64,000 bases of DNA from Pyruvatibacter mobilis (GTDB lineage Bacteria > Pseudomonadota > Alphaproteobacteria > CGMCC-115125): NCBI RefSeq assembly GCF_012848855.1, contig NZ_CP051630.1:2831501-2895500 (forward strand), written 5' to 3'. The notes under the pieces were generated by a model. The model searched no databases. It saw nothing but the letters and a program-made list of their open reading frames with translations, and was not told the origin of the DNA. A program made the position numbers and the translations under genes. How positions within the stretch are numbered: the first letter of the stretch is position 1; the number at the start of each line of letters is the position of its first letter. Of the stretch, positions 1 to 64,000 are shown in pieces.

Positions 1-136
1 CCACCTCGCCCTCGGGGCCGATGGCAAAACGGATGAGGCTGGCCGGTGTACCCGTCTCCCCGGTCGCGATGCAGGTGCGTTCGGGGGATTTCTTCCCGGA
101 CGCCCGGCTGTCGGACCGTGTGTGCTCCGGTGTCAC
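1..136 (-). CDS. ylxR: YlxR-family RNA-binding protein (DUF448), 5' part only
   Basis: Only the first 45 codons are in the window; the gene runs off the left edge. A GTG start overlaps the nusA stop codon as GTGA, so the two genes are translationally coupled. After a short basic leader the protein reads ERTCIATGETG, the N-terminal signature of YlxR proteins (R-x-C-hydrophobic-x-T-G/R-E). YlxR normally lies between nusA and infB and is a small nucleoid- or RNA-associated protein. Position and motif agree, although the C-terminal half cannot be seen. Confidence 0.85.
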   Translation of the reverse strand, partial: MTPEHTRSDSRASGKKSPERTCIATGETGTPASLIRFAIGPEGEV

Positions 137-1800
137 TCGGCCGGCGTCTCCTCTGCCTCGGCGGTGGCTTCGCCTTCTTCGGCGCCCTCACCATCGAACT
201 CGCCGTCTTCGTCCGCCTCGGCTTCCGCACGCATGGCGGCCAGATCCTCTTCGGTGATCCAGCCGGCCTTCACACGGGCAGCCATGATGATGTCTTCGGC
301 TTCCTGCGGGGAGACGTCATGGCCGTCGAGGAACCCGGGCTCGCGGCGGCGCTCGCCGTCCACATTCTCGTAATAGCCGGTGAGGTCATCGGTGGCGCAG
401 CCGGCCAGATCCTCAACGGACTTCACGTCGTTCTCGCCGAAGGCGACCAGCATGGCGTTGGTGACGCCGGGCACATCGGCCACGTCGTCTTCCACACCAA
501 GTTCCTTGCGCTTGGCGTCGCGCTCCTGGTCCAGCTTTTCGAGATACTCGACCGCGCGGGCCTGGATCTCGGCGGCGGTGTCCTCGTCAAAGCCTTCGAT
601 CTCGGAGACTTCTTCCGGCTCCACATAGGCGATTTCCTCGACCGTGGCGAAGCCTTCGGATGCCAGCAGCTGGGCGATCACCTCGTCCACGTCGAGGGCT
701 TCCTCGAACAGCTTGGAGCGCTCGGTGAACTCGGCCTGACGGCGTTCGCTTTCCTCGGCCTCGGTCAGGATGTCGATGGTCCAGCCCGACAGCTGGGAGG
801 CAAGGCGCACATTCTGGCCGCGGCGACCGATGGCCAGCGACAGCTGATCATCCGGCACCACCACTTCAATGCGCTCTGCATCTTCGTCGAGCACGACCTT
901 GACCACTTCCGCCGGGGCGAGGCCATTGACGATGAAGGTGGCCGGATCGGGCGACCACTGGATGATGTCGATCTTTTCGCCCTGAAGTTCGTTGACCACG
1001 GCCTGAACGCGGCTGCCGCGCATACCGACGCAGGCACCGACGGGATCAATGGAGCCGTCATTGGAGAGCACGGCGATCTTGGCGCGGGAGCCGGGATCGC
1101 GGGCCACGGAGCGGATTTCGATGATGCCGTCGTAGATTTCCGGCACTTCCTGCTCGAACAGCTTGGCCATGAACTGCGGATGCGTGCGCGACAGGAAGAT
1201 CTGCGGCCCGCGCGGCTCGCGGCGCACGTCGAACACATAGGCGCGGATGCGATCGCCGGTGCGGAAGGCCTCGCGCGGGATCTGCTCGTCGCGGCGGACG
1301 ATGGCCTCGGCGCGGCCCAGATCAACGATCACGTGGCCATATTCCACGCGCTTGACGAGGCCATGCACGATCTCGCCGACGCGGTCCTTGAACTCGTCAT
1401 ACTGACGGTCACGCTCGGCATCGCGCACCTTCTGCACGATGACCTGCTTGGCGGTCTGGGCGGCGATGCGGCCAAAATCGATCGGCGGCAGCGGCTCGGT
1501 CAGGAAATCGCCGACGACGGCGGCCGGGTTACGGACGCGGGCGTCTTCCAGGGAAATCTCGGTAGCGTCGTTCTCGACGGTCTCGACCACCTCCTGCAGG
1601 CGGTTGAGCTGGATCTCGCCGGTCTTCGGATCGATCCGCGCACGGATTTCGTTTTCCGCGCCGTAGCGGGAGCGGGCAGCCTTCTGAATGGCGTCTTCCA
1701 GCGCTTCGATGACGATTGCCTTGTCGATGGACTTCTCGCGGGCGACCGCGTCGGCAATCTGCAGAAGCTCGAGCCGGTTGGCGCTAACAGCCTGTGCCAT
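133..1800 (-). CDS. nusA: Transcription termination/antitermination factor NusA
   Basis: This 555-residue protein has the NusA layout: an N-terminal RNA-polymerase-binding domain (about 1-125), an S1 domain (about 130-200, with VKRVEYGHVIVDLGRAEAIV), two KH domains (about 205-345, including VGACVGMRGSRVQAVV and LSLAIGRRGQNVRLA), and C-terminal helix-hairpin-helix acidic repeats (about 370-500). It ends in a very acidic tail of about 40 residues. It lies 7 bases after rimP and overlaps ylxR, the standard rimP-nusA-ylxR operon. NusA controls pausing, termination and antitermination, so the terminator in the leader of this operon is a natural target for autoregulation. Confidence 0.97.
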   Translation of the reverse strand: MAQAVSANRLELLQIADAVAREKSIDKAIVIEALEDAIQKAARSRYGAENEIRARIDPKTGEIQLNRLQEVVETVENDATEISLEDARVRNPAAVVGDFLTEPLPPIDFGRIAAQTAKQVIVQKVRDAERDRQYDEFKDRVGEIVHGLVKRVEYGHVIVDLGRAEAIVRRDEQIPREAFRTGDRIRAYVFDVRREPRGPQIFLSRTHPQFMAKLFEQEVPEIYDGIIEIRSVARDPGSRAKIAVLSNDGSIDPVGACVGMRGSRVQAVVNELQGEKIDIIQWSPDPATFIVNGLAPAEVVKVVLDEDAERIEVVVPDDQLSLAIGRRGQNVRLASQLSGWTIDILTEAEESERRQAEFTERSKLFEEALDVDEVIAQLLASEGFATVEEIAYVEPEEVSEIEGFDEDTAAEIQARAVEYLEKLDQERDAKRKELGVEDDVADVPGVTNAMLVAFGENDVKSVEDLAGCATDDLTGYYENVDGERRREPGFLDGHDVSPQEAEDIIMAARVKAGWITEEDLAAMRAEAEADEDGEFDGEGAEEGEATAEAEETPAE

Positions 1801-1807
1801 GGGTTCC

Positions 1808-2419
1808 TTACTCCGTGGTCTCTTCTTCCAGAGGGTCTTTTTTCGTTACCAGCTCGGTGGGCGTGTTCGTGTTCGCCGCAGCCGGGCCGGCACCATTGGC
1901 CGCAGAAATCTTCTCGGCCTGCTTGATCAATTCGTCGGTGAGCACGAGCTTGGCGTCGTGCAGGTCTGCGAAGGGCAGGCCGACGACCTGCAATTCGGAA
2001 AAGCCTTCAATCTCGACAGCGATGCGGATTTCACCGTCCTCGAAGCCGTCAATAATGCCGCGGAAACGCTTGCGTCCGTCGATGGGCATCTGCATCTCGA
2101 CCTTGGCGAGGTGCCCTGACCAGGTCTCGAAATCCTTTTCCCGGGTGAGCGGGCGGTCGATGCCGGGGGACGACACTTCCAGCGTGTATTTGCCGGAGAT
2201 CGGGTCTTCCACATCAAGCGCTGCGGAGATGGCGCGGGACACTTCCTCGCAGCCCTCAATGGGCATGGTGCCGTCCGGGCGCTCGGCCATGATCTGCAGG
2301 GTCGGGCTGCCGGAACCGATGATGCGAACGCGCACGATCTCGTAGCCCATGCTCTCCACCAGCGGGGTGATCATGGCCTCGATGCGCTCTTCTGCAGGGG
2401 TTTTTGCCTTGAGGCTCAA
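1808..2419 (-). CDS. rimP: Ribosome maturation factor RimP
   Basis: RimP assists 30S subunit assembly. The protein shows the family motifs: GYEIVRVRI near the start, a DGTMPIEGCEEVSRAISAALD segment, and YTLEVSSPGIDRPLTREKDF in the middle. I chose the TTG start at 2419 (203 residues, MSLKAKTPAEERIEAM). It follows the purine-rich GGAGACCAAGG, and the in-frame ATG at 2482 lies upstream of a perfect intrinsic terminator. Starting at 2482 would add 21 residues encoded by the terminator hairpin itself. The C-terminal 40 residues are low complexity. First gene of the rimP-nusA-ylxR operon. Confidence 0.93.
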   Translation of the reverse strand: MSLKAKTPAEERIEAMITPLVESMGYEIVRVRIIGSGSPTLQIMAERPDGTMPIEGCEEVSRAISAALDVEDPISGKYTLEVSSPGIDRPLTREKDFETWSGHLAKVEMQMPIDGRKRFRGIIDGFEDGEIRIAVEIEGFSELQVVGLPFADLHDAKLVLTDELIKQAEKISAANGAGPAAANTNTPTELVTKKDPLEEETTE

Positions 2420-2437
2420 ACCTTGGTCTCCAGCAAC

Positions 2438-2461
2438 AAAAAAGGGGCCCGCAGGGGCCCC
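2438..2461 (-). terminator. Intrinsic terminator in the rimP-nusA leader
   Basis: On the minus strand a perfect 7-bp stem (GGGGCCC pairing with GGGCCCC, loop CTGC) is followed directly by six T residues. It ends 18 bases before the rimP TTG start. It could end transcripts from the LysR-type gene upstream. However, a candidate promoter lies between that gene and the hairpin, so it may instead work as an attenuator for rimP-nusA. Confidence 0.85.
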
Positions 2462-2486
2462 AGAACCTACCGTCGCAGCCATCTTG

Positions 2487-2516
2487 CCGATACCAGCAAA
2501 ACAACCGGGGTCTCAA
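2487..2516 (-). promoter_or_regulatory. Candidate sigma70-type promoter of rimP-nusA
   Basis: On the minus strand TTGAGA (2516-2511) and TATCGG (2492-2487) are separated by 18 bases, a weak but recognisable -35/-10 pair. Transcription would start around 2480 and run into the leader terminator. This is inferred from sequence only. Confidence 0.35.
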
Positions 2517-2558
2517 CTTGGCCGGAACCTTACTCCTTTCCGCTGAAAAGGCAATGGC

Positions 2559-3467
2559 TTATTGCGCGGGGCCTGCCTCGCTGAGACAGGTGACGAAGGC
2601 GTGCGTCTCGGGCCTCACATCGTCGCTGCGGGTGGCCGCGTACCAGGTGAAGCGGTAGCCGTCCGGGGCAAGCGGCCGGGTTTCAAGGCTCGTGGCCTGC
2701 GGCACGGCGTCCACGATGCGGCGGGGCAGAAGGGTGATCGCGTCGCTTTCGGCGAGGCTTGCAAGGATTGCGGCGGGGCTTTCGATGCGGTGGAAACCGC
2801 CGACACGGATGTTTGCCGGGCGGAGGTAGCGCCGGAACAGGATCGAGCGCTCAAGATCCAGGTGATAGACGAGTTCCTGGCCGCTGAAATCCACCGCGGC
2901 GATGGTCTTTCGTGCGGTGAGCGGGTGAGCCTCAGCCATTACCACCACCAGTTCGTCTTCGCCGATGGGGGCAAAGCGGATGCCTGCGCGGCGGGGCGCC
3001 TCTCCCACCACCGCGATGTCGACATGGCCGTCAGCCAGCGCCTCAAGAGGGTCGGCGACCGGATGGGCGTCCAGCTCCATATTGCCATGGGCGGCTGCGA
3101 AGCTCCGCATGGCGCGGGCCAGGCGCAGATCGTCGTGAATCACATCGGTTGCAATGCGCAGGCGCCCGGCAGCGGCGCCTGCCTGATCGGCAAGTTCATT
3201 GTCAAAATCAGTCAAGTCAGCCAGCAGCTTGCGGGCGCGTGTCTCGAAGCGTCGGCCGGCGCGGGTCAGCCGCATGGTCATCTGCGCGGTGGCACTGCTC
3301 TTGGCGGTGCGTTCGAACAGCTTGACCCCGAGCATGGCTTCGAGCTGGGCCAGTTGCTTGCTCAGGGCGGGCTGAGTGATGGCGAGCGCATCGGCGGCGG
3401 CGGTCATGGTGCCCGCCTGTGCGATGGTGGTCACCATGGCCAGATGCTTGCGCTCGATACGGATCAT
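2559..3467 (-). CDS. LysR-family transcriptional regulator, MetR-like
   Basis: This 302-residue protein has an N-terminal winged helix-turn-helix (about 5-65, AADALAITQPALSKQLAQLE) and a LysR effector-binding domain (about 90-290). Several stretches recall MetR, the homocysteine-responsive methionine regulator: the IRFAPIGEDELVVVMAEAHPL block and ELVYHLDLERSILFRRYLRPA. Lying 1.4 kb downstream of metK fits a role in methionine or SAM metabolism, but that is inference. I chose ATG 3467; a TTG at 3503 overlaps the preceding stop as TTGA and would add 12 residues that do not look like the family. It is an insertion between trmB and rimP, which are usually neighbours in this synteny. Confidence 0.85.
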   Translation of the reverse strand: MIRIERKHLAMVTTIAQAGTMTAAADALAITQPALSKQLAQLEAMLGVKLFERTAKSSATAQMTMRLTRAGRRFETRARKLLADLTDFDNELADQAGAAAGRLRIATDVIHDDLRLARAMRSFAAAHGNMELDAHPVADPLEALADGHVDIAVVGEAPRRAGIRFAPIGEDELVVVMAEAHPLTARKTIAAVDFSGQELVYHLDLERSILFRRYLRPANIRVGGFHRIESPAAILASLAESDAITLLPRRIVDAVPQATSLETRPLAPDGYRFTWYAATRSDDVRPETHAFVTCLSEAGPAQ

Positions 3468-3499
3468 GGGAGTGAATGTCAGGCGGCAGCCCGGGCAAT

Positions 3500-4000
3500 T
3501 CAAGCGCCTGTGGCCGGACCGGGATTTTCGTGGGCCGGCACGAGATCGGTACGCGCATCTCCCTTCATGCGGATCGCCACCTTGCAGCCACCGGTGACCG
3601 ACGGGTCGGCGCGCGACCGGAGCACCACCAGGTCGCCGCCCATCTTGCGCAGCAGGGCACGGTCATACTCCATCAGGCGGTGGCAGGCGCGGACATCGCC
3701 GGTGCCTTCCAGCGAGCAGGGAAAGCGGATTTCCGCATAGGCGGTGTCGTCCTCGACCCGCTCCAGCGTCCAGTATTTTTCCAGCCCGAAGATGCGCCGC
3801 CAGTGCTCCGCCATGGCAGCCACATCCCGCTGCGGCCTGCCGTTGCGGCGGCGCCAGGTGGAGGCGGCGAGGAGGCGCGCGATCAGGCGGGTGAGCCAAT
3901 GGGCGCGGGTCCGGGCGATGGGGCCCGTGGTGCCATTGACCCGCTTGTAGAGGGCAATGGTGCGAGCTTCGTCTTCAGGGGCAATCCAATCCGGCTGCAT
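3500..4000 (-). CDS. Uncharacterised protein, possible L-2-amino-thiazoline-4-carboxylate hydrolase-like fold
   Basis: This 166-residue soluble protein has no signal peptide or membrane segment. The N-terminal half is rich in Arg and Trp. The C-terminal half reads FPCSLEG, then HRLMEYDRALLRKMGGDL, then a late TGGCKVAIRM. The spacing of these Cys, His and Asp positions loosely recalls the L-2-amino-thiazoline-4-carboxylic acid hydrolase-like family, but I cannot establish it. It lies 32 bases upstream of the LysR-type gene on the same strand and probably shares its transcript. A 17-bp palindrome lies about 105 bases upstream of its ATG. Confidence 0.6.
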   Translation of the reverse strand: MQPDWIAPEDEARTIALYKRVNGTTGPIARTRAHWLTRLIARLLAASTWRRRNGRPQRDVAAMAEHWRRIFGLEKYWTLERVEDDTAYAEIRFPCSLEGTGDVRACHRLMEYDRALLRKMGGDLVVLRSRADPSVTGGCKVAIRMKGDARTDLVPAHENPGPATGA

Positions 4001-4104
4001 GGCAGGGCTCCGTGTCGCAAAAAATGCGGGGGTCGCAAGAAGTGCGGGGAGCCATAGCTAGGGGCCGGCCAGGAAGAACGGAAATGGCATTTGGCAATGA
4101 TGCG

Positions 4105-4121
4105 CATAACCTGAGGTTATG
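4105..4121. promoter_or_regulatory. 17-bp perfect palindrome, LysR-box-like operator
   Basis: CATAACCT, a central G, then AGGTTATG: eight-base arms around one base. Within it T-N11-A (T 4107, A 4119) sits in a dyad ATAACC-N3-GGTTAT, the classic shape of a LysR-type regulator binding site. It lies between the trmB stop and the start of the unknown-protein/LysR pair, so autoregulation by that LysR protein is the simplest reading. Confidence 0.55.
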
Positions 4122-4129
4122 GGACGTGC

Positions 4130-4852
4130 TCAGGCGGCGCGGATGAATTCGAGATAGCAGGGGGTGCGGCCTTCGCGGATGGCCTTGGCCTCGTAGCGGG
4201 TGCCGGGCCAGTCCTGCGGCGCGGTTTCCCACTCGGCCTTGCTGTTGGCCGTCCACAGAAAATGACCATCCCGGCGGGTTTCGGCCAGGGTCCAGCGGAT
4301 GTAGTCGGGGATGTCGCTGGCGACTTCCAAGATGCCGCCGGGGCGGATGACGCGGGCCAGGGAGGCCAGTGTGTCCGGGCCGATGAAGCGGCGCTTGTTG
4401 TGGCGCGCCTTAGGCCAGGGATCGGGGTAGAGCACATAGGCCCGGTCGAGGCTGGCGTCGGTAAGGCTGTCGAGCACATCGCGGGCGTCGCCGTGATGGA
4501 CGCGGATATTCGGCAGGTCTTCCTCGTCGATGGCGGCGAGGACCTTGGCCACCCCGTTCATGAAGGGTTCGCAGCCGATGAAGCCTGTGCGGGGATTGGC
4601 GCGGGCGCGCGCGACAAGATGCTCGCCGCCGCCGAAACCGACCTCGAGATGGATCGCCTCCAGCCCAGGAAATACCGTGTGCGGATCAATTGCCGGGTCA
4701 GACGCACTGGTGCGCAGGGGGAATGCCACCTGCGGCAGCAAGGTCTCGAACAGCTGCTGCTGGCGCCGGGACAGGGCCTTGCCCTTGGCCCGGCCATAAA
4801 TGAGGGGCCGCCGTTCAAACGGCTGCCCCTCACGTTTGGTCTTGTCGGTCAT
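4130..4852 (-). CDS. trmB: tRNA (guanine-N7-)-methyltransferase TrmB
   Basis: TrmB makes m7G46 in the variable loop of tRNAs using S-adenosylmethionine. The 240-residue protein has a Rossmann SAM site (HLEVGFGGGEHLVARA, about 68-83), the acidic IGCEPFMNGV motif after strand 2, VLYPDPWPKARHNKRRF (the family signature), and a C-terminal TRYEAKA segment. It lies 20 bases after metK, which makes its cofactor; this pairing is conserved in the group. Confidence 0.96.
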   Translation of the reverse strand: MTDKTKREGQPFERRPLIYGRAKGKALSRRQQQLFETLLPQVAFPLRTSASDPAIDPHTVFPGLEAIHLEVGFGGGEHLVARARANPRTGFIGCEPFMNGVAKVLAAIDEEDLPNIRVHHGDARDVLDSLTDASLDRAYVLYPDPWPKARHNKRRFIGPDTLASLARVIRPGGILEVASDIPDYIRWTLAETRRDGHFLWTANSKAEWETAPQDWPGTRYEAKAIREGRTPCYLEFIRAA

Positions 4853-4872
4853 GTGGCTTGCGCCGTCTCGCC

Positions 4873-6084
<1,212 letters not shown>

Positions 6085-6344
6085 GGTTGTCTTTCTCCCC
6101 TGACCCGGCAACAGGGGCGCGCCAGGGCGGAACCGTGACGCGGCCATCCGGGCCGTTTTCAGACGCAGCAATTCATACTGAGTGCCTGCACACCGTCAGG
6201 GGCGCAGTGTCAGCCTGCCTTGCCATGCAGTTTGCCGGACGGAAGGACACCGCCAGCAGGTGAATACCCGCGGCGTTCTTGCCGGGTTTGCCGCCATGCG
6301 TCAAGCAGGCCGCCGCAGCCCGGCCATGCAATTCGCCCGCGCGG
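6085..6344 (-). promoter_or_regulatory. metK 5' leader with competing hairpins over the Shine-Dalgarno site
   Basis: The 260 bases between the XRE stop and the metK start hold no gene. The SD-containing strand GTCAGGGG (6104-6097) can pair with the nearby CCCCTG (6117-6112; six bp) or with a more distant perfect complement CCCCTGAC (6202-6195; eight bp). Only one can form, so this could be a translational switch. A short stretch just upstream (ACGG, TTCCG, CCTGGCGCG in order) faintly recalls the SAM/SAH riboswitch core found before metK in Rhodobacterales, but the match is poor. Confidence 0.4.
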
Positions 6345-6770
6345 CTATTCAGCCTCGCGCTGCGCCTTGGACAGGTTCTTGAGCAGGTCGATGACCGAGC
6401 GGCGCACGGTCGGGTCCTTGATGTCGAAAAAGGCGCGATTGAGCTGCAACCCTTCCGAGCTGGACACGAAATCCATCACGTAAGGTGTGCCGTCGCCCTC
6501 GGCGAAAGCCATTTCGCCGTTGCGGGCCGGCACGTCGCCCTCGGCCATCTCTTCATAGAAATACTGAACGGGAACATTGAGAATGCGCGACACTTCGTAA
6601 AGGCGGCTGGCGCCGATACGGTTGGTGCCCTTTTCGTATTTCTGGACCTGCTGAAATGTAAGTCCCAACTGCTCGCCGAGCTTTTCCTGGCTCATGCCAA
6701 CAAGAAGGCGCCGCAGCCGCACGCGGCTGCCGACGTGGACGTCGATCGGATTCGGTTCTTTCCTAGCCAC
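6345..6770 (-). CDS. XRE-family (Cro/CI-type) transcriptional regulator upstream of metK
   Basis: This 141-residue DNA-binding protein has a helix-turn-helix at about 18-70 (GMSQEKLGEQLGLTFQQVQKYEKG, given here in outline). A variable C-terminal region of about 70 residues follows, ending in a helical VRRSVIDLLKNLSKAQ. I chose GTG 6770 because it follows GGAGGG at a good distance and gives the conserved start VARKEPNPIDVHVG. Upstream codons in frame lie in AT-rich promoter DNA. The gene sits between lnt and metK as in many Hyphomicrobiales. Its targets are not known from the sequence; autoregulation and metK control are possible. Confidence 0.9.
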   Translation of the reverse strand: MARKEPNPIDVHVGSRVRLRRLLVGMSQEKLGEQLGLTFQQVQKYEKGTNRIGASRLYEVSRILNVPVQYFYEEMAEGDVPARNGEMAFAEGDGTPYVMDFVSSSEGLQLNRAFFDIKDPTVRRSVIDLLKNLSKAQREAE

Positions 6771-6925
6771 CCAGCACCCTCCAAATTCCACACGAGTACG
6801 GTGGTAATTTGCTTTATACAATAACCTATGAGTGCAACTCGGCGTCCACCACGTCAATACGTCAATTGTCAAAAGATGACTGAATATTTAGAATTGCAAC
6901 CTATGGTTGTTTTAAAGTGGTGCAA
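6771..6925 (-). promoter_or_regulatory. AT-rich promoter region of the XRE gene with repeats
   Basis: This 155-base spacer after lnt is much richer in A+T than its surroundings. It contains AACCTATG twice in direct orientation (6823-6830 and 6898-6905). The second copy lies inside the near-palindrome CAACC-TAT-GGTTG. These are candidate operators for the XRE protein itself. Confidence 0.4.
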
Positions 6926-8575
6926 TCAAACCTTTGATTTCGAGGCCTTGAAATACAGTATAGTTAACACACAAACTGCAATCATTATGAGGAATATTGT
7001 ATCGCCATTCCGGCTGTAGACCGTCTTGTCGATTTGTGCAGGTAGAGGTTGGTCAAGGACACCTGCCTGTCCTAGCTCCAATATGGCGCGGACCTGGCCT
7101 TTGGGACCAATCACGGCGGAAATACCAGTATTTGCCGCACGGATGACGGGTAGACCTTCTTCCACTGCACGCATTCTTGCCTGGTAAAAGTGCTGTCGCG
7201 GGCCGATTGAATTTCCGAACCACGCATCATTGGTTGTATTCAACAACCACTGCGGCCTTTGGTCGCTCACGACACTACCCGGAAATATGACCTCGTAGCA
7301 CACAAGGGGCCCGACCGACGGGGCGCCGGGTACACTCATGGGACGTGGACCGGGCCCGCTGGCATAGCCCCCGCGCTGCCGGGTGAGCTGCTGCAGGCCG
7401 ATTGCTTCGAGCAGCCCCTGGGCCGGCAGATACTCGCCGAACGGCACGAGATGGGCCTTGTCGTAGACGTCGAGAATGCGTGCGTCACTGTCGAGCACCA
7501 TCACCGAATTGAAGAAGCGGGCCCAACGTCCATCGGGCCGCGCGCGCGGGAGGGGTTCGGCCCGCACGGCCCCGGTGATGAGATGCGCACCCGGCGGCAG
7601 CATGTGCGCGATCAGCGCCCGCGCGTCCGCATTGTCGGCGAGAAGGAAGGGCGGCGCACTTTCCGGCCAGATCACGTGGGTTATGCCGGCGGCATCATCC
7701 TCCGCCCGGCTCAACCGCAGCAGGCGCGAGAAATTGGCGGCGCGAAGCTCCGGCCGCCATTTGTCCTTCTGGGCAATGTTGGGCTGGACGATGCGCAGCC
7801 GCACATCCGCTACGTCCACAGGTTCGGGGCCAGACAGCCGCCAGGCCCCGAAGCCGTAAAGAAGCACGGGCATACCCAGGGCGAGACACAGGACTGCCGC
7901 CACGTGCCGCCTGCCGGGCGCAATGCCCGGCCCGGCCAGCAATGCGGGGGCCAGCGCAATGAGCAGCGTTATGACCGTGTGGCCATAGAGACCCCAGAGA
8001 GCGGTGGCCTGAACCAGCCAGTCGGAGACGGACAGGGCATAGCCTGCGGCATTCCACGGGAAGCCGGTGAGAACATGCCCGCGGAGCCATTCAGCAAGGG
8101 CGAAAGCCAACACATAGGCAATGACGCGCGCAGGACCGCGCCGCGCCACAGCACGGGCGGCAACAGCGGCAAGGGCGAAGAACAGGGCGAGGCCGCCGGG
8201 CAGGATCATCGCCACGAAAGGGATCATCCAGGCAAAGGCATCGGCTTCCACCAGAAAGGCGGAGCCGATCCAGTAGAGACCTGAAATGAAAAAGCCGAAG
8301 CCGAAGGCCCAGGCCGTGGCCGCCGTGGCGGGCCAGCCGGCGAAGCGCGACGACACATCTGGCGCTTGGGGCGCGGGGGACGCATCAGGCGCGATACCGT
8401 CGAGCAGCCAGACAAGGCCCGGATAGGTAATGAAGAGCAGCGGCCAGAGGCCGAATGGCGGCATCGCCAGGACCGTTGCACCGCCAAGCACGGCCGCCAG
8501 CCCCATGCGCTGCGCGGCCGGGCGCGCGCCAAGCCAGGCAGCCAGGCCGGCTACTCCCCCCAAGAACCCCTGCAT
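6926..8575 (-). CDS. lnt: Apolipoprotein N-acyltransferase Lnt
   Basis: Lnt adds the third acyl chain to lipoproteins at the inner membrane. The 549-residue protein has about six N-terminal membrane segments (residues 20-240), then a nitrilase-type periplasmic domain. The catalytic triad is visible as Glu in VIWPESAPPFL, Lys in YDKAHLVPFGEYLP and Cys in LVCYEVIFPG. A final membrane helix (IFLIMIAVCVLTILYF) ends it. It lies 30 bases downstream of corC, the conserved ybeY-corC-lnt order. Confidence 0.95.
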   Translation of the reverse strand: MQGFLGGVAGLAAWLGARPAAQRMGLAAVLGGATVLAMPPFGLWPLLFITYPGLVWLLDGIAPDASPAPQAPDVSSRFAGWPATAATAWAFGFGFFISGLYWIGSAFLVEADAFAWMIPFVAMILPGGLALFFALAAVAARAVARRGPARVIAYVLAFALAEWLRGHVLTGFPWNAAGYALSVSDWLVQATALWGLYGHTVITLLIALAPALLAGPGIAPGRRHVAAVLCLALGMPVLLYGFGAWRLSGPEPVDVADVRLRIVQPNIAQKDKWRPELRAANFSRLLRLSRAEDDAAGITHVIWPESAPPFLLADNADARALIAHMLPPGAHLITGAVRAEPLPRARPDGRWARFFNSVMVLDSDARILDVYDKAHLVPFGEYLPAQGLLEAIGLQQLTRQRGGYASGPGPRPMSVPGAPSVGPLVCYEVIFPGSVVSDQRPQWLLNTTNDAWFGNSIGPRQHFYQARMRAVEEGLPVIRAANTGISAVIGPKGQVRAILELGQAGVLDQPLPAQIDKTVYSRNGDTIFLIMIAVCVLTILYFKASKSKV

Positions 8576-8605
8576 GTGCTGAAACCCCGTAACTGACCTG
8601 CGTTG

Positions 8606-9655
8606 CTACTCGACCGCCTCATCTTCCGGGGACGGAAGAATGGCGGCTGACGCCGGATGCACCATCAAGCGCTTGATGCGGCGCGGATCGGCGTCGGTGA
8701 TCTCGAACTCGATCCCGCTGTCATGCACGACGACTTCGCCGCGCTGCGGCACCCGGCCAAGCAGTTCGAAGATAAGGCCGCCGAGTGTATCCGGCGGATC
8801 CTCGCTGTCTTCAGACAGCAGTCCTATGCCGAGCATCTGCTCAAGTTCCTCGATCTCGGCCCGGGCAATGGCATCGATGCGGCCATCCTCCAGGCGCTCA
8901 AGGTCAGGGCGTTCTTCTTCGTCGTGCTCGTCCTCGATTTCGCCGACGATTTCCTCGACCAGGTCTTCGATGGTGACGAGACCGTCGGTGCCGCCATACT
9001 CATCGATCACCAGCGCCATGTGCTGGCGGCTGGCCTGCATCTTGAGCAGCAGGTCGATGGCCGGCATGGAGGGCGGCACATAGATGAGATCACGGCGGAT
9101 GGTGCTGACGGCAAAGCTGCGGGACTGGTCAACCTCACTGGCTGCAGCATCGCCTTCTCCGGCCTTGGTTTCGCCATCGGGCGTGCTGCTGAGGCCGTGA
9201 TGGGCGGCGATCCAGCCCAACAGATCCTTGATGTGGACCATGCCGCGCGGGTCATCGAGGGTTTCGCGGTAGACCGGCAGGCGCGAATGGTTGGCTTCCT
9301 GGAAGGTCGCGATGAGTTCATCGAGGGTCGCGCCTTCTTCCACCGCCACAATGTCCGGGCGGGGCACCATCACGTCCTCGGTCCGCAGTTCGTTGAAGCC
9401 CAGCAGATTGACGAACATGTCCTGCTCGGCCTTGGACAGCTGCAGACCGCCTTCACGGTCCTCGCCCAGTACGGCATCAAGGGAGGCTTCGAGTGATCCG
9501 GGTTCGGATCCTCCGACAACATAGCGCCATGCGCGGGCGAGGCGCTGGGTGAGCGGCTGCGCGGGCGTTGTCTGCGCAACGTCCGCCTGCGTACTGCTGG
9601 GGTCGGATTTATCGGCTGCAGGGTCGCGATGCGACGGATCGCCGGCCAAGGCCAT
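8606..9655 (-). CDS. corC: CorC/YbeX-type hemolysin-family protein with CBS pair
   Basis: This 349-residue protein has a disordered acidic N-terminus (1-80), an [20 protein letters not shown] region leading into two CBS domains (about 95-245), and a C-terminal CorC_HlyC domain (about 260-335) with [16 protein letters not shown]. It lacks membrane segments, so it is the cytosolic YbeX type rather than the DUF21 type. An acidic insert of about 30 residues separates the two CBS repeats. I chose ATG 9655; the frame extends 23 codons upstream without a good ribosome site. YbeX has been linked to ribosome metabolism and Mg2+/Co2+ homeostasis, in line with ybeY next door. Confidence 0.9.
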
Positions 9656-9764
9656 GACGTAGGGCTCCTCGTATCCGGCAACCGAAAGCCCGCCGGATGG
9701 GCATGATGCAAGTGTGCGGCCCAATCATTACAGAAGCATGGGCCGTCGCGCCACCAATTGCCGG

Positions 9765-10289
9765 TCAGGCCGCATAGGGGTCGGGAATGCCGAGGCGGGC
9801 CAGAAGCGTGCGTTCCAGCGCTTCCATCTCTTCGGCCTCTTCCTCGGTCTCGTGATCGTGACCCTGCAAATGCAGCATGCCGTGCACGGCAAGGTGCTGG
9901 AGATGGTGCGCAAGGGGCTTGTCTTCCTTGTCGGCCTCCCGGGCCAGGGTCTGATAGCTCATGGCGAGATCCCCCAGATGGCACACCAGCGTGCCGTCTT
10001 CAGAGGGGACCGGCATGTCGGGCCCGGGGAAGGAGAGGACGTTGGTCGGGCGGTCCTTGCCGCGCCATTCGCGGTTCAGGGCCTGCAGGGTGGTGTCACC
10101 GGCGAGAAGCACACAGACTTCGGCGCGGGGGGCACCGCCGGTGTCACCTGCGCCATCTGTGCCCCCGGACCAGGCGAGACGCAGGGCCTGCCCGATCAGC
10201 GTTTCGGCATCGGGCACTGCCTGCCAGCTGTCGTCCTCGCATCGAAACTCTATATGCAGGGAAACATCGTTCGGGGAATCATCGTCCAT
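9765..10289 (-). CDS. ybeY: Endoribonuclease YbeY (16S rRNA 3' processing)
   Basis: YbeY is a zinc endoribonuclease involved in 16S rRNA maturation and ribosome quality control. The diagnostic metal site HGMLHLQGHDHETEEEA is at about residues 135-151, preceded by the conserved NREWRGKDRPTNVLSFP. The protein is 174 residues; a Gly/Asp-rich insert (WSGGTDGAGDTGGAP) at about 40-55 is longer than in E. coli. It starts 12 bases after the phoH stop. Confidence 0.96.
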   Translation of the reverse strand: MDDDSPNDVSLHIEFRCEDDSWQAVPDAETLIGQALRLAWSGGTDGAGDTGGAPRAEVCVLLAGDTTLQALNREWRGKDRPTNVLSFPGPDMPVPSEDGTLVCHLGDLAMSYQTLAREADKEDKPLAHHLQHLAVHGMLHLQGHDHETEEEAEEMEALERTLLARLGIPDPYAA

Positions 10290-10301
10290 GGGAAAGCGGC
10301 C

Positions 10302-11420
10302 TCAGGCCTTCGGTCCCGTATCGCCCGCCTTGTCGCCGCCGCTGTCCTGCAGGTTCGGCAGGCGTTTGCCATCGGCCTTGGAGTAGGCGTCGACGATGCG
10401 GGTGACGAGGGGGTGGCGTACCACGTCCACATTGGCGAATTCGGTGACGGCGACGCCGGGTACGTTACGCAGCACGTCGCGCGCCTCGCGCAGGCCGGAC
10501 TTGGCACCCATGGGCAAATCGACCTGGGTGGGATCGCCGGTGATCGCCATGCGTGAATTCTCGCCCAGACGGGTCAGGAACATCCGCATCTGCACCGATG
10601 TGCAGTTCTGCGCTTCATCGAGAATGACGTAGGAATTGGAGAGCGTGCGACCGCGCATGAAGGCAAGCGGCGCGACTTCGATTTCCCCGGATTCAAGGCT
10701 GCGGGCCACCTGCTCGGCGGGCAGCGTGTCGTAGAGCGCGTCATAGAGCGGGCGCAGATAGGGGTCGATCTTGTCGCGCAGATCCCCGGGGAGGAAGCCG
10801 AGGCGCTCGCCTGCTTCCACGGCCGGGCGCGACAGGATGATGCGGTCCACCTGGCCCTTGATGAACAGGGAGACGGCAGCTGCGACGGCGAGATAGGTCT
10901 TGCCGGTGCCCGCAGGACCGATGCCGAAGACAAGCTCGTTGGTCTGCAGCGACTGCATGTATTGCGCCTGGTTGGCAGAGCGCGGCTCGATCACCCGGCG
11001 CTTGGTGACGAACTGCACGCTGGCCGAGCCACGCCTTGCTTCCGGCATGGCGCTGGTGGCCATGCGCACGGCACCGTCCACATCAGCCATCACCACGTCC
11101 TGACCGCGCTTGAGCTTTCCATAGAGATCCCCCAGGGCACGGGCCGCCTGACCTCGGGTGTCCTCATCGCCCCGGATGGCCACGCGGTTGCCACGGGGGG
11201 TGAGGGTGACGCCGAGGAGCTGCTCGATACGGGCAAGATTGCAATCGGCTACCCCAGCCAGCGCGCTTACCAACTGGTTGTCGTCGAAATCCAGCACCAC
11301 AACATCGGGCCGCGCACCGCCCTGGGAGCGGATGCCCGGCTGACCGCCGGCAGGCGGCTGATCCGCGGAACCGTCCTCTGTTCCGGACGGGATGGGCGAG
11401 GTGCTGTTTTCGACTGGCAA
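10302..11420 (-). CDS. phoH: PhoH-family ATPase
   Basis: The protein has a Walker A motif FGIGPAGTGKTYLAVAA and a Walker B/DEAQN stretch (YVILDEAQNCTSVQMRMFLTR) in a PhoH domain (about 150-350). An N-terminal KH-like region (about 55-130) precedes it, as in PhoH/YbeZ proteins that work with YbeY. I chose TTG 11420 (372 residues) because AAGGAG lies 7 bases upstream and the frame further upstream overlaps miaB. The start precedes a disordered stretch, so the exact N-terminus is uncertain. Confidence 0.92.
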   Translation of the reverse strand: MPVENSTSPIPSGTEDGSADQPPAGGQPGIRSQGGARPDVVVLDFDDNQLVSALAGVADCNLARIEQLLGVTLTPRGNRVAIRGDEDTRGQAARALGDLYGKLKRGQDVVMADVDGAVRMATSAMPEARRGSASVQFVTKRRVIEPRSANQAQYMQSLQTNELVFGIGPAGTGKTYLAVAAAVSLFIKGQVDRIILSRPAVEAGERLGFLPGDLRDKIDPYLRPLYDALYDTLPAEQVARSLESGEIEVAPLAFMRGRTLSNSYVILDEAQNCTSVQMRMFLTRLGENSRMAITGDPTQVDLPMGAKSGLREARDVLRNVPGVAVTEFANVDVVRHPLVTRIVDAYSKADGKRLPNLQDSGGDKAGDTGPKA

Positions 11421-11445
11421 GCAGCGGCTCCTTCTCAAGGATGGG

Positions 11446-12876
<1,431 letters not shown>

Positions 12877-13094
12877 GACTTGGATTTCACTCCGTGGGAA
12901 CAGGCGCAACGTACTGATTTATCATCCTATATGCGCCTGATTGGCCTTGCGCTCAACTGACACCGTTAATGGCCTGCCATGCGGACGGGAGTGGGCGGGA
13001 GAAAGCGGACCCTGAGCCCGACTCGCCCTGTCCAAACAATGGGGGCGGCAGATGGCAGGCGGATGACAGTGTGTGAGGCCGGGCGGGACGGTGC

Positions 13095-13913
13095 TCAGGC
13101 GGCCTTGCGGCCGGCGTCATCCCGGCCGGAGATGGCCCGGGATACGCCTTCTGCCACCTTGTCCTCACAATAGCGCGCCAGGGCCTTGCGGGTGCCGGCC
13201 TCGGTGATGGAAACCGGTTCATGGAACTCCAGCACCACGTCAAATGGCCCGAGTTTGAACACGTCCCACAGATGCGGGACGAGATCCATGTCGCCATACC
13301 AGGCAAAGAAGGGCCGGTAGTGGCGGCCCATGGGAATGCCGTGCAGGCGCGTATAGGCAAGCGAGACGGGCTGCACCATCACCATGTCGTCCAGGGTGCC
13401 GTCCTCGCCGACGACGCTCATCTGGGCGACGGACATGAGGGCGCTCTTGAAGGGCAGCACCCGGTTGCCGTCATTGGAGGTACCTTCCGGAAACAGGATC
13501 AGCGTGTCGCCATTGACGATGCGGGCGTGGATTTCGTTGCGGTGCTCGCGGGTCTTGGTGCGGCGCTCGCGCTCGACGAAGACCGTGCGCTGGAGTTTGG
13601 ACATCTGCCCGAAGAAGGGCCAGGTGGCCACTTCGCTCTTGGCGATGAAGGAGACCGGGAAGACCGTGCTCATCACCGGGATATCGAGATAGGAGGTATG
13701 GTTGGCGCAGATGAGCACCGGCCTGTCAGTGACCGGCGTGCCCTTGACGGTGACCTTGATGCCGATGAGCTTGCACAACAGGCGGTGATAGCGCACCGGC
13801 AGGCTGCGCGCGCCGGCAAGACCGAAACGGATGAGAAGCCACTGCACAGGCATGATGGCGACCGTCATGCCGAGAAAGCCTGCTACCCGAAGACCGGCGC
13901 GCCAGGTGCCCAT
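13095..13913 (-). CDS. olsA: PlsC-family 1-acylglycerol-3-phosphate or lyso-ornithine-lipid acyltransferase (OlsA candidate)
   Basis: This 272-residue membrane-bound acyltransferase has an N-terminal hydrophobic segment (about 10-35), the catalytic NHTSYLD (H-x4-D; about 90) and the substrate-binding FPEGTS (about 160). The place between fur and miaB is, as I recall, where Sinorhizobium meliloti carries olsA, the O-acyltransferase that completes ornithine lipid. An olsB homologue lies about 20 kb away in this window, also in the matching context. OlsA is therefore more likely than a general PlsC, but sequence alone does not separate the two. Confidence 0.75.
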   Translation of the reverse strand: MGTWRAGLRVAGFLGMTVAIMPVQWLLIRFGLAGARSLPVRYHRLLCKLIGIKVTVKGTPVTDRPVLICANHTSYLDIPVMSTVFPVSFIAKSEVATWPFFGQMSKLQRTVFVERERRTKTREHRNEIHARIVNGDTLILFPEGTSNDGNRVLPFKSALMSVAQMSVVGEDGTLDDMVMVQPVSLAYTRLHGIPMGRHYRPFFAWYGDMDLVPHLWDVFKLGPFDVVLEFHEPVSITEAGTRKALARYCEDKVAEGVSRAISGRDDAGRKAA

Positions 13914-13941
13914 GAGCGTGTCCCCCCTACCCCGGCCGGTG

Positions 13942-14376
13942 TCAGCCGGCGGAGGCCTTTGACTTGTTCTTGTCGGAAAGAGGCACGCCATAGAGCTCGA
14001 GACGATGGTCCACAAGCTCGTAGCCCAGCTCGCGGGCAACGATTTCCTGCAGCCGCTCGATTTCCTCGTTGTTGAATTCCACCACTTCGCCCGTCTGCAC
14101 GTTGATCAGATGATCGTGGTGATCGTCGGTGGCGGGCTCGTAGCGGGAGCGGCCGTCACGGAAATCGTGGCGCTCCAGAATGCCGGCTTCCTCGAAGAGG
14201 CGCACGGTGCGGTAGACCGTGGCAATGGAGATGTTGGGGTCCACCTCCGAGGCGCGGCGATACAGCTCTTCCACATCCGGGTGGTCATCGGAGGCTGACA
14301 GCACGCGGGCAATGACGCGGCGCTGCTCGGTCATGCGCATGCCTTTTTCGACGCAAAGTGTCTCTAGCCTGTCCAT
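13942..14376 (-). CDS. fur: Fur-family metalloregulator (Fur/Mur type)
   Basis: This 144-residue protein has a winged helix (about 10-80) with ISIATVYRTVRLFEEAG and a metal-binding dimer domain with DDHHDHLINV and VDHRLELYG. The histidine, acidic and HHDH positions of both regulatory metal sites are present. The structural CxxC of enterobacterial Fur is replaced by N-x2-T (LINVQTGEV), a known feature of alphaproteobacterial Fur/Mur. It may therefore sense manganese or iron status. I chose ATG 14376; the upstream extension is Arg-rich and non-conserved. Confidence 0.92.
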   Translation of the reverse strand: MDRLETLCVEKGMRMTEQRRVIARVLSASDDHPDVEELYRRASEVDPNISIATVYRTVRLFEEAGILERHDFRDGRSRYEPATDDHHDHLINVQTGEVVEFNNEEIERLQEIVARELGYELVDHRLELYGVPLSDKNKSKASAG

Positions 14377-14503
14377 CTCGCTTATCCGTCCTGATCTTCG
14401 AACGCGGTCGTTCCGGTGCCGGCGGACGGCCTGCACCAGTTTGGAAACAATCTAGACCTTCCGGCCTCCGGCGTCATCCTTTTGAGGCAAAAGCCTCATG
14501 AAA

Positions 14504-15034
14504 TCAAAGGTTTTGCGACTGATCCGCATCGGCGGACCAGCACATGACGATGCCGTCCACCGCCCCACCCTCCGGGCGTCGGTAGTAAGCCTTGCGGGTG
14601 CCGGCCGTCTCGAAGCCGAGGGATGCGTAGAGGGCGCGGGCGGCGTCATTGTCGGCAGCGACTTCGAGGAAGACCGACGTACATCCGGCAGCCAGGCAGG
14701 CGGTGATGCCCCCCAGAACAAGACCGCGCCCGGCGCCCTGACGGCGGCCGGCGGGATCAACAGCGATGGTCAGCACCTCGGCCTCGGTGCCGGCCACCCG
14801 CATGAGGATGAAACCGGCCAGCACATCATCTTCACCCTGGGGGCCGCAGACGAGGGCAAAGGTGCCCGGGGTTGCCAGCAAGTCGGCGAAGGCCTGTCTG
14901 GTCCAGACCGCGTGGGGCGGAAAGGCTGCGGCATGCAGATCGGCGACGGTGTCGAGCTCACCGGGCCGGGCGGGGCGGACATGCGGGCGCATGGAAGATG
15001 TGGCAGCCGCCGCGGACTGAGCTGTCTCAGGCAT
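14504..15034 (-). CDS. rimI: Ribosomal-protein-alanine N-acetyltransferase RimI-like (GNAT)
   Basis: This 176-residue GNAT protein carries the acetyl-CoA-binding signature VDPAGRRQGAGRGLVLG and the C-terminal LEVAADNDAARALYASLGF. Its ATG overlaps the end of tsaB by 8 bases, the conserved tsaB-rimI coupling. RimI acetylates the N-terminus of ribosomal protein S18 in E. coli. In alphaproteobacteria the substrate may be different or broader. Confidence 0.9.
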   Translation of the reverse strand: MPETAQSAAAATSSMRPHVRPARPGELDTVADLHAAAFPPHAVWTRQAFADLLATPGTFALVCGPQGEDDVLAGFILMRVAGTEAEVLTIAVDPAGRRQGAGRGLVLGGITACLAAGCTSVFLEVAADNDAARALYASLGFETAGTRKAYYRRPEGGAVDGIVMCWSADADQSQNL

Positions 15035-15764
15035 GGGGCAGCGCTCCGCCGTTTTCGGGCTCCTTGGCATCCGGCGGACGCAGGTAGAGCGGGGATGGCG
15101 GGCCGACCCTGTCATCTGGGGCGACGAGCGCGAGGCGGGCAATCCACTCGGCCTGCGGCGCCCACAGGCTTTCATCCACGACATTGACGTCGGCTGCGCG
15201 GGACCGGGCGGCGAGCGCGTCAGCCAGCTTGGGTGCGCCCGAGCCGGACAGATTCACAAGCCCCTCGGGCACGGCGTCGGCTGCTGTTGCCAGGTCCACC
15301 ACGGACGGCGCGACGACGAGCGTGCCGAGCGGGTCGACGACCTGCAGGTAGACTTCGTCATTGCGCGCATCAAAGGCGATGACACCGGCGCGCAGGGGCT
15401 GACCGGCTTCCGGTTCCGGCAGGGTGACGGCCACAGCCTCCAGCGTGGTGACACCGACAATGGGGATATCATGGGACAGGCCGAAACTGCGGGCCGCCGA
15501 CAGGCCGACACGCAAACCCGCAAAGGTACCGGGCCCGACCGTGACGCCGATGCGCGTGAGATCCTTTAGCTCAAGGCCTGCGGCTTCGAGCACGCCGCCG
15601 ATCATCGGGATCAGATACTCGGCATGGCCGCGCTTCATGGGTTCATGTGCCTTGGCCACGATGGCACCGCTGCGCGACACGATGGCAGCCTGGCAGGCAT
15701 CCATGGCGGTATCGAAGCCAAGGACGAAGACGTCGTCCGGCCCGGTATTCGAAGATGAGGTCAC
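15027..15764 (-). CDS. tsaB: tRNA threonylcarbamoyladenosine biosynthesis protein TsaB
   Basis: TsaB is the non-catalytic partner of TsaD in t6A37 synthesis. The 245-residue protein shows LGFDTAMDACQAAIV at the start, HAEYLIPMIGGVL, and the signature VTVGPGTFAGLRVGLSAARS. The start is GTG. It overlaps rimI, which is translated next. Length and motifs are normal for the group. Confidence 0.95.
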   Translation of the reverse strand: MTSSSNTGPDDVFVLGFDTAMDACQAAIVSRSGAIVAKAHEPMKRGHAEYLIPMIGGVLEAAGLELKDLTRIGVTVGPGTFAGLRVGLSAARSFGLSHDIPIVGVTTLEAVAVTLPEPEAGQPLRAGVIAFDARNDEVYLQVVDPLGTLVVAPSVVDLATAADAVPEGLVNLSGSGAPKLADALAARSRAADVNVVDESLWAPQAEWIARLALVAPDDRVGPPSPLYLRPPDAKEPENGGALPHA

Positions 15765-15803
15765 AACTTAATCCGTATAGAAATCAACTGTCGGCCAACC
15801 GGA

Positions 15804-16397
15804 TCACAGCACCGTGCAGGCGTCATCGAAGGGCAGACGCGGCGAGCGCGGATCAAGCTTCGCGGCATCGCCATAGCCGATATTGCACAGGAAGTTGGAC
15901 TTGACCGTGGTGCCCTTGAAGAAAGCCTCGTCCACCCCGGCATTGTCGAAGCCGGACATGGGACCGCAATCAAGGCCGAGTGCGCGGGCAGCCATGATGA
16001 AGTACGCCCCTTGGAGAGAGCCGTTGCGGAAGGCGGTCTGTTCTGCGAATTCGGCAGACCCGTTGAACCAGTTCTTGGCATCCGGATTGTGCGGGAACAG
16101 TTCCGGGATGCGCTCGTAGAACTCCACATCATGACCGATGATCGCGCAGACGGGGGCGGCCATGGTCTTTTCCTGATTGCCCTCCATCAGAAGCGGTTTC
16201 AGGCGGGCTTTCGCCTCGTCGGATTTCACGAAGATGATGCGGGCGGGCGAGCAATTCGCGGAGGTGGGGCCCATGCGCATGAGGCCATAAAGCTCCTGCA
16301 GCGTCTCCTCGCTTACCGGCTTATCGAGCCAGAAATTGTGCGTGCGCGCCTCGTAGAAAAGCTGGTCGAGGGCCTGGGCGGAGAGCTTGTCGGACAT
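15804..16397 (-). CDS. Nitroreductase-family protein, malonic semialdehyde reductase RutE-like
   Basis: This 197-residue FMN-dependent nitroreductase-fold protein matches the RutE/HadB group: [20 protein letters not shown] at the start, the [16 protein letters not shown] substrate segment and a C-terminal [19 protein letters not shown]. In E. coli RutE reduces malonic semialdehyde in pyrimidine breakdown. No other rut genes are visible here, so the physiological role is open; a general detoxifying reductase is as likely. Confidence 0.88.
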
Positions 16398-16466
16398 GGA
16401 TCCCTGGCTTTCTATTGGATGTACGGGCTTGCAGGCGGAATTCTGGCAAAGGCAAGGAGCGGGAAC

Positions 16467-17000
16467 TTATGCTCCGGTGGCATAAGTTAGCGATATAACG
16501 CCATCCGCATAGGCCTGATGAGAAAGAAGTTTCAACGGCGCTGCCGGACCCCCCTCAGGAAACAGCCGGATTCCGTTGCCCAGTAGCTGCGGCATGACGG
16601 ATATCTCAAGCTGGTCCACCAGGCCGGCTGCCAGGAGCGGGGCGGTCGAAGCCGGGCCACCGACAATCCAGATGTCGCCGGCTTCATCCTCCTGGCGCAT
16701 ATCCCTGACGCGCGCGACTAACTCATCCGGCCTTATGGCACGAACCCCAGCATGTGGAGCATCTTCAACCGGTCGCCCGGTTACAATCAGTGCCGGTTTA
16801 TCGTCATAGGGCCAATCACCGAACTCACGCACCTGGTCATAGGTTGCGCGGCCCATGATCAGTGTACCGACTGCTTCATAGAAGGGCGCATAGCCATAGC
16901 CGCTGTCATCGGTGAAACGCTCGAGCCATGCGACGCCGCCATCTGCCTCGGCGACGAAGCCATCCGCACTGGCGGCAATGTAGTATCGGGTAAGCGGCAT
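16467..17000 (-). CDS. Dihydrofolate reductase-family (RibD C-terminal-like) protein
   Basis: This 177-residue protein has the RibD_C/YyaP fold: YYIAASADGFVAEADGGVAWLE at the N-terminus, LIMGRATYDQV, IVTGRP, and DIWIVGGPASTAPLLAAGLVD near the C-terminus (NADPH binding and dimer contacts). Such proteins are usually uncharacterised reductases rather than true folate enzymes. It starts 13 bases after nfu reads out on the same strand, so it is probably the following gene of that transcript. Confidence 0.85.
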   Translation of the reverse strand: MPLTRYYIAASADGFVAEADGGVAWLERFTDDSGYGYAPFYEAVGTLIMGRATYDQVREFGDWPYDDKPALIVTGRPVEDAPHAGVRAIRPDELVARVRDMRQEDEAGDIWIVGGPASTAPLLAAGLVDQLEISVMPQLLGNGIRLFPEGGPAAPLKLLSHQAYADGVISLTYATGA

Positions 17001-17013
17001 ACTACTCTGCTGC

Positions 17014-17571
17014 CTAGACGGCGCGGACTTCCTGCACTTCGGGGACGAAATGCTTGAGCAGGTTCTCGACGCCGTTCTTCAGCGTGGCGGTCGAGGCCGG
17101 GCAGCCGGCGCAGGCACCGATCATGTTGAGATAGACGACGCCTTCCTCGAAGCCGTGGAAGACGATGTCGCCGCCATCCTGCGCGACGGCAGGGCGCACG
17201 CGGGTGTCGAGAATGTCCTTGATCTGGGTGACCAGTTCGCTGTCGTCGCCGTCAGAGGGCGCATGACCGGAGGATGTCTCCGCGCCATCGGCCATCAGCG
17301 GGGCGCCGGTGGTGAAATGGTCCATGATCGCGCCGAGCACGGCCGGGCGGATGTGCATCCAGTCCACATCATCAGCCTTGGTAACGGTGATGAAATCCGA
17401 GCCGAAGAACACGCCCTCCACATTGCCGAGGGCGAACAGGCGGTCCGCCAGGGGCGACGCCTTGGCTGCGTCGGCATCGGTGAAATCCGCCGTGCCTTCG
17501 CCCATTACGGTCTGGCCGGGCAGGAACTTCATGGTGGCCGGATTGGGGGTCGATTCTGTCTGAATGAACAT
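17014..17571 (-). CDS. nfuA: NfuA-type iron-sulfur cluster scaffold/carrier
   Basis: The protein has an N-terminal Nfu_N domain (MFIQTESTPNPATMKFLPGQ, about 1-90) and a C-terminal NifU-like domain (about 105-180) with the cluster-binding CxxC in MIGACAGCPAST. It carries 4Fe-4S clusters to target enzymes. MiaB, TrmB-linked SAM synthesis and radical-SAM HemW in the window are plausible clients or relatives. I chose ATG 17571 (185 residues) because the conserved N-terminus starts exactly there. Confidence 0.95.
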   Translation of the reverse strand: MFIQTESTPNPATMKFLPGQTVMGEGTADFTDADAAKASPLADRLFALGNVEGVFFGSDFITVTKADDVDWMHIRPAVLGAIMDHFTTGAPLMADGAETSSGHAPSDGDDSELVTQIKDILDTRVRPAVAQDGGDIVFHGFEEGVVYLNMIGACAGCPASTATLKNGVENLLKHFVPEVQEVRAV

Positions 17572-17716
17572 ATGCGTGCTCCGGGGCAGGTCCGGACATT
17601 TTCCGGGGCCGGAAATACCCGACCTGTGACGTTGGTTATCCCCTAAATGGCCCATGGGGGCCACCACTTCAACCATGGGGACATCAGGGTTTTGCGGATG
17701 GCGCCAGGGTGCAGGC

Positions 17717-18265
17717 TCAGGCGAGGAGGCTGATCTGCTCGTCGGTGAGGTCGCCCGGCACGATGGTGACGGGGATGCCGAAGCCGCCGGCGGCATCGCC
17801 TGCGATGGAGGAGACGAGCGGGCCCGGGCCTTCCTTGCCGGTGGCAGCGGCGAGGACGAGCACGGCGATGTCTGGGTCTTTCTCGATCAGGCTTGCGATC
17901 TTTTCACGCAGCTTGCCTTCCTTAACCACCAGCTCTGGCCGGACGCCGAAATTGTCGTAGGCCTCGGCGGCAAGCCGGTGCAGCACGCGCTCCGCCTCAT
18001 CCATGGCCTCTTCGCGCATGAGGTTTTCCACCCCCAGCCAGTGCTGGAAATCGGCCGGGCCGATGACCGCCAGAAGCGTCACCGCCCCTTCAGTGTGGGC
18101 CGCGCGGAGGGAGGCAAAGCGCAGGGCCTTGCTGGATTCTTCCGAGCCATCCGCAATGACCAGGAACTTGCGCTTGCGCGCGGGCGGCGCCTTGGGTGCC
18201 GGGTTGTCCGGCATCGGCTCCGACCACTGGGTCGCGGTCTGGGGGCTGGTACTCTTGTCGGTCAT
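17717..18265 (-). CDS. UspA-family universal stress protein
   Basis: This 182-residue protein has a disordered Pro-rich N-terminus (1-30) and one Usp domain: RKRKFLVIADGSEESSKALRFA at the first strand and an SSIAGDAAGGFGIPVTIVPG C-terminal nucleotide loop. The motif G-x2-G-x9-G of ATP-binding Usp proteins is not clear. The placing between trpS and nfu is conserved in the group. Ligand and stress signal are unknown. Confidence 0.88.
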   Translation of the reverse strand: MTDKSTSPQTATQWSEPMPDNPAPKAPPARKRKFLVIADGSEESSKALRFASLRAAHTEGAVTLLAVIGPADFQHWLGVENLMREEAMDEAERVLHRLAAEAYDNFGVRPELVVKEGKLREKIASLIEKDPDIAVLVLAAATGKEGPGPLVSSIAGDAAGGFGIPVTIVPGDLTDEQISLLA

Positions 18266-18318
18266 GCCGATGAGACTGCCCGCGCGCACGGGCAAAACGC
18301 AAGCGGCAAGATTAATGA

Positions 18319-19353
18319 CTATTTCAAGAGAATATTGGTGATCTCGCGCAGCTGTGTGCGGGCCCGCAACAGGTAGAAGCCCTGCGTTGCGAGGTGGCTG
18401 GGGAAGAACTGGGCGTCCGGTGCCCCGTCGATCACCACCCACGGGTTGAGATCGACGGTCTGCTGCATGGAGGCCATCAGTTCGTCCCAGGGCTGGGCCA
18501 GTTCACGTTCGACGAGGAGCTGGTCGAAATCACGGCGCAGCTCCCGCAGGATCATGTAGTAGCCGTAGACCTGACCCTTGGTAAAATAGAACAGATCATC
18601 CGCAGACGTATCGATGGGGAAACCGGATTCCTCCACCACGTGCCGGTCAAGCACGGCGGAGGTGGAACCAAGGTCGAGCGCGATACGATCAAGCGTTGCC
18701 TGAAGATTGTCGGCGCGGCGCTGAAAGGTGGCGTCGCCCGCGGCGAGGCGTGAATTGTAGTTGCGCAGGGCACGCATGGCCTTGCGGTACTGCGCCTCGG
18801 ATGTGGCAGTGGGGACGAGGGACGTAGTGGGGTCCCACACCCAGACATCGCCGGGATATTGCAGCAGGCCCGCTGCGGCCTGCAGGTCGGCATCCGCCTC
18901 ACTGGAGCCACGGGTGCGGCCCAATTGGTCGGTCAGCTCGAAGGAGAAGCGCGCCAGCGCGGCGACAACGCCCTTCTGGAAATTGGGCATGTTGTCGAGG
19001 ATGGCGGCGGGGACGAAGAAGGGATCATTGGCGACCCAGCCATTCTGATTGACCTCGCGGTCGATCAGGTCGGCGGTGATGGCGACCGCACGGCTTTGGC
19101 CGGGGAGCACCTCGCCCTGGATTTCATAGGCCAGCGTGTCATCCACCTTGTGGGTGATGAAGGCGCCGATGGGGTAATAAAGCAGCAGGAAGACAGCGAG
19201 TGCTATGGCCAGGCGGCGCAGCCACACACCTTCGAGGCTGGGCACCCAGCTGCGGGAGGCGGCCGGGCGGCCCACCGTGCCCGATGTATCGCGATAGGCC
19301 CATTTGTTGCGCAGGGAACGGGCGCTGTCGCGCACCTTATCGAGCATGCCCAT
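18319..19353 (-). CDS. DUF2333-family membrane-anchored protein
   Basis: This 344-residue protein has one membrane segment near the N-terminus (about 46-68, LRRLAIALAVFLLLYYPIGAF) and a large periplasmic part. The conserved features are AITADLIDREVNQNGWVANDPFFVPAAILDNMPNFQKG and, later, DDLFYFTKGQVYGYYMILRELRRDF (described in outline). These mark DUF2333. Function is unknown. It lies 130 bases after trpS. Confidence 0.85.
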   Translation of the reverse strand: MGMLDKVRDSARSLRNKWAYRDTSGTVGRPAASRSWVPSLEGVWLRRLAIALAVFLLLYYPIGAFITHKVDDTLAYEIQGEVLPGQSRAVAITADLIDREVNQNGWVANDPFFVPAAILDNMPNFQKGVVAALARFSFELTDQLGRTRGSSEADADLQAAAGLLQYPGDVWVWDPTTSLVPTATSEAQYRKAMRALRNYNSRLAAGDATFQRRADNLQATLDRIALDLGSTSAVLDRHVVEESGFPIDTSADDLFYFTKGQVYGYYMILRELRRDFDQLLVERELAQPWDELMASMQQTVDLNPWVVIDGAPDAQFFPSHLATQGFYLLRARTQLREITNILLK

Positions 19354-19483
19354 GGATGTGGCCCGGCCTCTCTTTCAGCTTCAGGGACTATAGCGGGTCT
19401 GTCGTGGTTCGGCTTTTACATAAGAAGCGCGGGAAATGGATCAAGTGACGCCCTCTCCCGCGCTCTTGTCTGCAGACCACAGG

Positions 19484-20533
19484 TCAGCTGCGGGCACCTA
19501 CGAACCCGACAATGGCCTTGGTCTCGCGCATGACGGGCTCGGCCAGCCCGGCGGCTTTCTCAGCACCTGACTTGAGCACACCTTCGAGGTAGCCCGGATC
19601 CGCCTTGAGGCGGCGCAGCTCGTCGGACACAGGCGCAAGCGTGGTGACGGCCAGTTCGGTGAGCTCCTTCTTGAACTCCGAGAACTGGGCACCGGCGTAA
19701 CGATCGACCACAGCCAGCTTCGGTTCCTGCGCCAGGGCGGCATAGATGCCGATCAGATTTTCCGCCTCCGGACGGCCTTCGAAGCCGGCTTCCTCTCCCG
19801 GCAGGGGCTCAGGGTCGGTCTTCGCCTTGCGGATCTTCTGGGCGATGGTGTCGGCGTCGTCATCCATGTTGATGCGCGACATGTCCGACGGGTCGGACTT
19901 CGACATCTTCTTGGTGGCGTCGCGCAGGCTCATGACGCGCATGGCCGGGCCCTCGATCAGCGGTTCGGGCTGCGGGAAGAACTCGTCCTGGTTCGTCCGC
20001 TCACGGATGATATCGCCGTAATCGTGATTAAACTTCTGCGCGATGTCGCGGGCGAGCTCAAGGTGCTGCTTCTGGTCATCGCCGACGGGCACATGGGTGG
20101 CCCGATAGACGAGGATGTCCGCCGCCATGAGGCTTGGATAGACGTACAGCCCGGCAGACGCGTTCTCGCGGTGCTTGCCGGCCTTTTCCTTGAACTGGGT
20201 CATGCGGTTGAGCCAGCCGATGCGGGTGACGCAGTTGAACACCCAGGCCAGCTCCGCGTGCTGGGGCACCTGGCTCTGGTTGAAGATGATGTTCTTTTCA
20301 GGGTCGAGACCGGCTGCGAGATAGGCCGCGGTGACGCCGAGGGTGTTGGCGTGAAGCTCGGCGGGGTCCTGCCAGAGGGTGATCGCGTGCATGTCCACCA
20401 CGCAGTAGAGGCACTCGTAGCGGTCCTGGTAATCGGCGAAGCGGCGGATGGCGCCAAGGTAATTGCCGAGGGTGAGGGTGCCCGTGGGCTGGACACCGGA
20501 AAAGACGCGATCAGGGAAAGCAGGTGAGGACAT
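19484..20533 (-). CDS. trpS: Tryptophanyl-tRNA synthetase TrpS
   Basis: This 349-residue class I synthetase has the HIGH-equivalent in [17 protein letters not shown] (TLGN) and the KMSKS loop in [16 protein letters not shown] chose ATG 20533 ([18 protein letters not shown]), the family start; an upstream in-frame ATG would translate the leader terminator. It lies downstream of murJ in the usual order, but here a plus-strand gene has been inserted between them. Confidence 0.95.
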
Positions 20534-20548
20534 GAGTGGCACTTCTCC

Positions 20549-20575
20549 AAAAAACCCCGGTGGTGGAAACCGGGG
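20549..20575 (-). terminator. Intrinsic terminator in the trpS leader
   Basis: On the minus strand a perfect 7-bp stem (CCCCGGT with ACCGGGG, loop TTCCACC) is followed by six T residues, ending 15 bases before the trpS ATG. A short in-frame leader reading frame with a TGG (Trp) codon directly precedes the hairpin. It could be the old murJ terminator or an attenuator of trpS. Confidence 0.8.
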
Positions 20576-20696
20576 TGGCCAGAACAGATGGCGCGTCTTA
20601 TGGCGCGCTGGCATCAGACCCGCAAGTCACCAGAATTAGTTGCTCTGGGTTGCATTTCGCAGGAAACTAAGCCTGATTGAGCAAAGGGGGTGCCAA

Positions 20697-21236
20697 ATGA
20701 TCTCATATCTAAGTCGATGCATAAGTTTAGGTTTGCCCACATTCGCTTTTGTCATGATGGGCAATGTGACTCTTGCGAGTCCTGGGAACTGGCAGAAAGG
20801 TGACTGGACATCTGAAATGAACGACTTCAGGAATCTGTCTTTTTCTGTCGACTCCCAAGAGATGGTACCTAGTCAGTTTGGTTTTGGGGGACAGTACGCA
20901 AAACTAACAATTTCGTGCATTGAGAATAGAACGAATATTTATGTTAATTGGCGGAGATACATTACGACTGGAGGAATCTACAACAATCATAGCGTTCGAT
21001 ATAGAATTGATAAAAACAGTCCAAGAACAGAAAAATGGTCGATGTCGACCGATTACGAAGCAACTGGCAAATGGCGTGGCAGCGGAATCAGTCTCATTAA
21101 ACGGCTGAAGGGAGCTAGCAGTTTCTTGCTTGAGACAACGCCATATGGAGACAACACCGTTCGAGCTCGTTTTGACATCAAGGGCATCAATCAAGTGGTT
21201 GAACAGATCGCAAATCGCTGTGGATGGAAGCCTTAG
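20697..21236 (+). CDS. Secreted VasI/TagO-like protein, orphan
   Basis: This 179-residue protein begins with a likely signal peptide (about 1-28, ending near VTLAS). The mature part follows the pattern of VasI/TagO, a periplasmic protein of type VI secretion clusters: GNWQKGDWTSEMNDFRNLSF, ISCIENRTNIYVNW, a V-x-YRID stretch, KWSMSTDYEATG and a terminal RCGWKP. No other type VI genes are visible. The gene is much richer in A+T than its neighbours, points against them, and ends one base before the murJ stop, so it looks like acquired DNA. I chose ATG 20697, which follows AAAGGGGGTG. The family call is by pattern only. Confidence 0.7.
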   Translation: MISYLSRCISLGLPTFAFVMMGNVTLASPGNWQKGDWTSEMNDFRNLSFSVDSQEMVPSQFGFGGQYAKLTISCIENRTNIYVNWRRYITTGGIYNNHSVRYRIDKNSPRTEKWSMSTDYEATGKWRGSGISLIKRLKGASSFLLETTPYGDNTVRARFDIKGINQVVEQIANRCGWKP

Positions 21237-21237
21237 G

Positions 21238-22797
21238 CTATCTCTGCAAGACCTTCTTGATATCAGCGACCGTCGCCGCGCCGGTGAGCTGGCACAGTAG
21301 TGCATAAGTTGCCGCGCCCCCAGCGACCAGAATTGCAAGGGCGAGGATGCCCAGGGCTTCGGCCGTCCAGCCATTGGAGACGAGGTCCGCCGCGTAAGGC
21401 CCGGCATAGGTGGCGGCGGCCCAGAGGGCTGCACCCATCAGCGCGCTTGCGAGGATGATTTTCGGCAGGCGGGCGATGAGGCGCTCATCAGCCGTGTAAT
21501 GGCCGAGGGAGCGCAGGCGCAGCCACAGGAGCCCGGCATTGACCCAGGCGGCCATTGAGGTGGCGATGGCGATACCGATAAAGCCCACCTGGTAGAACAG
21601 GATCAGCGAGCCCGTGATGTTGACGGCGATGCCGGCGGCGGCAAAGCGCATGGGGGTGGCGGTGTTCTCGCGGGCGAAGAAGCCGGGCGAGAAGACCTTG
21701 ATGAGCACGAAGGCGGGCAAGCCGAGGGCGAAGGCTGCGAGCGCCATTTGCGTGTTCAGCGTATCCGCCGCGTCGAAGGCACCGCGCTCGAACAGGGTCT
21801 CGACGATGGGGCCGGGGATGGCGATGAGCGCTGCCGTGGCGGGCAGGGTCAGCAGCATGGAAAACTCGAGCGCGCGGTTCTGCGACCACAGGGCGCCGCC
21901 CGCATCCTCCGCGCGCAGGCGGCGGGCGAGATCGGGCAGCAGCACGACACCGATGGCGATGCCGATGACGCCCAGGGGCAGCTGGTAGACCCGGTCGGCG
22001 TAATAGAGCCACGACACCGCGCCGTCCTGCAGCGAGGCGATGATGGTGCCGATCAGAAGGTTGATCTGCGCGATGCCGCCGGCGATGACGCCCGGAATGC
22101 CGAGGACCACGAGGCGTTTGACGCCGGTGGTGAGCCGGGGGAGGCGCAGGCGCGGCAGCATGCCGGCGCGGCGGGCAGCCCAGGCCAGCATGAGGAATTG
22201 CGCCAGCCCTGCCGCCGCGACGCCCCAGACGAGCGCGAGGCCGGGATTGGCGAACCAGGGCGCTGTGATGGTGAGGGTGGCGATGAGGATGACGTTGAGC
22301 AGCACCGGCGCGAAGGCCGCGGCGGCGAACTTGCCCAGCGAGTTGAGCACGCCCGACAGCAGCGCCACCAGCGACATGAACAGAAGATAAGGGAAGGCGA
22401 TCTGGGTGAAGACCACCGCCATGTCGAACTTGGCCGGCGTGTCGGCAAAGCCCGGGGCGATCACATACATCAGCCACGGCATGGCGAGCTGGGCTGCGAC
22501 GGTGACGATCACCAGCGTTGTGAGGAGGACCGCAAATGCTTCTTCGGCGAATTGGCGGGCGGATTTTTCGCCCTCGCCTTCCAGCCGCTTGGCGAAGAGC
22601 GGCACGAAGGCCGAGTTGAACGCGCCTTCGGCAAACAGGCGCCGGAACAGATTGGGGAACTTGAACGCCACGAAGAACGCGTCGGCCATGGGCCCAGTGC
22701 CCAGCACCGCGGCGATCAGGATATCGCGCACGAAGCCCAGCACACGGCTCATCATGGTCATGCCACCGACCGTGGCGAAGGCGCGCAGGAGGTTCAT
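21238..22797 (-). CDS. murJ: Lipid II flippase MurJ
   Basis: This 519-residue protein has about 14 membrane segments and the MurJ/MviN signature: SRVLGFVRDILIAAVLG near the start and FRRLFAEGAFNSAFVPLFAKRL at about 50-72. MurJ flips lipid II across the inner membrane for peptidoglycan synthesis. The gene lies between glnD and trpS as in relatives. Here a toxin-antitoxin pair has inserted upstream and a VasI-like gene downstream. Confidence 0.95.
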   Translation of the reverse strand: MNLLRAFATVGGMTMMSRVLGFVRDILIAAVLGTGPMADAFFVAFKFPNLFRRLFAEGAFNSAFVPLFAKRLEGEGEKSARQFAEEAFAVLLTTLVIVTVAAQLAMPWLMYVIAPGFADTPAKFDMAVVFTQIAFPYLLFMSLVALLSGVLNSLGKFAAAAFAPVLLNVILIATLTITAPWFANPGLALVWGVAAAGLAQFLMLAWAARRAGMLPRLRLPRLTTGVKRLVVLGIPGVIAGGIAQINLLIGTIIASLQDGAVSWLYYADRVYQLPLGVIGIAIGVVLLPDLARRLRAEDAGGALWSQNRALEFSMLLTLPATAALIAIPGPIVETLFERGAFDAADTLNTQMALAAFALGLPAFVLIKVFSPGFFARENTATPMRFAAAGIAVNITGSLILFYQVGFIGIAIATSMAAWVNAGLLWLRLRSLGHYTADERLIARLPKIILASALMGAALWAAATYAGPYAADLVSNGWTAEALGILALAILVAGGAATYALLCQLTGAATVADIKKVLQR

Positions 22798-22863
22798 GGG
22801 CGAAAGGGATGCGGGTGTTTGGGGGCGAAAGCAAGGCCGAGGGACGTGGCCTGTGCGCTCAGC

Positions 22864-23157
22864 CTATCTTTTTTCGTCTACCGTGATCATTGTGCGCAAT
22901 GCGGCGTTGATGCGGGTTTGCCAACCGGCACCATCCTGTTTGAAGTGCTGGACGACGTCCTGATCCAGCCGAAGGGTCACCTGCTGCTTCGTCGGCGCCT
23001 TCTGCTGGCCGCGGGTTTTCCGATACGCGTCCACCACGTCCGGCAGGACGTCGTCGGCCGGGCGCATGGCTGCGAGTTGATCATCGGTGAGCTCAGGACT
23101 GTCGACAGCATCCCAATCCTCTTGGGATATCGCGTCAGGCTTTTTCTTCCCGCTCAT
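22864..23157 (-). CDS. brnA: BrnA-family antitoxin
   Basis: This 97-residue protein has a charged N-terminus (SPELTDDQLAAMRPADDVLP) and a C-terminal ribbon-helix-helix with KQQVTLRLDQDVVQHFKQDGAGWQTRINAALR. This is the BrnA pattern of antitoxins that bind DNA and neutralise BrnT. Its ATG lies 23 bases inside the end of brnT, the usual coupling. Confidence 0.9.
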   Translation of the reverse strand: MSGKKKPDAISQEDWDAVDSPELTDDQLAAMRPADDVLPDVVDAYRKTRGQQKAPTKQQVTLRLDQDVVQHFKQDGAGWQTRINAALRTMITVDEKR

Positions 23158-23410
23158 AACTAGCCACCTCTCGCCGATTGGCCTTACGCAAACTGATCAG
23201 GCGGACCGCCGGGCTGCGCCGTGTAAACACAACCACATAGATGCGCGAGCCTATAGGGCCGAGCGCGATATAGCGTGGCTCGCCGTAATCGCGGCGCGTG
23301 TCCTCAAGCACAATGGCCCGATCCCATTGGAAATCGAGGATTTCGTCAAAAGCAACGCCGTGTTTAGCCAGATTGGCGGCGGCTTTTGCGTCATCCCATT
23401 CGAATTCCAT
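23135..23410 (-). CDS. brnT: BrnT-family ribonuclease toxin
   Basis: This 91-residue protein matches BrnT: MEFEWDDAKAAANLAKHGVAFDE at the start, IALGPIGSRIYVVVFTRR in the middle and RLISLRKANRREVASYE near the end. The family is a RelE-fold RNase whose catalytic Arg/His/Lys positions appear intact. It is transcribed before brnA, the normal toxin-first order of this system. An inverted repeat and a TATAAT sequence lie directly upstream. It separates murJ from glnD. Confidence 0.92.
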   Translation of the reverse strand: MEFEWDDAKAAANLAKHGVAFDEILDFQWDRAIVLEDTRRDYGEPRYIALGPIGSRIYVVVFTRRSPAVRLISLRKANRREVASYEREEKA

Positions 23411-23441
23411 CGTAACGCCTGATTATTATATTGTAGTTACG
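23411..23441 (-). promoter_or_regulatory. Promoter/operator of brnTA
   Basis: Inverted arms CGTAAC (23411-23416) and GTTACG (23436-23441) flank a perfect -10 hexamer TATAAT on the minus strand (23430-23425), directly before the brnT ATG. The BrnT-BrnA complex is known to repress its own promoter in Brucella, and this dyad is a natural site. Confidence 0.6.
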
Positions 23442-23461
23442 ATTTGATTGGGTGCCAAGCC

Positions 23462-26446
23462 CTACTCCGCCGCCCCCTTCAGCCGCTTCGTCCTTGCATC
23501 TCTTGCCTTCTGGCCGGTTTCGCGGGCGGCTTCGCGGCGTTCGGTGCGTTTCTGGACGCGTTCTTCGACGTCCTTGGGGCGGGGGCTCAAGGCTGAGTTG
23601 ATGGCGGCGAGGAGGCCGTCTTCCACGGCTTCCTTCTTGCCGTCCTGCACCACCTTGCCGCCGGCGACATCCTTTACATAGAACACGTCGACGATGCGCT
23701 CCCCATAGGTGGCGATGTGGGCGGAGGTGATGGTGAGGCCCAGGTGGAACAGGGCGCGGGTGAGGTCATAGAGCAGGCCCGGGCGGTCCAGCGCGTTGAC
23801 CTCGATGACCGTGAAACGGTCGGACACTGAATTGTCGATCAGGACCTGGGGCTCGATCTCGAAAGCCTGCTGGCGGCGGGTGCGCTTGCGCTCGCGGGCG
23901 ATGGCTTCCTTGGGCTTGGCCTCGCCGCGCAGGGTCTTGTCAATGAGCTCGCGCAGGCGCTGCACGCGGCGGGCATCATCCAGCACCTCGGAATTGTCGC
24001 TCTGTACCCAGAAGGTATCGAGCGCCATGCCGTCATTGGTGGTGAAGATCTTGGCGTCCACGATATTGGCGCCGGTCATGGCGACGGCACCGGCGATGCG
24101 CGAGAAGATGCCCGGGTGGTCGAGCGCGTAGACGGAGATTTCCGTCGCATCATCGTCGGGCAGCGGGGTGACGTCGATTTCCAGCACGGCTTCGTCGCCA
24201 TGGGACGTGTCCGCGCCGGCCATGAGGCGGGCATGGCGTTCCTGGGTGTCCGGGTCCACCACCAGCCAGTAGCTGTCGGTCATGCGGCCGGCGAAGCTTT
24301 CGACGGTGGCAGTGCCGAGATCGGAGATGCGCTGCTTGAGGGCATCGCGCGCAACCCCGACGCGGGCGGCGCGGCTGGGGGCCTCATGATCACCTGACAG
24401 GAGCGGCAGTGTTTCGTCATAGAGCTGCTGGATGAGCTGGGCCTTCCAGCCGTTCCACACGCCGGGGCCGACGGCCTTGATGTCCGCCGTCGTGAGGATG
24501 GTGAGCAGCTTGAGGCGCTCGGGGCTCTGCACCTTGTCGGCAAAGTCCTTGACGGTGCGCGGGTCGGAGATGTCGCGGGTCTGGGCCACGTCAGACATGA
24601 TGAGGTGCTCAAGCACCAGCCAGGCGACCGTATCTGTTTCGGCCGGGGTGAGGCCGAGGCGCGGGCCGAGCTTGCGGGCGATCTTGGCCCCGGCGATGGA
24701 GTGATCCTCCTTGCGGCCCTTGGCGATGTCGTGGAGGAACATGGCCAGATAGATGATCTTGCGCGACTGCACCTTCTGCATCAGCTCGTTGGCCAGGGGG
24801 TGTTCGTCCGCATCCGCCCCTTTTTCGATCTGCGAGAGGATGTGGATGGCGTGGATCAGGTGCTCATCAGCCGTGTAGTGGTGATACATGTTGAACTGCA
24901 TCAGGGCGACGATGCGGCCGAAATCCAGCACGAAGCGGCCGAGCACGCCGGCCTCGTTCATGCGCCTGAGCGCGATGTCCGGGGTGTGCGGCGAAATCAG
25001 GATTTCGCAGAACAGGCGGTTGGCTTCCTCGTCCTTGCGCAGGGCGGCATCCACCAGCTTCAGGGAGCGGCGGACGAGACGCAGGGCGTCCGGGTGAATG
25101 TCCGTACCCGTCATTTCAGCGGTGTGGAACAGGCGGACGATGTTGACCGGGTCCTTGCGGAACAGGTCCTCGTCGCCTGCATTGATGCGGGAGCCATCCA
25201 GCACGAAGCCTGGCGGCAGCGGGTCTGCCCCCTTGCGCATGCGGGCACCAAGGCCCACAGCCTGCATGAAGGGCTCAAGACGGCTGCGCAGACGGTCGGC
25301 AGCGCTGGCGGCGGGGCCGGCCTTGCGCTGCTGGTCTTCCAGGGTGGCGCAGAAGATGCGGGTGAGATCGCCCACATCCTTGGCGACGAGGAAGTAGTGC
25401 TTCATGAAGCGTTCCACGTCCTTCATGCCGCCATGGCTGACATAGCCGAGGCGGCGCGCCATCTCGATCTGGATGTCGAAGGACAGGCGGTCTTCGGCAC
25501 GGCCGGTGACAAAATGCAGGTGGCAGCGGACGGCCCAGAGGAACTCTTCGGCGCGCATGAAGGTGCGCATCTCGCTCTGGCGGAAGACGCCCTTTTCCAC
25601 CAGCTCGCGCGGGTCGTGCACGCCGTAGAGATATTTGCCGATCCAGAACAGGGTGTGCAGGTCGCGCAGGCCGCCCTTGCTTTCCTTGATGTTGGGCTCG
25701 ACAAGGTAGCGGGACTTGCCGGCGCGGGCGTGGCGGTCATCCCGCTCGGCGAGCTTGAGCTTGACGAATTCGCGGCCGGTGCCGGGCACAAGCTCGTTCC
25801 AGAAAGCGTCGGTCAGTTCGTCGAACAGGGGCTGGTGGCCCCAGAGATAGCGCGCTTCGAGAATGGTGGTGCGGATCGTCACGTCTTCGCGCGCGAGGCG
25901 GATGCAATCGGCCACCGAGCGGGTGGCGTGACCGACCTTGAGGCCGAGATCCCACAGCATGTAGAGCATGTATTCGACCACGCTCTCGCCCCAAGGGGTC
26001 TGCTTGTGGGGCAGCACAAAAAGCAGGTCGATATCCGATTGCGGTGCCAGGGTGCCGCGGCCATAGCCGCCGACGGCGACGATGCAGATGTTCTCCGCCT
26101 CGGTGTGATGAGCGGATGGGAATGCATGCACCCGGCAATAGTCATACAACGCCTGGATCACCACATCCTGCAGGTAGGAGAGGTTCTGCGCCGTCTTGAC
26201 GCCCTTCATGCCGCGTTCCAGCGCGTCGCGGATGCGGGCGCGGCCCTCGGCCATGGTCTTTTTCAGAAGGTCCAGCACGGCGGTGCGCTGGGCTACCTCG
26301 TCACCCGCATGCTCTCGGAAGGAGGCTGTGAGCGCCACGCGCAACGCCTCGCCATCGACGATTTCCTCCGGGGACAGGGTGACGGCCAGCCGTGAGGCCG
26401 TCACTGGCTTGGCGGGAGTGGCGTCTGTCTCGGATGCTGTGCTCAT
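23462..26446 (-). CDS. glnD: Bifunctional PII uridylyltransferase/uridylyl-removing enzyme GlnD
   Basis: This is the nitrogen-status sensor that modifies PII proteins. The 994-residue protein has a nucleotidyltransferase domain (about 100-250, VAVGGYGRGTLAPQSDIDLLF with G-G-x-G-R-G and D-x-D), a metal-dependent HD domain (about 520-640, LFHDIAKGRKEDHS; the HD pair is clear) and two C-terminal ACT domains (about 770-850 and 880-960) that bind glutamine. I chose ATG 26446 (MSTASETDATPAK); 17 extra codons upstream lie in promoter DNA. Confidence 0.97.
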   Translation of the reverse strand: MSTASETDATPAKPVTASRLAVTLSPEEIVDGEALRVALTASFREHAGDEVAQRTAVLDLLKKTMAEGRARIRDALERGMKGVKTAQNLSYLQDVVIQALYDYCRVHAFPSAHHTEAENICIVAVGGYGRGTLAPQSDIDLLFVLPHKQTPWGESVVEYMLYMLWDLGLKVGHATRSVADCIRLAREDVTIRTTILEARYLWGHQPLFDELTDAFWNELVPGTGREFVKLKLAERDDRHARAGKSRYLVEPNIKESKGGLRDLHTLFWIGKYLYGVHDPRELVEKGVFRQSEMRTFMRAEEFLWAVRCHLHFVTGRAEDRLSFDIQIEMARRLGYVSHGGMKDVERFMKHYFLVAKDVGDLTRIFCATLEDQQRKAGPAASAADRLRSRLEPFMQAVGLGARMRKGADPLPPGFVLDGSRINAGDEDLFRKDPVNIVRLFHTAEMTGTDIHPDALRLVRRSLKLVDAALRKDEEANRLFCEILISPHTPDIALRRMNEAGVLGRFVLDFGRIVALMQFNMYHHYTADEHLIHAIHILSQIEKGADADEHPLANELMQKVQSRKIIYLAMFLHDIAKGRKEDHSIAGAKIARKLGPRLGLTPAETDTVAWLVLEHLIMSDVAQTRDISDPRTVKDFADKVQSPERLKLLTILTTADIKAVGPGVWNGWKAQLIQQLYDETLPLLSGDHEAPSRAARVGVARDALKQRISDLGTATVESFAGRMTDSYWLVVDPDTQERHARLMAGADTSHGDEAVLEIDVTPLPDDDATEISVYALDHPGIFSRIAGAVAMTGANIVDAKIFTTNDGMALDTFWVQSDNSEVLDDARRVQRLRELIDKTLRGEAKPKEAIARERKRTRRQQAFEIEPQVLIDNSVSDRFTVIEVNALDRPGLLYDLTRALFHLGLTITSAHIATYGERIVDVFYVKDVAGGKVVQDGKKEAVEDGLLAAINSALSPRPKDVEERVQKRTERREAARETGQKARDARTKRLKGAAE

Positions 26447-26580
26447 GACATCACATATAGCGTGTTTGCTGCCCCAATGCCTGCCCTGGCGGGACAAAGT
26501 TTGTTGCCAAGCCGGATGAAAGATTCAACCTTGCACGCCTTATTCGCGCAACGCGTGAGAAAACAAAAGAGGGGGGCCAG

Positions 26581-27069
26581 ATGGCCATTCGTATGGGGTT
26601 CGCTGTCGCGCTCGTCGCGCTCGGCGCTGCCGGCTGTTCAACGATCGTTGAGGGGACGTCGCAGGACATTCTGATTTCTTCCTATCCGACGGGAGCAAAC
26701 TGCCAGGTGGAGCGCAACGGCAATGTGGTTGCCAATGTGCCCAAGACGCCGCAGACGGTGCATGTTGAGAAATCCAACACTGATCTTGTGGTGCGTTGCA
26801 ACAAGGAGGGCTATCGCGAGACCACCGGTATCGTGAACTCCGAAATTGCGGCGGCAACTTTCGGCAATGTGCTGATTGGCGGCCTGGTCGGCGTGGCTAT
26901 TGATGCCGCTTCCGGTGCCAATGCCAAATATGACAGCTCGATTTCCGTGTCCCTGGACAAGGACGACAGTGCGGAGGTGGCAACGCAGGCCGAGGACGCG
27001 CCGGTGAAGTCAGAGCCGAGCGCCAACGAGCCGATCAAGATGGAGCCGATCCCTGATCCGGTGAGCTAG
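26581..27069 (+). CDS. Small lipoprotein with PEGA-like segment
   Basis: This 162-residue protein has a lipoprotein signal peptide with lipobox ALGAAGC (Cys at about residue 19). The following section (SQDILISSYPTGANCQVERNG then VHVEKSNTDLVVRCNKEGYRE) has the shape of a PEGA-like beta domain that carries a bacterial surface lipoprotein, followed by a hydrophobic Gly-rich stretch (NVLIGGLVGVAIDAASG) and a charged tail. A strong AGGGGGG site precedes the ATG. It is divergent from glnD and is followed by an intrinsic terminator. The function is unknown. Confidence 0.85.
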   Translation: MAIRMGFAVALVALGAAGCSTIVEGTSQDILISSYPTGANCQVERNGNVVANVPKTPQTVHVEKSNTDLVVRCNKEGYRETTGIVNSEIAAATFGNVLIGGLVGVAIDAASGANAKYDSSISVSLDKDDSAEVATQAEDAPVKSEPSANEPIKMEPIPDPVS

Positions 27070-27122
27070 CGGCGTCCTGCCCGCCGGGCATGATTGCGGG
27101 CCTGCCCGCATAATCGACACAG

Positions 27123-27171
27123 CCCCCGGTCCGATGTCGGCGTGCCGCCGGTACCGGGCCGGGGGTTTTTT
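27123..27171 (+). terminator. Intrinsic terminator after the lipoprotein gene
   Basis: Plus-strand stem CCCCCGG (27123-27129) with CCGGGGG (27159-27165), followed by six T residues. It ends the transcript of the lipoprotein gene before the convergent mutS. Confidence 0.88.
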
Positions 27172-27228
27172 GTTGCGCAGGATTGAGCCGCAGAGGCGTG
27201 CCAAGGAAGGGCGCCCCGCGATGCCTGG

Positions 27229-30033
27229 CTAGGTTGCGCCATCCCCGAGCTTGCGGCGAAGCTGGTACAGGAAATCCAAAGCTTCGCGGGGGGTCATGTC
27301 GTCGGGGTTGGCGTCTGCGAGGGTCTGGCGCACCGGGTCGGGCGCCGCAGCCGTGTGGCCGGACGAGCGGGGGCGCGGGGCAGCGGCGAAGAGGGGCAGG
27401 TCCCGGGCGAGATCCTGCCGGGTGCCGGCAGCGGTGTCGCCCTCTTCCAGAGCCTTGAGCACTTCTTCGGCGCGGGTCAATGCCTGGGCGGGCAGGCCCG
27501 CGAGCCGGGCAACGTGAATGCCGTAGGAGCGGTCGGCCGCGCCGGGAGCGACCTCGTGGAGGAAAACGACATCTTCGCCGTGCTCGGCCACGCGCATGGT
27601 GGCGTTGGCCAGGCGCGGCAGGGTGGCGGTGAGGCCCGTCAGCTCATGATAATGGGTGGCGAACAGGGTGCGGGCGCGGTTGACCTCATGCAGATGCTCG
27701 AGGGTCGCCCAGGCGATGGACAGGCCATCATAGGTGGCGGTGCCGCGGCCGATCTCATCCAGAATGACAAGTGACCTGTCCGTTGCGCGATTGAGGATGG
27801 CGGCGGTTTCCACCATTTCCACCATGAAGGTGGAGCGGCCGCGCGCCAAATCGTCAGACGCGCCGACGCGGGAGAACAGACGGTCGACAACCCCGATATG
27901 GGCGGACGAAGCGGGCACAAAGCTGCCAGCCTGGGCCATGACGGCGATCAGCGCATTCTGGCGCAGGAAAGTTGACTTACCGGCCATGTTGGGGCCGGTG
28001 AGAAGCCAGACGGGGCGGCTGGTACTGCTTTCTTCCCCTTCCGCCTCGGCCGGTGCCGCATCCGCGGTTAGGTCACAGTCATTGGGCACGAAGCCCCCTG
28101 CCCCTTGCGCCTTCAGGGCGGCTTCCACTACCGGGTGCCGGCCTGCGTCCACTTTAAAAGCAAGTGAGTTGTCTATCCGCGGCCGTGCCCATGCGTGGGC
28201 CTGAGCTGCTTCGGCCAGGGCTGCGGCGACGTCGAGCCCTGCAAGGGCACGCGCGATGGGGGCGAGTTCGGCGATCTCGGTGACCTGGGCGACCAGCGCC
28301 TCGAACAGCTCCTTTTCCCGCGCCGTGGCGCCCTCCCCTGCCCGCGCCACCTTGGCGTCCAGCTCGGACAGTTCGACGGTGGTGAAACGCATGGCGCTGG
28401 CAAGCGTCTGGCGGTGGCGGAAGGTTTCCGCGAGATCGCCGGACATCAGCCTGTCGGCATTGGTGGCGGTGACTTCGATGAAGTAGCCGAGCACATTGTT
28501 GTGGCGCACCTTGAGGGTCTTGATGCCGGTCTGGTCGCGGTACCTGGCCTCAAGACCTGCGATGACCTTGCGGCTGCCGTCGCGCAGGGACACCAGCTCA
28601 TCGAGATCCGCGTCATAGCCCGGTGCAATGTATCCGCCATCGCGGGCGGAGAGCGGCGGCTCCTCAACAAGGGCGCGGCCCAGCAAGGTGGCGAGCGCGG
28701 CGGGCGCGCCGGTGCGGGCGCCCTCAAGGGCCGCGGCTGCCTCCGCCACATCTTCCGGCAGGGGCGGGAAATCGGGCGCGCCGCGGGCCGGGTCCAGCAA
28801 CGCAGCCGCGCGGGCGGCGGCGGCAACAGCGGCCCCGATCGCCGCAAGGTCGCGAGGGCCGCCGCGGCCGAGGGCGAGACGCGACAGGGCGCGCTCGAGA
28901 TCCGGCATCTGGCGCAGGCAGTCGCGCATGTCGTGGCGCAGGGTGCCGTGTTCGGCAAACAGGGTAACGGCGGCCAGGCGGCGGTTGATCGGCGCGGGGT
29001 CGGCCAGGGGAGCTGCGACCCTTGCCTTGAGCTCGCGCGCCCCTGCGGCGGTGACGGTCATGTCCATGACGGCAAGCAGGCTGCCGTCGCGGGCGCCATC
29101 CGGCCCGCGGGTGAGTTCAAGGCTTGTGCGGGTGGCCGCGTCGATTGCCATCAGGCCGCGGTCGCTGGCGCCGCGCGGCGGCTCGAGCACCGGCGCCGTG
29201 CCGGCCTGGGTGAGGGTCACGTAGTCGACCAGCGCCCCGGCGGCGGCGATCTGCGCGCGGGTGAAATCACCGAATGCATCGAGTGCCCTGACGCCGAACA
29301 GGCCTTCAAGCCGGCTGCGGGCGGCGTCACTGTCGAAGGCGGACGCCCTGAGCGGGGTAAGCGGAACACCGGATTGCTGGACGGCATCACCGATCATCTC
29401 ATCGGCGAGCAGGCCCTCATGCAGCACGAGTTCGCTGGGGGCGAGGCGCGCCAGGGCGGCGGCCAGGGCCGGGGCGTCGACCGCCTCGACCTGGAAGGCG
29501 CCGGTGGAGACATCTGCATAGGCGAGGCCGAGGGTCTGGCTGCCGTCGGCGCGGACACGGGCGAGGGCTGCGAGGATGTTGGCGTCGCGGGCGTCCAGAA
29601 GGGCGTCTTCCGTGAGGGTGCCGGGGGTGACGATGCGCACCACAGCCCGCTGGACGACGGATTTGGAGCCACGCTTCTTGGCCTCTGCCGGGTCCTCGGT
29701 CTGCTCGCAGACGGCAACACGGAAGCCCTTGCGGATGAGGCGGGAGAGATAGGCGTCAGCGGCATGGACGGGGACGCCGCACATGGGGATGTCTTCGCCC
29801 AGATGCTTGCCGCGCTTGGTGAGCGCGATGTCGAGCGCCTGGGCGGCCTGGGCCGCATCATCGAAGAACAGCTCGTAGAAATCGCCCATGCGGTAGAACA
29901 GCAGGCAGTCCTCATGCGCTGCCTTGATCTCGAGATATTGCGCCATCATCGGTGTGGGCGCGGGTTTGGCGGGCAGCGCGTCCCCGGTCAGGGGGGCTGC
30001 GGGCTTGGTGTCTTTGAGGATGGGAGGCGTCAT
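27229..30033 (-). CDS. mutS: DNA mismatch repair protein MutS
   Basis: MutS recognises mismatches and loops. The 934-residue protein has the mismatch-binding F-x-E motif in [14 protein letters not shown] (about 45), a core/clamp region, and an ABC-type ATPase domain with Walker [17 protein letters not shown] and signature [14 protein letters not shown], then [15 protein letters not shown]. An acidic, Ser-rich stretch near 660-680 interrupts the core-to-ATPase linker. I chose ATG 30033; a TTG at 30063 would add ten residues. It is divergent from maeB, which is usual in the group. Confidence 0.97.
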
Positions 30034-30330
30034 GGGGGGCGGAGTTACCGGATGGGACAGCAAGGCGGGTGGCAGGCGACAGGGAGACTATCAGGCCGCC
30101 CGAGGTTGCGCGACCAGGTCCGGGCCGCGGACAGGATCGGCAGGCCTGCAACAGGTGCACAGCCGGGTTGCGCCGGGCAGGCGCCGGCGGGGTGGCGCTG
30201 CGGGCGGGACTTGCCTATAGCTTGCGCCACCGCTACACCAGCCCCGCCTGACGCCGGTCGCCTGGCGCGCCCTTGAGGACGCTGCGTTATCCGCCCGCCT
30301 CCCGCGCCGCCGGCCCGGTGTTCCCGCCAC

Positions 30331-32631
30331 ATGATCATGAAGGTCGACCACCCGATGACTGAAGGTTCCGGCAGCCGCCGCCGCTACACCGACGAAGAAG
30401 CCCTGCTGTTTCATGCAGAGGGCCGCCCGGGCAAGCTGGAGATCACGCCGACCAAGCCGATGGCGAGCCAGCGCGACCTGTCGCTGGCCTATTCGCCCGG
30501 CGTGGCGGCACCGGTACGCGCCATCGCGGAGAACCCGACCTCGGCCTATGATTATACGGCCAAGGGCAACTTGGTTGCCGTTATCTCGAACGGCACGGCG
30601 ATCCTGGGTCTCGGCAATCTCGGCGCGCTGGCCTCCAAGCCGGTGATGGAAGGCAAGGCGGTGCTGTTCAAGCGCTTCGCCGACGTTGACTCGATCGACC
30701 TTGAGGTTGGCACCGAGGACGCTGACGAATTCATCAATTCCGTGCGCTATCTCGGCCCGTCCTTCGGCGGCATCAACCTCGAGGACATCAAGGCACCGGA
30801 GTGCTTCATGATCGAGGAGCGGCTGCGCGAGCTCATGGACATTCCGGTGTTCCATGACGATCAGCACGGCACCGCGATCATTGCCGCCGCCGGGCTGATC
30901 AACGCCTGCCACCTGACGGGCCGCAAGTTCGAGGACATGAAGCTGGTGGTGAACGGCGCGGGCTCGGCGGGCATCGCCTGCCTCGAGCTGGTGAAGGCCA
31001 TGGGCGTGAAGAGCGAGAACGCGCTTCTGTGCGACACCAAGGGCGTGATCTACCAGGGCCGCCAGGAAGGCATGAACCAGTGGAAGTCGGCGCATGCGGC
31101 ACCGACCGACAAGCGCACACTTGCTGAGGCGATGGACGGGGCCGACGCGTTTTTCGGCGTGTCGGTGAAGGGCGCGCTGACGCCCGAGATGGTGGCGTCA
31201 ATGGCCGACAACCCGATTATCTTCGCGATGGCAAACCCGGACCCGGAGATCACGCCGGAGGAAGCCCACGAGGTGCGCCAGGACGTGATCATGGCGACGG
31301 GCCGGTCTGACTATCCGAACCAGGTCAACAATGTGCTGGGCTTCCCCTACATCTTCCGCGGGGCGCTGGATGTGCGGGCGACGACCATCAATGACGCGAT
31401 GAAAATCGCCGCCGCCGAAGCGCTGGCGTCGCTTGCGCGCGAAGACGTGCCCGACGAAGTGGCTGCCGCCTATCACGGCATGCGCCCGCGTTACGGCAAG
31501 GACTACATCATTCCCGTGCCATTTGACCCGCGCCTGATCACCACCGTGCCGCCGGCTGTTGCCAAGGCTGCGATGGAAACAGGCGTGGCGCAGCGGCCGA
31601 TCATCGACATGGAGGGTTATCAGCAGGAGCTGACTGCCCGCCTTGACCCGACGGCTGCGTCGCTGGGATTCATTGTCGAGCGCGTGCGTCGCGAGCCGAA
31701 GCGCGTGGTGTTCGCCGAGGGCGAGGAGAGCAAGGTGGTGCGCGCCGCGATCGCCTTCCGCGACCAGGGACTGGGCACGCCGATTCTGCTGGGGCGCGAG
31801 GACATCGTCCGCGCACAGATGAAGGATGCGGGCCTGGCGGAAGACGCCGAGGGCATCGAGATCATCAACCAGCGGGTGTCAGATGCGGGCCCGGACTACG
31901 CGGACGCGCTTTATGCCAAGCTGCAGCGGCGCGGCTATCTCGCCCGCGACTGCACGCGCATGGTGTTCAATGACCGCAACATCTTCGCCGCTTCCATGGT
32001 GGCGGCGGGTGACGCGGACGCGCTGGTGACGGGTGTGACCCGCTCCTATTCCGTGGCGCTGGGTGATGTGCGCAGGGTGATCGACGATGCCCCGGGCAAG
32101 CGCGCCATGGGCATTTCCATGATCCTCGCGCGCGGCCGCACGGTGCTGGTGGCGGATACAAACGTGCACGACATGCCGACCTCGCAGGAGCTGGCGGACA
32201 TCTCCATTCAGGCCGCCGCCGTGGCGCGCCGCCTGGGCTATGAGCCGCGCGTGGCGCTGCTGGCCTATTCCACCTTCGGCCACCCGATGGGTGAACGCTC
32301 CGAGCGCGTGCGCGAGGCGGTGGAGATCCTCGACCGGCAGCAGCGGGACTTTGAGTATGACGGCGAGATGGCCGCGGATGTGGCGCTCAACCGTGATGCG
32401 ATGAGCATGTATCCGTTCTGCCGCCTGTCGGAGCCTGCCAATGTGCTGGTGATGCCGGCCATTCACTCGGCGTCGATCTCAACCAAGCTGCTGGGCGAAC
32501 TGGGCGGGGCCTCAATGATTGGCCCGCTGCTGGTGGGTCTGGAGAAGTCGGTGCAGATCGCCCCGCTGGGTGCCACCGTGTCGGACCTTGTGAACCTCGC
32601 GGCGATCGCGGCCTATGGGCTTGATGCCTGA
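30331..32631 (+). CDS. maeB: NADP-dependent malic enzyme with C-terminal phosphotransacetylase-like domain
   Basis: This 766-residue protein is of the large MaeB type. The malic-enzyme part (about 20-430) has [19 protein letters not shown] at the start, [20 protein letters not shown] and an NAD(P) Rossmann [12 protein letters not shown]. The C-terminal PTA-like domain (about 440-766) carries [16 protein letters not shown] and [15 protein letters not shown]. The PTA part is usually regulatory (acetyl-CoA binding) rather than catalytic. It converts malate to pyruvate with NADPH. Starts at 30331, 30337 or 30355 are possible. The 297 bases between the mutS and maeB starts hold no other gene. Confidence 0.96.
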
Positions 32632-32681
32632 GCGGCCATTCCGGCGGCCCGACAGGCTGCCAGCCTGAACGACATGACAGC

Positions 32682-32720
32682 GGAGACGGATGGCCTAGGC
32701 CACCGTCTCCGTTTTTGTTT
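32682..32720 (+). terminator. Intrinsic terminator after maeB
   Basis: Plus-strand stem GGAGACGG with CCGTCTCC (plus three inner pairs), followed by GTTTTTGTTT. Half of the stem is the last codons and stop of the convergent olsB gene, so the terminator overlaps coding sequence. Confidence 0.85.
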
Positions 32721-33876
32721 CAGCCGGCTTGTCGCCCTTCATGTCGCCCTTGCCGAACTTGTCGCGGTAGCGGTCATTGATCTGGCTGGCGGGGAAGATG
32801 ATGAGCACGTCGGTGGTGCCGAACTGGTGATCCACCACCGCGCCGTCGCCGATGGTGGCACCGGCACGCAGATAGCCCTTGATGAGTGGCGGCAGGGCGC
32901 GCAGGCCCTTCTTGGCGTCCACCTCATCACGCGGGATGCGGTTCATGTTCACATAGAGCTCGTCACGTGCCCGCACATTGGGGGTGGACCCATCGCCCTG
33001 GCAGAAGTGGTGCATGAAGGAAAGCGGCAGGGCCAGTTCGTCCGGGTCCGTACCTTCAAGGCTGGCGCAGCCGAACATCACGTCCAGCTCGTAATGGACG
33101 AGATAGCTGACGATGGCATGCCACATCAGCTCCAGCGTCGGCCGCGAGCGGTGGTCCTTGTGGACGCAGGAGCGGCCAAGCTCAAGGAAGCGGGTATCGG
33201 GACCGGAGGCCTTGACCCAGTGATCGATGTCGAACTCGTTCGCAGTATAGAAACCGCCCCGGGCTTCCGCCACTTCCTGACGCATCAGGCGGTAGGTGCC
33301 GACAACGGCCTCCTGGGGCACGTCGCGGCCGGTGTAGTCAGCCGGAATGCGGGAATGGTCGATGACCAGCAGATGATCGGCGAAGGCGTCGAAGCGGTCG
33401 AAATCGCGGCGCTCTGCCGCCATGCGGGGGCTCGCCTGAGCGGACATCTCTTCATAGAAGACTTCGTAGCGCAGGCGCTGGGCGGCGCGGACTTCGGCCT
33501 CGGTTTCCGCCACCCGGACTTCGAGCGACTTGCGGCGGGCCAGCGGGCGCGGCGGCGGGCCGAACTTGCCGGAGAAGCGGGCTGCCCGGTTGACCCGGCG
33601 GCGGGCCGCAGCGCGGTAACCGGCAGCGCCCATGGTGCGCGGCTCAAGCCCCCAGAAGACGCGCCGCGTCTTGGGCGTGTGAAGATGCGGGTGGGTGGCG
33701 GCCCGGCGGAAGCGGCGGCTGGTGCCAATGAAAGCCTGCGGGGCGACGAAGCCACGGGTGAGGCGCATGAGATTACGCCGGCCGCGGCGCGGACGCCGCC
33801 GGGCGTAGCGCAGGCGAAGCGCCATGACCGCGCCGAACCCCCGACGCAGACCGGCAACTGCAAGCTGCTTGAACAA
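32695..33876 (-). CDS. olsB: OlsB-type L-ornithine N-alpha-acyltransferase (GNAT fold)
   Basis: This enzyme attaches 3-hydroxyacyl groups from ACP to ornithine, the first step of ornithine-lipid synthesis. The conserved region (about 112-370) has RLRYEVFYEEM, FDRFDAFADHLLVIDHS, VGTYRLMRQEVAE, GGFYTANEFDID, RFLELGRSCVHKDHR, and LPPLIKGYLRAGATIGDGAVVD, all typical of OlsB. The N-terminal 110 residues are an Arg-rich extension absent from known OlsB. I chose TTG 33876, which has GAGAGGGAG at good spacing; an internal start near residue 80 is possible. Lying beside maeB is the place of olsB in rhizobia as I recall it. Confidence 0.88.
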   Translation of the reverse strand: MFKQLAVAGLRRGFGAVMALRLRYARRRPRRGRRNLMRLTRGFVAPQAFIGTSRRFRRAATHPHLHTPKTRRVFWGLEPRTMGAAGYRAAARRRVNRAARFSGKFGPPPRPLARRKSLEVRVAETEAEVRAAQRLRYEVFYEEMSAQASPRMAAERRDFDRFDAFADHLLVIDHSRIPADYTGRDVPQEAVVGTYRLMRQEVAEARGGFYTANEFDIDHWVKASGPDTRFLELGRSCVHKDHRSRPTLELMWHAIVSYLVHYELDVMFGCASLEGTDPDELALPLSFMHHFCQGDGSTPNVRARDELYVNMNRIPRDEVDAKKGLRALPPLIKGYLRAGATIGDGAVVDHQFGTTDVLIIFPASQINDRYRDKFGKGDMKGDKPAETKTETVA

Positions 33877-34223
33877 ACCGGTGTCTCCCTCTCACCTTTG
33901 GCCCCTGCCGCGTGCCCAGCATATGTCACATGATGTCCCCAATGTGACAGGAGGGTGTGACAGCGGATGTGCCACGATGTCGTGACCATGCCGGGACGGG
34001 CCGGTTCGGTCTTAACCCATTCGGCTGCGCGTTAATACCTCTTTCCGCAGCGGTCCGGTTGCGCCGGATACAGACAAGTGGGTTGCTGCGCGCATCAATG
34101 CAACAAAGTTGTCATCCCTGACGGCGCGCAGAATGGCCACCGGCTGCAAGGGATCGCAGCCTCAACCCTAATCGATTGAATTAATTACAGTTTTGCCCGT
34201 TGCGGCTTGTACCTGGCCTGCCC
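33877..34223. other. Gene-free spacer upstream of olsB
   Basis: These 347 bases lie between the olsB start and the stop of the hybrid kinase, both on the minus strand. I see no conserved reading frame. The olsB-proximal part carries the TGTCACA repeats described separately. The distal part has a more A+T-rich segment around 34165-34195 and no clear terminator. Confidence 0.6.
33924..33963 (-). promoter_or_regulatory. TGTCACA repeats upstream of olsB, candidate Pho box/operator
   Basis: A perfect inverted repeat TGTCACAT (33924-33931) and ATGTGACA (33942-33949) has a 10-base spacer. On the minus strand CTGTCAC occurs twice in direct orientation, starting at 33963 and 33950, a 13-base period. 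CTGTCAC resembles the Pho-box half-site, although the standard period is 11. The site lies 50-90 bases before the olsB start; rhizobial olsB is known to respond to phosphate through PhoB. Confidence 0.5.
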
Positions 34224-36383
34224 TCAGGCGTGGGCGGCGCGGGCCGGTCGGGGTGCCTTGTCCACGGATGGCGTGGCGGGCTCTGCGCCTGCCCGCACCC
34301 GTTGGCCGAGAATGGCGCGCAGGGCGTCCGGCTCGACGGGCTTGGAGAGATAGTCGTTCATGCCCGCGTCCAGGCAGCGCTGGCGATCTTCAGAATAGGC
34401 ATTGGCGGTGAGTGCCACCACGAAGACATCATGGCCGTTGCCGCGTAATTCCCGGGTGGCTTCGATGCCGTCCATTTCCGGCATGTGCATGTCCATCAGC
34501 ACCAGATCGAAGCGGGCCTGGGTCTCCAGTGCCTCAACCGCTTCGCGGCCATTGTGCACGCGCACCACTTCGTGGCCGTCGCGCTCGAGCACGCTGACGG
34601 TCAGAAGGGCGTTGACGTCATTGTCCTCGGCCAGGAGCACGCGCCCGCCTGCGGGTGCGGGGGCCGTCGGCGACGCGGTATCCGGCGCAGGGGACGAAAG
34701 AGCCGATGGTGCCGCGGACATACCCTGGGACGGCTCAGCGAAGGCTTCCTCACCGCCGATGAGGGCCGCGACGGCGGAATGACGGCGGAACGGAAGCAGG
34801 ATGTAGGCATCGGCAGGGGCCTGCTCGCGGCCAGAGGCATCGCGGGCCTGCTGGCGGTTGTCGGCGGCTGCGGCCGCGAGGATGCGGATGCCCGGATAGC
34901 GGTGACGGATCTCCATCACCATGGGCGCGGTCAAATCATCCGCATAGGCGATGAGTGCCGGGGTGCCGTGGAAGGTGAAGCCGTCGAAGGCTGTCGCCGC
35001 GCTTTCGGGCACGTGGGCCCTGCCCCCATGAAGGCGGACCGTGGCGGCCAGTGCTTCGGCATCCACCGGCTCCAGCGCGACAAGGGCGTGGGTGTCTGCG
35101 AGGGAGGCCGCGTCGCCGAGGGGCACGTCAGACGTGACCGGCAAGGGCACGGTGAGGGTGAAGACGGTGCCCTTCCCCACGTCACTTTCCAGCGCGATGG
35201 TGCCGCCCATGGCGGAAATGAGCTTGCGGGAGATGGCGAGACCGAGGCCGGTGCCGCCGCGTTTCTGGGCGGCGCGGGCGCGGGCCTGCTGGAATTCCTC
35301 GAAAACAATGCGCTGATCGTCTTCGCCCATGCCGATGCCGGTGTCTTCGATGCGGGCTTCCAGCGTTACGGTCGCATTTCGTTCATCGGAGGTAACGTGC
35401 TGGCCGTCTTGCTCAGCATGAGCGCGGAGAAGGCGCAGGGTGACGCCGCCCTTGTCGGTGAACTTGATGGCGTTGCCAACCAGATTGGCAAAGACCTGGT
35501 GCAGGCGGCCCTGGTCTCCCAGAACCTGTTCCGGCAGGGACGGGTCCACCACGACGGCCAGGGAAATGCCGCGCTGGACGGCGCGGGGGGCGAGCAACTC
35601 GGCCAGGCCCTGGGCCATGTCTTCCAGAGAGAAGGGCTGGTCTTCCAGCTCGAGGCGACCGGCCTCGATCTTGGAGAAATCCAGAATGTCGTCGATGAGC
35701 CGCAGCAGCGCATGGCCGGAGCGGCGGACGGCCTGGACGTAATTGGCCTGTTCCGGCGTCAGATCGGTTTCGGCCAAGAGGGCCGAAATGCCGATGATGC
35801 CGTTCATCGGCGTGCGGATTTCGTGGCTGATGGTGGCGAGGAAGGCGGATTTGGCCTGGTTGGCCTGCTCTGCCTCGTCGCGGGCGCGGGCCAGTTCGCG
35901 CTCGGCGTCCTTGCGCTCGGTGATGTCGCGGCCGGCGCACTGGATTTCATGCAGGCGGCCATCGGCCCCGCGAATGGGAGATTCCTCCCAGCTGATCCAG
36001 CGCCAGCCCAGCTGGGTGCGCAGACGCTGATCGGTACGGATGATGAGCGGCTGGCCGGGGGCAGCGCCAAGGGACGCAGATGGCGGCTTGCCGACAAGAC
36101 CCTCCCCGGCGGTGAGATCCACTTCCGGGCGGAAGGGCCGGCCCAGGGCCTCCTCCTGCGAGGTGCCGAAGGTCTGGCAGAAGACATCGTTGACGAAGGT
36201 GAGACGTCCGGCGACGTCGCGGCGGAAGATGATGTCGGCCTGGCCGTCGATCAGCCCACGCAGGCGATCAAGCTCCGCATGGACCGGGGCCGCCTCGCCG
36301 CCGTCACGCGCCAGACCATCGGCGAGGCGGCGCAAGGCCGTGGCGCTCGCAGCGCGAATGGCGGACAGGAAGGCGGGAGCCAT
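34224..36383 (-). CDS. Soluble hybrid sensor histidine kinase (PAS-HisKA-HATPase-receiver)
   Basis: This 719-residue protein has a PAS domain (about 40-165), a HisKA with phospho-acceptor His in [18 protein letters not shown] (about 200), a HATPase domain ([29 protein letters not shown]; about 305-425) and a C-terminal receiver with phospho-acceptor Asp in [15 protein letters not shown] (about 645). Between kinase and receiver (about 430-580) lies a receiver-like segment without the acidic pocket, probably a pseudo-receiver. There is no membrane segment, so it senses an intracellular cue. No response-regulator gene is adjacent. The partner is unknown. Confidence 0.92.
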
Positions 36384-36584
36384 GGGGCACGGGTCTCCGG
36401 TACGGGGGACGGCTGCAGCGCAGGTGACCGGACACCGGCCCCTTCGGGCAGATGCCGATGGGCCTACCCTGCCCCGTGTGGCTGAAGATCACGTTAACCG
36501 GAATGCGGATCGGCGGGTGCTGCGCCCACTCCGCTGTGGTTGTTGCCGGACCGGAACGAAATTGGCCGCGATTTGAGACCGCCG

Positions 36585-38120
36585 TCAGGCTGCCGCGTGG
36601 GCGGTGGCCGGGGCGCGGCGGAAGCTCAGGGCTTCTGCAAGGTGGGCGCGGGTGACGCGGTCACTGGCCTCGAGATCGGCGATGGTGCGGGCGACGCGCA
36701 GGACGCGGACAAAACCGCGGGCCGACAGGCGCAGGCGCTCGGCGGCCTGATCCATCAGGTCGTGGCCTTCAGTGTCGAGCTGCACCACCTGGTCGAGAAG
36801 CTGGCCGTCCGCTTCGGCATTGGTGCGGGGCAGAGTGCTGCCGTCGGCGAGGGATGTGTAGCGCGCTTCCTGACGGGTACGGGCGGCGGCGACGCGGGCG
36901 GCGATGGCGGCAGACGGCTCACCGGGCACCCCGTGACGCAGATCAGCGGCGGAGACCGGGGGGACGTCGAGCTGGATGTCGATGCGGTCCATCAGCGGGC
37001 CGGAGACGCGGGTCTGATAATCCTGAGCGCAGCGGGGCAGGCGGCCGCAGGCCAGGCCGGGCTCGGTGGCATAGCCGCAGCGGCACGGATTCATTGCAGC
37101 GACAAGCTGGACGCGGGCCGGGTAGCTGACATGGTGGTTGGCGCGGGCGATCACCGCCTGGCCGGTCTCAAGCGGCTGACGCAGGGCATCAAGCACGGGG
37201 CGCGCGAACTCAGGCAGTTCATCGAGAAACAACACACCGTTGTGGGCCAGGGAGATCTCGCCGGGTTTGGCCTTGATGCCGCCGCCGACCAGGGCTGCCA
37301 TGGAGGCCGAATGATGCGGCGCGCGGAACGGCCGGGCAGGGCTCAGGGCACCGCCTTCCAGCGTGCCGGCGATGGACGCAACCATGGCGACATCCAGCAT
37401 TTCGCGGGTCGACATGGGCGGCAGAATGCCCGGCAACCTGCTTGCCAACATGGATTTGCCTGCCCCCGGCGGGCCGACAAAGAGGAGGTTGTGGCCGCCG
37501 GCGGCAGCGATCTCCAGCGCCCGCTTGGCGGTTTCCTGGCCCTTGATGTCGGCCATATCGGGGATGGTGCCGCCCGCTGCGCGGGGGGCCGGGCGCGGGG
37601 CCGGCAGGGTCTGGGTGCCCTTGACGTGGTTCACCACCTCAAGGAGCGAGCGGGCGGCGATGATCTGCATCTCCCCCGCCCAGGCGGCCTCGGGCCCGCA
37701 GGCTTCGGGGCAGATGAGCCCGCGATCTGCGCCATTGGCGGCGATGGCTGCGGGCAGGGTGCCGGTGACCGGGGCGATCGAGCCATCAAGACCCAGTTCG
37801 CCCAATACACAGAAACCGTCCATCGCATCCTGGGGCAGAACGCCCAGGGCGGTCATCAGGGCCAGGGCGATGGGAAGATCGTAATGGCTGCCTTCCTTGG
37901 GCAGGTCGGCGGGGGCGAGATTGACGGTGATGCGCTTGGGCGGCAGGGCGAGACCGATGGCAGTCAGCGCGGACCGGACGCGTTCGCGGCTTTCAGCAAC
38001 TGCCTTGTCACCCAGGCCGACGACGGCAAAAGCCGGAACGCCAGGGGAAAGCTGGACCTGCACGCTGACATCGCGTGCCTCGACACCTTCGAACGCAACC
38101 GTGTTGACGCGTGCAACCAT
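36585..38120 (-). CDS. comM: ComM/YifB-family Mg-chelatase-like AAA+ ATPase
   Basis: This 511-residue protein has an N-terminal Lon-like fold (about 1-170), a Walker A LLFVGPPGAGKSMLASRLPG (about 215-225), a Walker B/NGVLFLDELPEF, and a C-terminal Mg_chelatase_C segment beginning CRCGYATEPGLACG with a cysteine cluster and GPLMDRIDIQLDVPPV. ComM is a hexameric helicase that moves DNA branches during natural transformation. I chose ATG 38120, the family start. A LexA-type site lies 206 bases upstream. Confidence 0.95.
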   Translation of the reverse strand: MVARVNTVAFEGVEARDVSVQVQLSPGVPAFAVVGLGDKAVAESRERVRSALTAIGLALPPKRITVNLAPADLPKEGSHYDLPIALALMTALGVLPQDAMDGFCVLGELGLDGSIAPVTGTLPAAIAANGADRGLICPEACGPEAAWAGEMQIIAARSLLEVVNHVKGTQTLPAPRPAPRAAGGTIPDMADIKGQETAKRALEIAAAGGHNLLFVGPPGAGKSMLASRLPGILPPMSTREMLDVAMVASIAGTLEGGALSPARPFRAPHHSASMAALVGGGIKAKPGEISLAHNGVLFLDELPEFARPVLDALRQPLETGQAVIARANHHVSYPARVQLVAAMNPCRCGYATEPGLACGRLPRCAQDYQTRVSGPLMDRIDIQLDVPPVSAADLRHGVPGEPSAAIAARVAAARTRQEARYTSLADGSTLPRTNAEADGQLLDQVVQLDTEGHDLMDQAAERLRLSARGFVRVLRVARTIADLEASDRVTRAHLAEALSFRRAPATAHAAA

Positions 38121-38430
38121 GCCCACCCCCATCACGCCGGACCATCCGGACTTGCGCCGAATGGCCGATTATCAGTTGACGGAAAGTCTGCGGGTGCTCG
38201 AAACGCAAATTGCCGGGCGACGCACAGGCTTCAGCTTTGGCCTACAAATGTTCCGCCCGCTTGCGTCAAATTGACAACTGAGCACAATTATCCCCAATCC
38301 GCCTTAACACTTGAGACCATAGCAAGAACATTAAATGAACGCACGTTCTTTTTCTGGGGACAGGTGAACTATCACTCACCAGGGCCGGAGAGTGCCAGAC
38401 CGGCGGGCAGGCGCTGTTGCCCCGAGCGGG
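38121..38430. other. Gene-free region between gshB and comM
   Basis: These 310 bases are between the gshB stop and the comM start. Apart from the LexA-type site there are only short unconvincing frames, for instance a 37-codon frame on the plus strand at 38161-38274 with no good ribosome site. The region is richer in A+T between about 38255 and 38345, as expected for a promoter. Confidence 0.6.
38326..38348 (-). promoter_or_regulatory. Compound LexA (SOS) operator upstream of comM
   Basis: GAAC (38326-38329), seven bases, GAAC (38337-38340), four bases, GTTC (38345-38348). On the minus strand this is GTTC-N7-GTTC, the alphaproteobacterial LexA box. The second GAAC also forms GAAC-N4-GTTC with the last GTTC, the Gram-positive type LexA box. 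comM is the only gene placed to be controlled, 206 bases downstream. Confidence 0.8.
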
Positions 38431-39375
38431 TCAGGACGCGCGCTTGGCTTCGATCACATCCCAGATCATGGCGGCGATATTGGTGCCGTCGAACCGCTCG
38501 ATCTCCCGCAGGCCGGTCGGCGAGGTGACGTTGATTTCGGTGAGGTAGTCGCCGATGACGTCGATGCCGACGAAGATGAGGCCGCGCTTTTTAAGTTCCG
38601 GGCCGATGATGGCGCAGATTTCGCGCTCCCGGTCTGTCAACCGGGTTGCTTCCGGGCGGCCACCCACATGCATGTTGGAGCGGCTTTCGCCCTCGGCCGG
38701 GACGCGGTTGATGGCTCCGGCGATCTCGCCGTCGACCAGGATGATGCGCTTGTCGCCGGCGCGGACGTCCGGGAGATAGGCCTGGGCGATCAGCGGCTCG
38801 CGGTACATCTGGGTGAACATCTCGAGCAGGGATGCGAGGTTTTCGTCATCCGGGCGGACGCGGAAGACGCCGGCGCCGCCATTGCCGTAAAGCGGCTTGA
38901 GGATGATGTCCTTGTGCTCGGCGCGGAAGGCGCGGATGTCCTGCTCGCTGGAGGAGATCAGCGTCGGCGGCATGACGCCGTCGAACTCGGTGACGAACAG
39001 CTTTTCAGGCGCGTTGCGCACATGGGACGGATCATTGACCACCAGGGTGTGGGGGTGGATGTGATCGAGGATGTGGGTGGCGGTGATGTAGCTCATGTCG
39101 AAGGGCGGATCCTGGCGCATCAGCACCACGTCCACGTCACGCAGGTTTGTGACAACCTCGTTGCCTTCAGTGAAATGATCGCCCTCCGCGTCGCGCACCT
39201 CAAGGCTGCGGGTGCGGGCCAGCACCTCGCCATTGCTGAGGGAAAGGTCGCGCGGCAGGTAGTAGCAGAGCGCATGGCCGCGGGCCTGTGCTTCAAGTGC
39301 CAGGCGGAAGGTGGAATCGCCCTTGATGTCGATGGCCGCGACCGGGTCCATCTGGATTGCAATCTTGAGCGCCAT
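38431..39375 (-). CDS. gshB: Glutathione synthetase GshB
   Basis: This 314-residue ATP-grasp enzyme joins gamma-glutamylcysteine and glycine. The N-terminal domain begins [21 protein letters not shown]. The ATP-grasp part has [36 protein letters not shown] and the terminal [23 protein letters not shown]. Length is standard. It stands in the conserved rsmI-yraN-gshB order, with dolP and a SirB1 protein placed between. Confidence 0.97.
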
Positions 39376-39524
39376 TGTCCGCCTCTTTCACGTCTTGGTA
39401 TCGGTGTGTCCGGTTCCGGCGGAATGTCGGTGCGGGGTCCGGCAAGGTCAATGGGCAAAGTGCCAGGCACGCGCGGGCACATCCGGCGCAGGCAGGCCGT
39501 TAGACCGGCACACAAGGCTGCAGC

Positions 39525-40445
39525 CTAGTGGAGGCGCATGCGGAGGCTGTCGGAGGCGGCCCGGGCCTCGCGGACAATATGACTGCGGCCATCGGCGAGA
39601 GCCAGTTCGGCAGCGCGGGCAAAGGCCTGGCGGGCAGACATGAGGTTGCCCAGCTCGCCGTCGAGGCGGCCCCGCTCAAGCCACAGGGACGCGTCGCGCG
39701 GGGCAATGGCGGTCATGCGGGCGAGGATCGCGTGGGCGCGGGCGGTATCGCGGGCCTGCAGGGCGCGGGTGTAGATATTGTTCTGCAGCCGTAACAGAAC
39801 CGCACGGGCGGTGACCGGCGCCAGGGCCTGATCAAGGTCAGCCTGGCTGGGGGAGCCGTCGCTGTCCTCATCAAGGCCGCGCACGCGGGCGAGGAGGCCG
39901 ACCACTTCGTCCTCGTCGAGCACCTGGCCGCCGGAGAACGGATCGATCATCACCGGCGGCGGGCCGCCCTGCACCATGCCGTTGAGGCGGACGAGGAAAT
40001 GGCCGGGGAAGTTGACGCCGGAGACAGCCCAGCCATTGGCGCGGCCGGCGTGAATGTAGATGAGCCCGAGGGCGACCGGCAGGCCGCGCTTGCGGTCGAT
40101 GACGCGCACCAGATTGGCATTGGCCATGTCGTCATAGGTCACCCGGTCGCCGTCATAGCCGAAGTCACCGGCGATGACGTCGGCCAGGGCCTGGGCACGG
40201 GCGCGGGTGATGCCGGCCTCGCGGCGGGCGGGATCCGCGGACTGGGCATCGGGGCCGGCAAGGGCTGCAGCACGGGCCGCCACGTCTTCGGCGATGCGGG
40301 CCAGATGGGCGCGGTAGGGATCAAGCACCAGATCAGGCATGTCCGAGGCGCCGAGCGCCAGGGCGGTTTCGGCCAGATCAATCGCGTCGTCGGCGGCCTC
40401 TCCGGCGGCGCGCAGAACGCGGTCGAGCTCGGGGGTCATGCTCAT
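39525..40445 (-). CDS. SirB1-family transglutaminase-like/TPR protein
   Basis: This 306-residue protein has a Transglut_core2 (SirB1) region (about 90-215) with LVRVIDRKRGLPVALGLIYIHAGR and VNFPGHFLVRLNG, followed by tetratricopeptide-like helices (about 225-290). The transglutaminase-like Cys is absent, as is usual in this family, so catalysis is doubtful. I chose the ATG at 40445 (MSMTPELDRVL); the frame is open further upstream. The function is unknown. Confidence 0.86.
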   Translation of the reverse strand: MSMTPELDRVLRAAGEAADDAIDLAETALALGASDMPDLVLDPYRAHLARIAEDVAARAAALAGPDAQSADPARREAGITRARAQALADVIAGDFGYDGDRVTYDDMANANLVRVIDRKRGLPVALGLIYIHAGRANGWAVSGVNFPGHFLVRLNGMVQGGPPPVMIDPFSGGQVLDEDEVVGLLARVRGLDEDSDGSPSQADLDQALAPVTARAVLLRLQNNIYTRALQARDTARAHAILARMTAIAPRDASLWLERGRLDGELGNLMSARQAFARAAELALADGRSHIVREARAASDSLRMRLH

Positions 40446-40510
40446 GGCTCCCGCTGGTGGCTGACGGCGCCGGGCGTCAGCGTCGCCCCGGCGGGTGAAG
40501 GATAACGCTC

Positions 40511-41449
40511 TCATCGCACTGGTGCTAAGTCCCTGCTCTCGATGGCCGAGGCACCCGGCGACAGGCTGCGCGGCCCGCCGGTGCCTGTGTCATAAGCCGG
40601 AGCGGGCTGGTAGGCCGGTTCATATGCGGGCTGATAGGTGGGCTGATAGGCGGTAGAGGTGCTGGCCGTTTCGATGGCGACGGCATCGTCATAGGCCGAC
40701 ATATCGGTGCGCAGGGGCGGCTGTCCGGTCAGGATGTCTTCGCGCTCCTGGGCTTCTGCCAGCACATGGCCCTGGCGCTCGCCCGCCGGCTGCCGCTCGA
40801 AGGGCTGTTCGGCAGGGACGCCTGCGGGGCGCTCGGCCATGCGGCGCGGGTCGTTGACGGTGATGGCGTGCATGACCACGCGGCGGACGCCGGAAATGTC
40901 GCGCGCATGGGCTGCAACCCGGTCGATCTCCCCTTCGTCCTGCCCGATGCCGAGGACATAGACAGAGCCGTTGGTGACGTCCGTGGCGTAGTTGATGTCG
41001 GAAATGGAGAAGTCGGTGAGCAGCCGGGCGCTCAGCTTGGCGTCGATCCATTCATCCGACGGCAGGGTTTCCAGCGAGGACGTCTCGGAAATCTCGATCT
41101 CGTTGATGACCTCGCGCACGCCCGGCACGGTCCAGGCGATGCGGGTGGCTGCCGCCCGCTCCTCGTCGCGCTGGACGAGGCCGGTCATCATCACGCGGCC
41201 TTCCATGACCTTGCTCGAGACCTTGGAATAAAGACCGTCATCGCTCTTGAGCAGGCGGTCGGTGAGGCCGAGCTTGATTTCAGTGTCGGTCAGCGCTTCG
41301 CCGACGGGGCGCTCCTGGAAGGCGGCGATGCCTGCCGTGGCACCTGCGCCCACCGCCATGCCGACCGGGGTGCAGGCCGCAAGGGCCAGACTGCCCGCCG
41401 CTGCCAGCGCGAGAAGGGACGACGATTTGAGGGCCATCTTGATAGCCAT
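40511..41449 (-). CDS. dolP: BON-domain lipoprotein, DolP (YraP)-like with Tyr/Pro-rich tail
   Basis: This 312-residue lipoprotein has a signal peptide with lipobox SLALAAC (Cys at about residue 25), then two BON domains (about 55-125 and 135-205; VMEGRVMMTGLVQRDEE, VTNGSVYVLGIGQDEGE). E. coli DolP is a two-BON outer-membrane lipoprotein in the rsmI-lpoA-yraN-diaA-dolP cluster, which matches this neighbourhood. The C-terminal 100 residues are extra: a Glu/Arg region and repeats of YQPTYQPAYEPAYQPAPAY, rich in Tyr and Pro. I chose ATG 41449; the frame upstream belongs to the spacer. Confidence 0.88.
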   Translation of the reverse strand: MAIKMALKSSSLLALAAAGSLALAACTPVGMAVGAGATAGIAAFQERPVGEALTDTEIKLGLTDRLLKSDDGLYSKVSSKVMEGRVMMTGLVQRDEERAAATRIAWTVPGVREVINEIEISETSSLETLPSDEWIDAKLSARLLTDFSISDINYATDVTNGSVYVLGIGQDEGEIDRVAAHARDISGVRRVVMHAITVNDPRRMAERPAGVPAEQPFERQPAGERQGHVLAEAQEREDILTGQPPLRTDMSAYDDAVAIETASTSTAYQPTYQPAYEPAYQPAPAYDTGTGGPRSLSPGASAIESRDLAPVR

Positions 41450-41869
41450 GGGACACCACCTGCATTGCGGCGGGCCATCGGGCACGCCGGGTCACGACCA
41501 CACCGGCCATCCGCGCTGCGGCGGGCGGAGGCCCGGTGACAGCTGCGGATGAGCGGCGGCGCCCGCATGGAGCCGTCTCCTGCCGGAGACCCATGCGGGT
41601 AGCGGTTTGCCCGGTTCGACTTGTCCCTGTTGAACGCCTTCGTGGCATCCATGGCCTGCTGTGCAGGCCGTGCGCGCTGCTTCTGCGGCGCTGTCCCGGA
41701 GACCCCACGCGACCGGTTTCCGGTTCATTGAGGGGCTGGCGCTTTGCGCTTGCAGCTTCATGCAAGTGATTCGCCGAGGACAGGCATTTCATACCACAAA
41801 CGGCGCGCCGGGCCGAGGGGGAATGGGCGGGGTCGCCCACCGCCGGACCATCAAGCCGGTGACGAAACG
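41450..41869. other. 420-bp spacer between yraN and dolP with a strong hairpin
   Basis: No convincing gene is present; the overlapping frames on both strands do not resemble proteins. A perfect 9-bp stem CCCGCATGG (41562-41570) with CCATGCGGG (41591-41599) encloses a 6-bp stem GTCTCC/GGAGAC and a TGCC loop, with a 4-base bulge. A second inverted repeat CTTGCA (41749-41754)/TGCAAG (41761-41766) lies further upstream of dolP. E. coli has diaA at this place. The structure could be a leader of the dolP transcript or a small RNA. Confidence 0.5.
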
Positions 41870-42283
41870 TTACATGGCCATCCATGCGTTGGGTGTGTGC
41901 CGGGGCCAGCGCCACGGGCTGACGGCGATGAGGTCAAACCTCATGTCGCACCCGGCAAGGCCGGGCCGCCAGCGCGGCAGCCAGGACGCCGCGGCAGTGA
42001 GGCGCTGCTGCTGGCGCGGCGTCAGGGCAATGCCCGCATCCTCCCGGCGGGCGCGGGCCTTGACCTCAACGATGACAAGCAAATTGCCTTTACGCGCCAG
42101 GATGTCGATCTCGCCTGACGGCGTGCGCAGGCGGCGGGCGAGAATGCGATAGCCCTTGGCCCTGAGCAGAAAGGCGGCTGCAGTTTCCGCATGGCGGCCG
42201 CGCCGCTCGGCTGCCCGTTTTCCGGCCCTGGTCCCGGACCCTTTGGCGGGGCCGTTGCCGCGACGCGGGGCCGGGGACGCCAT
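41870..42283 (-). CDS. yraN: YraN/UPF0102-family nuclease-fold protein
   Basis: This 137-residue protein begins with a basic low-complexity segment (1-25) and then the UPF0102 pattern: AERRGRHAETAAAFLLRAKGYRILARRLRTP, GEIDILARKGNLLVIVEVKARAR (the D-x-n-E-x-K nuclease motif) and AASWLPRW. Its ATG overlaps the rsmI stop as TGATG. The family has a restriction-endonuclease fold of unknown role. Confidence 0.92.
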   Translation of the reverse strand: MASPAPRRGNGPAKGSGTRAGKRAAERRGRHAETAAAFLLRAKGYRILARRLRTPSGEIDILARKGNLLVIVEVKARARREDAGIALTPRQQQRLTAAASWLPRWRPGLAGCDMRFDLIAVSPWRWPRHTPNAWMAM

Positions 42284-43254
42284 CAGTTGCCGCGCTCCTC
42301 GCTGGCGGACTCTTCGCTGCCGCGCTCCTCGCTGGCGGAGGGGCCTGCGTCGGCCAGCTCCAGCGCCCGGGCATAGGCGCGCTTGCGGGGGATGCCCAGG
42401 GTGCGTGCCACTTCGGCGGCGGCACGGCTGGCGCTGTCGTGGCGCATGGCTTCGGTCAGTGCCCTGTCCAGCAGGGCATCGGCGTCTTCGTCCGTGTCAC
42501 CGCCGGCTGTTGCCGGGCCGACCACCAGCACGATTTCACCGCGTGGCGGGCCTTCGGCTTCGTAATGGGCGGCGAGGTCAGGCAGGGGGCCGCGGCGGGC
42601 TTCCTCGAACTTCTTGGTGAGTTCGCGGGTGACAGCGGCCTCCCGCGCGCCGAGGCCGGAGGCAAGCGCGCGCAGGGTTTGCGGCAGGCGCTTGGCGGTC
42701 TCGAGGATGACGAGGGTTGCGGGAATTTCGGCAAGGGCGGCGATGGCCTTGTCGCGCGCGCCGGATTTTGGGGGCAGGAAGCCCTGGAAGAAAAAGCGGT
42801 CTGTCGGCAGGCCTGCGATGCACAACGCGGCGAGGACAGAGGAAGGGCCGGGCAGGGCCGTCACCGCATGGCCTTCGGCAATCACGTCGCGCACCAGCTT
42901 GTAGCCCGGGTCGGACACAAGCGGCGTGCCCGCATCGCTGACGAGGAGAATGGCCGCGCCGTCCGCCAGCCGCGCCAGCACGCGCGGGCGCATGCGCTCA
43001 GCATTGTGCTCGTGATAGCTCTCGAGCCGGGCGGACAGGCCGTGGATCGCAAGCAGCTTGCCAGTCTCTCGGGTGTCTTCGCAGAGCACGAGATCAGCCG
43101 ACGCAAAGGCGTCGAGCAGGCGCAGGCTGACATCCTGCGCGTTGCCGATGGGTGTTGCGGCAATGTGCAGACCCGGGCCCAGGGGCGAGCGCAGGCGGCT
43201 GCCTGACGCCTTGTTTTCGCCCGATGCCTGGGGATGCTGTTGTGCGGATGCCAT
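42283..43254 (-). CDS. rsmI: 16S rRNA (cytidine1402-2'-O)-methyltransferase RsmI
   Basis: RsmI methylates C1402 in the decoding centre with RsmH. The 323-residue protein has HIAATPIGNAQDVSLRLLDAF near the start, LCEDTRETGKLL, LVSDAGTPLVSDPGYKLV and TALPGPSSVLAALCIAGLP, all family motifs, and a C-terminal RsmI_HTH. The last 20 residues are a duplicated SASEERG sequence that comes from a 30-base DNA repeat. I chose ATG 43254. It is divergent from the LpoA-like gene. Confidence 0.96.
   Translation of the reverse strand: MASAQQHPQASGENKASGSRLRSPLGPGLHIAATPIGNAQDVSLRLLDAFASADLVLCEDTRETGKLLAIHGLSARLESYHEHNAERMRPRVLARLADGAAILLVSDAGTPLVSDPGYKLVRDVIAEGHAVTALPGPSSVLAALCIAGLPTDRFFFQGFLPPKSGARDKAIAALAEIPATLVILETAKRLPQTLRALASGLGAREAAVTRELTKKFEEARRGPLPDLAAHYEAEGPPRGEIVLVVGPATAGGDTDEDADALLDRALTEAMRHDSASRAAAEVARTLGIPRKRAYARALELADAGPSASEERGSEESASEERGN
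42288..42339. repeat. 30-bp-period direct repeat at the rsmI 3' end
   Basis: The 22-base sequence TGCCGCGCTCCTCGCTGGCG(+2) occurs at 42288-42309 and 42318-42339, which yields the duplicated SASEERG tail of RsmI. Looks like a recent slippage or duplication. Confidence 0.75.
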
Positions 43255-43427
43255 ACTGCCCAATAGGGGATGCAGGGGCAGGGCGCAACACACCTGTTCT
43301 CAGGCGGGCGGGGGCGATATAGCTTTGCTTTCCATCTCCCGTGCGATGCGGCAGCTCCGGGTTGAGGCCACCGGCCCCGGCCTGGAGACTGAGACGGGAG
43401 AGCGACAGTTTGGAGAGGTCACGGAAC

Positions 43428-44693
43428 ATGACGGCGGTATCGACGGCGGCGACTAGCTCGCGCATGGGGCGGCATCTGAAGCTGGGTGCTGCGGCGCTGA
43501 TGACGGGCCTGATGCTGGCCGCCTGCTCCACCACTGACGGCGCGGACAAGACGCCGCCGACACAGACCCCGCCGCCGCAGGTGAAAGTGACACCACCGCC
43601 GCAGGACGGCCCGGCGCGGGACACCACGGGCTTTCTGAAGCCGCGCCACCTGTCGGTGGCCGAGCCGGTGCGGGTGGCGATCCTTGTGCCGATGAGCGGT
43701 CAGGCCGCGCCGGTGGGCAAGGCGATGATGGATGCCGCGCAGCTGGCGCTGTTTGAATTCGATGATCCCAACATCCTGCTGATGCCGAAGGACACGGCCG
43801 GCAACCCGGCCACCGCCGCGACCGCCGCGCGGGAGGCCATTGCCGAGGGGGCGGACATCATTCTGGGGCCGCTGTTTGCGTCCTCCGTGGCAGCGGTCTC
43901 CATTCCCGCGCAGCAGGCGCAGGTGCCGGTGATCGCCTTTTCCACTGACCGCAACGTGGCCGGCGGCGGTGTCTATCTGCTGAGCTTCCTGCCGGAAGAC
44001 GACATCGAGCGGATCGTCGACTTCGCCGTGCTGGAGGGTCATCAGCGCTTTGCCGCGCTGCTGCCGCAGAACGAATATGGCCAGCGGGTGCGCACCCAGC
44101 TGAGCCAGGCGATCACCGCGCGCGGCGCGCAGCTGACGGCGACCGAGACCTATGCGGGCTCGACCGACGGCATGCTGGCTCCGGCGGAACGGCTGGCGAA
44201 GCAGAAAGAGAATTACGACATCGTGCTGCTGCCAGCGGGTGGCACCGAGCTGCAGGCGCTGGCGCCGCTCCTGCCCTATTACGATGTGGACCCGCGCGAG
44301 GTGAAGTTCATCGGCACCGGGCTGTGGGACGACCCGTCGGTGCTGCGGGAGCCGTCTCTTGTGGGTGGCTGGTTTGCTGCGCCGCCGACCGAGGCGCGGA
44401 CCTCTTTCCAGGGACGGTTCGAGCAGGTGTTCGGCACCAAACCGCACCGGATTGCGAGCCTTGCCTATGACGCCATGAGCCTGGCAATCGCGTTGTCCAG
44501 CGGCACGCCCGGCCAGCGCTACACGGTGGCGGAGCTGACCGCCGAAGACGGCTTTGCCGGCATTGACGGCGTGTTCCGCTTCACCCCGCAGGGCCTCAAC
44601 GAACGGGCGCTGACAGTGAAGGAAGTGCGCCCGGGCGGCTTCGTGGTGGTGAGCCCGGCCCCGCAGTCGCTCACCGGCGGGGCGGTGTTCTAG
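43428..44693 (+). CDS. lpoA: Penicillin-binding protein activator, LpoA/LppC-like lipoprotein
   Basis: This 421-residue protein has a lipoprotein signal peptide with LMTGLMLAAC (Cys at about 28), a Pro-rich linker (about 38-60) and a periplasmic-binding-protein-like domain (about 75-400; VRVAILVPMSGQAAPVGKAMMDAAQLALFE in outline, ADIILGPLFASSVAAVSIPAQ). It lacks the N-terminal TPR domain of E. coli LpoA, as is usual in alphaproteobacteria. It may aid peptidoglycan synthesis. I chose ATG 43428, with GGAGAGG upstream. It is divergent from rsmI, the conserved arrangement. Confidence 0.88.
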   Translation: MTAVSTAATSSRMGRHLKLGAAALMTGLMLAACSTTDGADKTPPTQTPPPQVKVTPPPQDGPARDTTGFLKPRHLSVAEPVRVAILVPMSGQAAPVGKAMMDAAQLALFEFDDPNILLMPKDTAGNPATAATAAREAIAEGADIILGPLFASSVAAVSIPAQQAQVPVIAFSTDRNVAGGGVYLLSFLPEDDIERIVDFAVLEGHQRFAALLPQNEYGQRVRTQLSQAITARGAQLTATETYAGSTDGMLAPAERLAKQKENYDIVLLPAGGTELQALAPLLPYYDVDPREVKFIGTGLWDDPSVLREPSLVGGWFAAPPTEARTSFQGRFEQVFGTKPHRIASLAYDAMSLAIALSSGTPGQRYTVAELTAEDGFAGIDGVFRFTPQGLNERALTVKEVRPGGFVVVSPAPQSLTGGAVF

Positions 44694-44704
44694 GACGATC
44701 CGCA

Positions 44705-44722
44705 CAGGCCCTGGCGGGCCTG
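44705..44722. other. Hairpin between convergent lpoA and hemW
   Basis: CAGGCCC-TGGC-GGGCCTG, a perfect 7-bp stem with a four-base loop, fills the 32-base gap between two convergent stop codons. It has no T run and is therefore only a possible transcript-end structure. Confidence 0.45.
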
Positions 44723-44725
44723 ACC

Positions 44726-45901
44726 CTAGAGCAGGATTTCGCGCAGCAGGGCGTTGAGCACAGGGCGGCCCGCTTGGGTGACCTGTAGCTTATCCCCATG
44801 CATCACCAAGAGATCATTGGCGATGCACTTTTCGACAGCCTGGTTGTCAACAAGATCGCCAAAGGGCGCGGAAAGCCGGGAAAGCTGGATTCCTTCGCGG
44901 AGACGGAGGCCCATCAGCAGCATTTCGACCGCCCGGTCGCAGTTATCCACATACTCATCCACAACCAGGCCATGGCCTGTGGCCTCTACGGCCTGAAGCC
45001 AGGCTGCGGGATCGGTCAGGGTGCTGGTGGCCTGCCAGCCTGACGGTGTCAGCAGCCGGCCATGGGCGCCGGGGCCGATGCCCACATAGGCGTCTCCCTG
45101 CCAGTAGACGAGATTGTGCCGGCTCTCCTCGCCGGGGCGGGCGTGGTTCGACACTTCATAGGCGGGCAGGCCCGCTGCCTCGCACAGGGCCTGGGTGGTT
45201 TCATAGAGGGCTGCGCCCGTGTCCTCGTCGGGGACTGACAATCTGCCTGCCGCGTGAAGCGCTGCGAAGGGTGTGCCCTCCTCGATGGTGAGCTGATAGA
45301 GCGACAGATGATCCGGGCCGAAGGCGAGCGCGCGGGTGAGTTCTGCGTCCCAGGCCTCGACCGTCTGCTGCGGGCGGGCATAGATGAGATCGAAGGACAC
45401 GCGCGGGAAGGTGTCGCGCGCCAGGGTGACGGCGCGCAGGGCTTCATCGGCGGAGTGCAGGCGGCCGAGGGCCTTGAGGCTTCGATCATCGAGCGCCTGG
45501 ACACCAAGGGAGACGCGATTGACACCTGCGTTGCGGTAGGCGCGGAAACGGTCGGCCTCGACGCTGGTGGGGTTGGCTTCCAGCGTGATCTCGGCATCTG
45601 CGGCCACAGGCCAGAGACGGGCGATGGCGTTGAGCAAGGCGTCGACGGTTGCGCCCTGCATCAGCGACGGGGTGCCGCCGCCGAAGAAGATGCTGGTGAC
45701 GGTTTCGCCCGGCATGCGGGCAGCCATGGTTTCAAGCTCGCGCACCAGCGCTGCGGCGTGGCGGGCCTGATTCACCTGCGGCCGCACATGGCTGTTGAAA
45801 TCGCAATAGGGGCATTTGGCCTGGCAGAAGGGCCAGTGCACATAGATGCCGAAGGGGCGGCTGTTGGGCGCGCCCGCGCGGGTGCCCGCGGGGGAACTCA
45901 T
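44726..45901 (-). CDS. hemW: Radical-SAM heme chaperone HemW
   Basis: This 391-residue protein has the HemW signature CQAKCPYCDFNSH (C-x3-C-x2-C, followed by Asp-Phe) at about 30, then SIFFGGGTPSLM, RVSLGVQALDDRSLKALGRLH and a HemN C-terminal domain. It lacks the extra cysteine tail of oxygen-independent coproporphyrinogen oxidase HemN, so heme trafficking is more likely. I chose ATG 45901, seven bases after the rdgB stop; a longer frame runs into rdgB. Confidence 0.93.
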   Translation of the reverse strand: MSSPAGTRAGAPNSRPFGIYVHWPFCQAKCPYCDFNSHVRPQVNQARHAAALVRELETMAARMPGETVTSIFFGGGTPSLMQGATVDALLNAIARLWPVAADAEITLEANPTSVEADRFRAYRNAGVNRVSLGVQALDDRSLKALGRLHSADEALRAVTLARDTFPRVSFDLIYARPQQTVEAWDAELTRALAFGPDHLSLYQLTIEEGTPFAALHAAGRLSVPDEDTGAALYETTQALCEAAGLPAYEVSNHARPGEESRHNLVYWQGDAYVGIGPGAHGRLLTPSGWQATSTLTDPAAWLQAVEATGHGLVVDEYVDNCDRAVEMLLMGLRLREGIQLSRLSAPFGDLVDNQAVEKCIANDLLVMHGDKLQVTQAGRPVLNALLREILL

Positions 45902-45908
45902 GGGGGCG

Positions 45909-46547
45909 TCAGGATGCTGCGGGGTCGCCGAAGCAGGCCTCGATGAGCTGGGCAAAGGCGTCTGCGCGGTGGGAGATGGCATGTTTTGCAGCCGGGTCCA
46001 TTTCGCCGAAGGTCAGCCGGTGGCCGTCCGGCTCGAAGATCGGATCATAACCGAAGCCCTGCGTGCCGCGGCCGGGCCAGACCAGGGTGCCGGTGACTTC
46101 GCCCTGGAAGGTTTCCACATGGCTGTCGGGCCAGGCCAGGGTCAGGGCGCAGACAAATTTGGCAGCCCGGTTGCCATTGGGCCCGCCATTGACGGCGCAG
46201 AGGTCCTTTTCCACCCGCTGCATGGCGGCGGCGAAATCGCGGCCCTCACCGGTCTCGGCCCATCTGGCGGAGTAGATGCCCGGTGCGCCATCGAGGCCGT
46301 CCACGGCGAGGCCTGAATCGTCCGACAGGGCGGGCAGGCCCGCAGCGGTGGCAGCGGCCAGCGCCTTCAGCTCCGCATTGGCGCGGAAGGTGGTGCCGGT
46401 CTCCTCCGGCTCGGGCAGGTCAAGCTCCGCAGCGGAGACGGTTTCGACCCCGAAGGGTGCCAGGAGGTCACGTATCTCGCGCACCTTGCCCTCATTGTGG
46501 CTGGCCACGATGATTTTCGGCCCGGTGAAGCGGCGGTGGCTGCTCAC
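45909..46547 (-). CDS. rdgB: XTP/dITP diphosphatase RdgB
   Basis: This 212-residue pyrophosphatase removes non-canonical purine nucleotides (ITP, XTP). It begins [20 protein letters not shown], with [25 protein letters not shown] and a [11 protein letters not shown] motif. The GTG start overlaps the rph stop as GTGA. This is the usual rph-rdgB-hemW operon. Confidence 0.97.
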
Positions 46548-47263
46548 GACAGGCCCGCCGCCTGCTTCTGCATGGTCACGAGATCACGGATCGACGCCTT
46601 GGCGAGCCCCATCAGGTCGTTGAATTCCTGCTCGGAGAAGGGGTCGCCTTCGGCGGTGCCCTGGATTTCGACGATGCCGCCGGAGCCGGTCATGACGAAA
46701 TTGGCGTCGGTGCCGGCGGTGGAATCCTCGGCATAGTCGAGATCGGCAACCGGGGTGCCGTTATAGATGCCGCAGGAGATCGCGGCGACGTGGTCGCGCA
46801 GGGGGATCTCCTTGATCATGTCGCGCTCCTTCATCCAGGAGAAGCACTGGTGCAGCGCCACCCAGGCGCCGGTGATCGAGGCGGTGCGGGTGCCGCCATC
46901 GGCCTGGATCACGTCGCAGTCGACGGAGACCTGGCGCTCGCCCATGGCGCCGAGATCCACCACCGCCCGCAGGGAGCGGCCGATGAGGCGCTGGATTTCC
47001 TGGGTGCGGCCGGACTGCTTGCCGGCGGACGCCTCGCGGCGCATGCGGTCGCCGGTGGCGCGCGGCAGCATGCCGTATTCGGCGGTCACCCAGCCGCGGC
47101 CGGAATTGCGCAGGAAGGGCGGCACGCGCTCCTCGAGGCTGGCGGTCACCAGCACATGGGTGTCGCCGAACCGGACCAGGCAGGAGCCTTCGGCGTGCTT
47201 GGAAAAGCCGGGTTCGAAGGAAACGGAACGCATCTGATCGGGACGGCGGCCGGACGGGCGCAT
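46544..47263 (-). CDS. rph: Ribonuclease PH
   Basis: This 239-residue phosphorolytic 3'-5' exonuclease trims tRNA 3' ends. The N-terminus [20 protein letters not shown] and the phosphate site with [15 protein letters not shown] and GRSLRAVVD are typical; the C-terminus carries [20 protein letters not shown] chose ATG 47263, which has GGAG at five bases; a GTG two codons earlier is possible. It is divergent from hrcA. Confidence 0.97.
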
Positions 47264-47577
47264 GGACACTCCAATTCGGTTGGGACGCTTATGTGCGGCG
47301 CAACATATATTTCGGATATATGTCTCGTGTCGGAAATATATCCCGATATATATCGCCGCCTGTGTCGGGGTTCGGCTGACTTCCTATCCGCGTGCGCCAG
47401 CGCCTGCAAGAGATGATCTGTCCCCGGTCTCCCGGGCTGCTCTCGCGCCGGCCAAATTGACGGGAGCGCCGGGCGTTCCTAGATTCCCGCATGGCGCGAA
47501 ACCGCGCCGCCTTTCCGCCCCGCCCGGGCCCTTCCGGCTGCGGGCAACCGGTTTTCGTTTCGGAGACGGCACCACGC
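47264..47577. promoter_or_regulatory. Divergent rph/hrcA control region with two AT-rich dyads
   Basis: This 314-base region is the only space between rph and hrcA. It holds ACATATAT (47303-47310), TTCGG, ATATATGT (47316-47323): a perfect 8-bp dyad. A second dyad, ATATAT (47336-47341), CCCG, ATATAT (47346-47351), follows 13 bases later. Both are framed by GCGGCG (47295-47300) and CGCCGC (47354-47359). They stand out in GC-rich DNA. No CIRCE element (the HrcA site) is present. The factor that reads them is unknown. Confidence 0.6.
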
Positions 47578-48666
47578 ATGGCTGATGGCCCCAACACATT
47601 GCTGGAACTGAACCAGCGGTCTCGGGACGTGTTCCGGCAGCTGGTGGAAACCTATCTTGAGACCGGCGACCCGGTGGGGTCGCGGACCCTGTCCAAAGCG
47701 GCGACGGTCTCCCTGTCGCCGGCCTCGATCCGCAATGTGATGGCGGATCTGGAGGAGCTGGGCCTGCTGACCTCGCCGCACACCTCCGCCGGGCGCATGC
47801 CGACGGAAGCCGGCCTGCGGCTGTTCGTCGACGCGCTGCTGCAGGTGGGCGATCTCACCGAGGAAGAGCGGGCGGGCATCGAGGCGCAGCTGTCGGGCTC
47901 CAACCAGCCGGTGGACGACGCGCTCGCCCATGTGTCGCAGACGCTCTCCGGCCTGTCCCATTGCGCAGGCCTCGTGGTGGCACCGAAGCGCGAGGCACGG
48001 CTGAAGCAGCTTGAATTCGTGCCGGTGTCGCCGGGGCGGACGCTGGCCGTCGTCGTCTTTGAGGACGGCATGGTGGAAAACCGCATCATCGACACGCCGC
48101 CGGACATGCCGGTCTCCTCGCTGACCATCGCCGCCAACTACCTCAATGCGCGCCTCAAGGGAAAAAGCTTCAGCGACGCGCAGCGCCAGGTGCGCGAGGA
48201 AATCGCCGCCCGCAAGGCGGAGCTTGATGAACTCACCACGCAGATCGTCGAGGCAGGCCTTGCGGTGTGGTCGGGGACCGGGCAGGGGAAGACCTCCGCC
48301 GGGACCGGGAGCGGAGCTGCCGGCCGGTCGCTGATCGTGCGCGGGCGCGGCAATCTGCTGGAGGATGTGCAGGCGCTGGAGGACCTTGAACGGGTGCGGC
48401 GGCTGTTCGACGACCTTGAAACCAAGCAGGAACTGCTGGAGCTGCTGTCGCTGGCAGAGAACGCCGACGGCGTGCGCATCTTCATCGGCTCGGAAACCAA
48501 GTTGTTCTCGCTGTCGGGCTCCTCGGTCATCGTCTCGCCCTACACCAATGCGGACAACCAGATTGTCGGCGTCCTTGGCGTTGTCGGCCCCACGCGCCTC
48601 AATTATGCCCGCGTCATACCCATGGTGGATTACACGGCCCGGCTGGTGACCCAGCTCGTCAGCTAA
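47578..48666 (+). CDS. hrcA: Heat-inducible transcription repressor HrcA
   Basis: This 362-residue repressor has an N-terminal winged helix ([29 protein letters not shown], in outline; about 10-80) and a GAF-like dimer domain. It includes [19 protein letters not shown], a family signature. In alphaproteobacteria HrcA represses groESL through a CIRCE element. I saw no CIRCE in this window, so its target is elsewhere. I chose ATG 47578 because the family N-terminus begins there. Confidence 0.96.
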
Positions 48667-48835
48667 CGCAACATGTCCGTCCGCTGCCTCCCGGCGCACG
48701 GGTTGCGTGCGGAACAGGGCTGCCTAAATGGTTCACAGCCGCCTGCCGCTGGCGTACAAGCGGCGCAGACCGGAGGCGCCGCCATCAGGCAGGCTGCCTC
48801 CGCCCCTTCCCGATCTTTTGCATGGTGATGTTCAA

Positions 48836-49609
48836 ATGAGTGATCCGAAAGACCAGGCCCAGCCCGAAACCCCCGCTGACGAGGGTGCCGCGCAGGACGC
48901 TGCTGCCGAGGGCACTCCCTGGGACGCACCGGCCGATGGCGCCGATGCGGGAGAGGTCACCGACGCGGCCACAGGCCCCGAGGCCCGCATTGCCGAGCTG
49001 GAAGCCGAAGTGGCCGACCTCAAGGACCGTCTGCTGCGCGCGGTGGCGGATGCGGAGAACACCCGCAAGCGCGCTGAACGCGACAAGCAGGATGCGGGCA
49101 AATACGCCATGACGAGCTTTGCCCGCGACATCCTCTCGGTGGGCGACAACATGCGCCGCGCCATCGACACCCTGTCGGACGAGGACCGCCAGGGCGTACC
49201 CGAGCCTGTCCGCAATCTCATCGAGGGCGTTGAAATGACCGAGCGGGAATTCCTCTCGGTGATGGAGCGCCACGGGGTGAAGCCGATCAACCCGCATGGG
49301 GAAAAATTCGACCCCAATCTGCACCAGGCCATGTTCGAGGTGCCGGACCCCTCCAAGCCCTCCGGCACGGTGATGGAAGTGGTCGCCACCGGCTACATCA
49401 TCGGCGACCGCCTGCTGCGCCCGGCCATGGTCGGCGTCTCCAAGGGCGGCCCGGCCGCCGCCGCAGCGCCCGCTGCTGACGCCGCATCCGCTTCCGAGGC
49501 AAATGGCGAAGCCGGCGGCACCGAAGGCGGCACGGGCGACAGCTCGGGTGGCGGTGCAAGCGACGGTGGCAAGCCCAATCCCGGCGCCACCATCGACACC
49601 AAGGCCTGA
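48836..49609 (+). CDS. grpE: Nucleotide exchange factor GrpE
   Basis: This 257-residue cochaperone releases ADP from DnaK. A long coiled coil (about 45-100, [25 protein letters not shown] in outline) leads into the beta-wing domain with [17 protein letters not shown] and [27 protein letters not shown]. The N-terminus (1-45) and the Gly/Ala/Ser-rich C-terminus (after about 205) are disordered. It is in the usual place after hrcA, but dnaK, normally close, lies 4.4 kb away. Confidence 0.97.
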
Positions 49610-49612
49610 GCC

Positions 49613-50827
49613 CTACAGCACCTGAAGACGCTCCCCGGCATTCGCAAGCGTTATGTTGCGGAAGTCGGCTGTGCCGGGGATGCGCTGGAACAGGCTGTTG
49701 GCGATGAACCAGACGCGGACGATGCGTTCCGGCGGCTCGCCCATATAGCGAGCATAATCCGCGTGCAGATTGCGGCGCTCGGATAGCCAGGTCTTCAGAT
49801 CCTGCTCGCCTGAACGGATCACCACATGGAACTCGCGGTCCTTCCAGGTGGGCAGCGGGCACCAATAGGCGGTGCCCACCGGCAGTTCACGGCTCCAGTA
49901 ATAGGTGATGTCGCGGCCGTTCTCGAACTCCACCGCAATCGAGATGTAGTCGTGGCTGGCCGCCGTATCCTCCGGCAGGGCGGAGGGGATGGCATCCACT
50001 TTCCAGTCCCAGCTGATTTCCGTGTCGGGCGTCAGCGCAAAGGGCGTTTCCTTCTGCAGAATGCCGACATTCTGATCCGTGTGGCAGTGGATGCAGGCAT
50101 GGCCTTCCCCGCCAGCCGCACCGGCCACACCAGTCCCATCACTCGCACCAGACGTGCCAAACTGCTCCGTATAGATATTATTCTGTCCGAGGAACCACAG
50201 GGGCTTCCAGCCTTCGGGCGGCACATCCGGATTTTCCAGCCTGTCACGCTCCAAAGCCACCAGTCCATTGACGTCACCGGCGGCGGCCATGGCGGCCAGC
50301 CCTGAGGCTGCATCCTTGCGCCAGCGGATTGCCAGCACGGTGAAGTCGCCGTCCGCGCCTGCATAGGCGTTGAGGTCCGGCATCATCCTTCCCTGCCTGT
50401 CGGAGAACTGGCCGGGGAACTGCCCGCCGAGATACAGCCTGCCGCCGGTCGCATCCGTGCCGTGCGCCGTCACGGTCATCGTCTCGCGGGTGCCGTTGAA
50501 CACCTCGCCCGTTTCGCCGATCCGGCCCCAGACCTGGAATTGCGGCCCCACCCAGATATCAAGCCCGCGGCTCAGCCACAGGCGGCCAACGGACAGAAGC
50601 GTCACCTCGTCGCCGTCCGCCAGCACCATGTCTGTCGAGGTCCAGGGCATGCGGCTGGGCGGCAGGTCGATGAACGCGGCCTCCGCGATATGCGCTGCCG
50701 CTGCATCGATCAACGACTGCGCGCCTGCCCGGAAATCATCCGCGGATAGAGGCGGTGCCGCCTTGCCGTGCTGTTGCACATAGCGCCAACGTTTTAACGC
50801 CACCGCCAGCTCATGCGCGATGCCCAT
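49613..50827 (-). CDS. DUF3047-like protein with an embedded CxxCH motif
   Basis: This 404-residue protein has no signal peptide. The first half (about 60-170) has a beta-rich segment (GPQFQVWGRIGETGEVFNGT, LYLGGQFPGQFSD, DGDFTVLAIRWR) that loosely recalls galactose-binding lectin-like domains. A Gly-rich stretch then carries HACIHCHTDQNV, a CxxCH motif (about 244-248), the c-type heme pattern. The last third (about 265-400) matches DUF3047: ISWDWKVDAIP, HDYISIAVEFENGRDITYYWS, VGTAYWCPLPTWKDREFHVV and RNLHADYARYMGEPPERIV. Heme attachment would require export, for which there is no evidence. Function is unknown. Confidence 0.75.
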   Translation of the reverse strand: MGIAHELAVALKRWRYVQQHGKAAPPLSADDFRAGAQSLIDAAAAHIAEAAFIDLPPSRMPWTSTDMVLADGDEVTLLSVGRLWLSRGLDIWVGPQFQVWGRIGETGEVFNGTRETMTVTAHGTDATGGRLYLGGQFPGQFSDRQGRMMPDLNAYAGADGDFTVLAIRWRKDAASGLAAMAAAGDVNGLVALERDRLENPDVPPEGWKPLWFLGQNNIYTEQFGTSGASDGTGVAGAAGGEGHACIHCHTDQNVGILQKETPFALTPDTEISWDWKVDAIPSALPEDTAASHDYISIAVEFENGRDITYYWSRELPVGTAYWCPLPTWKDREFHVVIRSGEQDLKTWLSERRNLHADYARYMGEPPERIVRVWFIANSLFQRIPGTADFRNITLANAGERLQVL

Positions 50828-50975
50828 TGAGGCCTCCCATGAAAATCACATTTGGGACCGAGGCTAACGGACAGTCTGGCCCTTTGCACTTATGTGGCGA
50901 GCCCGACTCGGCTTTTTATGCGAATTCGGACAGGATTGGCGCTCAACCTTGCGCCCTTCTACCGCGAATCGTCCC

Positions 50976-53060
50976 ATGCCCCTTGGAAACCTCACCGACT
51001 GCGAAAAAGAACTCGTCCGCTGTACCCGGGAAGGGGAGATTTTCTCTTTTGAGCATTGGGCTGACGGGGAAGGCCTCACCGGGCAGGCGCGGGACGCGGC
51101 CAGGTCGGTGGACGGCGCCGTCATCGCGACCCTGCTGCGGGGCGATTTATGCCTTTCAGGCGCAGCGCCGATCTGTCCCCACCCACGGGGGCTGCGCGCC
51201 GTGGGTATTGCCCTGCCCGGCGGGCTTGATATTGCCCTCATGGCCCTGGTTGCACCGATTGAGCTGACGGACTGTGAAATCCATGAGCTGTATGCGGACA
51301 GCGCGCGTATCCACGGGGATTTAAGCCTTGATACTTGCACCATTGCGACCGGCGTAAATTTGGTAGACGCCTGCATAGACGGGTCGTTGATGATGTATGG
51401 AACGCGGCTCGGCGCCCCCAGTGCCCTCCACGGTTTGCGCGCGGACGGGCTGACCGTCAAAGGAAGTGTCTTACTTACCACTTCGCCTGTGGGCCGCCGT
51501 TTTGAAGCAGACGGATGGGAGGCAATTCGTCTGCTGGGGGCTAGCATTGGTGGCGTTCTTGATTTACAGAGCGCGCGCATTGGCAGACCTAATGCGGATC
51601 GGGCGCTCAATGCCGCCAGACTGGCCGTCGGGGGGGATGTCTTTCTCAAGACCTCGTCTGACGGCACGCGCTTTGAGGCAGAGGGGCGAGAAGCAGTATG
51701 TCTGGTCGGAGCCACCATCGACGGTAGTCTTGAATGCCAGGGCGCGCGGCTTGGCGGGCCAATGGCCCAGGTCGGACTTATTGCCGATCGGCTGATCGTT
51801 AAGGGAAGTGTCTTTCTCAATACCTCATCTGACGGTGTGCGCTTTGAGGCAGAGGGACGAGAAGCGGTCCGTCTGCCGGGGGCCACTATTGAAAGGCAGC
51901 TTACCTTGCAGGGTGCCCGACTCGGCGGGCAAAATGCGGAAGGCGGGCTCACTGCCGACGGGCTGACTGTCAAGGGAGATGTCTTTCTCGCCCACGCGCC
52001 TGACGGCACATGCTTTGAGGCAGAGGGGCGGAACGCGGTCCGACTGCAGGGCGCCACCATCGCAGGCCAATTTGGATTAGTTGGTGCCAATCTCACCACG
52101 ACAAAAGGCAAATGGCTTGACCTTTCAGACACCCACTTATCCGGACCGTTCATCGCACGATCTAACCGATTTTCTGGAGAAGATGGTTGCGTCGATCTTA
52201 CCGGCGCTCATGTCCATGAACTTGCTGACCAAAGAGACGGCTGGCCGAACGGCAAATCACTCAGGCTTGATGGTCTTGTGTATCGACGGTTCGCAAATTG
52301 CGAATACGGCTTTCGCAAGCACTGGATTGGCCAACAGGTGCCGGAACACCTAGGGCAACGGCCCAACTCTGGCGGACGTTATGACCTTCGGCCACAACCT
52401 TTTGAGCAATGTGCCTCGGTGCTGAGGGCAATGGGTCACCCGATCGATGCGAGCCGCATTCTGATCGACAAGCAGCGCAAGTTGCAGGAAAAACGGCTCG
52501 CAGAACTGAGGACGTTCGATCTTGTAACAGAACTCTGGCAAACCTTTCTCTCTTCCAACCCAAGGGCCTCTCTCAATAGCTTGATCCGTATACGTCGTAA
52601 CTGGCCCGCAACCCGACTCTTTGGACGGTGGCTCTGGCATCTGATACTCGGACTAACGACATCCTTTGGATTCCGGCGCGGACTGCCGGTGGTCTGGTTT
52701 CTCGGGCTCGTCCTTCTGGGGTGGCCACTATATGAATTGGCCCATGCCAATCGGATCATGGTCCCAAGCCAGCCAATTGTGCTGATGAGCAAGGCTTACA
52801 ACGCCGATGACCCAAAGTTGCCGGACGGCTATCCCGAGTTTCACAGCCTCGCTTACTCTTTTGATGTCGCCCTACCTCTAATTGATCTCTACCAGGAACC
52901 TTTCTGGCAACCAGCGGGCAATATCGGCGAGTTTTCGAAAGGTCCGGCTTGGCTCACTGGTGGCACAGTGCGGTTTCTTCACATCCTTCACATCATTCTA
53001 GGCTGGGGATTTGCATCCCTGCTCGTTGCCGGTCTGGCCGGGCTCATCCGGCAGGATTGA
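50976..53060 (+). CDS. Membrane protein with four 57-residue beta-solenoid-type repeats
   Basis: This 694-residue protein has an N-terminal variable region, then four tandem 57-residue repeats at about 156-380. Each carries ADGLTVKGSVFL, FEAEGREAVRL, GATI-x-G and LQGARLGG in order. A hydrophilic region follows with EQCASVLRAMGHPIDASRILIDKQRKLQEKR, and two to three membrane helices near the C-terminus (about 565-590 and 665-690). The layout resembles large actinobacterial proteins annotated as membrane-associated oxidoreductases, without oxidoreductase motifs. I chose ATG 50976. The 3' end overlaps convergent alkB by 17 bases. The DNA is less GC-rich than its neighbours. Confidence 0.82.
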   Translation: MPLGNLTDCEKELVRCTREGEIFSFEHWADGEGLTGQARDAARSVDGAVIATLLRGDLCLSGAAPICPHPRGLRAVGIALPGGLDIALMALVAPIELTDCEIHELYADSARIHGDLSLDTCTIATGVNLVDACIDGSLMMYGTRLGAPSALHGLRADGLTVKGSVLLTTSPVGRRFEADGWEAIRLLGASIGGVLDLQSARIGRPNADRALNAARLAVGGDVFLKTSSDGTRFEAEGREAVCLVGATIDGSLECQGARLGGPMAQVGLIADRLIVKGSVFLNTSSDGVRFEAEGREAVRLPGATIERQLTLQGARLGGQNAEGGLTADGLTVKGDVFLAHAPDGTCFEAEGRNAVRLQGATIAGQFGLVGANLTTTKGKWLDLSDTHLSGPFIARSNRFSGEDGCVDLTGAHVHELADQRDGWPNGKSLRLDGLVYRRFANCEYGFRKHWIGQQVPEHLGQRPNSGGRYDLRPQPFEQCASVLRAMGHPIDASRILIDKQRKLQEKRLAELRTFDLVTELWQTFLSSNPRASLNSLIRIRRNWPATRLFGRWLWHLILGLTTSFGFRRGLPVVWFLGLVLLGWPLYELAHANRIMVPSQPIVLMSKAYNADDPKLPDGYPEFHSLAYSFDVALPLIDLYQEPFWQPAGNIGEFSKGPAWLTGGTVRFLHILHIILGWGFASLLVAGLAGLIRQD
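51441..52124 (+). repeat. Four 171-bp direct repeats inside the membrane-protein gene
   Basis: Repeat units begin at 51441, 51612, 51783 and 51954, exactly 171 bases apart each time. Copies two to four share long near-identical stretches such as GTCTTTCTC and TTTGAGGCAGAGG. The units keep the reading frame (57 codons). The precise period points to recent unequal recombination. Confidence 0.85.
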
Positions 53061-53769
53061 CCCGCCTCAGGGTCAGGTTCAGCCTTCCGCCATCTCTCAG
53101 CAGGGTCGAGGTGCCCGGCAGGATGCGGTCGATGCCGTGATAGGCAAGGCGGTTGTCACCACCCAGCAGCAGCACGTCGCCGGAATGGAGGCGAAAGCTC
53201 TTGGTCCTGTCGCAGCGCTCAAGGCCGCCCAGGCGGAACGTCGCCGTGTCGCCGAGGGAGACCGAGAGGACGGGGGCGTCGCGGGCCTCCTCGTCCTCAT
53301 CCCGGTGCAGGCCCATGCGGGCCTTGTCCGCGTAGTAATTCACCAGGCAGCACTCCGGCGGGGCGGGATAGGCCGTGACCTCGTCCCACAGGGCGAGCAG
53401 GGTTTCGGGGATCTGCGGCCAGGGCCTGCCCGTGACCGGGTGGGTTGTCTCATAGCGGTAGCCGTCCCTGTCCGACACCCAGCCCAGGGGCCCGCAATTG
53501 GTCATCCGCACGGTCCATTCCTTGCCGGTGCGTGGCATGGTGGGCGTATAGAGGGGGGCTTCGTCGGCGATCCGGCGTATGTCCGCCAGCAGTGCCTGTT
53601 GGGCCTCCGCCGGCAGGCGCTGCGGCAGCAGGGTCACACCGGGCGCGATGTCGACCGTCGTGGCCGTGACGGGGGCAGGCCCCGAAGCAGCGTTCCCTGA
53701 TTCCGGGTCTCTGGACGTCGGGTCACTGGATGTCGGGGAATTGGCGCCGGTTTCGCGGGTCATTAGCAC
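53044..53769 (-). CDS. alkB: AlkB-type 2-oxoglutarate/Fe(II)-dependent DNA dealkylase
   Basis: This 241-residue dioxygenase repairs alkylated bases (1-methyladenine, 3-methylcytosine). It has the NYYADKARMGLHRDEDE metal site (H-x-D), the distal His in LAYHGIDRILPG, and the closing RLNLTLRRVNPAG with the 2-oxoglutarate Arg residues. It lies opposite dnaK in a divergent arrangement. No ada gene is present, and no LexA-type site was seen before it. Confidence 0.93.
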   Translation of the reverse strand: MLMTRETGANSPTSSDPTSRDPESGNAASGPAPVTATTVDIAPGVTLLPQRLPAEAQQALLADIRRIADEAPLYTPTMPRTGKEWTVRMTNCGPLGWVSDRDGYRYETTHPVTGRPWPQIPETLLALWDEVTAYPAPPECCLVNYYADKARMGLHRDEDEEARDAPVLSVSLGDTATFRLGGLERCDRTKSFRLHSGDVLLLGGDNRLAYHGIDRILPGTSTLLRDGGRLNLTLRRVNPAG

Positions 53770-54016
53770 ACTTAAATTATGGAAAATCCGCTGCCGCAGT
53801 GTTGCGGTGCGGTACCGCCCTACATATATAACTCGCGTATCCGGCGGGTCCTTATGGACACGCCAAACCCTGGTTCATCACGAGGGGACCAATCGGGGCC
53901 TAACGCTTTGGTCACAAAGCGCGTATAGGTGCCCGCAACTGAAGGATGCGACCCGGTGCTTGGGCTTCAAGGCCGGTTCATCCTGGTCCGCCTATAGAAA
54001 CGTGGAGACGCATTAA
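53770..54016. promoter_or_regulatory. Divergent alkB/dnaK control region
   Basis: These 247 bases include a perfect dyad CGCTTTG-GTCA-CAAAGCG (53904-53921) and an AT-rich element TACATATATAACTC near 53821. A spaced TTGCGG / CTACATAT pair could be a weak RpoH-type promoter for dnaK, although the match to the alphaproteobacterial heat-shock consensus is poor. There is no CIRCE element; a lone TTAGCAC half site near 53764 does not qualify. Confidence 0.45.
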
Positions 54017-55948
<1,932 letters not shown>

Positions 55949-55979
55949 CGCGCCGGCCGGCCCTTACAGACGAGCAGCG

Positions 55980-56018
55980 GCCCGGTGCAGCATGACTTGC
56001 CGCACCGGGCCTGTTTGT
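55980..56018 (+). terminator. Hairpin between dnaK and dnaJ
   Basis: GCCCGGTGC (55980-55988) pairs with GCACCGGGC (56002-56010), nine bp, followed by CTGTTTGT. The T run is weak, so it may only reduce dnaJ expression or stabilise the dnaK mRNA 3' end. Confidence 0.5.
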
Positions 56019-56067
56019 AGGGACGGCCACGTGTTCCGTATCCGGAAAATCACGCGGAAATCCAAAA

Positions 56068-57228
56068 ATGTCTAAGCGCGATTACTACGAAGTTCTGGGC
56101 GTGCCGCGCTCTGCCGATGACGCGGAGCTGAAGTCCGCCTATCGCAAGCTTGCCAAGAAGTTTCACCCGGACCAGAACCAGGGCGACCCGGAGGCCGAGG
56201 CCAAGTTCAAGGAGCTGAACGAAGCCTATGACGCCCTGAAGGACCCGCAGACGCGCTCTGCCTATGACCGGTTCGGCCACCAGGCATTCGAGAACGGCAG
56301 CCCCGGCGGGCCGGGCGGTCCCGGCTTCGGGCAAGACTTTGCGTCCTCCATGTCGGATATCTTCGATGATCTGTTCGGCGAGTTCATGGGCGGCCAGGGC
56401 GGCCCCCGGGGCGGTGGCAGGCGCGGCGGCGGCCGCACCCGCGGTGCTGATCTCCGCTACAACATGGAGATCAGCCTCAACGAAGCCTATGAGGGCAAGA
56501 CGGCGCAGATCCGTGTGCCGACAGCCGTCACCTGCGAAACCTGCTCGGGCTCCGGCGCCAAGCCGGGCACCCAGCCCACCACCTGCGGCATGTGTCATGG
56601 CACGGGCAAGGTGCGGGCGAGCCAGGGCTTTTTCACCGTCGAGCGCACCTGCCCCACATGCGGCGGCCGCGGCGAGGTGATCCAGGATCCGTGTCCGGAT
56701 TGTCACGGTGCTGGCCGGGTGGAAAAGGAGCGGACGCTCCAGGTCAACATCCCGTCCGGCGTCGAGGACGGCACGCGAATCCGGCTGGCCGGTGAAGGCG
56801 AAGCAGGCGCGCGCGGCGGGCCCGCGGGTGACCTTTACATCTTCCTGTCGATCAAGCCGCACCCGTTCTTCCAGCGCGACGGGGCGGACCTGTTCTGCCG
56901 CGTGCCGATCTCCATGCCGACGGCAGCGCTCGGCGGTGAGATCGAGGTGCCGTCGCTCAAGGGGGCGCGGGTAAAGGTAAAGGTTCCCGAAGGCACCCAG
57001 AGCGGCAAACAGTTCCGCCTCAAAGGCAAGGGCATGCCGGTGCTGCGCTCGTCACAGCACGGCGATCTTTACATCCAGGTGACGGTGGAAACGCCGATGA
57101 ACCTGACCAAGAAACAGCGCAAGCTGCTGGAGGAGTTCCACGGCGAATGCACCGACGAGACCAGCCCTGAATCAACAGGCTTCTTCGCCCGGGTGAAGGA
57201 TTTCCTCAACGGCGCCAACAGCGCCTAG
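56068..57228 (+). CDS. dnaJ: Chaperone DnaJ (Hsp40, type I)
   Basis: This 386-residue type I J-protein has the J domain with HPD ([15 protein letters not shown]), a Gly/Phe-rich region (about 75-120), four CxxCxGxG zinc repeats ([36 protein letters not shown]) and two C-terminal substrate domains. Its TAG stop is shared as CTAG with the convergent histidine kinase gene. Operon with dnaK. Confidence 0.98.
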
Positions 57229-58325
57229 GTCATGAACGCCGCGGCGGAGGCCGTGATCACCCGCTCCGGCGGCAGGGTCACGGTCACCCGCGTGCCTTCG
57301 CCGGGACGGCTCGCGATGTCCAGGCTGCCGCCATGGGCTTCCATGATGGCCCGCGACAGCGGCAGGCCGATGCCGGCCCCGTTGTGGTCGCGCTGGAGCG
57401 CGCTTTTTACCTCAGCGAAGCCTGACTGCACCCGGCGCAGGGCCGCTGCGTCCATCCCCTCGCCCGTATCCGCGACGACATATCCCGCACAGCCGTGGTC
57501 ACCTTCAAAGGTCGTGACATCCACCACGCCGCCGCTGGGTGTGTGGCGGATGGAATTGGCAATGAGGTTGATCAGCACCTGGCGGATCATCCGGCTGTCG
57601 ATCTGCACGTCCGTGTCCGCAGCACTTCCCGGCTGATAGATGAGATGCACCCCGGCGGCCCCGGCGCGGTCCTGAAGCATGCGGCAGGCGGCCTGACCGA
57701 TGTCGCCCATCACCTCTTCGGTGTAATGGGGCGTGAGATCGCCCGACTCGATACGGGTCAGGTCCAGCAGATCGTTGATGAGTTCCAGCAGATGCTGGCC
57801 GGACTGGTGGATGCTGGCGGTGTAATCATCATAGTGCCGGTCACCCAGCGGCCCGTAGGTTTCAAGCTGCATCAGCTCGGAGAAGCCGATGATGGCGTTG
57901 AGCGGCGTGCGCAGCTCATGGCTCATATGGGCAAGAAACCGCGTCTTGGCACGGTCCAGGTCCTCGGCCCGGCAGCGGGCCTCCTGCAATTCGGTGATCA
58001 TCTGCCGGTTGCGCTGAAGCTGGCTCTGCAGCTCCTTGTTGGCCCGGCGGCTTTCCCGTGCCGCTGCCTCAGATTCGATCCAGCGGCGCCAGGCAAACCA
58101 GGCAAAGCCGAGCCCCGCCACGAACATGGCGATAGGCAGCTCTTCCAGGTGCATGCCCACATCCTCGTGGCCGACGAATTCGTGCCAGCGATGCTCGAGG
58201 TTGAGAAAGGCGGAGACGATGAAGCCCAGTATGCCGATGGCAAGCGCAAGGGCGGCGTCGGCATAGGCGCGCGCGCCGGGGGTCGCGAAGTCGTCCCGCT
58301 TTTCCTCGTCTCCGCTCTGCGCCAC
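57225..58325 (-). CDS. Membrane-bound sensor histidine kinase (DivJ/PleC-type HisKA)
   Basis: This 366-residue orphan kinase has two membrane segments (about 20-40 and 65-82), a coiled coil (about 85-125) and a HisKA with phospho-acceptor His in [24 protein letters not shown] (about 135). This H-box is the DivJ/PleC/PdhS type. A HATPase domain ([43 protein letters not shown]) completes it. The periplasmic loop is only about 25 residues, so it may sense a membrane or cytosolic cue. No response regulator is adjacent. GTG start. Confidence 0.92.
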
Positions 58326-58421
58326 GCACGGTCCCCCAAGAGACTTGATGTGTCTGTTCAGGGTCTGTCTTAGAGAGCGCGGCCAAATAAACCATTAAGC
58401 ATCGAACCAAAGCCGTCTCAG

Positions 58422-58449
58422 GTGCCGCACGGCGCAGCGCCTGCGGCAC
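58422..58449. other. Strong hairpin upstream of dapB
   Basis: GTGCCGCA (58422-58429) pairs with TGCGGCAC (58442-58449); inside it GGCG pairs with CGCC around a CAG loop with one bulged base. It lies in the 239-base gap between the kinase start and dapB, which holds no gene. A T4 run follows only after eight bases, so a terminator is not certain; it could be in the dapB leader. Confidence 0.5.
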
Positions 58450-58564
58450 GCGGCAGGTTTTGCGGTCGCGGTCCGGGCCTGTTACAACGCCTCGCTCCGA
58501 CAGACAGGCCAGTGCACCCTGACCCCTCCGGGTGCCGCTGGCCGCCCATTCATGGACAGATCCA

Positions 58565-59380
58565 ATGGAAGCCCTTCGCATTGCCGTGACCGGCGCCGCC
58601 GGCCGCATGGGCCAGGCCCTCATCGAGGCGATCACCGCCACGGATGGCTGCGTTGTTGCCGGCGCCATTGAGCGCGCAGGCCATGAGGCGCTTGGCAAGG
58701 ATGCGGGCGAGCTTGCCGGGGTCGGCCGGCTGGATGTTCAGGTGACGGACCAGGCGCTGGATGTTTTTGCTGCGGTCGATGCGGTGCTTGATTTCACGGC
58801 GCCGGCGGCCACCGTCGAGTTTGCCGACCTGGCTGCCCAGGCCCGCATCGTGCACGTGATCGGCACCACCGGTTTTACGTCCGATCACGAAGCGCGGCTT
58901 GAAGCCGCCGCCCGCCACGCGACGCTTGTGCGCGCAGGCAACATGTCGCTTGGCGTCAACCTGCTTACCGCCCTCACCCGGCGGGTCGCACAGGCGCTCG
59001 ACGCGGATTGGGATATCGAGATCGTTGAAATGCACCACCGCCACAAGGTGGACGCACCCTCGGGCACGGCCCTGATGCTGGGCGATGCCGCCGCGCAGGG
59101 CCGCGGTGTGTTGCTGGATGACGTGGCCGACCGCGGCCGCGACGGCCAGACCGGTGCCCGCAAGCGGGGGGATATCGGTTTTGCCGCCCTGCGCGGCGGG
59201 TCGGTGGTGGGCGAACACTCAGCGATCTTCGCTGCCGAGAAAGAGCGCATCGTGCTGTCGCACATCGCCGAGGACCGGTCGATTTTCGCACGCGGGGCCG
59301 TGAAGGCCGCGCAATGGGGACAGGGCAAGGGCCCGGGCAGCTTCTCGATGCTCGACGTGCTCGGCCTTTCGGATTTCTAG
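58565..59380 (+). CDS. dapB: 4-hydroxy-tetrahydrodipicolinate reductase DapB
   Basis: DapB is the second step of the lysine/diaminopimelate branch. The 271-residue protein has the Rossmann motif [19 protein letters not shown] and the substrate-binding [21 protein letters not shown] with the catalytic His and Lys. I chose ATG 58565, the family start. The dnaK-dnaJ-dapB-gpmA neighbourhood is common in the group. Confidence 0.97.
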
Positions 59381-59410
59381 TTTTTCTCTTCAAGATCAGG
59401 AGACGCAACC

Positions 59411-60043
59411 GTGGCTCACACGCTGGTTCTGGTCCGTCATGGCCAGAGCGAATGGAACAAGAAGAACCTTTTCACCGGCTGGCGCGATGTCGAGCTGACC
59501 GAGCAGGGCCGCACCGAGGCCCGCGAAGCCGGTGAGCTGATGAAGGCCGCAGGGCTTGAATTCGACATGGCGTTCACCTCCGCGCTCAAGCGGGCGCAGG
59601 AGACCAATCGTCTGGCGCTGGACGCCCTCGGCCAGAGCGGTATTCCGGTTGTCGAAAACGAGGCGCTCAATGAGCGCGACTATGGCGACCTTGCGGGCCT
59701 CAACAAGGACGACGCGCGCGAGAAGTGGGGCGAGGAACAGGTGCATATCTGGCGCCGGTCCTTCGACGTGCCGCCGCCGGGCGGCGAAAGCCTGAAGATG
59801 ACCGCCGAGCGGGTGCTGCCTTATTTCGAGGCCGAGATCCTGCCGAAGGTGCTTGCCGGCAAGCGCGTGCTTGTGGCTGCCCACGGCAATTCCCTGCGGG
59901 CGCTCGTGATGCAGCTCGACAAGCTGGGGCCGGACGAGATCGTGGAAGTGAACATCGCGACCGGCGTGCCCATCGCCTATGAGCTTGATGACAATGGAAA
60001 TGTCATCTCCAAGAAGGTGCTGGTCGAGCGCGACTACTCCTGA
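59411..60043 (+). CDS. gpmA: 2,3-bisphosphoglycerate-dependent phosphoglycerate mutase GpmA
   Basis: This 210-residue glycolytic mutase begins [23 protein letters not shown], the phosphohistidine RHG motif with the dPGM-specific EWN and N-x-F-T-G-W. [15 protein letters not shown] and [12 protein letters not shown] hold the other catalytic residues. It is the short form, as in related genera. The GTG start lies 30 bases after dapB. Confidence 0.96.
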
Positions 60044-60046
60044 GGC

Positions 60047-60550
60047 TCAGCCGCCCAGCTTCGCCGCCGCCACCATGCCGTCACGCCGGCGGTGCTGGGC
60101 GGCGGCGAAAGCGGTGGCAAAGCTCTCCCGCTCGTCTTCCGTCATGAAGCGGCCGAGTTCCACCCAGCGCTCCCGTGACCGGAGCCGCAGGCTGCGCCCG
60201 CGCGCCGTCGTCACCATGCGTGCCTGGGCCCAGGTCGGCTCGAGCTGCCAGCTTTCCACCTTCCCGGACGGGTGGACACGGCGGATGTCGAGGACCTGAT
60301 CGGTCAGCCGCACATGCTCGATCATCCGGCCGGCGCGGTAGTTCATGCGGAACGCCCAGTAAATCAGGGCCACATCCAGGCCGAAAAACCCGAAGACGGG
60401 CCATGCCCCCATCAGCAGAAAGGCGAGGCCCGCGCAGAAGCTGACCGCGCCTACGCCCAGCATCACCGCCAGGAAGCCTTTCGGCGGCAGGGATCTGTGC
60501 GGATGCAGGACGGCGTCCAGATACAGCGTTTCGGGCAGCTCGTGGCTCAT
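60047..60550 (-). CDS. DUF2244-family membrane protein
   Basis: This 167-residue protein has two adjacent membrane helices (about 27-45 and 52-70, AVMLGVGAVSFCAGLAFLLMGAWPVFGFFGLDVALIYWAF in outline) and a soluble C-terminal part with the DUF2244 features: HPSGKVESWQLEPTWAQ, then RSLRLRSRERWVELGRFMTEDE. Function is unknown. The order next to nth is conserved. I chose ATG 60550; the frame runs on upstream. Confidence 0.88.
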   Translation of the reverse strand: MSHELPETLYLDAVLHPHRSLPPKGFLAVMLGVGAVSFCAGLAFLLMGAWPVFGFFGLDVALIYWAFRMNYRAGRMIEHVRLTDQVLDIRRVHPSGKVESWQLEPTWAQARMVTTARGRSLRLRSRERWVELGRFMTEDERESFATAFAAAQHRRRDGMVAAAKLGG

Positions 60551-60688
60551 GGGCCTAAAGCTAGTGCTGCAGGGGCGGGGAGGCAAAGGGCCGCGCGGTC
60601 GCACCTTTTTACGAGGTGGCGGGTCCTTGGAGATTGCACCGCACTTTTCGGGTGGCAGGGTGGCGGGGCTTCGCTAAAGTCCCGCCCC

Positions 60689-61417
60689 ATGATGACCCTC
60701 GCCGAGCGTGAAGAGCTCTTTCGCCGTTTCCAGGAAAAGAGCCCGAGCCCCCAGACCGAGCTTGAATTTTCCAGCCCCTATACGTTGCTGGTCGCCGTCG
60801 TGCTGTCGGCGCAGGCCACCGATGTGGGCGTGAACAAGGCCACGGGGCCGCTCTTCGCGGTGGCTGACACCCCGGCCAAGATTGTGGCGCTGGGGGAAGA
60901 AAAGGTTCGCGACTACATCAAGACCATCGGCCTTTACCGCAACAAGGCGAAGAACGTGATCGCCCTGTCGCGCATCCTGTTGGAGAAGCATGGCGGGGAG
61001 ATCCCCCGCGACCGGGAGGCGCTGGAGGCGTTACCGGGTGTCGGGCGCAAGACGGCCAATGTGGTGCTCAACGTGGCCTTTGGCGAGGAAACGATGGCGG
61101 TGGATACGCATATCTTCCGCCTGTCGAACCGGCTGGGGCTGGCACCGGGCAAGACGCCGCTCGAGGTGGAACTGAAGCTGCTGAAGCGCATTCCCAAGCC
61201 CTATATGCGCGACGCCCATCACTGGCTGATCCTGCACGGTCGCTATATCTGCAAGGCGCGCAAGCCTGATTGCCCCCGTTGCTTCGTCTCGGATCTGTGC
61301 AAGTTCAAGGCAAAGACCACCGCCGAGGCTGCGCCCGCGCCAAAGACGAAATCGAAAGCAAAAGCAAAGCCGAAGGCCAGGGCAAAATCGAAAGCGAAAA
61401 CCGCTTCGAAGGCGTAG
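60689..61417 (+). CDS. nth: Endonuclease III (Nth) with Lys/Ala-rich C-terminal tail
   Basis: This DNA glycosylase/AP lyase removes oxidised pyrimidines. The 242-residue protein has the helix-hairpin-helix ALPGVGRKTANVVLNVAFG with catalytic Lys, the catalytic Asp in MAVDTHIFRLSN and a 4Fe-4S cluster C-x6-C-x2-C-x5-C (CKARKPDCPRCFVSDLC). After residue about 212 it carries a tail rich in Lys and Ala (KSKAKAKPKARAKSKAK), like histone H1, not part of normal Nth. I chose ATG 60689. Confidence 0.96.
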   Translation: MMTLAEREELFRRFQEKSPSPQTELEFSSPYTLLVAVVLSAQATDVGVNKATGPLFAVADTPAKIVALGEEKVRDYIKTIGLYRNKAKNVIALSRILLEKHGGEIPRDREALEALPGVGRKTANVVLNVAFGEETMAVDTHIFRLSNRLGLAPGKTPLEVELKLLKRIPKPYMRDAHHWLILHGRYICKARKPDCPRCFVSDLCKFKAKTTAEAAPAPKTKSKAKAKPKARAKSKAKTASKA

Positions 61418-61443
61418 GGCCAAATGACCGCATGACCTGTGGC

Positions 61444-61887
61444 TCAGGCGGGCGGGGTGTTCACCACGTCTGACAGGCACGCCCCCATCTGGGCTTCACC
61501 GCCTTGGGGTTTGCGGGCGTCCAGATAGGCCGATTTCGGCTCGCCTGCCTCGTCCTCATAAAAAATGACAAGCAGGCTGCACGTCTCCGCAGAGTACCGC
61601 CAGATGCGCGCATCCCCATCCCGGCCTTCAAAGGCGGGGGTGCCGAGCGCGCGTTCGATCGCCGCCGGCGACTTGCCCACGAGGCTTTCCGGACTGGGTG
61701 CCGGGCGGAGAATGGCGGTCTGCTTGGGAGCGGGTGCCGTCAGCTGGGCAACCGGTGCCGAGGCTGGCCCTTGGCCCGGTTGGGCGCAGGCGGCAAGGCC
61801 GAGAGCTGCAAGCGCGATGGTCAAGGACGGTCCCAGAATACGGGTGCCGGAACGGCGCATCTGTTGTGTCCGGGTTGGCTCAGCCAC
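61444..61887 (-). CDS. Small lipoprotein of unknown function
   Basis: This protein of up to 147 residues has a lipoprotein signal with lipobox ALGLAAC (Cys at residue 34 from the GTG, 25 from the ATG at 61860). Following a Pro/Ala-rich linker, SLVGKSPAAIERALGTPAFEGRDGDARIWRYSAETCSLLVIFYED (in outline) recalls SmpA/OmlA-like folds of outer-membrane assembly lipoproteins. GTG 61887 overlaps the stop of the EI24-like gene by 8 bases, which suggests coupling; the ATG gives a more usual signal length. Confidence 0.78.
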   Translation of the reverse strand: MAEPTRTQQMRRSGTRILGPSLTIALAALGLAACAQPGQGPASAPVAQLTAPAPKQTAILRPAPSPESLVGKSPAAIERALGTPAFEGRDGDARIWRYSAETCSLLVIFYEDEAGEPKSAYLDARKPQGGEAQMGACLSDVVNTPPA

Positions 61888-62569
61888 GGGTCATCGCCCT
61901 CTTGTCGTCGCGCTGCATGATGCCGTGCAGAATGTGGACCATGAAGGCTGTGCCGAACAGCGGCACCAGGATATTGATGAAGGGGATGGCCAAGACGCCG
62001 GCGACCACGAGGCCCGCGAGGAAGATGCGGCCGGAATGGCGCTGACGCAGGGCCTTGATGTCGCCGGGGGCGAAATGACGGACGGCAGCAGCCTCGAAGA
62101 ATTCGCGCCCGAGCAGGAAGCCGTTGACCACCAGAAAAATCACGAAGCCGAAGCCCGGCAGCAGGAAGACCAGCGGCAGGGCTGCCAGGTTGACAGCCAG
62201 AAGGATCACCAGCGCCCTGAGGCCCAGGCCGATACCCTCGAGCACGCCCTGCTCGCGCGGCCCCTTGCGCGCGGGGAAGTGCCTGTCTTCCACCGCCTCG
62301 GCCACCTCGTCCTGAAACAGGGGGATGAAGATGGCGGTGACGGGGACCACCAGAAAGATCAGCCCGACCACCACCGCGGCATCGACCAGAATATCGATGA
62401 TTGTATCGGCCCAGCCGATGCCGACATCGGGGATGAACTGTGTGCCCCAAAGGCCGGCCGCGCCGATGGTGACCAGCAGCAGCAGGGTCATGCCCAGGGA
62501 CCGCCACAGGATGGAGCGGAACGGGCCGGAGAAGATCTGGGAGAGGGTCTTGGTGAATGCGCCAATCAT
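61880..62569 (-). CDS. EI24/CysZ-like inner membrane protein
   Basis: This 229-residue protein has about four membrane helices and the EI24 (DUF540) pattern: SLGMTLLLLVTIGAAGLWG, VPVTAIFIPLFQDEVAEAVEDRHFP, PLVFLLPGFGFVIFLVVNGFLLGREFFE and a terminal PLFGTAFMVHILH. CysZ imports sulfate in E. coli, but alphaproteobacterial members of this group have no proven substrate. I chose ATG 62569 (MIGAFTKTLSQIFSG). It is divergent from the sugar kinase gene. Confidence 0.88.
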   Translation of the reverse strand: MIGAFTKTLSQIFSGPFRSILWRSLGMTLLLLVTIGAAGLWGTQFIPDVGIGWADTIIDILVDAAVVVGLIFLVVPVTAIFIPLFQDEVAEAVEDRHFPARKGPREQGVLEGIGLGLRALVILLAVNLAALPLVFLLPGFGFVIFLVVNGFLLGREFFEAAAVRHFAPGDIKALRQRHSGRIFLAGLVVAGVLAIPFINILVPLFGTAFMVHILHGIMQRDDKRAMTRG

Positions 62570-62748
62570 GATGGCGGGGAGAGTGCCGCAGATTTGCGGC
62601 AGGTAAAAGGCCCGCATTCCGGGCGTGAAACTGGACTTTTGAAGCCGGTGCTTTAGTGATGGGGATCCATCCCGAGGGCGGGACCCGGACGCCGGGCAAT
62701 CGACCCCGCAGCCCGCCCCTTCGACAGACCCAAGCGGAAAGACACCTG

Positions 62749-63741
62749 ATGAGCGCGCCTGAATTTCACGTGGCCGGACTTGGCAACGCAATTGTCGATG
62801 TGCTGGCCCATGCGGACGACACTTTCCTCATCGCCCATGGCATCGAAAAAGGCGGCATGACGCTGATCGACGAGGACCGGGCACAGACCCTGTATGACGC
62901 CCTGGGCCAGACGGTGCAGGTCTCCGGCGGATCCGCCGCCAATACCATTGCGGGCATCGCCTCGCTTGGCGGCAAGGCGGCCTTCATCGGCAAGGTGCGC
63001 AACGACCAGCTCGGCACCGCCTTCACCCATGACATCCGCTCGCTCGGCGTTGTCTTCGAGACCGCGCCCGCGGACCGCGGGCCGGCTACCGCGCGCTGCC
63101 TGATTGTTGTCAGCCCGGACGCCCAGCGCTCCATGAGCACCTATCTGGGCGCGGCCCAGGACCTGACCGCCGCGGACGTGGACGAGGAGATCATCTCCCG
63201 CTCGGCGATCACCTATCTCGAGGGCTATCTGTGGGATCCGCCCGCCGCCAAGGAGGCGTTTCTCAAGGCTGCCGCCATTGCCCACGACGCCAACCGCATG
63301 GTGGCGCTGACCCTGTCTGACTCGTTCTGCGTCGACCGCTACCGGGACGAGTTCCTGAAGCTGGTGCGCGGGGATGTGGACATTCTCTTCGCCAACGAGG
63401 CGGAGATCATGTCGCTCTACCAGACCGAGACCTTCGACGAGGCGCTGCAGGCCGTGCGCGGCGACACCAAGGTGGCCGCGCTGACGCGGTCGGAAGCCGG
63501 GTCGGTCGTGGTGGTCGACGGCAAGGTGCATGTGGTGGATGCGGAGACGCCGACCGCCCTTGTGGACACCACCGGCGCGGGCGACCAGTTCGCCGCGGGC
63601 TTCCTGTATGGCTGGGCGACCGGCCGCGGGCCGGTCGAGTGCGGCCGCCTCGGCTCCATCTGTGCGTCCGAAGTGATCTCGCATATGGGACCGCGTCCGG
63701 AAGTAAATCTCGGGCAGCTGGTGGCGTCTAAGGGTCTCTAG
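62749..63741 (+). CDS. PfkB-family sugar/adenosine kinase
   Basis: This 330-residue ribokinase-fold enzyme has an N-terminal GLGNAIVDVLA, a VSGGSAANTIAGIASLGGKAAFIGKVRND substrate region (in outline), and the phosphate-binding DTTGAGDQFAAGFLYGWATG near the C-terminus. The conserved place between EI24 and HIT genes, and the short GLGNAIVD start, resemble alphaproteobacterial adenosine-kinase-like sugar kinases, but the substrate cannot be read from sequence. I chose ATG 62749. Confidence 0.92.
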   Translation: MSAPEFHVAGLGNAIVDVLAHADDTFLIAHGIEKGGMTLIDEDRAQTLYDALGQTVQVSGGSAANTIAGIASLGGKAAFIGKVRNDQLGTAFTHDIRSLGVVFETAPADRGPATARCLIVVSPDAQRSMSTYLGAAQDLTAADVDEEIISRSAITYLEGYLWDPPAAKEAFLKAAAIAHDANRMVALTLSDSFCVDRYRDEFLKLVRGDVDILFANEAEIMSLYQTETFDEALQAVRGDTKVAALTRSEAGSVVVVDGKVHVVDAETPTALVDTTGAGDQFAAGFLYGWATGRGPVECGRLGSICASEVISHMGPRPEVNLGQLVASKGL

Positions 63742-63762
63742 GTCCCATCATCCCAGGGAAAG

Positions 63763-63797
63763 AAAGGCCGGCGCGGTGAATCCGCCGCCGGCCTTTT
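63763..63797 (+). terminator. Intrinsic terminator after the sugar kinase
   Basis: GGCCGGCG pairs with CGCCGGCC across a short loop (63766-63792), followed by five T residues on the plus strand. An AAAGAAAG run on the other side could let it also work for the convergent HIT gene. Confidence 0.85.
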
Positions 63798-63929
63798 TCA
63801 TTGCTGTCAGCGAATCCTATATTGTTCCGGTACCGGAATTCTCTACTCAGTGAATCCGCGAGCCGGGCGCGGCTTCGCCAAGAGCGAGTCCCTGGACAGA
63901 TTCGGAGGCTGAACAGCCGTTGCCACAGC

Positions 63930-64000
63930 TCAGCCGGCGAGCATCGGGCCGAGTGGCTTGCCGCCGAACAGATGCACATGCAGGTGCGGCACCTCCTGCC
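63930..64000 (-). CDS. hinT: HIT-family (HinT-like) protein, 3' end only
   Basis: Only the last 22 codons are visible. They contain the histidine triad HLHVHLFGG (H-x-H-x-H) followed by KPLGPMLAG and the stop. This is the C-terminus of a HinT-type nucleoside phosphoramidase. The rest lies beyond the right edge. Confidence 0.85.
   Translation of the reverse strand, partial: QEVPHLHVHLFGGKPLGPMLAG

Follow-up and report, generated by a model that had tools for sequence, protein, structure and literature searches.

The window (the whole stretch of DNA that was analysed, 64,000 nucleotides in length) corresponds to G000:C1:2831501-2895500 of a complete 3.33-Mb genome (G000), which its class relatives and its boxes place in the alphaproteobacteria. 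The gene comM and its upstream neighbour gshB both lie on the minus strand, and the start codon of comM was set by alignment with relatives. The features of the locus are given below.

38431 to 39375, minus strand: gshB, glutathione synthase, the upstream neighbour (NF003573, 461 bits against a cut-off of 272)
38239 to 38349, minus strand: conserved non-coding block with no indels in four genomes (73 of 111 columns invariant)
38337 to 38348, minus strand: palindrome GAACGTGCGTTC, with the third half-site GAAC at 38345-38348, invariant in four of four genus members
38326 to 38340, minus strand: predicted LexA direct-repeat box GTTCATTTAATGTTC (read towards comM), from its sequence and its conservation before comM
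38316 to 38324, minus strand: possible extended -10 element TGCTATGGT, inferred from TG-N-TA-Y-GGT common to four genomes
38287 to 38299, minus strand: invariant GATTGGGGATAAT, which contains TGGGGATAA (alignment of four genomes)
38265 to 38278, minus strand: conserved palindrome GTTGTCAA-N-TTGAC, present once per genome, here, in four of four genus members
38240 to 38253, minus strand: conserved GAACATTTG-Y-AGGC (alignment of four genomes)
36585 to 38120, minus strand: comM, a YifB/ComM family Mg-chelatase-like AAA ATPase, the presumed target (TIGR00368, 524 bits against a cut-off of 362.4)

The window sequence reads GAACATTAAATGAACGCACGTTC at 38326-38348, exactly as the sequence-only reading had stated. 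On the plus strand it comprises GAAC-N7-GAAC at 38326-38340 and GAAC-N4-GTTC at 38337-38348, with the middle half-site common to both. Read on the minus strand towards comM, from 38348 to 38326, the order is GAAC-GTGC-GTTC-ATTTAAT-GTTC, so that the first pair of half-sites is inverted with a 4-base gap and the second pair is direct with a 7-base gap. The site lies 206-228 bp before the comM start codon, with the direct repeat at -220 to -206. Since gshB precedes comM and is read in the same direction, comM is the gene most naturally taken as the target. The exact fit of GAAC-N7-GAAC to the alphaproteobacterial SOS box was confirmed at 38326-38340. The Gram-positive LexA box that had been proposed for the other pair is matched in its core but not in its outer bases. 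A table in PMC9578287 gives both LexA box types, the Gram-positive one as CGAAC-N4-GTTCG; the direct-repeat box is also given in passages of PMC8565304 and PMC12700426. The GAAC-N4-GTTC core at 38337-38348 and its spacing of 4 are like those of the Gram-positive LexA (DinR) box of B. subtilis and S. aureus. However, the outer C...G is absent here, the plus-strand flanks being T and T, and the flanks in the relatives, read towards comM, are A before and C after. The palindrome also differs from the DinR box in abutting a direct repeat in this genus, and the one LexA detected in this genome is, to judge by its box, of the alphaproteobacterial kind.

Counts of the motifs in the window showed that each box is at the chance level when taken alone. 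GAAC-N7-GAAC has two matches against 1.24 expected (at least two in 38 of 100 shuffles), and GAAC-N4-GTTC has one against 0.69 expected (at least one in 46 of 100 shuffles). The only other GAAC-N7-GAAC of the window, GAACCCTTCATGAAC (4556-4570, minus strand), has a letter-for-letter second copy at G000:C1:3299417-3299431 within an open reading frame (L106) and is thus probably no operator. Genome-wide, the direct repeat has 66 matches compared with 48 for the reversed control, indicating that most exact direct repeats in the genome occur by chance. The three-half-site pattern, a 23-mer, occurs once in the 3.33-Mb genome and its reversed control does not occur, with ~0.4 occurrences per genome expected by arithmetic at equal base composition. 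With counts at the chance level, the observation is weak without comparison; the above-chance status of the site comes from its conservation before comM in four of four genus members.

Comparisons of the comM upstream regions showed that all four genus members examined carry the three half-sites ahead of comM; in the three other than G000, the direct repeat begins at -154 or -151 and ends at -140 or -137. GTTC-N7-GTTC, oriented as here, was found upstream of comM in 45 of 80 named alphaproteobacterial loci against 0.45 expected, these 80 being the best of at least 583 confirmed matches and rich in Bradyrhizobium. The comparison covered up to 400 bp before comM, some loci having little upstream DNA; within these limits 35 of the 80 have no exact same-orientation repeat, and three of the 80 have the repeat only in the opposite orientation. 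In a wider class sample (30 comM loci minus L025, L027, L029 and L030, in which the gene start is missing), the exact repeat precedes comM in only one of 22 loci outside the genus. The comM box is thus common but not universal, 35 named loci and 21 of the 22 class relatives being without one. The consensus of the 45 boxes is GTTC-YYNWAWT-GTTC-TTG; the window site, GTTC-ATTTAAT-GTTC-TTG, agrees with it at every base except the first of the spacer, and its AAT-GTTC-TTG flank is the flank in many of the 45. However, all 45 start between -106 and -55, whereas the box of this genome lies farther from the start, at -220, and is accompanied by an inverted half-site four bases upstream.

A single lexA was found in the genome, above the family cut-off, with the LexA DNA-binding domain PF01726 and the S24 domain PF00717, and the direct repeat GAACCAAACTAGAAC lies upstream of lexA itself. 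Fifteen of the 66 genome repeats, picked by spacer composition, were fetched, and seven of the 15 adjoin lexA or other repair genes, several genes being cut at the end of the stretch so that their scores are partial. Besides lexA and ssb, the neighbours comprise two radical SAM genes (a DNA-repair one, TIGR03916, and one of the PA0069 type), a ligase-associated helicase/exonuclease pair, the start of a PolIII alpha gene, and an imuA-like gene that scores 48.9 bits against a family cut-off of 150. One of the remaining fetched repeats adjoins gafY and seven lie by no evident SOS gene. Upstream of recA (L202, L201, L203), a far direct repeat is conserved in G000, G001 and G003; nearer the gene, GAACAAAMTGTGTACATTAACC is conserved in the same three genomes, its second half-site being GTAC, not GAAC.

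On this evidence, GTTC-N7-GTTC is very probably a real alphaproteobacterial LexA box, with the same half-sites, spacing and target gene as the comM box of Caulobacter. A LexA box before comM is not new, as SOS regulation of comM is already in print: passages of PMC3323433 report comM, tag and dnaE as SOS-regulated in Caulobacter crescentus, and passages of PMC6473078 place ComM among the core regulon members, citing Erill 2004. The latter source also describes site predictions for Dinoroseobacter shibae, in which the com genes have CtrA sites while dprA and recA have the LexA sites, and the CtrA sites at com genes were counted against LexA control of comM. We favour control of comM by LexA in response to DNA damage, with a probability of roughly 0.8. 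LexA would sit on GTTC-N7-GTTC, just upstream of or over the comM promoter, and block transcription. DNA damage would lead to RecA-triggered self-cleavage of LexA, its release from the DNA and production of ComM, a branch-migration helicase. Of the DNA-damage control that the sequence-only reading had claimed for comM, the LexA box is supported by its sequence, its conservation at comM and the company of repair genes, and we infer the steps of binding, repression and induction at comM from the known family; the conservation of the box was observed directly.

The third half-site shows a different distribution from the direct repeat. Comparison of the site in relatives, which had been proposed as a check, found the direct repeat both in the genus (4/4) and in the 45 named loci, whereas the third half-site at spacing 4 is present in all four genus members and in none of the 45 named comM boxes outside the genus. 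The 13 bases AGAACGTGCGTTC are invariant in all four genus genomes and lie within the indel-free 111-bp block. Across these genomes, four of the seven spacer positions in the direct repeat vary, while the inner GTGC of the palindrome, which is symmetric at 10 of 12 bases, is invariant. Thirteen consecutive invariant columns give a p of ~1e-11 to 4e-10 per start point (flanking rates, columns taken as independent), which overstates the case because G001 and G003 are almost identical in the block: with 3/111 differences between them, the four genomes amount to about three lineages. Judged from the alignments, the third half-site is genus-specific but under constraint, and its invariance in four genomes suggests that some protein may read it.

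The conservation extends past these 13 bases into the following 98, which align without gaps and contain more invariant stretches. The block is invariant in 73 of its 111 columns, compared with 13 of 69 in the adjoining upstream DNA and 6 of 42 in that downstream. The leader blocks GATTGGGGATAAT, GTTGTCAANTTGAC and GAACATTTGYAGGC lie between the LexA box and comM (38239-38320) in four genus members, and TGGGGATAA, within the first of them, is one that we take to be DnaA-box-like. GTTGTCAANTTGAC was rejected as the mark of a regulon, with one place per genome, at comM. A search with three short motifs in at most 400 bp before comM of the 80 named loci gave a single isolated GTCAANTTGAC (L141). 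A structured RNA leader was rejected after an Rfam search (E up to 1) without a match and fold z-scores of -1.36 and -1.45, as was a small open reading frame, the block having no codon periodicity and no frame open in all four genomes. Scans for a terminator and a sigma-70 consensus found none; they teach little, as the shuffles expect only 0.4 and 0.1, respectively.

Searches beyond the genus showed that the compound arrangement is not a general one. GAAC at spacing 4 is present in none of the 15 other fetched repeats of this genome. Across 385 genomes, the genus included, the three-half-site pattern has 64 places against ~81 for the reversed control (hand count). Beside SOS-type boxes with A/T-rich spacers in the 385 genomes, spacing 4 has seven matches outside the genus, the ten other spacings having 9.2 on average: spacings 0 to 3 have 2, 1, 7 and 11 matches, and spacings 5 to 10 have 12, 7, 11, 15, 12 and 14. 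Leaving out the low spacings 0 and 1 (2 and 1), the mean of the remaining eight is about 11. A compound operator recurring across the class was thus rejected, with neither an excess over the reversed control nor a peak at spacing 4. As a general idea, the earlier proposal that two LexA modes are joined here is not supported, in view of this lack of class-wide enrichment, the 45 comM boxes and the missing outer C...G; nothing shows that the site joins two kinds of LexA recognition.

Individual spacing-4 cases outside the genus do occur at SOS-type promoters. According to tblastn, these are comM in G378, the imuA-like gene in G323, G380 and weakly G336, a PA0069-type radical SAM gene in G170 and lexA in G128; by eye, radA in G073 and mraZ in G032 and G162 were added. 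The RadA and ImuB references for the tblastn gene calls were taken from the loci themselves. Fourteen of the 64 places were fetched, mainly for A/T-rich spacers, as were 18 of 106 places from a free-spacing search, and the gene lists of both sets are therefore non-random; four of the 14 lie by no evident SOS gene (L115, L117, L119, L120). Other spacings are also found at SOS-type promoters, including spacing 5 at comM of G301, from the genus of G378. In G162 and G032 (L109, L110; one family), two direct repeats each, one of them with a spacing-4 third half-site, lie upstream of mraZ- and rsmH-like genes of the division/cell-wall cluster (assigned by eye), which suggests LexA control of this cluster.

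Given LexA control of comM, the leading guess for the third half-site, held tentatively, is that LexA reads it (GAAC-GTGC before the repeat) as an extension of the operator and a second, overlapping place. The fuller form of this guess, in which one LexA binds in mutually exclusive inverted (4) and direct (7) registers with the central half-site common to both, is quite unlikely. It is somewhat unlikely that the palindrome GAACGTGCGTTC belongs instead to a different regulator, for example a RogA-type XRE/S24 repressor or an activator, with two proteins competing for the middle half-site; such a regulator would displace the operator extension and leave LexA control of comM intact. The invariance of GTGC beside a LexA spacer that varies at 4/7 positions is what a palindrome recognised as a whole would show, the palindrome is followed by further conserved stretches other than direct repeats, and this genome has an XRE-type HTH gene, RogA-like by eye, divergent to gafY. 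However, GAACGNNCGTTC occurs once in this genome, leaving no wider regulon at that stringency; the counts are one in G000, one in G001, two in G003 and four in G002, and a palindrome regulon of another factor found no support. The RogA operator of the Caulobacter gafYZ promoter, which passages of PMC9632790 locate where a LexA-like repressor binds, is also an inverted repeat with a four-base spacer, but it reads GGAA-N4-TTCC, unlike this site: neither GGAA nor TTCC is present at 38337-38348, where the half-sites form GAAC-N4-GTTC.

A rather doubtful alternative, which competes only with the operator-extension step, is that nothing reads the third half-site as such and that it lies by accident in promoter DNA whose conservation serves RNA polymerase contacts or a leader function. 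The conservation of the whole 111-bp block would fit such an accident, as would the lack of a preference for spacing 4 beside SOS-type boxes (7 vs. a mean of 9.2) and the recA promoter, where the three-half-site arrangement is present in G001 and absent in G003 and G000. On the other hand, no -35-like hexamer was seen by eye on the third half-site, and the half-site is perfect, within a 10/12 symmetric palindrome invariant in four genomes. That the whole site is chance and LexA inactive here agrees with the chance-level counts of each motif in the window and of the repeat genome-wide (66 vs. 48 reversed) but is highly improbable given that the box is conserved before comM within the genus as well as in 45/80 named loci and that SOS control of comM is in print.

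The genome also contains a gafY-gafZ-like pair (DnaA-type HTH and DUF6456), activators of gene transfer agents, and a TIM-domain gene (PF13547, 504 bits) of the kind that is characteristic of such agents. Upstream of gafY-gafZ, at G000:C1:1967709-1969000 (L099, L223, L235), is the LexA-type repeat GTTCGTATTATGTTC, which starts 40 bp before the common gafY start (22 bp before the longer predicted start in G000); GGGGATAAT, noted among the comM leader blocks, is also found directly before gafY in G000. GTTCGTATTATGTTC is present in three of three genus gafYZ loci (G000, G001, G003), the fourth genome falling outside the completeness filter. Among the best 30 gafZ places compared, 27 of them outside the genus, two of the 27 (G323, G057) have a comparable repeat within ~60 bp of a gene taken by eye to be gafY. 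The XRE-type HTH gene divergent to gafY is located at L223 2165-2770, and a similar one in G323 at L226 65-661; with this arrangement, repressor and target may share a promoter region. A direct SOS switch for gene transfer agents through the gafYZ box is possible from these sequences. Passages of PMC6363796 describe LexA acting on the gene transfer agent of Rhodobacter capsulatus through cckA, and in Dinoroseobacter a LexA site is predicted at the gene-transfer-agent cluster (passages of PMC6473078). Among the titles and passages on gafY, gafZ or gafA with LexA or SOS, no report of LexA at gafYZ was found.

The site before comM extends a known pattern: many alphaproteobacteria have a DNA-damage box at comM, the product of which assists recombination of imported DNA. 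The alphaproteobacterial box is said, after Mazon and colleagues (2004), to be derived from the Gram-positive one. If LexA reads the third half-site, one short natural DNA would allow a single repressor to be tested in inverted and direct registers, which bears on the origin of the direct-repeat mode. A two-register operator, if real, could give tighter or graded repression and would form a living link between the Gram-positive and the alphaproteobacterial mode of LexA recognition. Together, the comM and gafYZ boxes suggest that the genus may link DNA damage to the production of gene transfer agents and to the recombination of the DNA they deliver.
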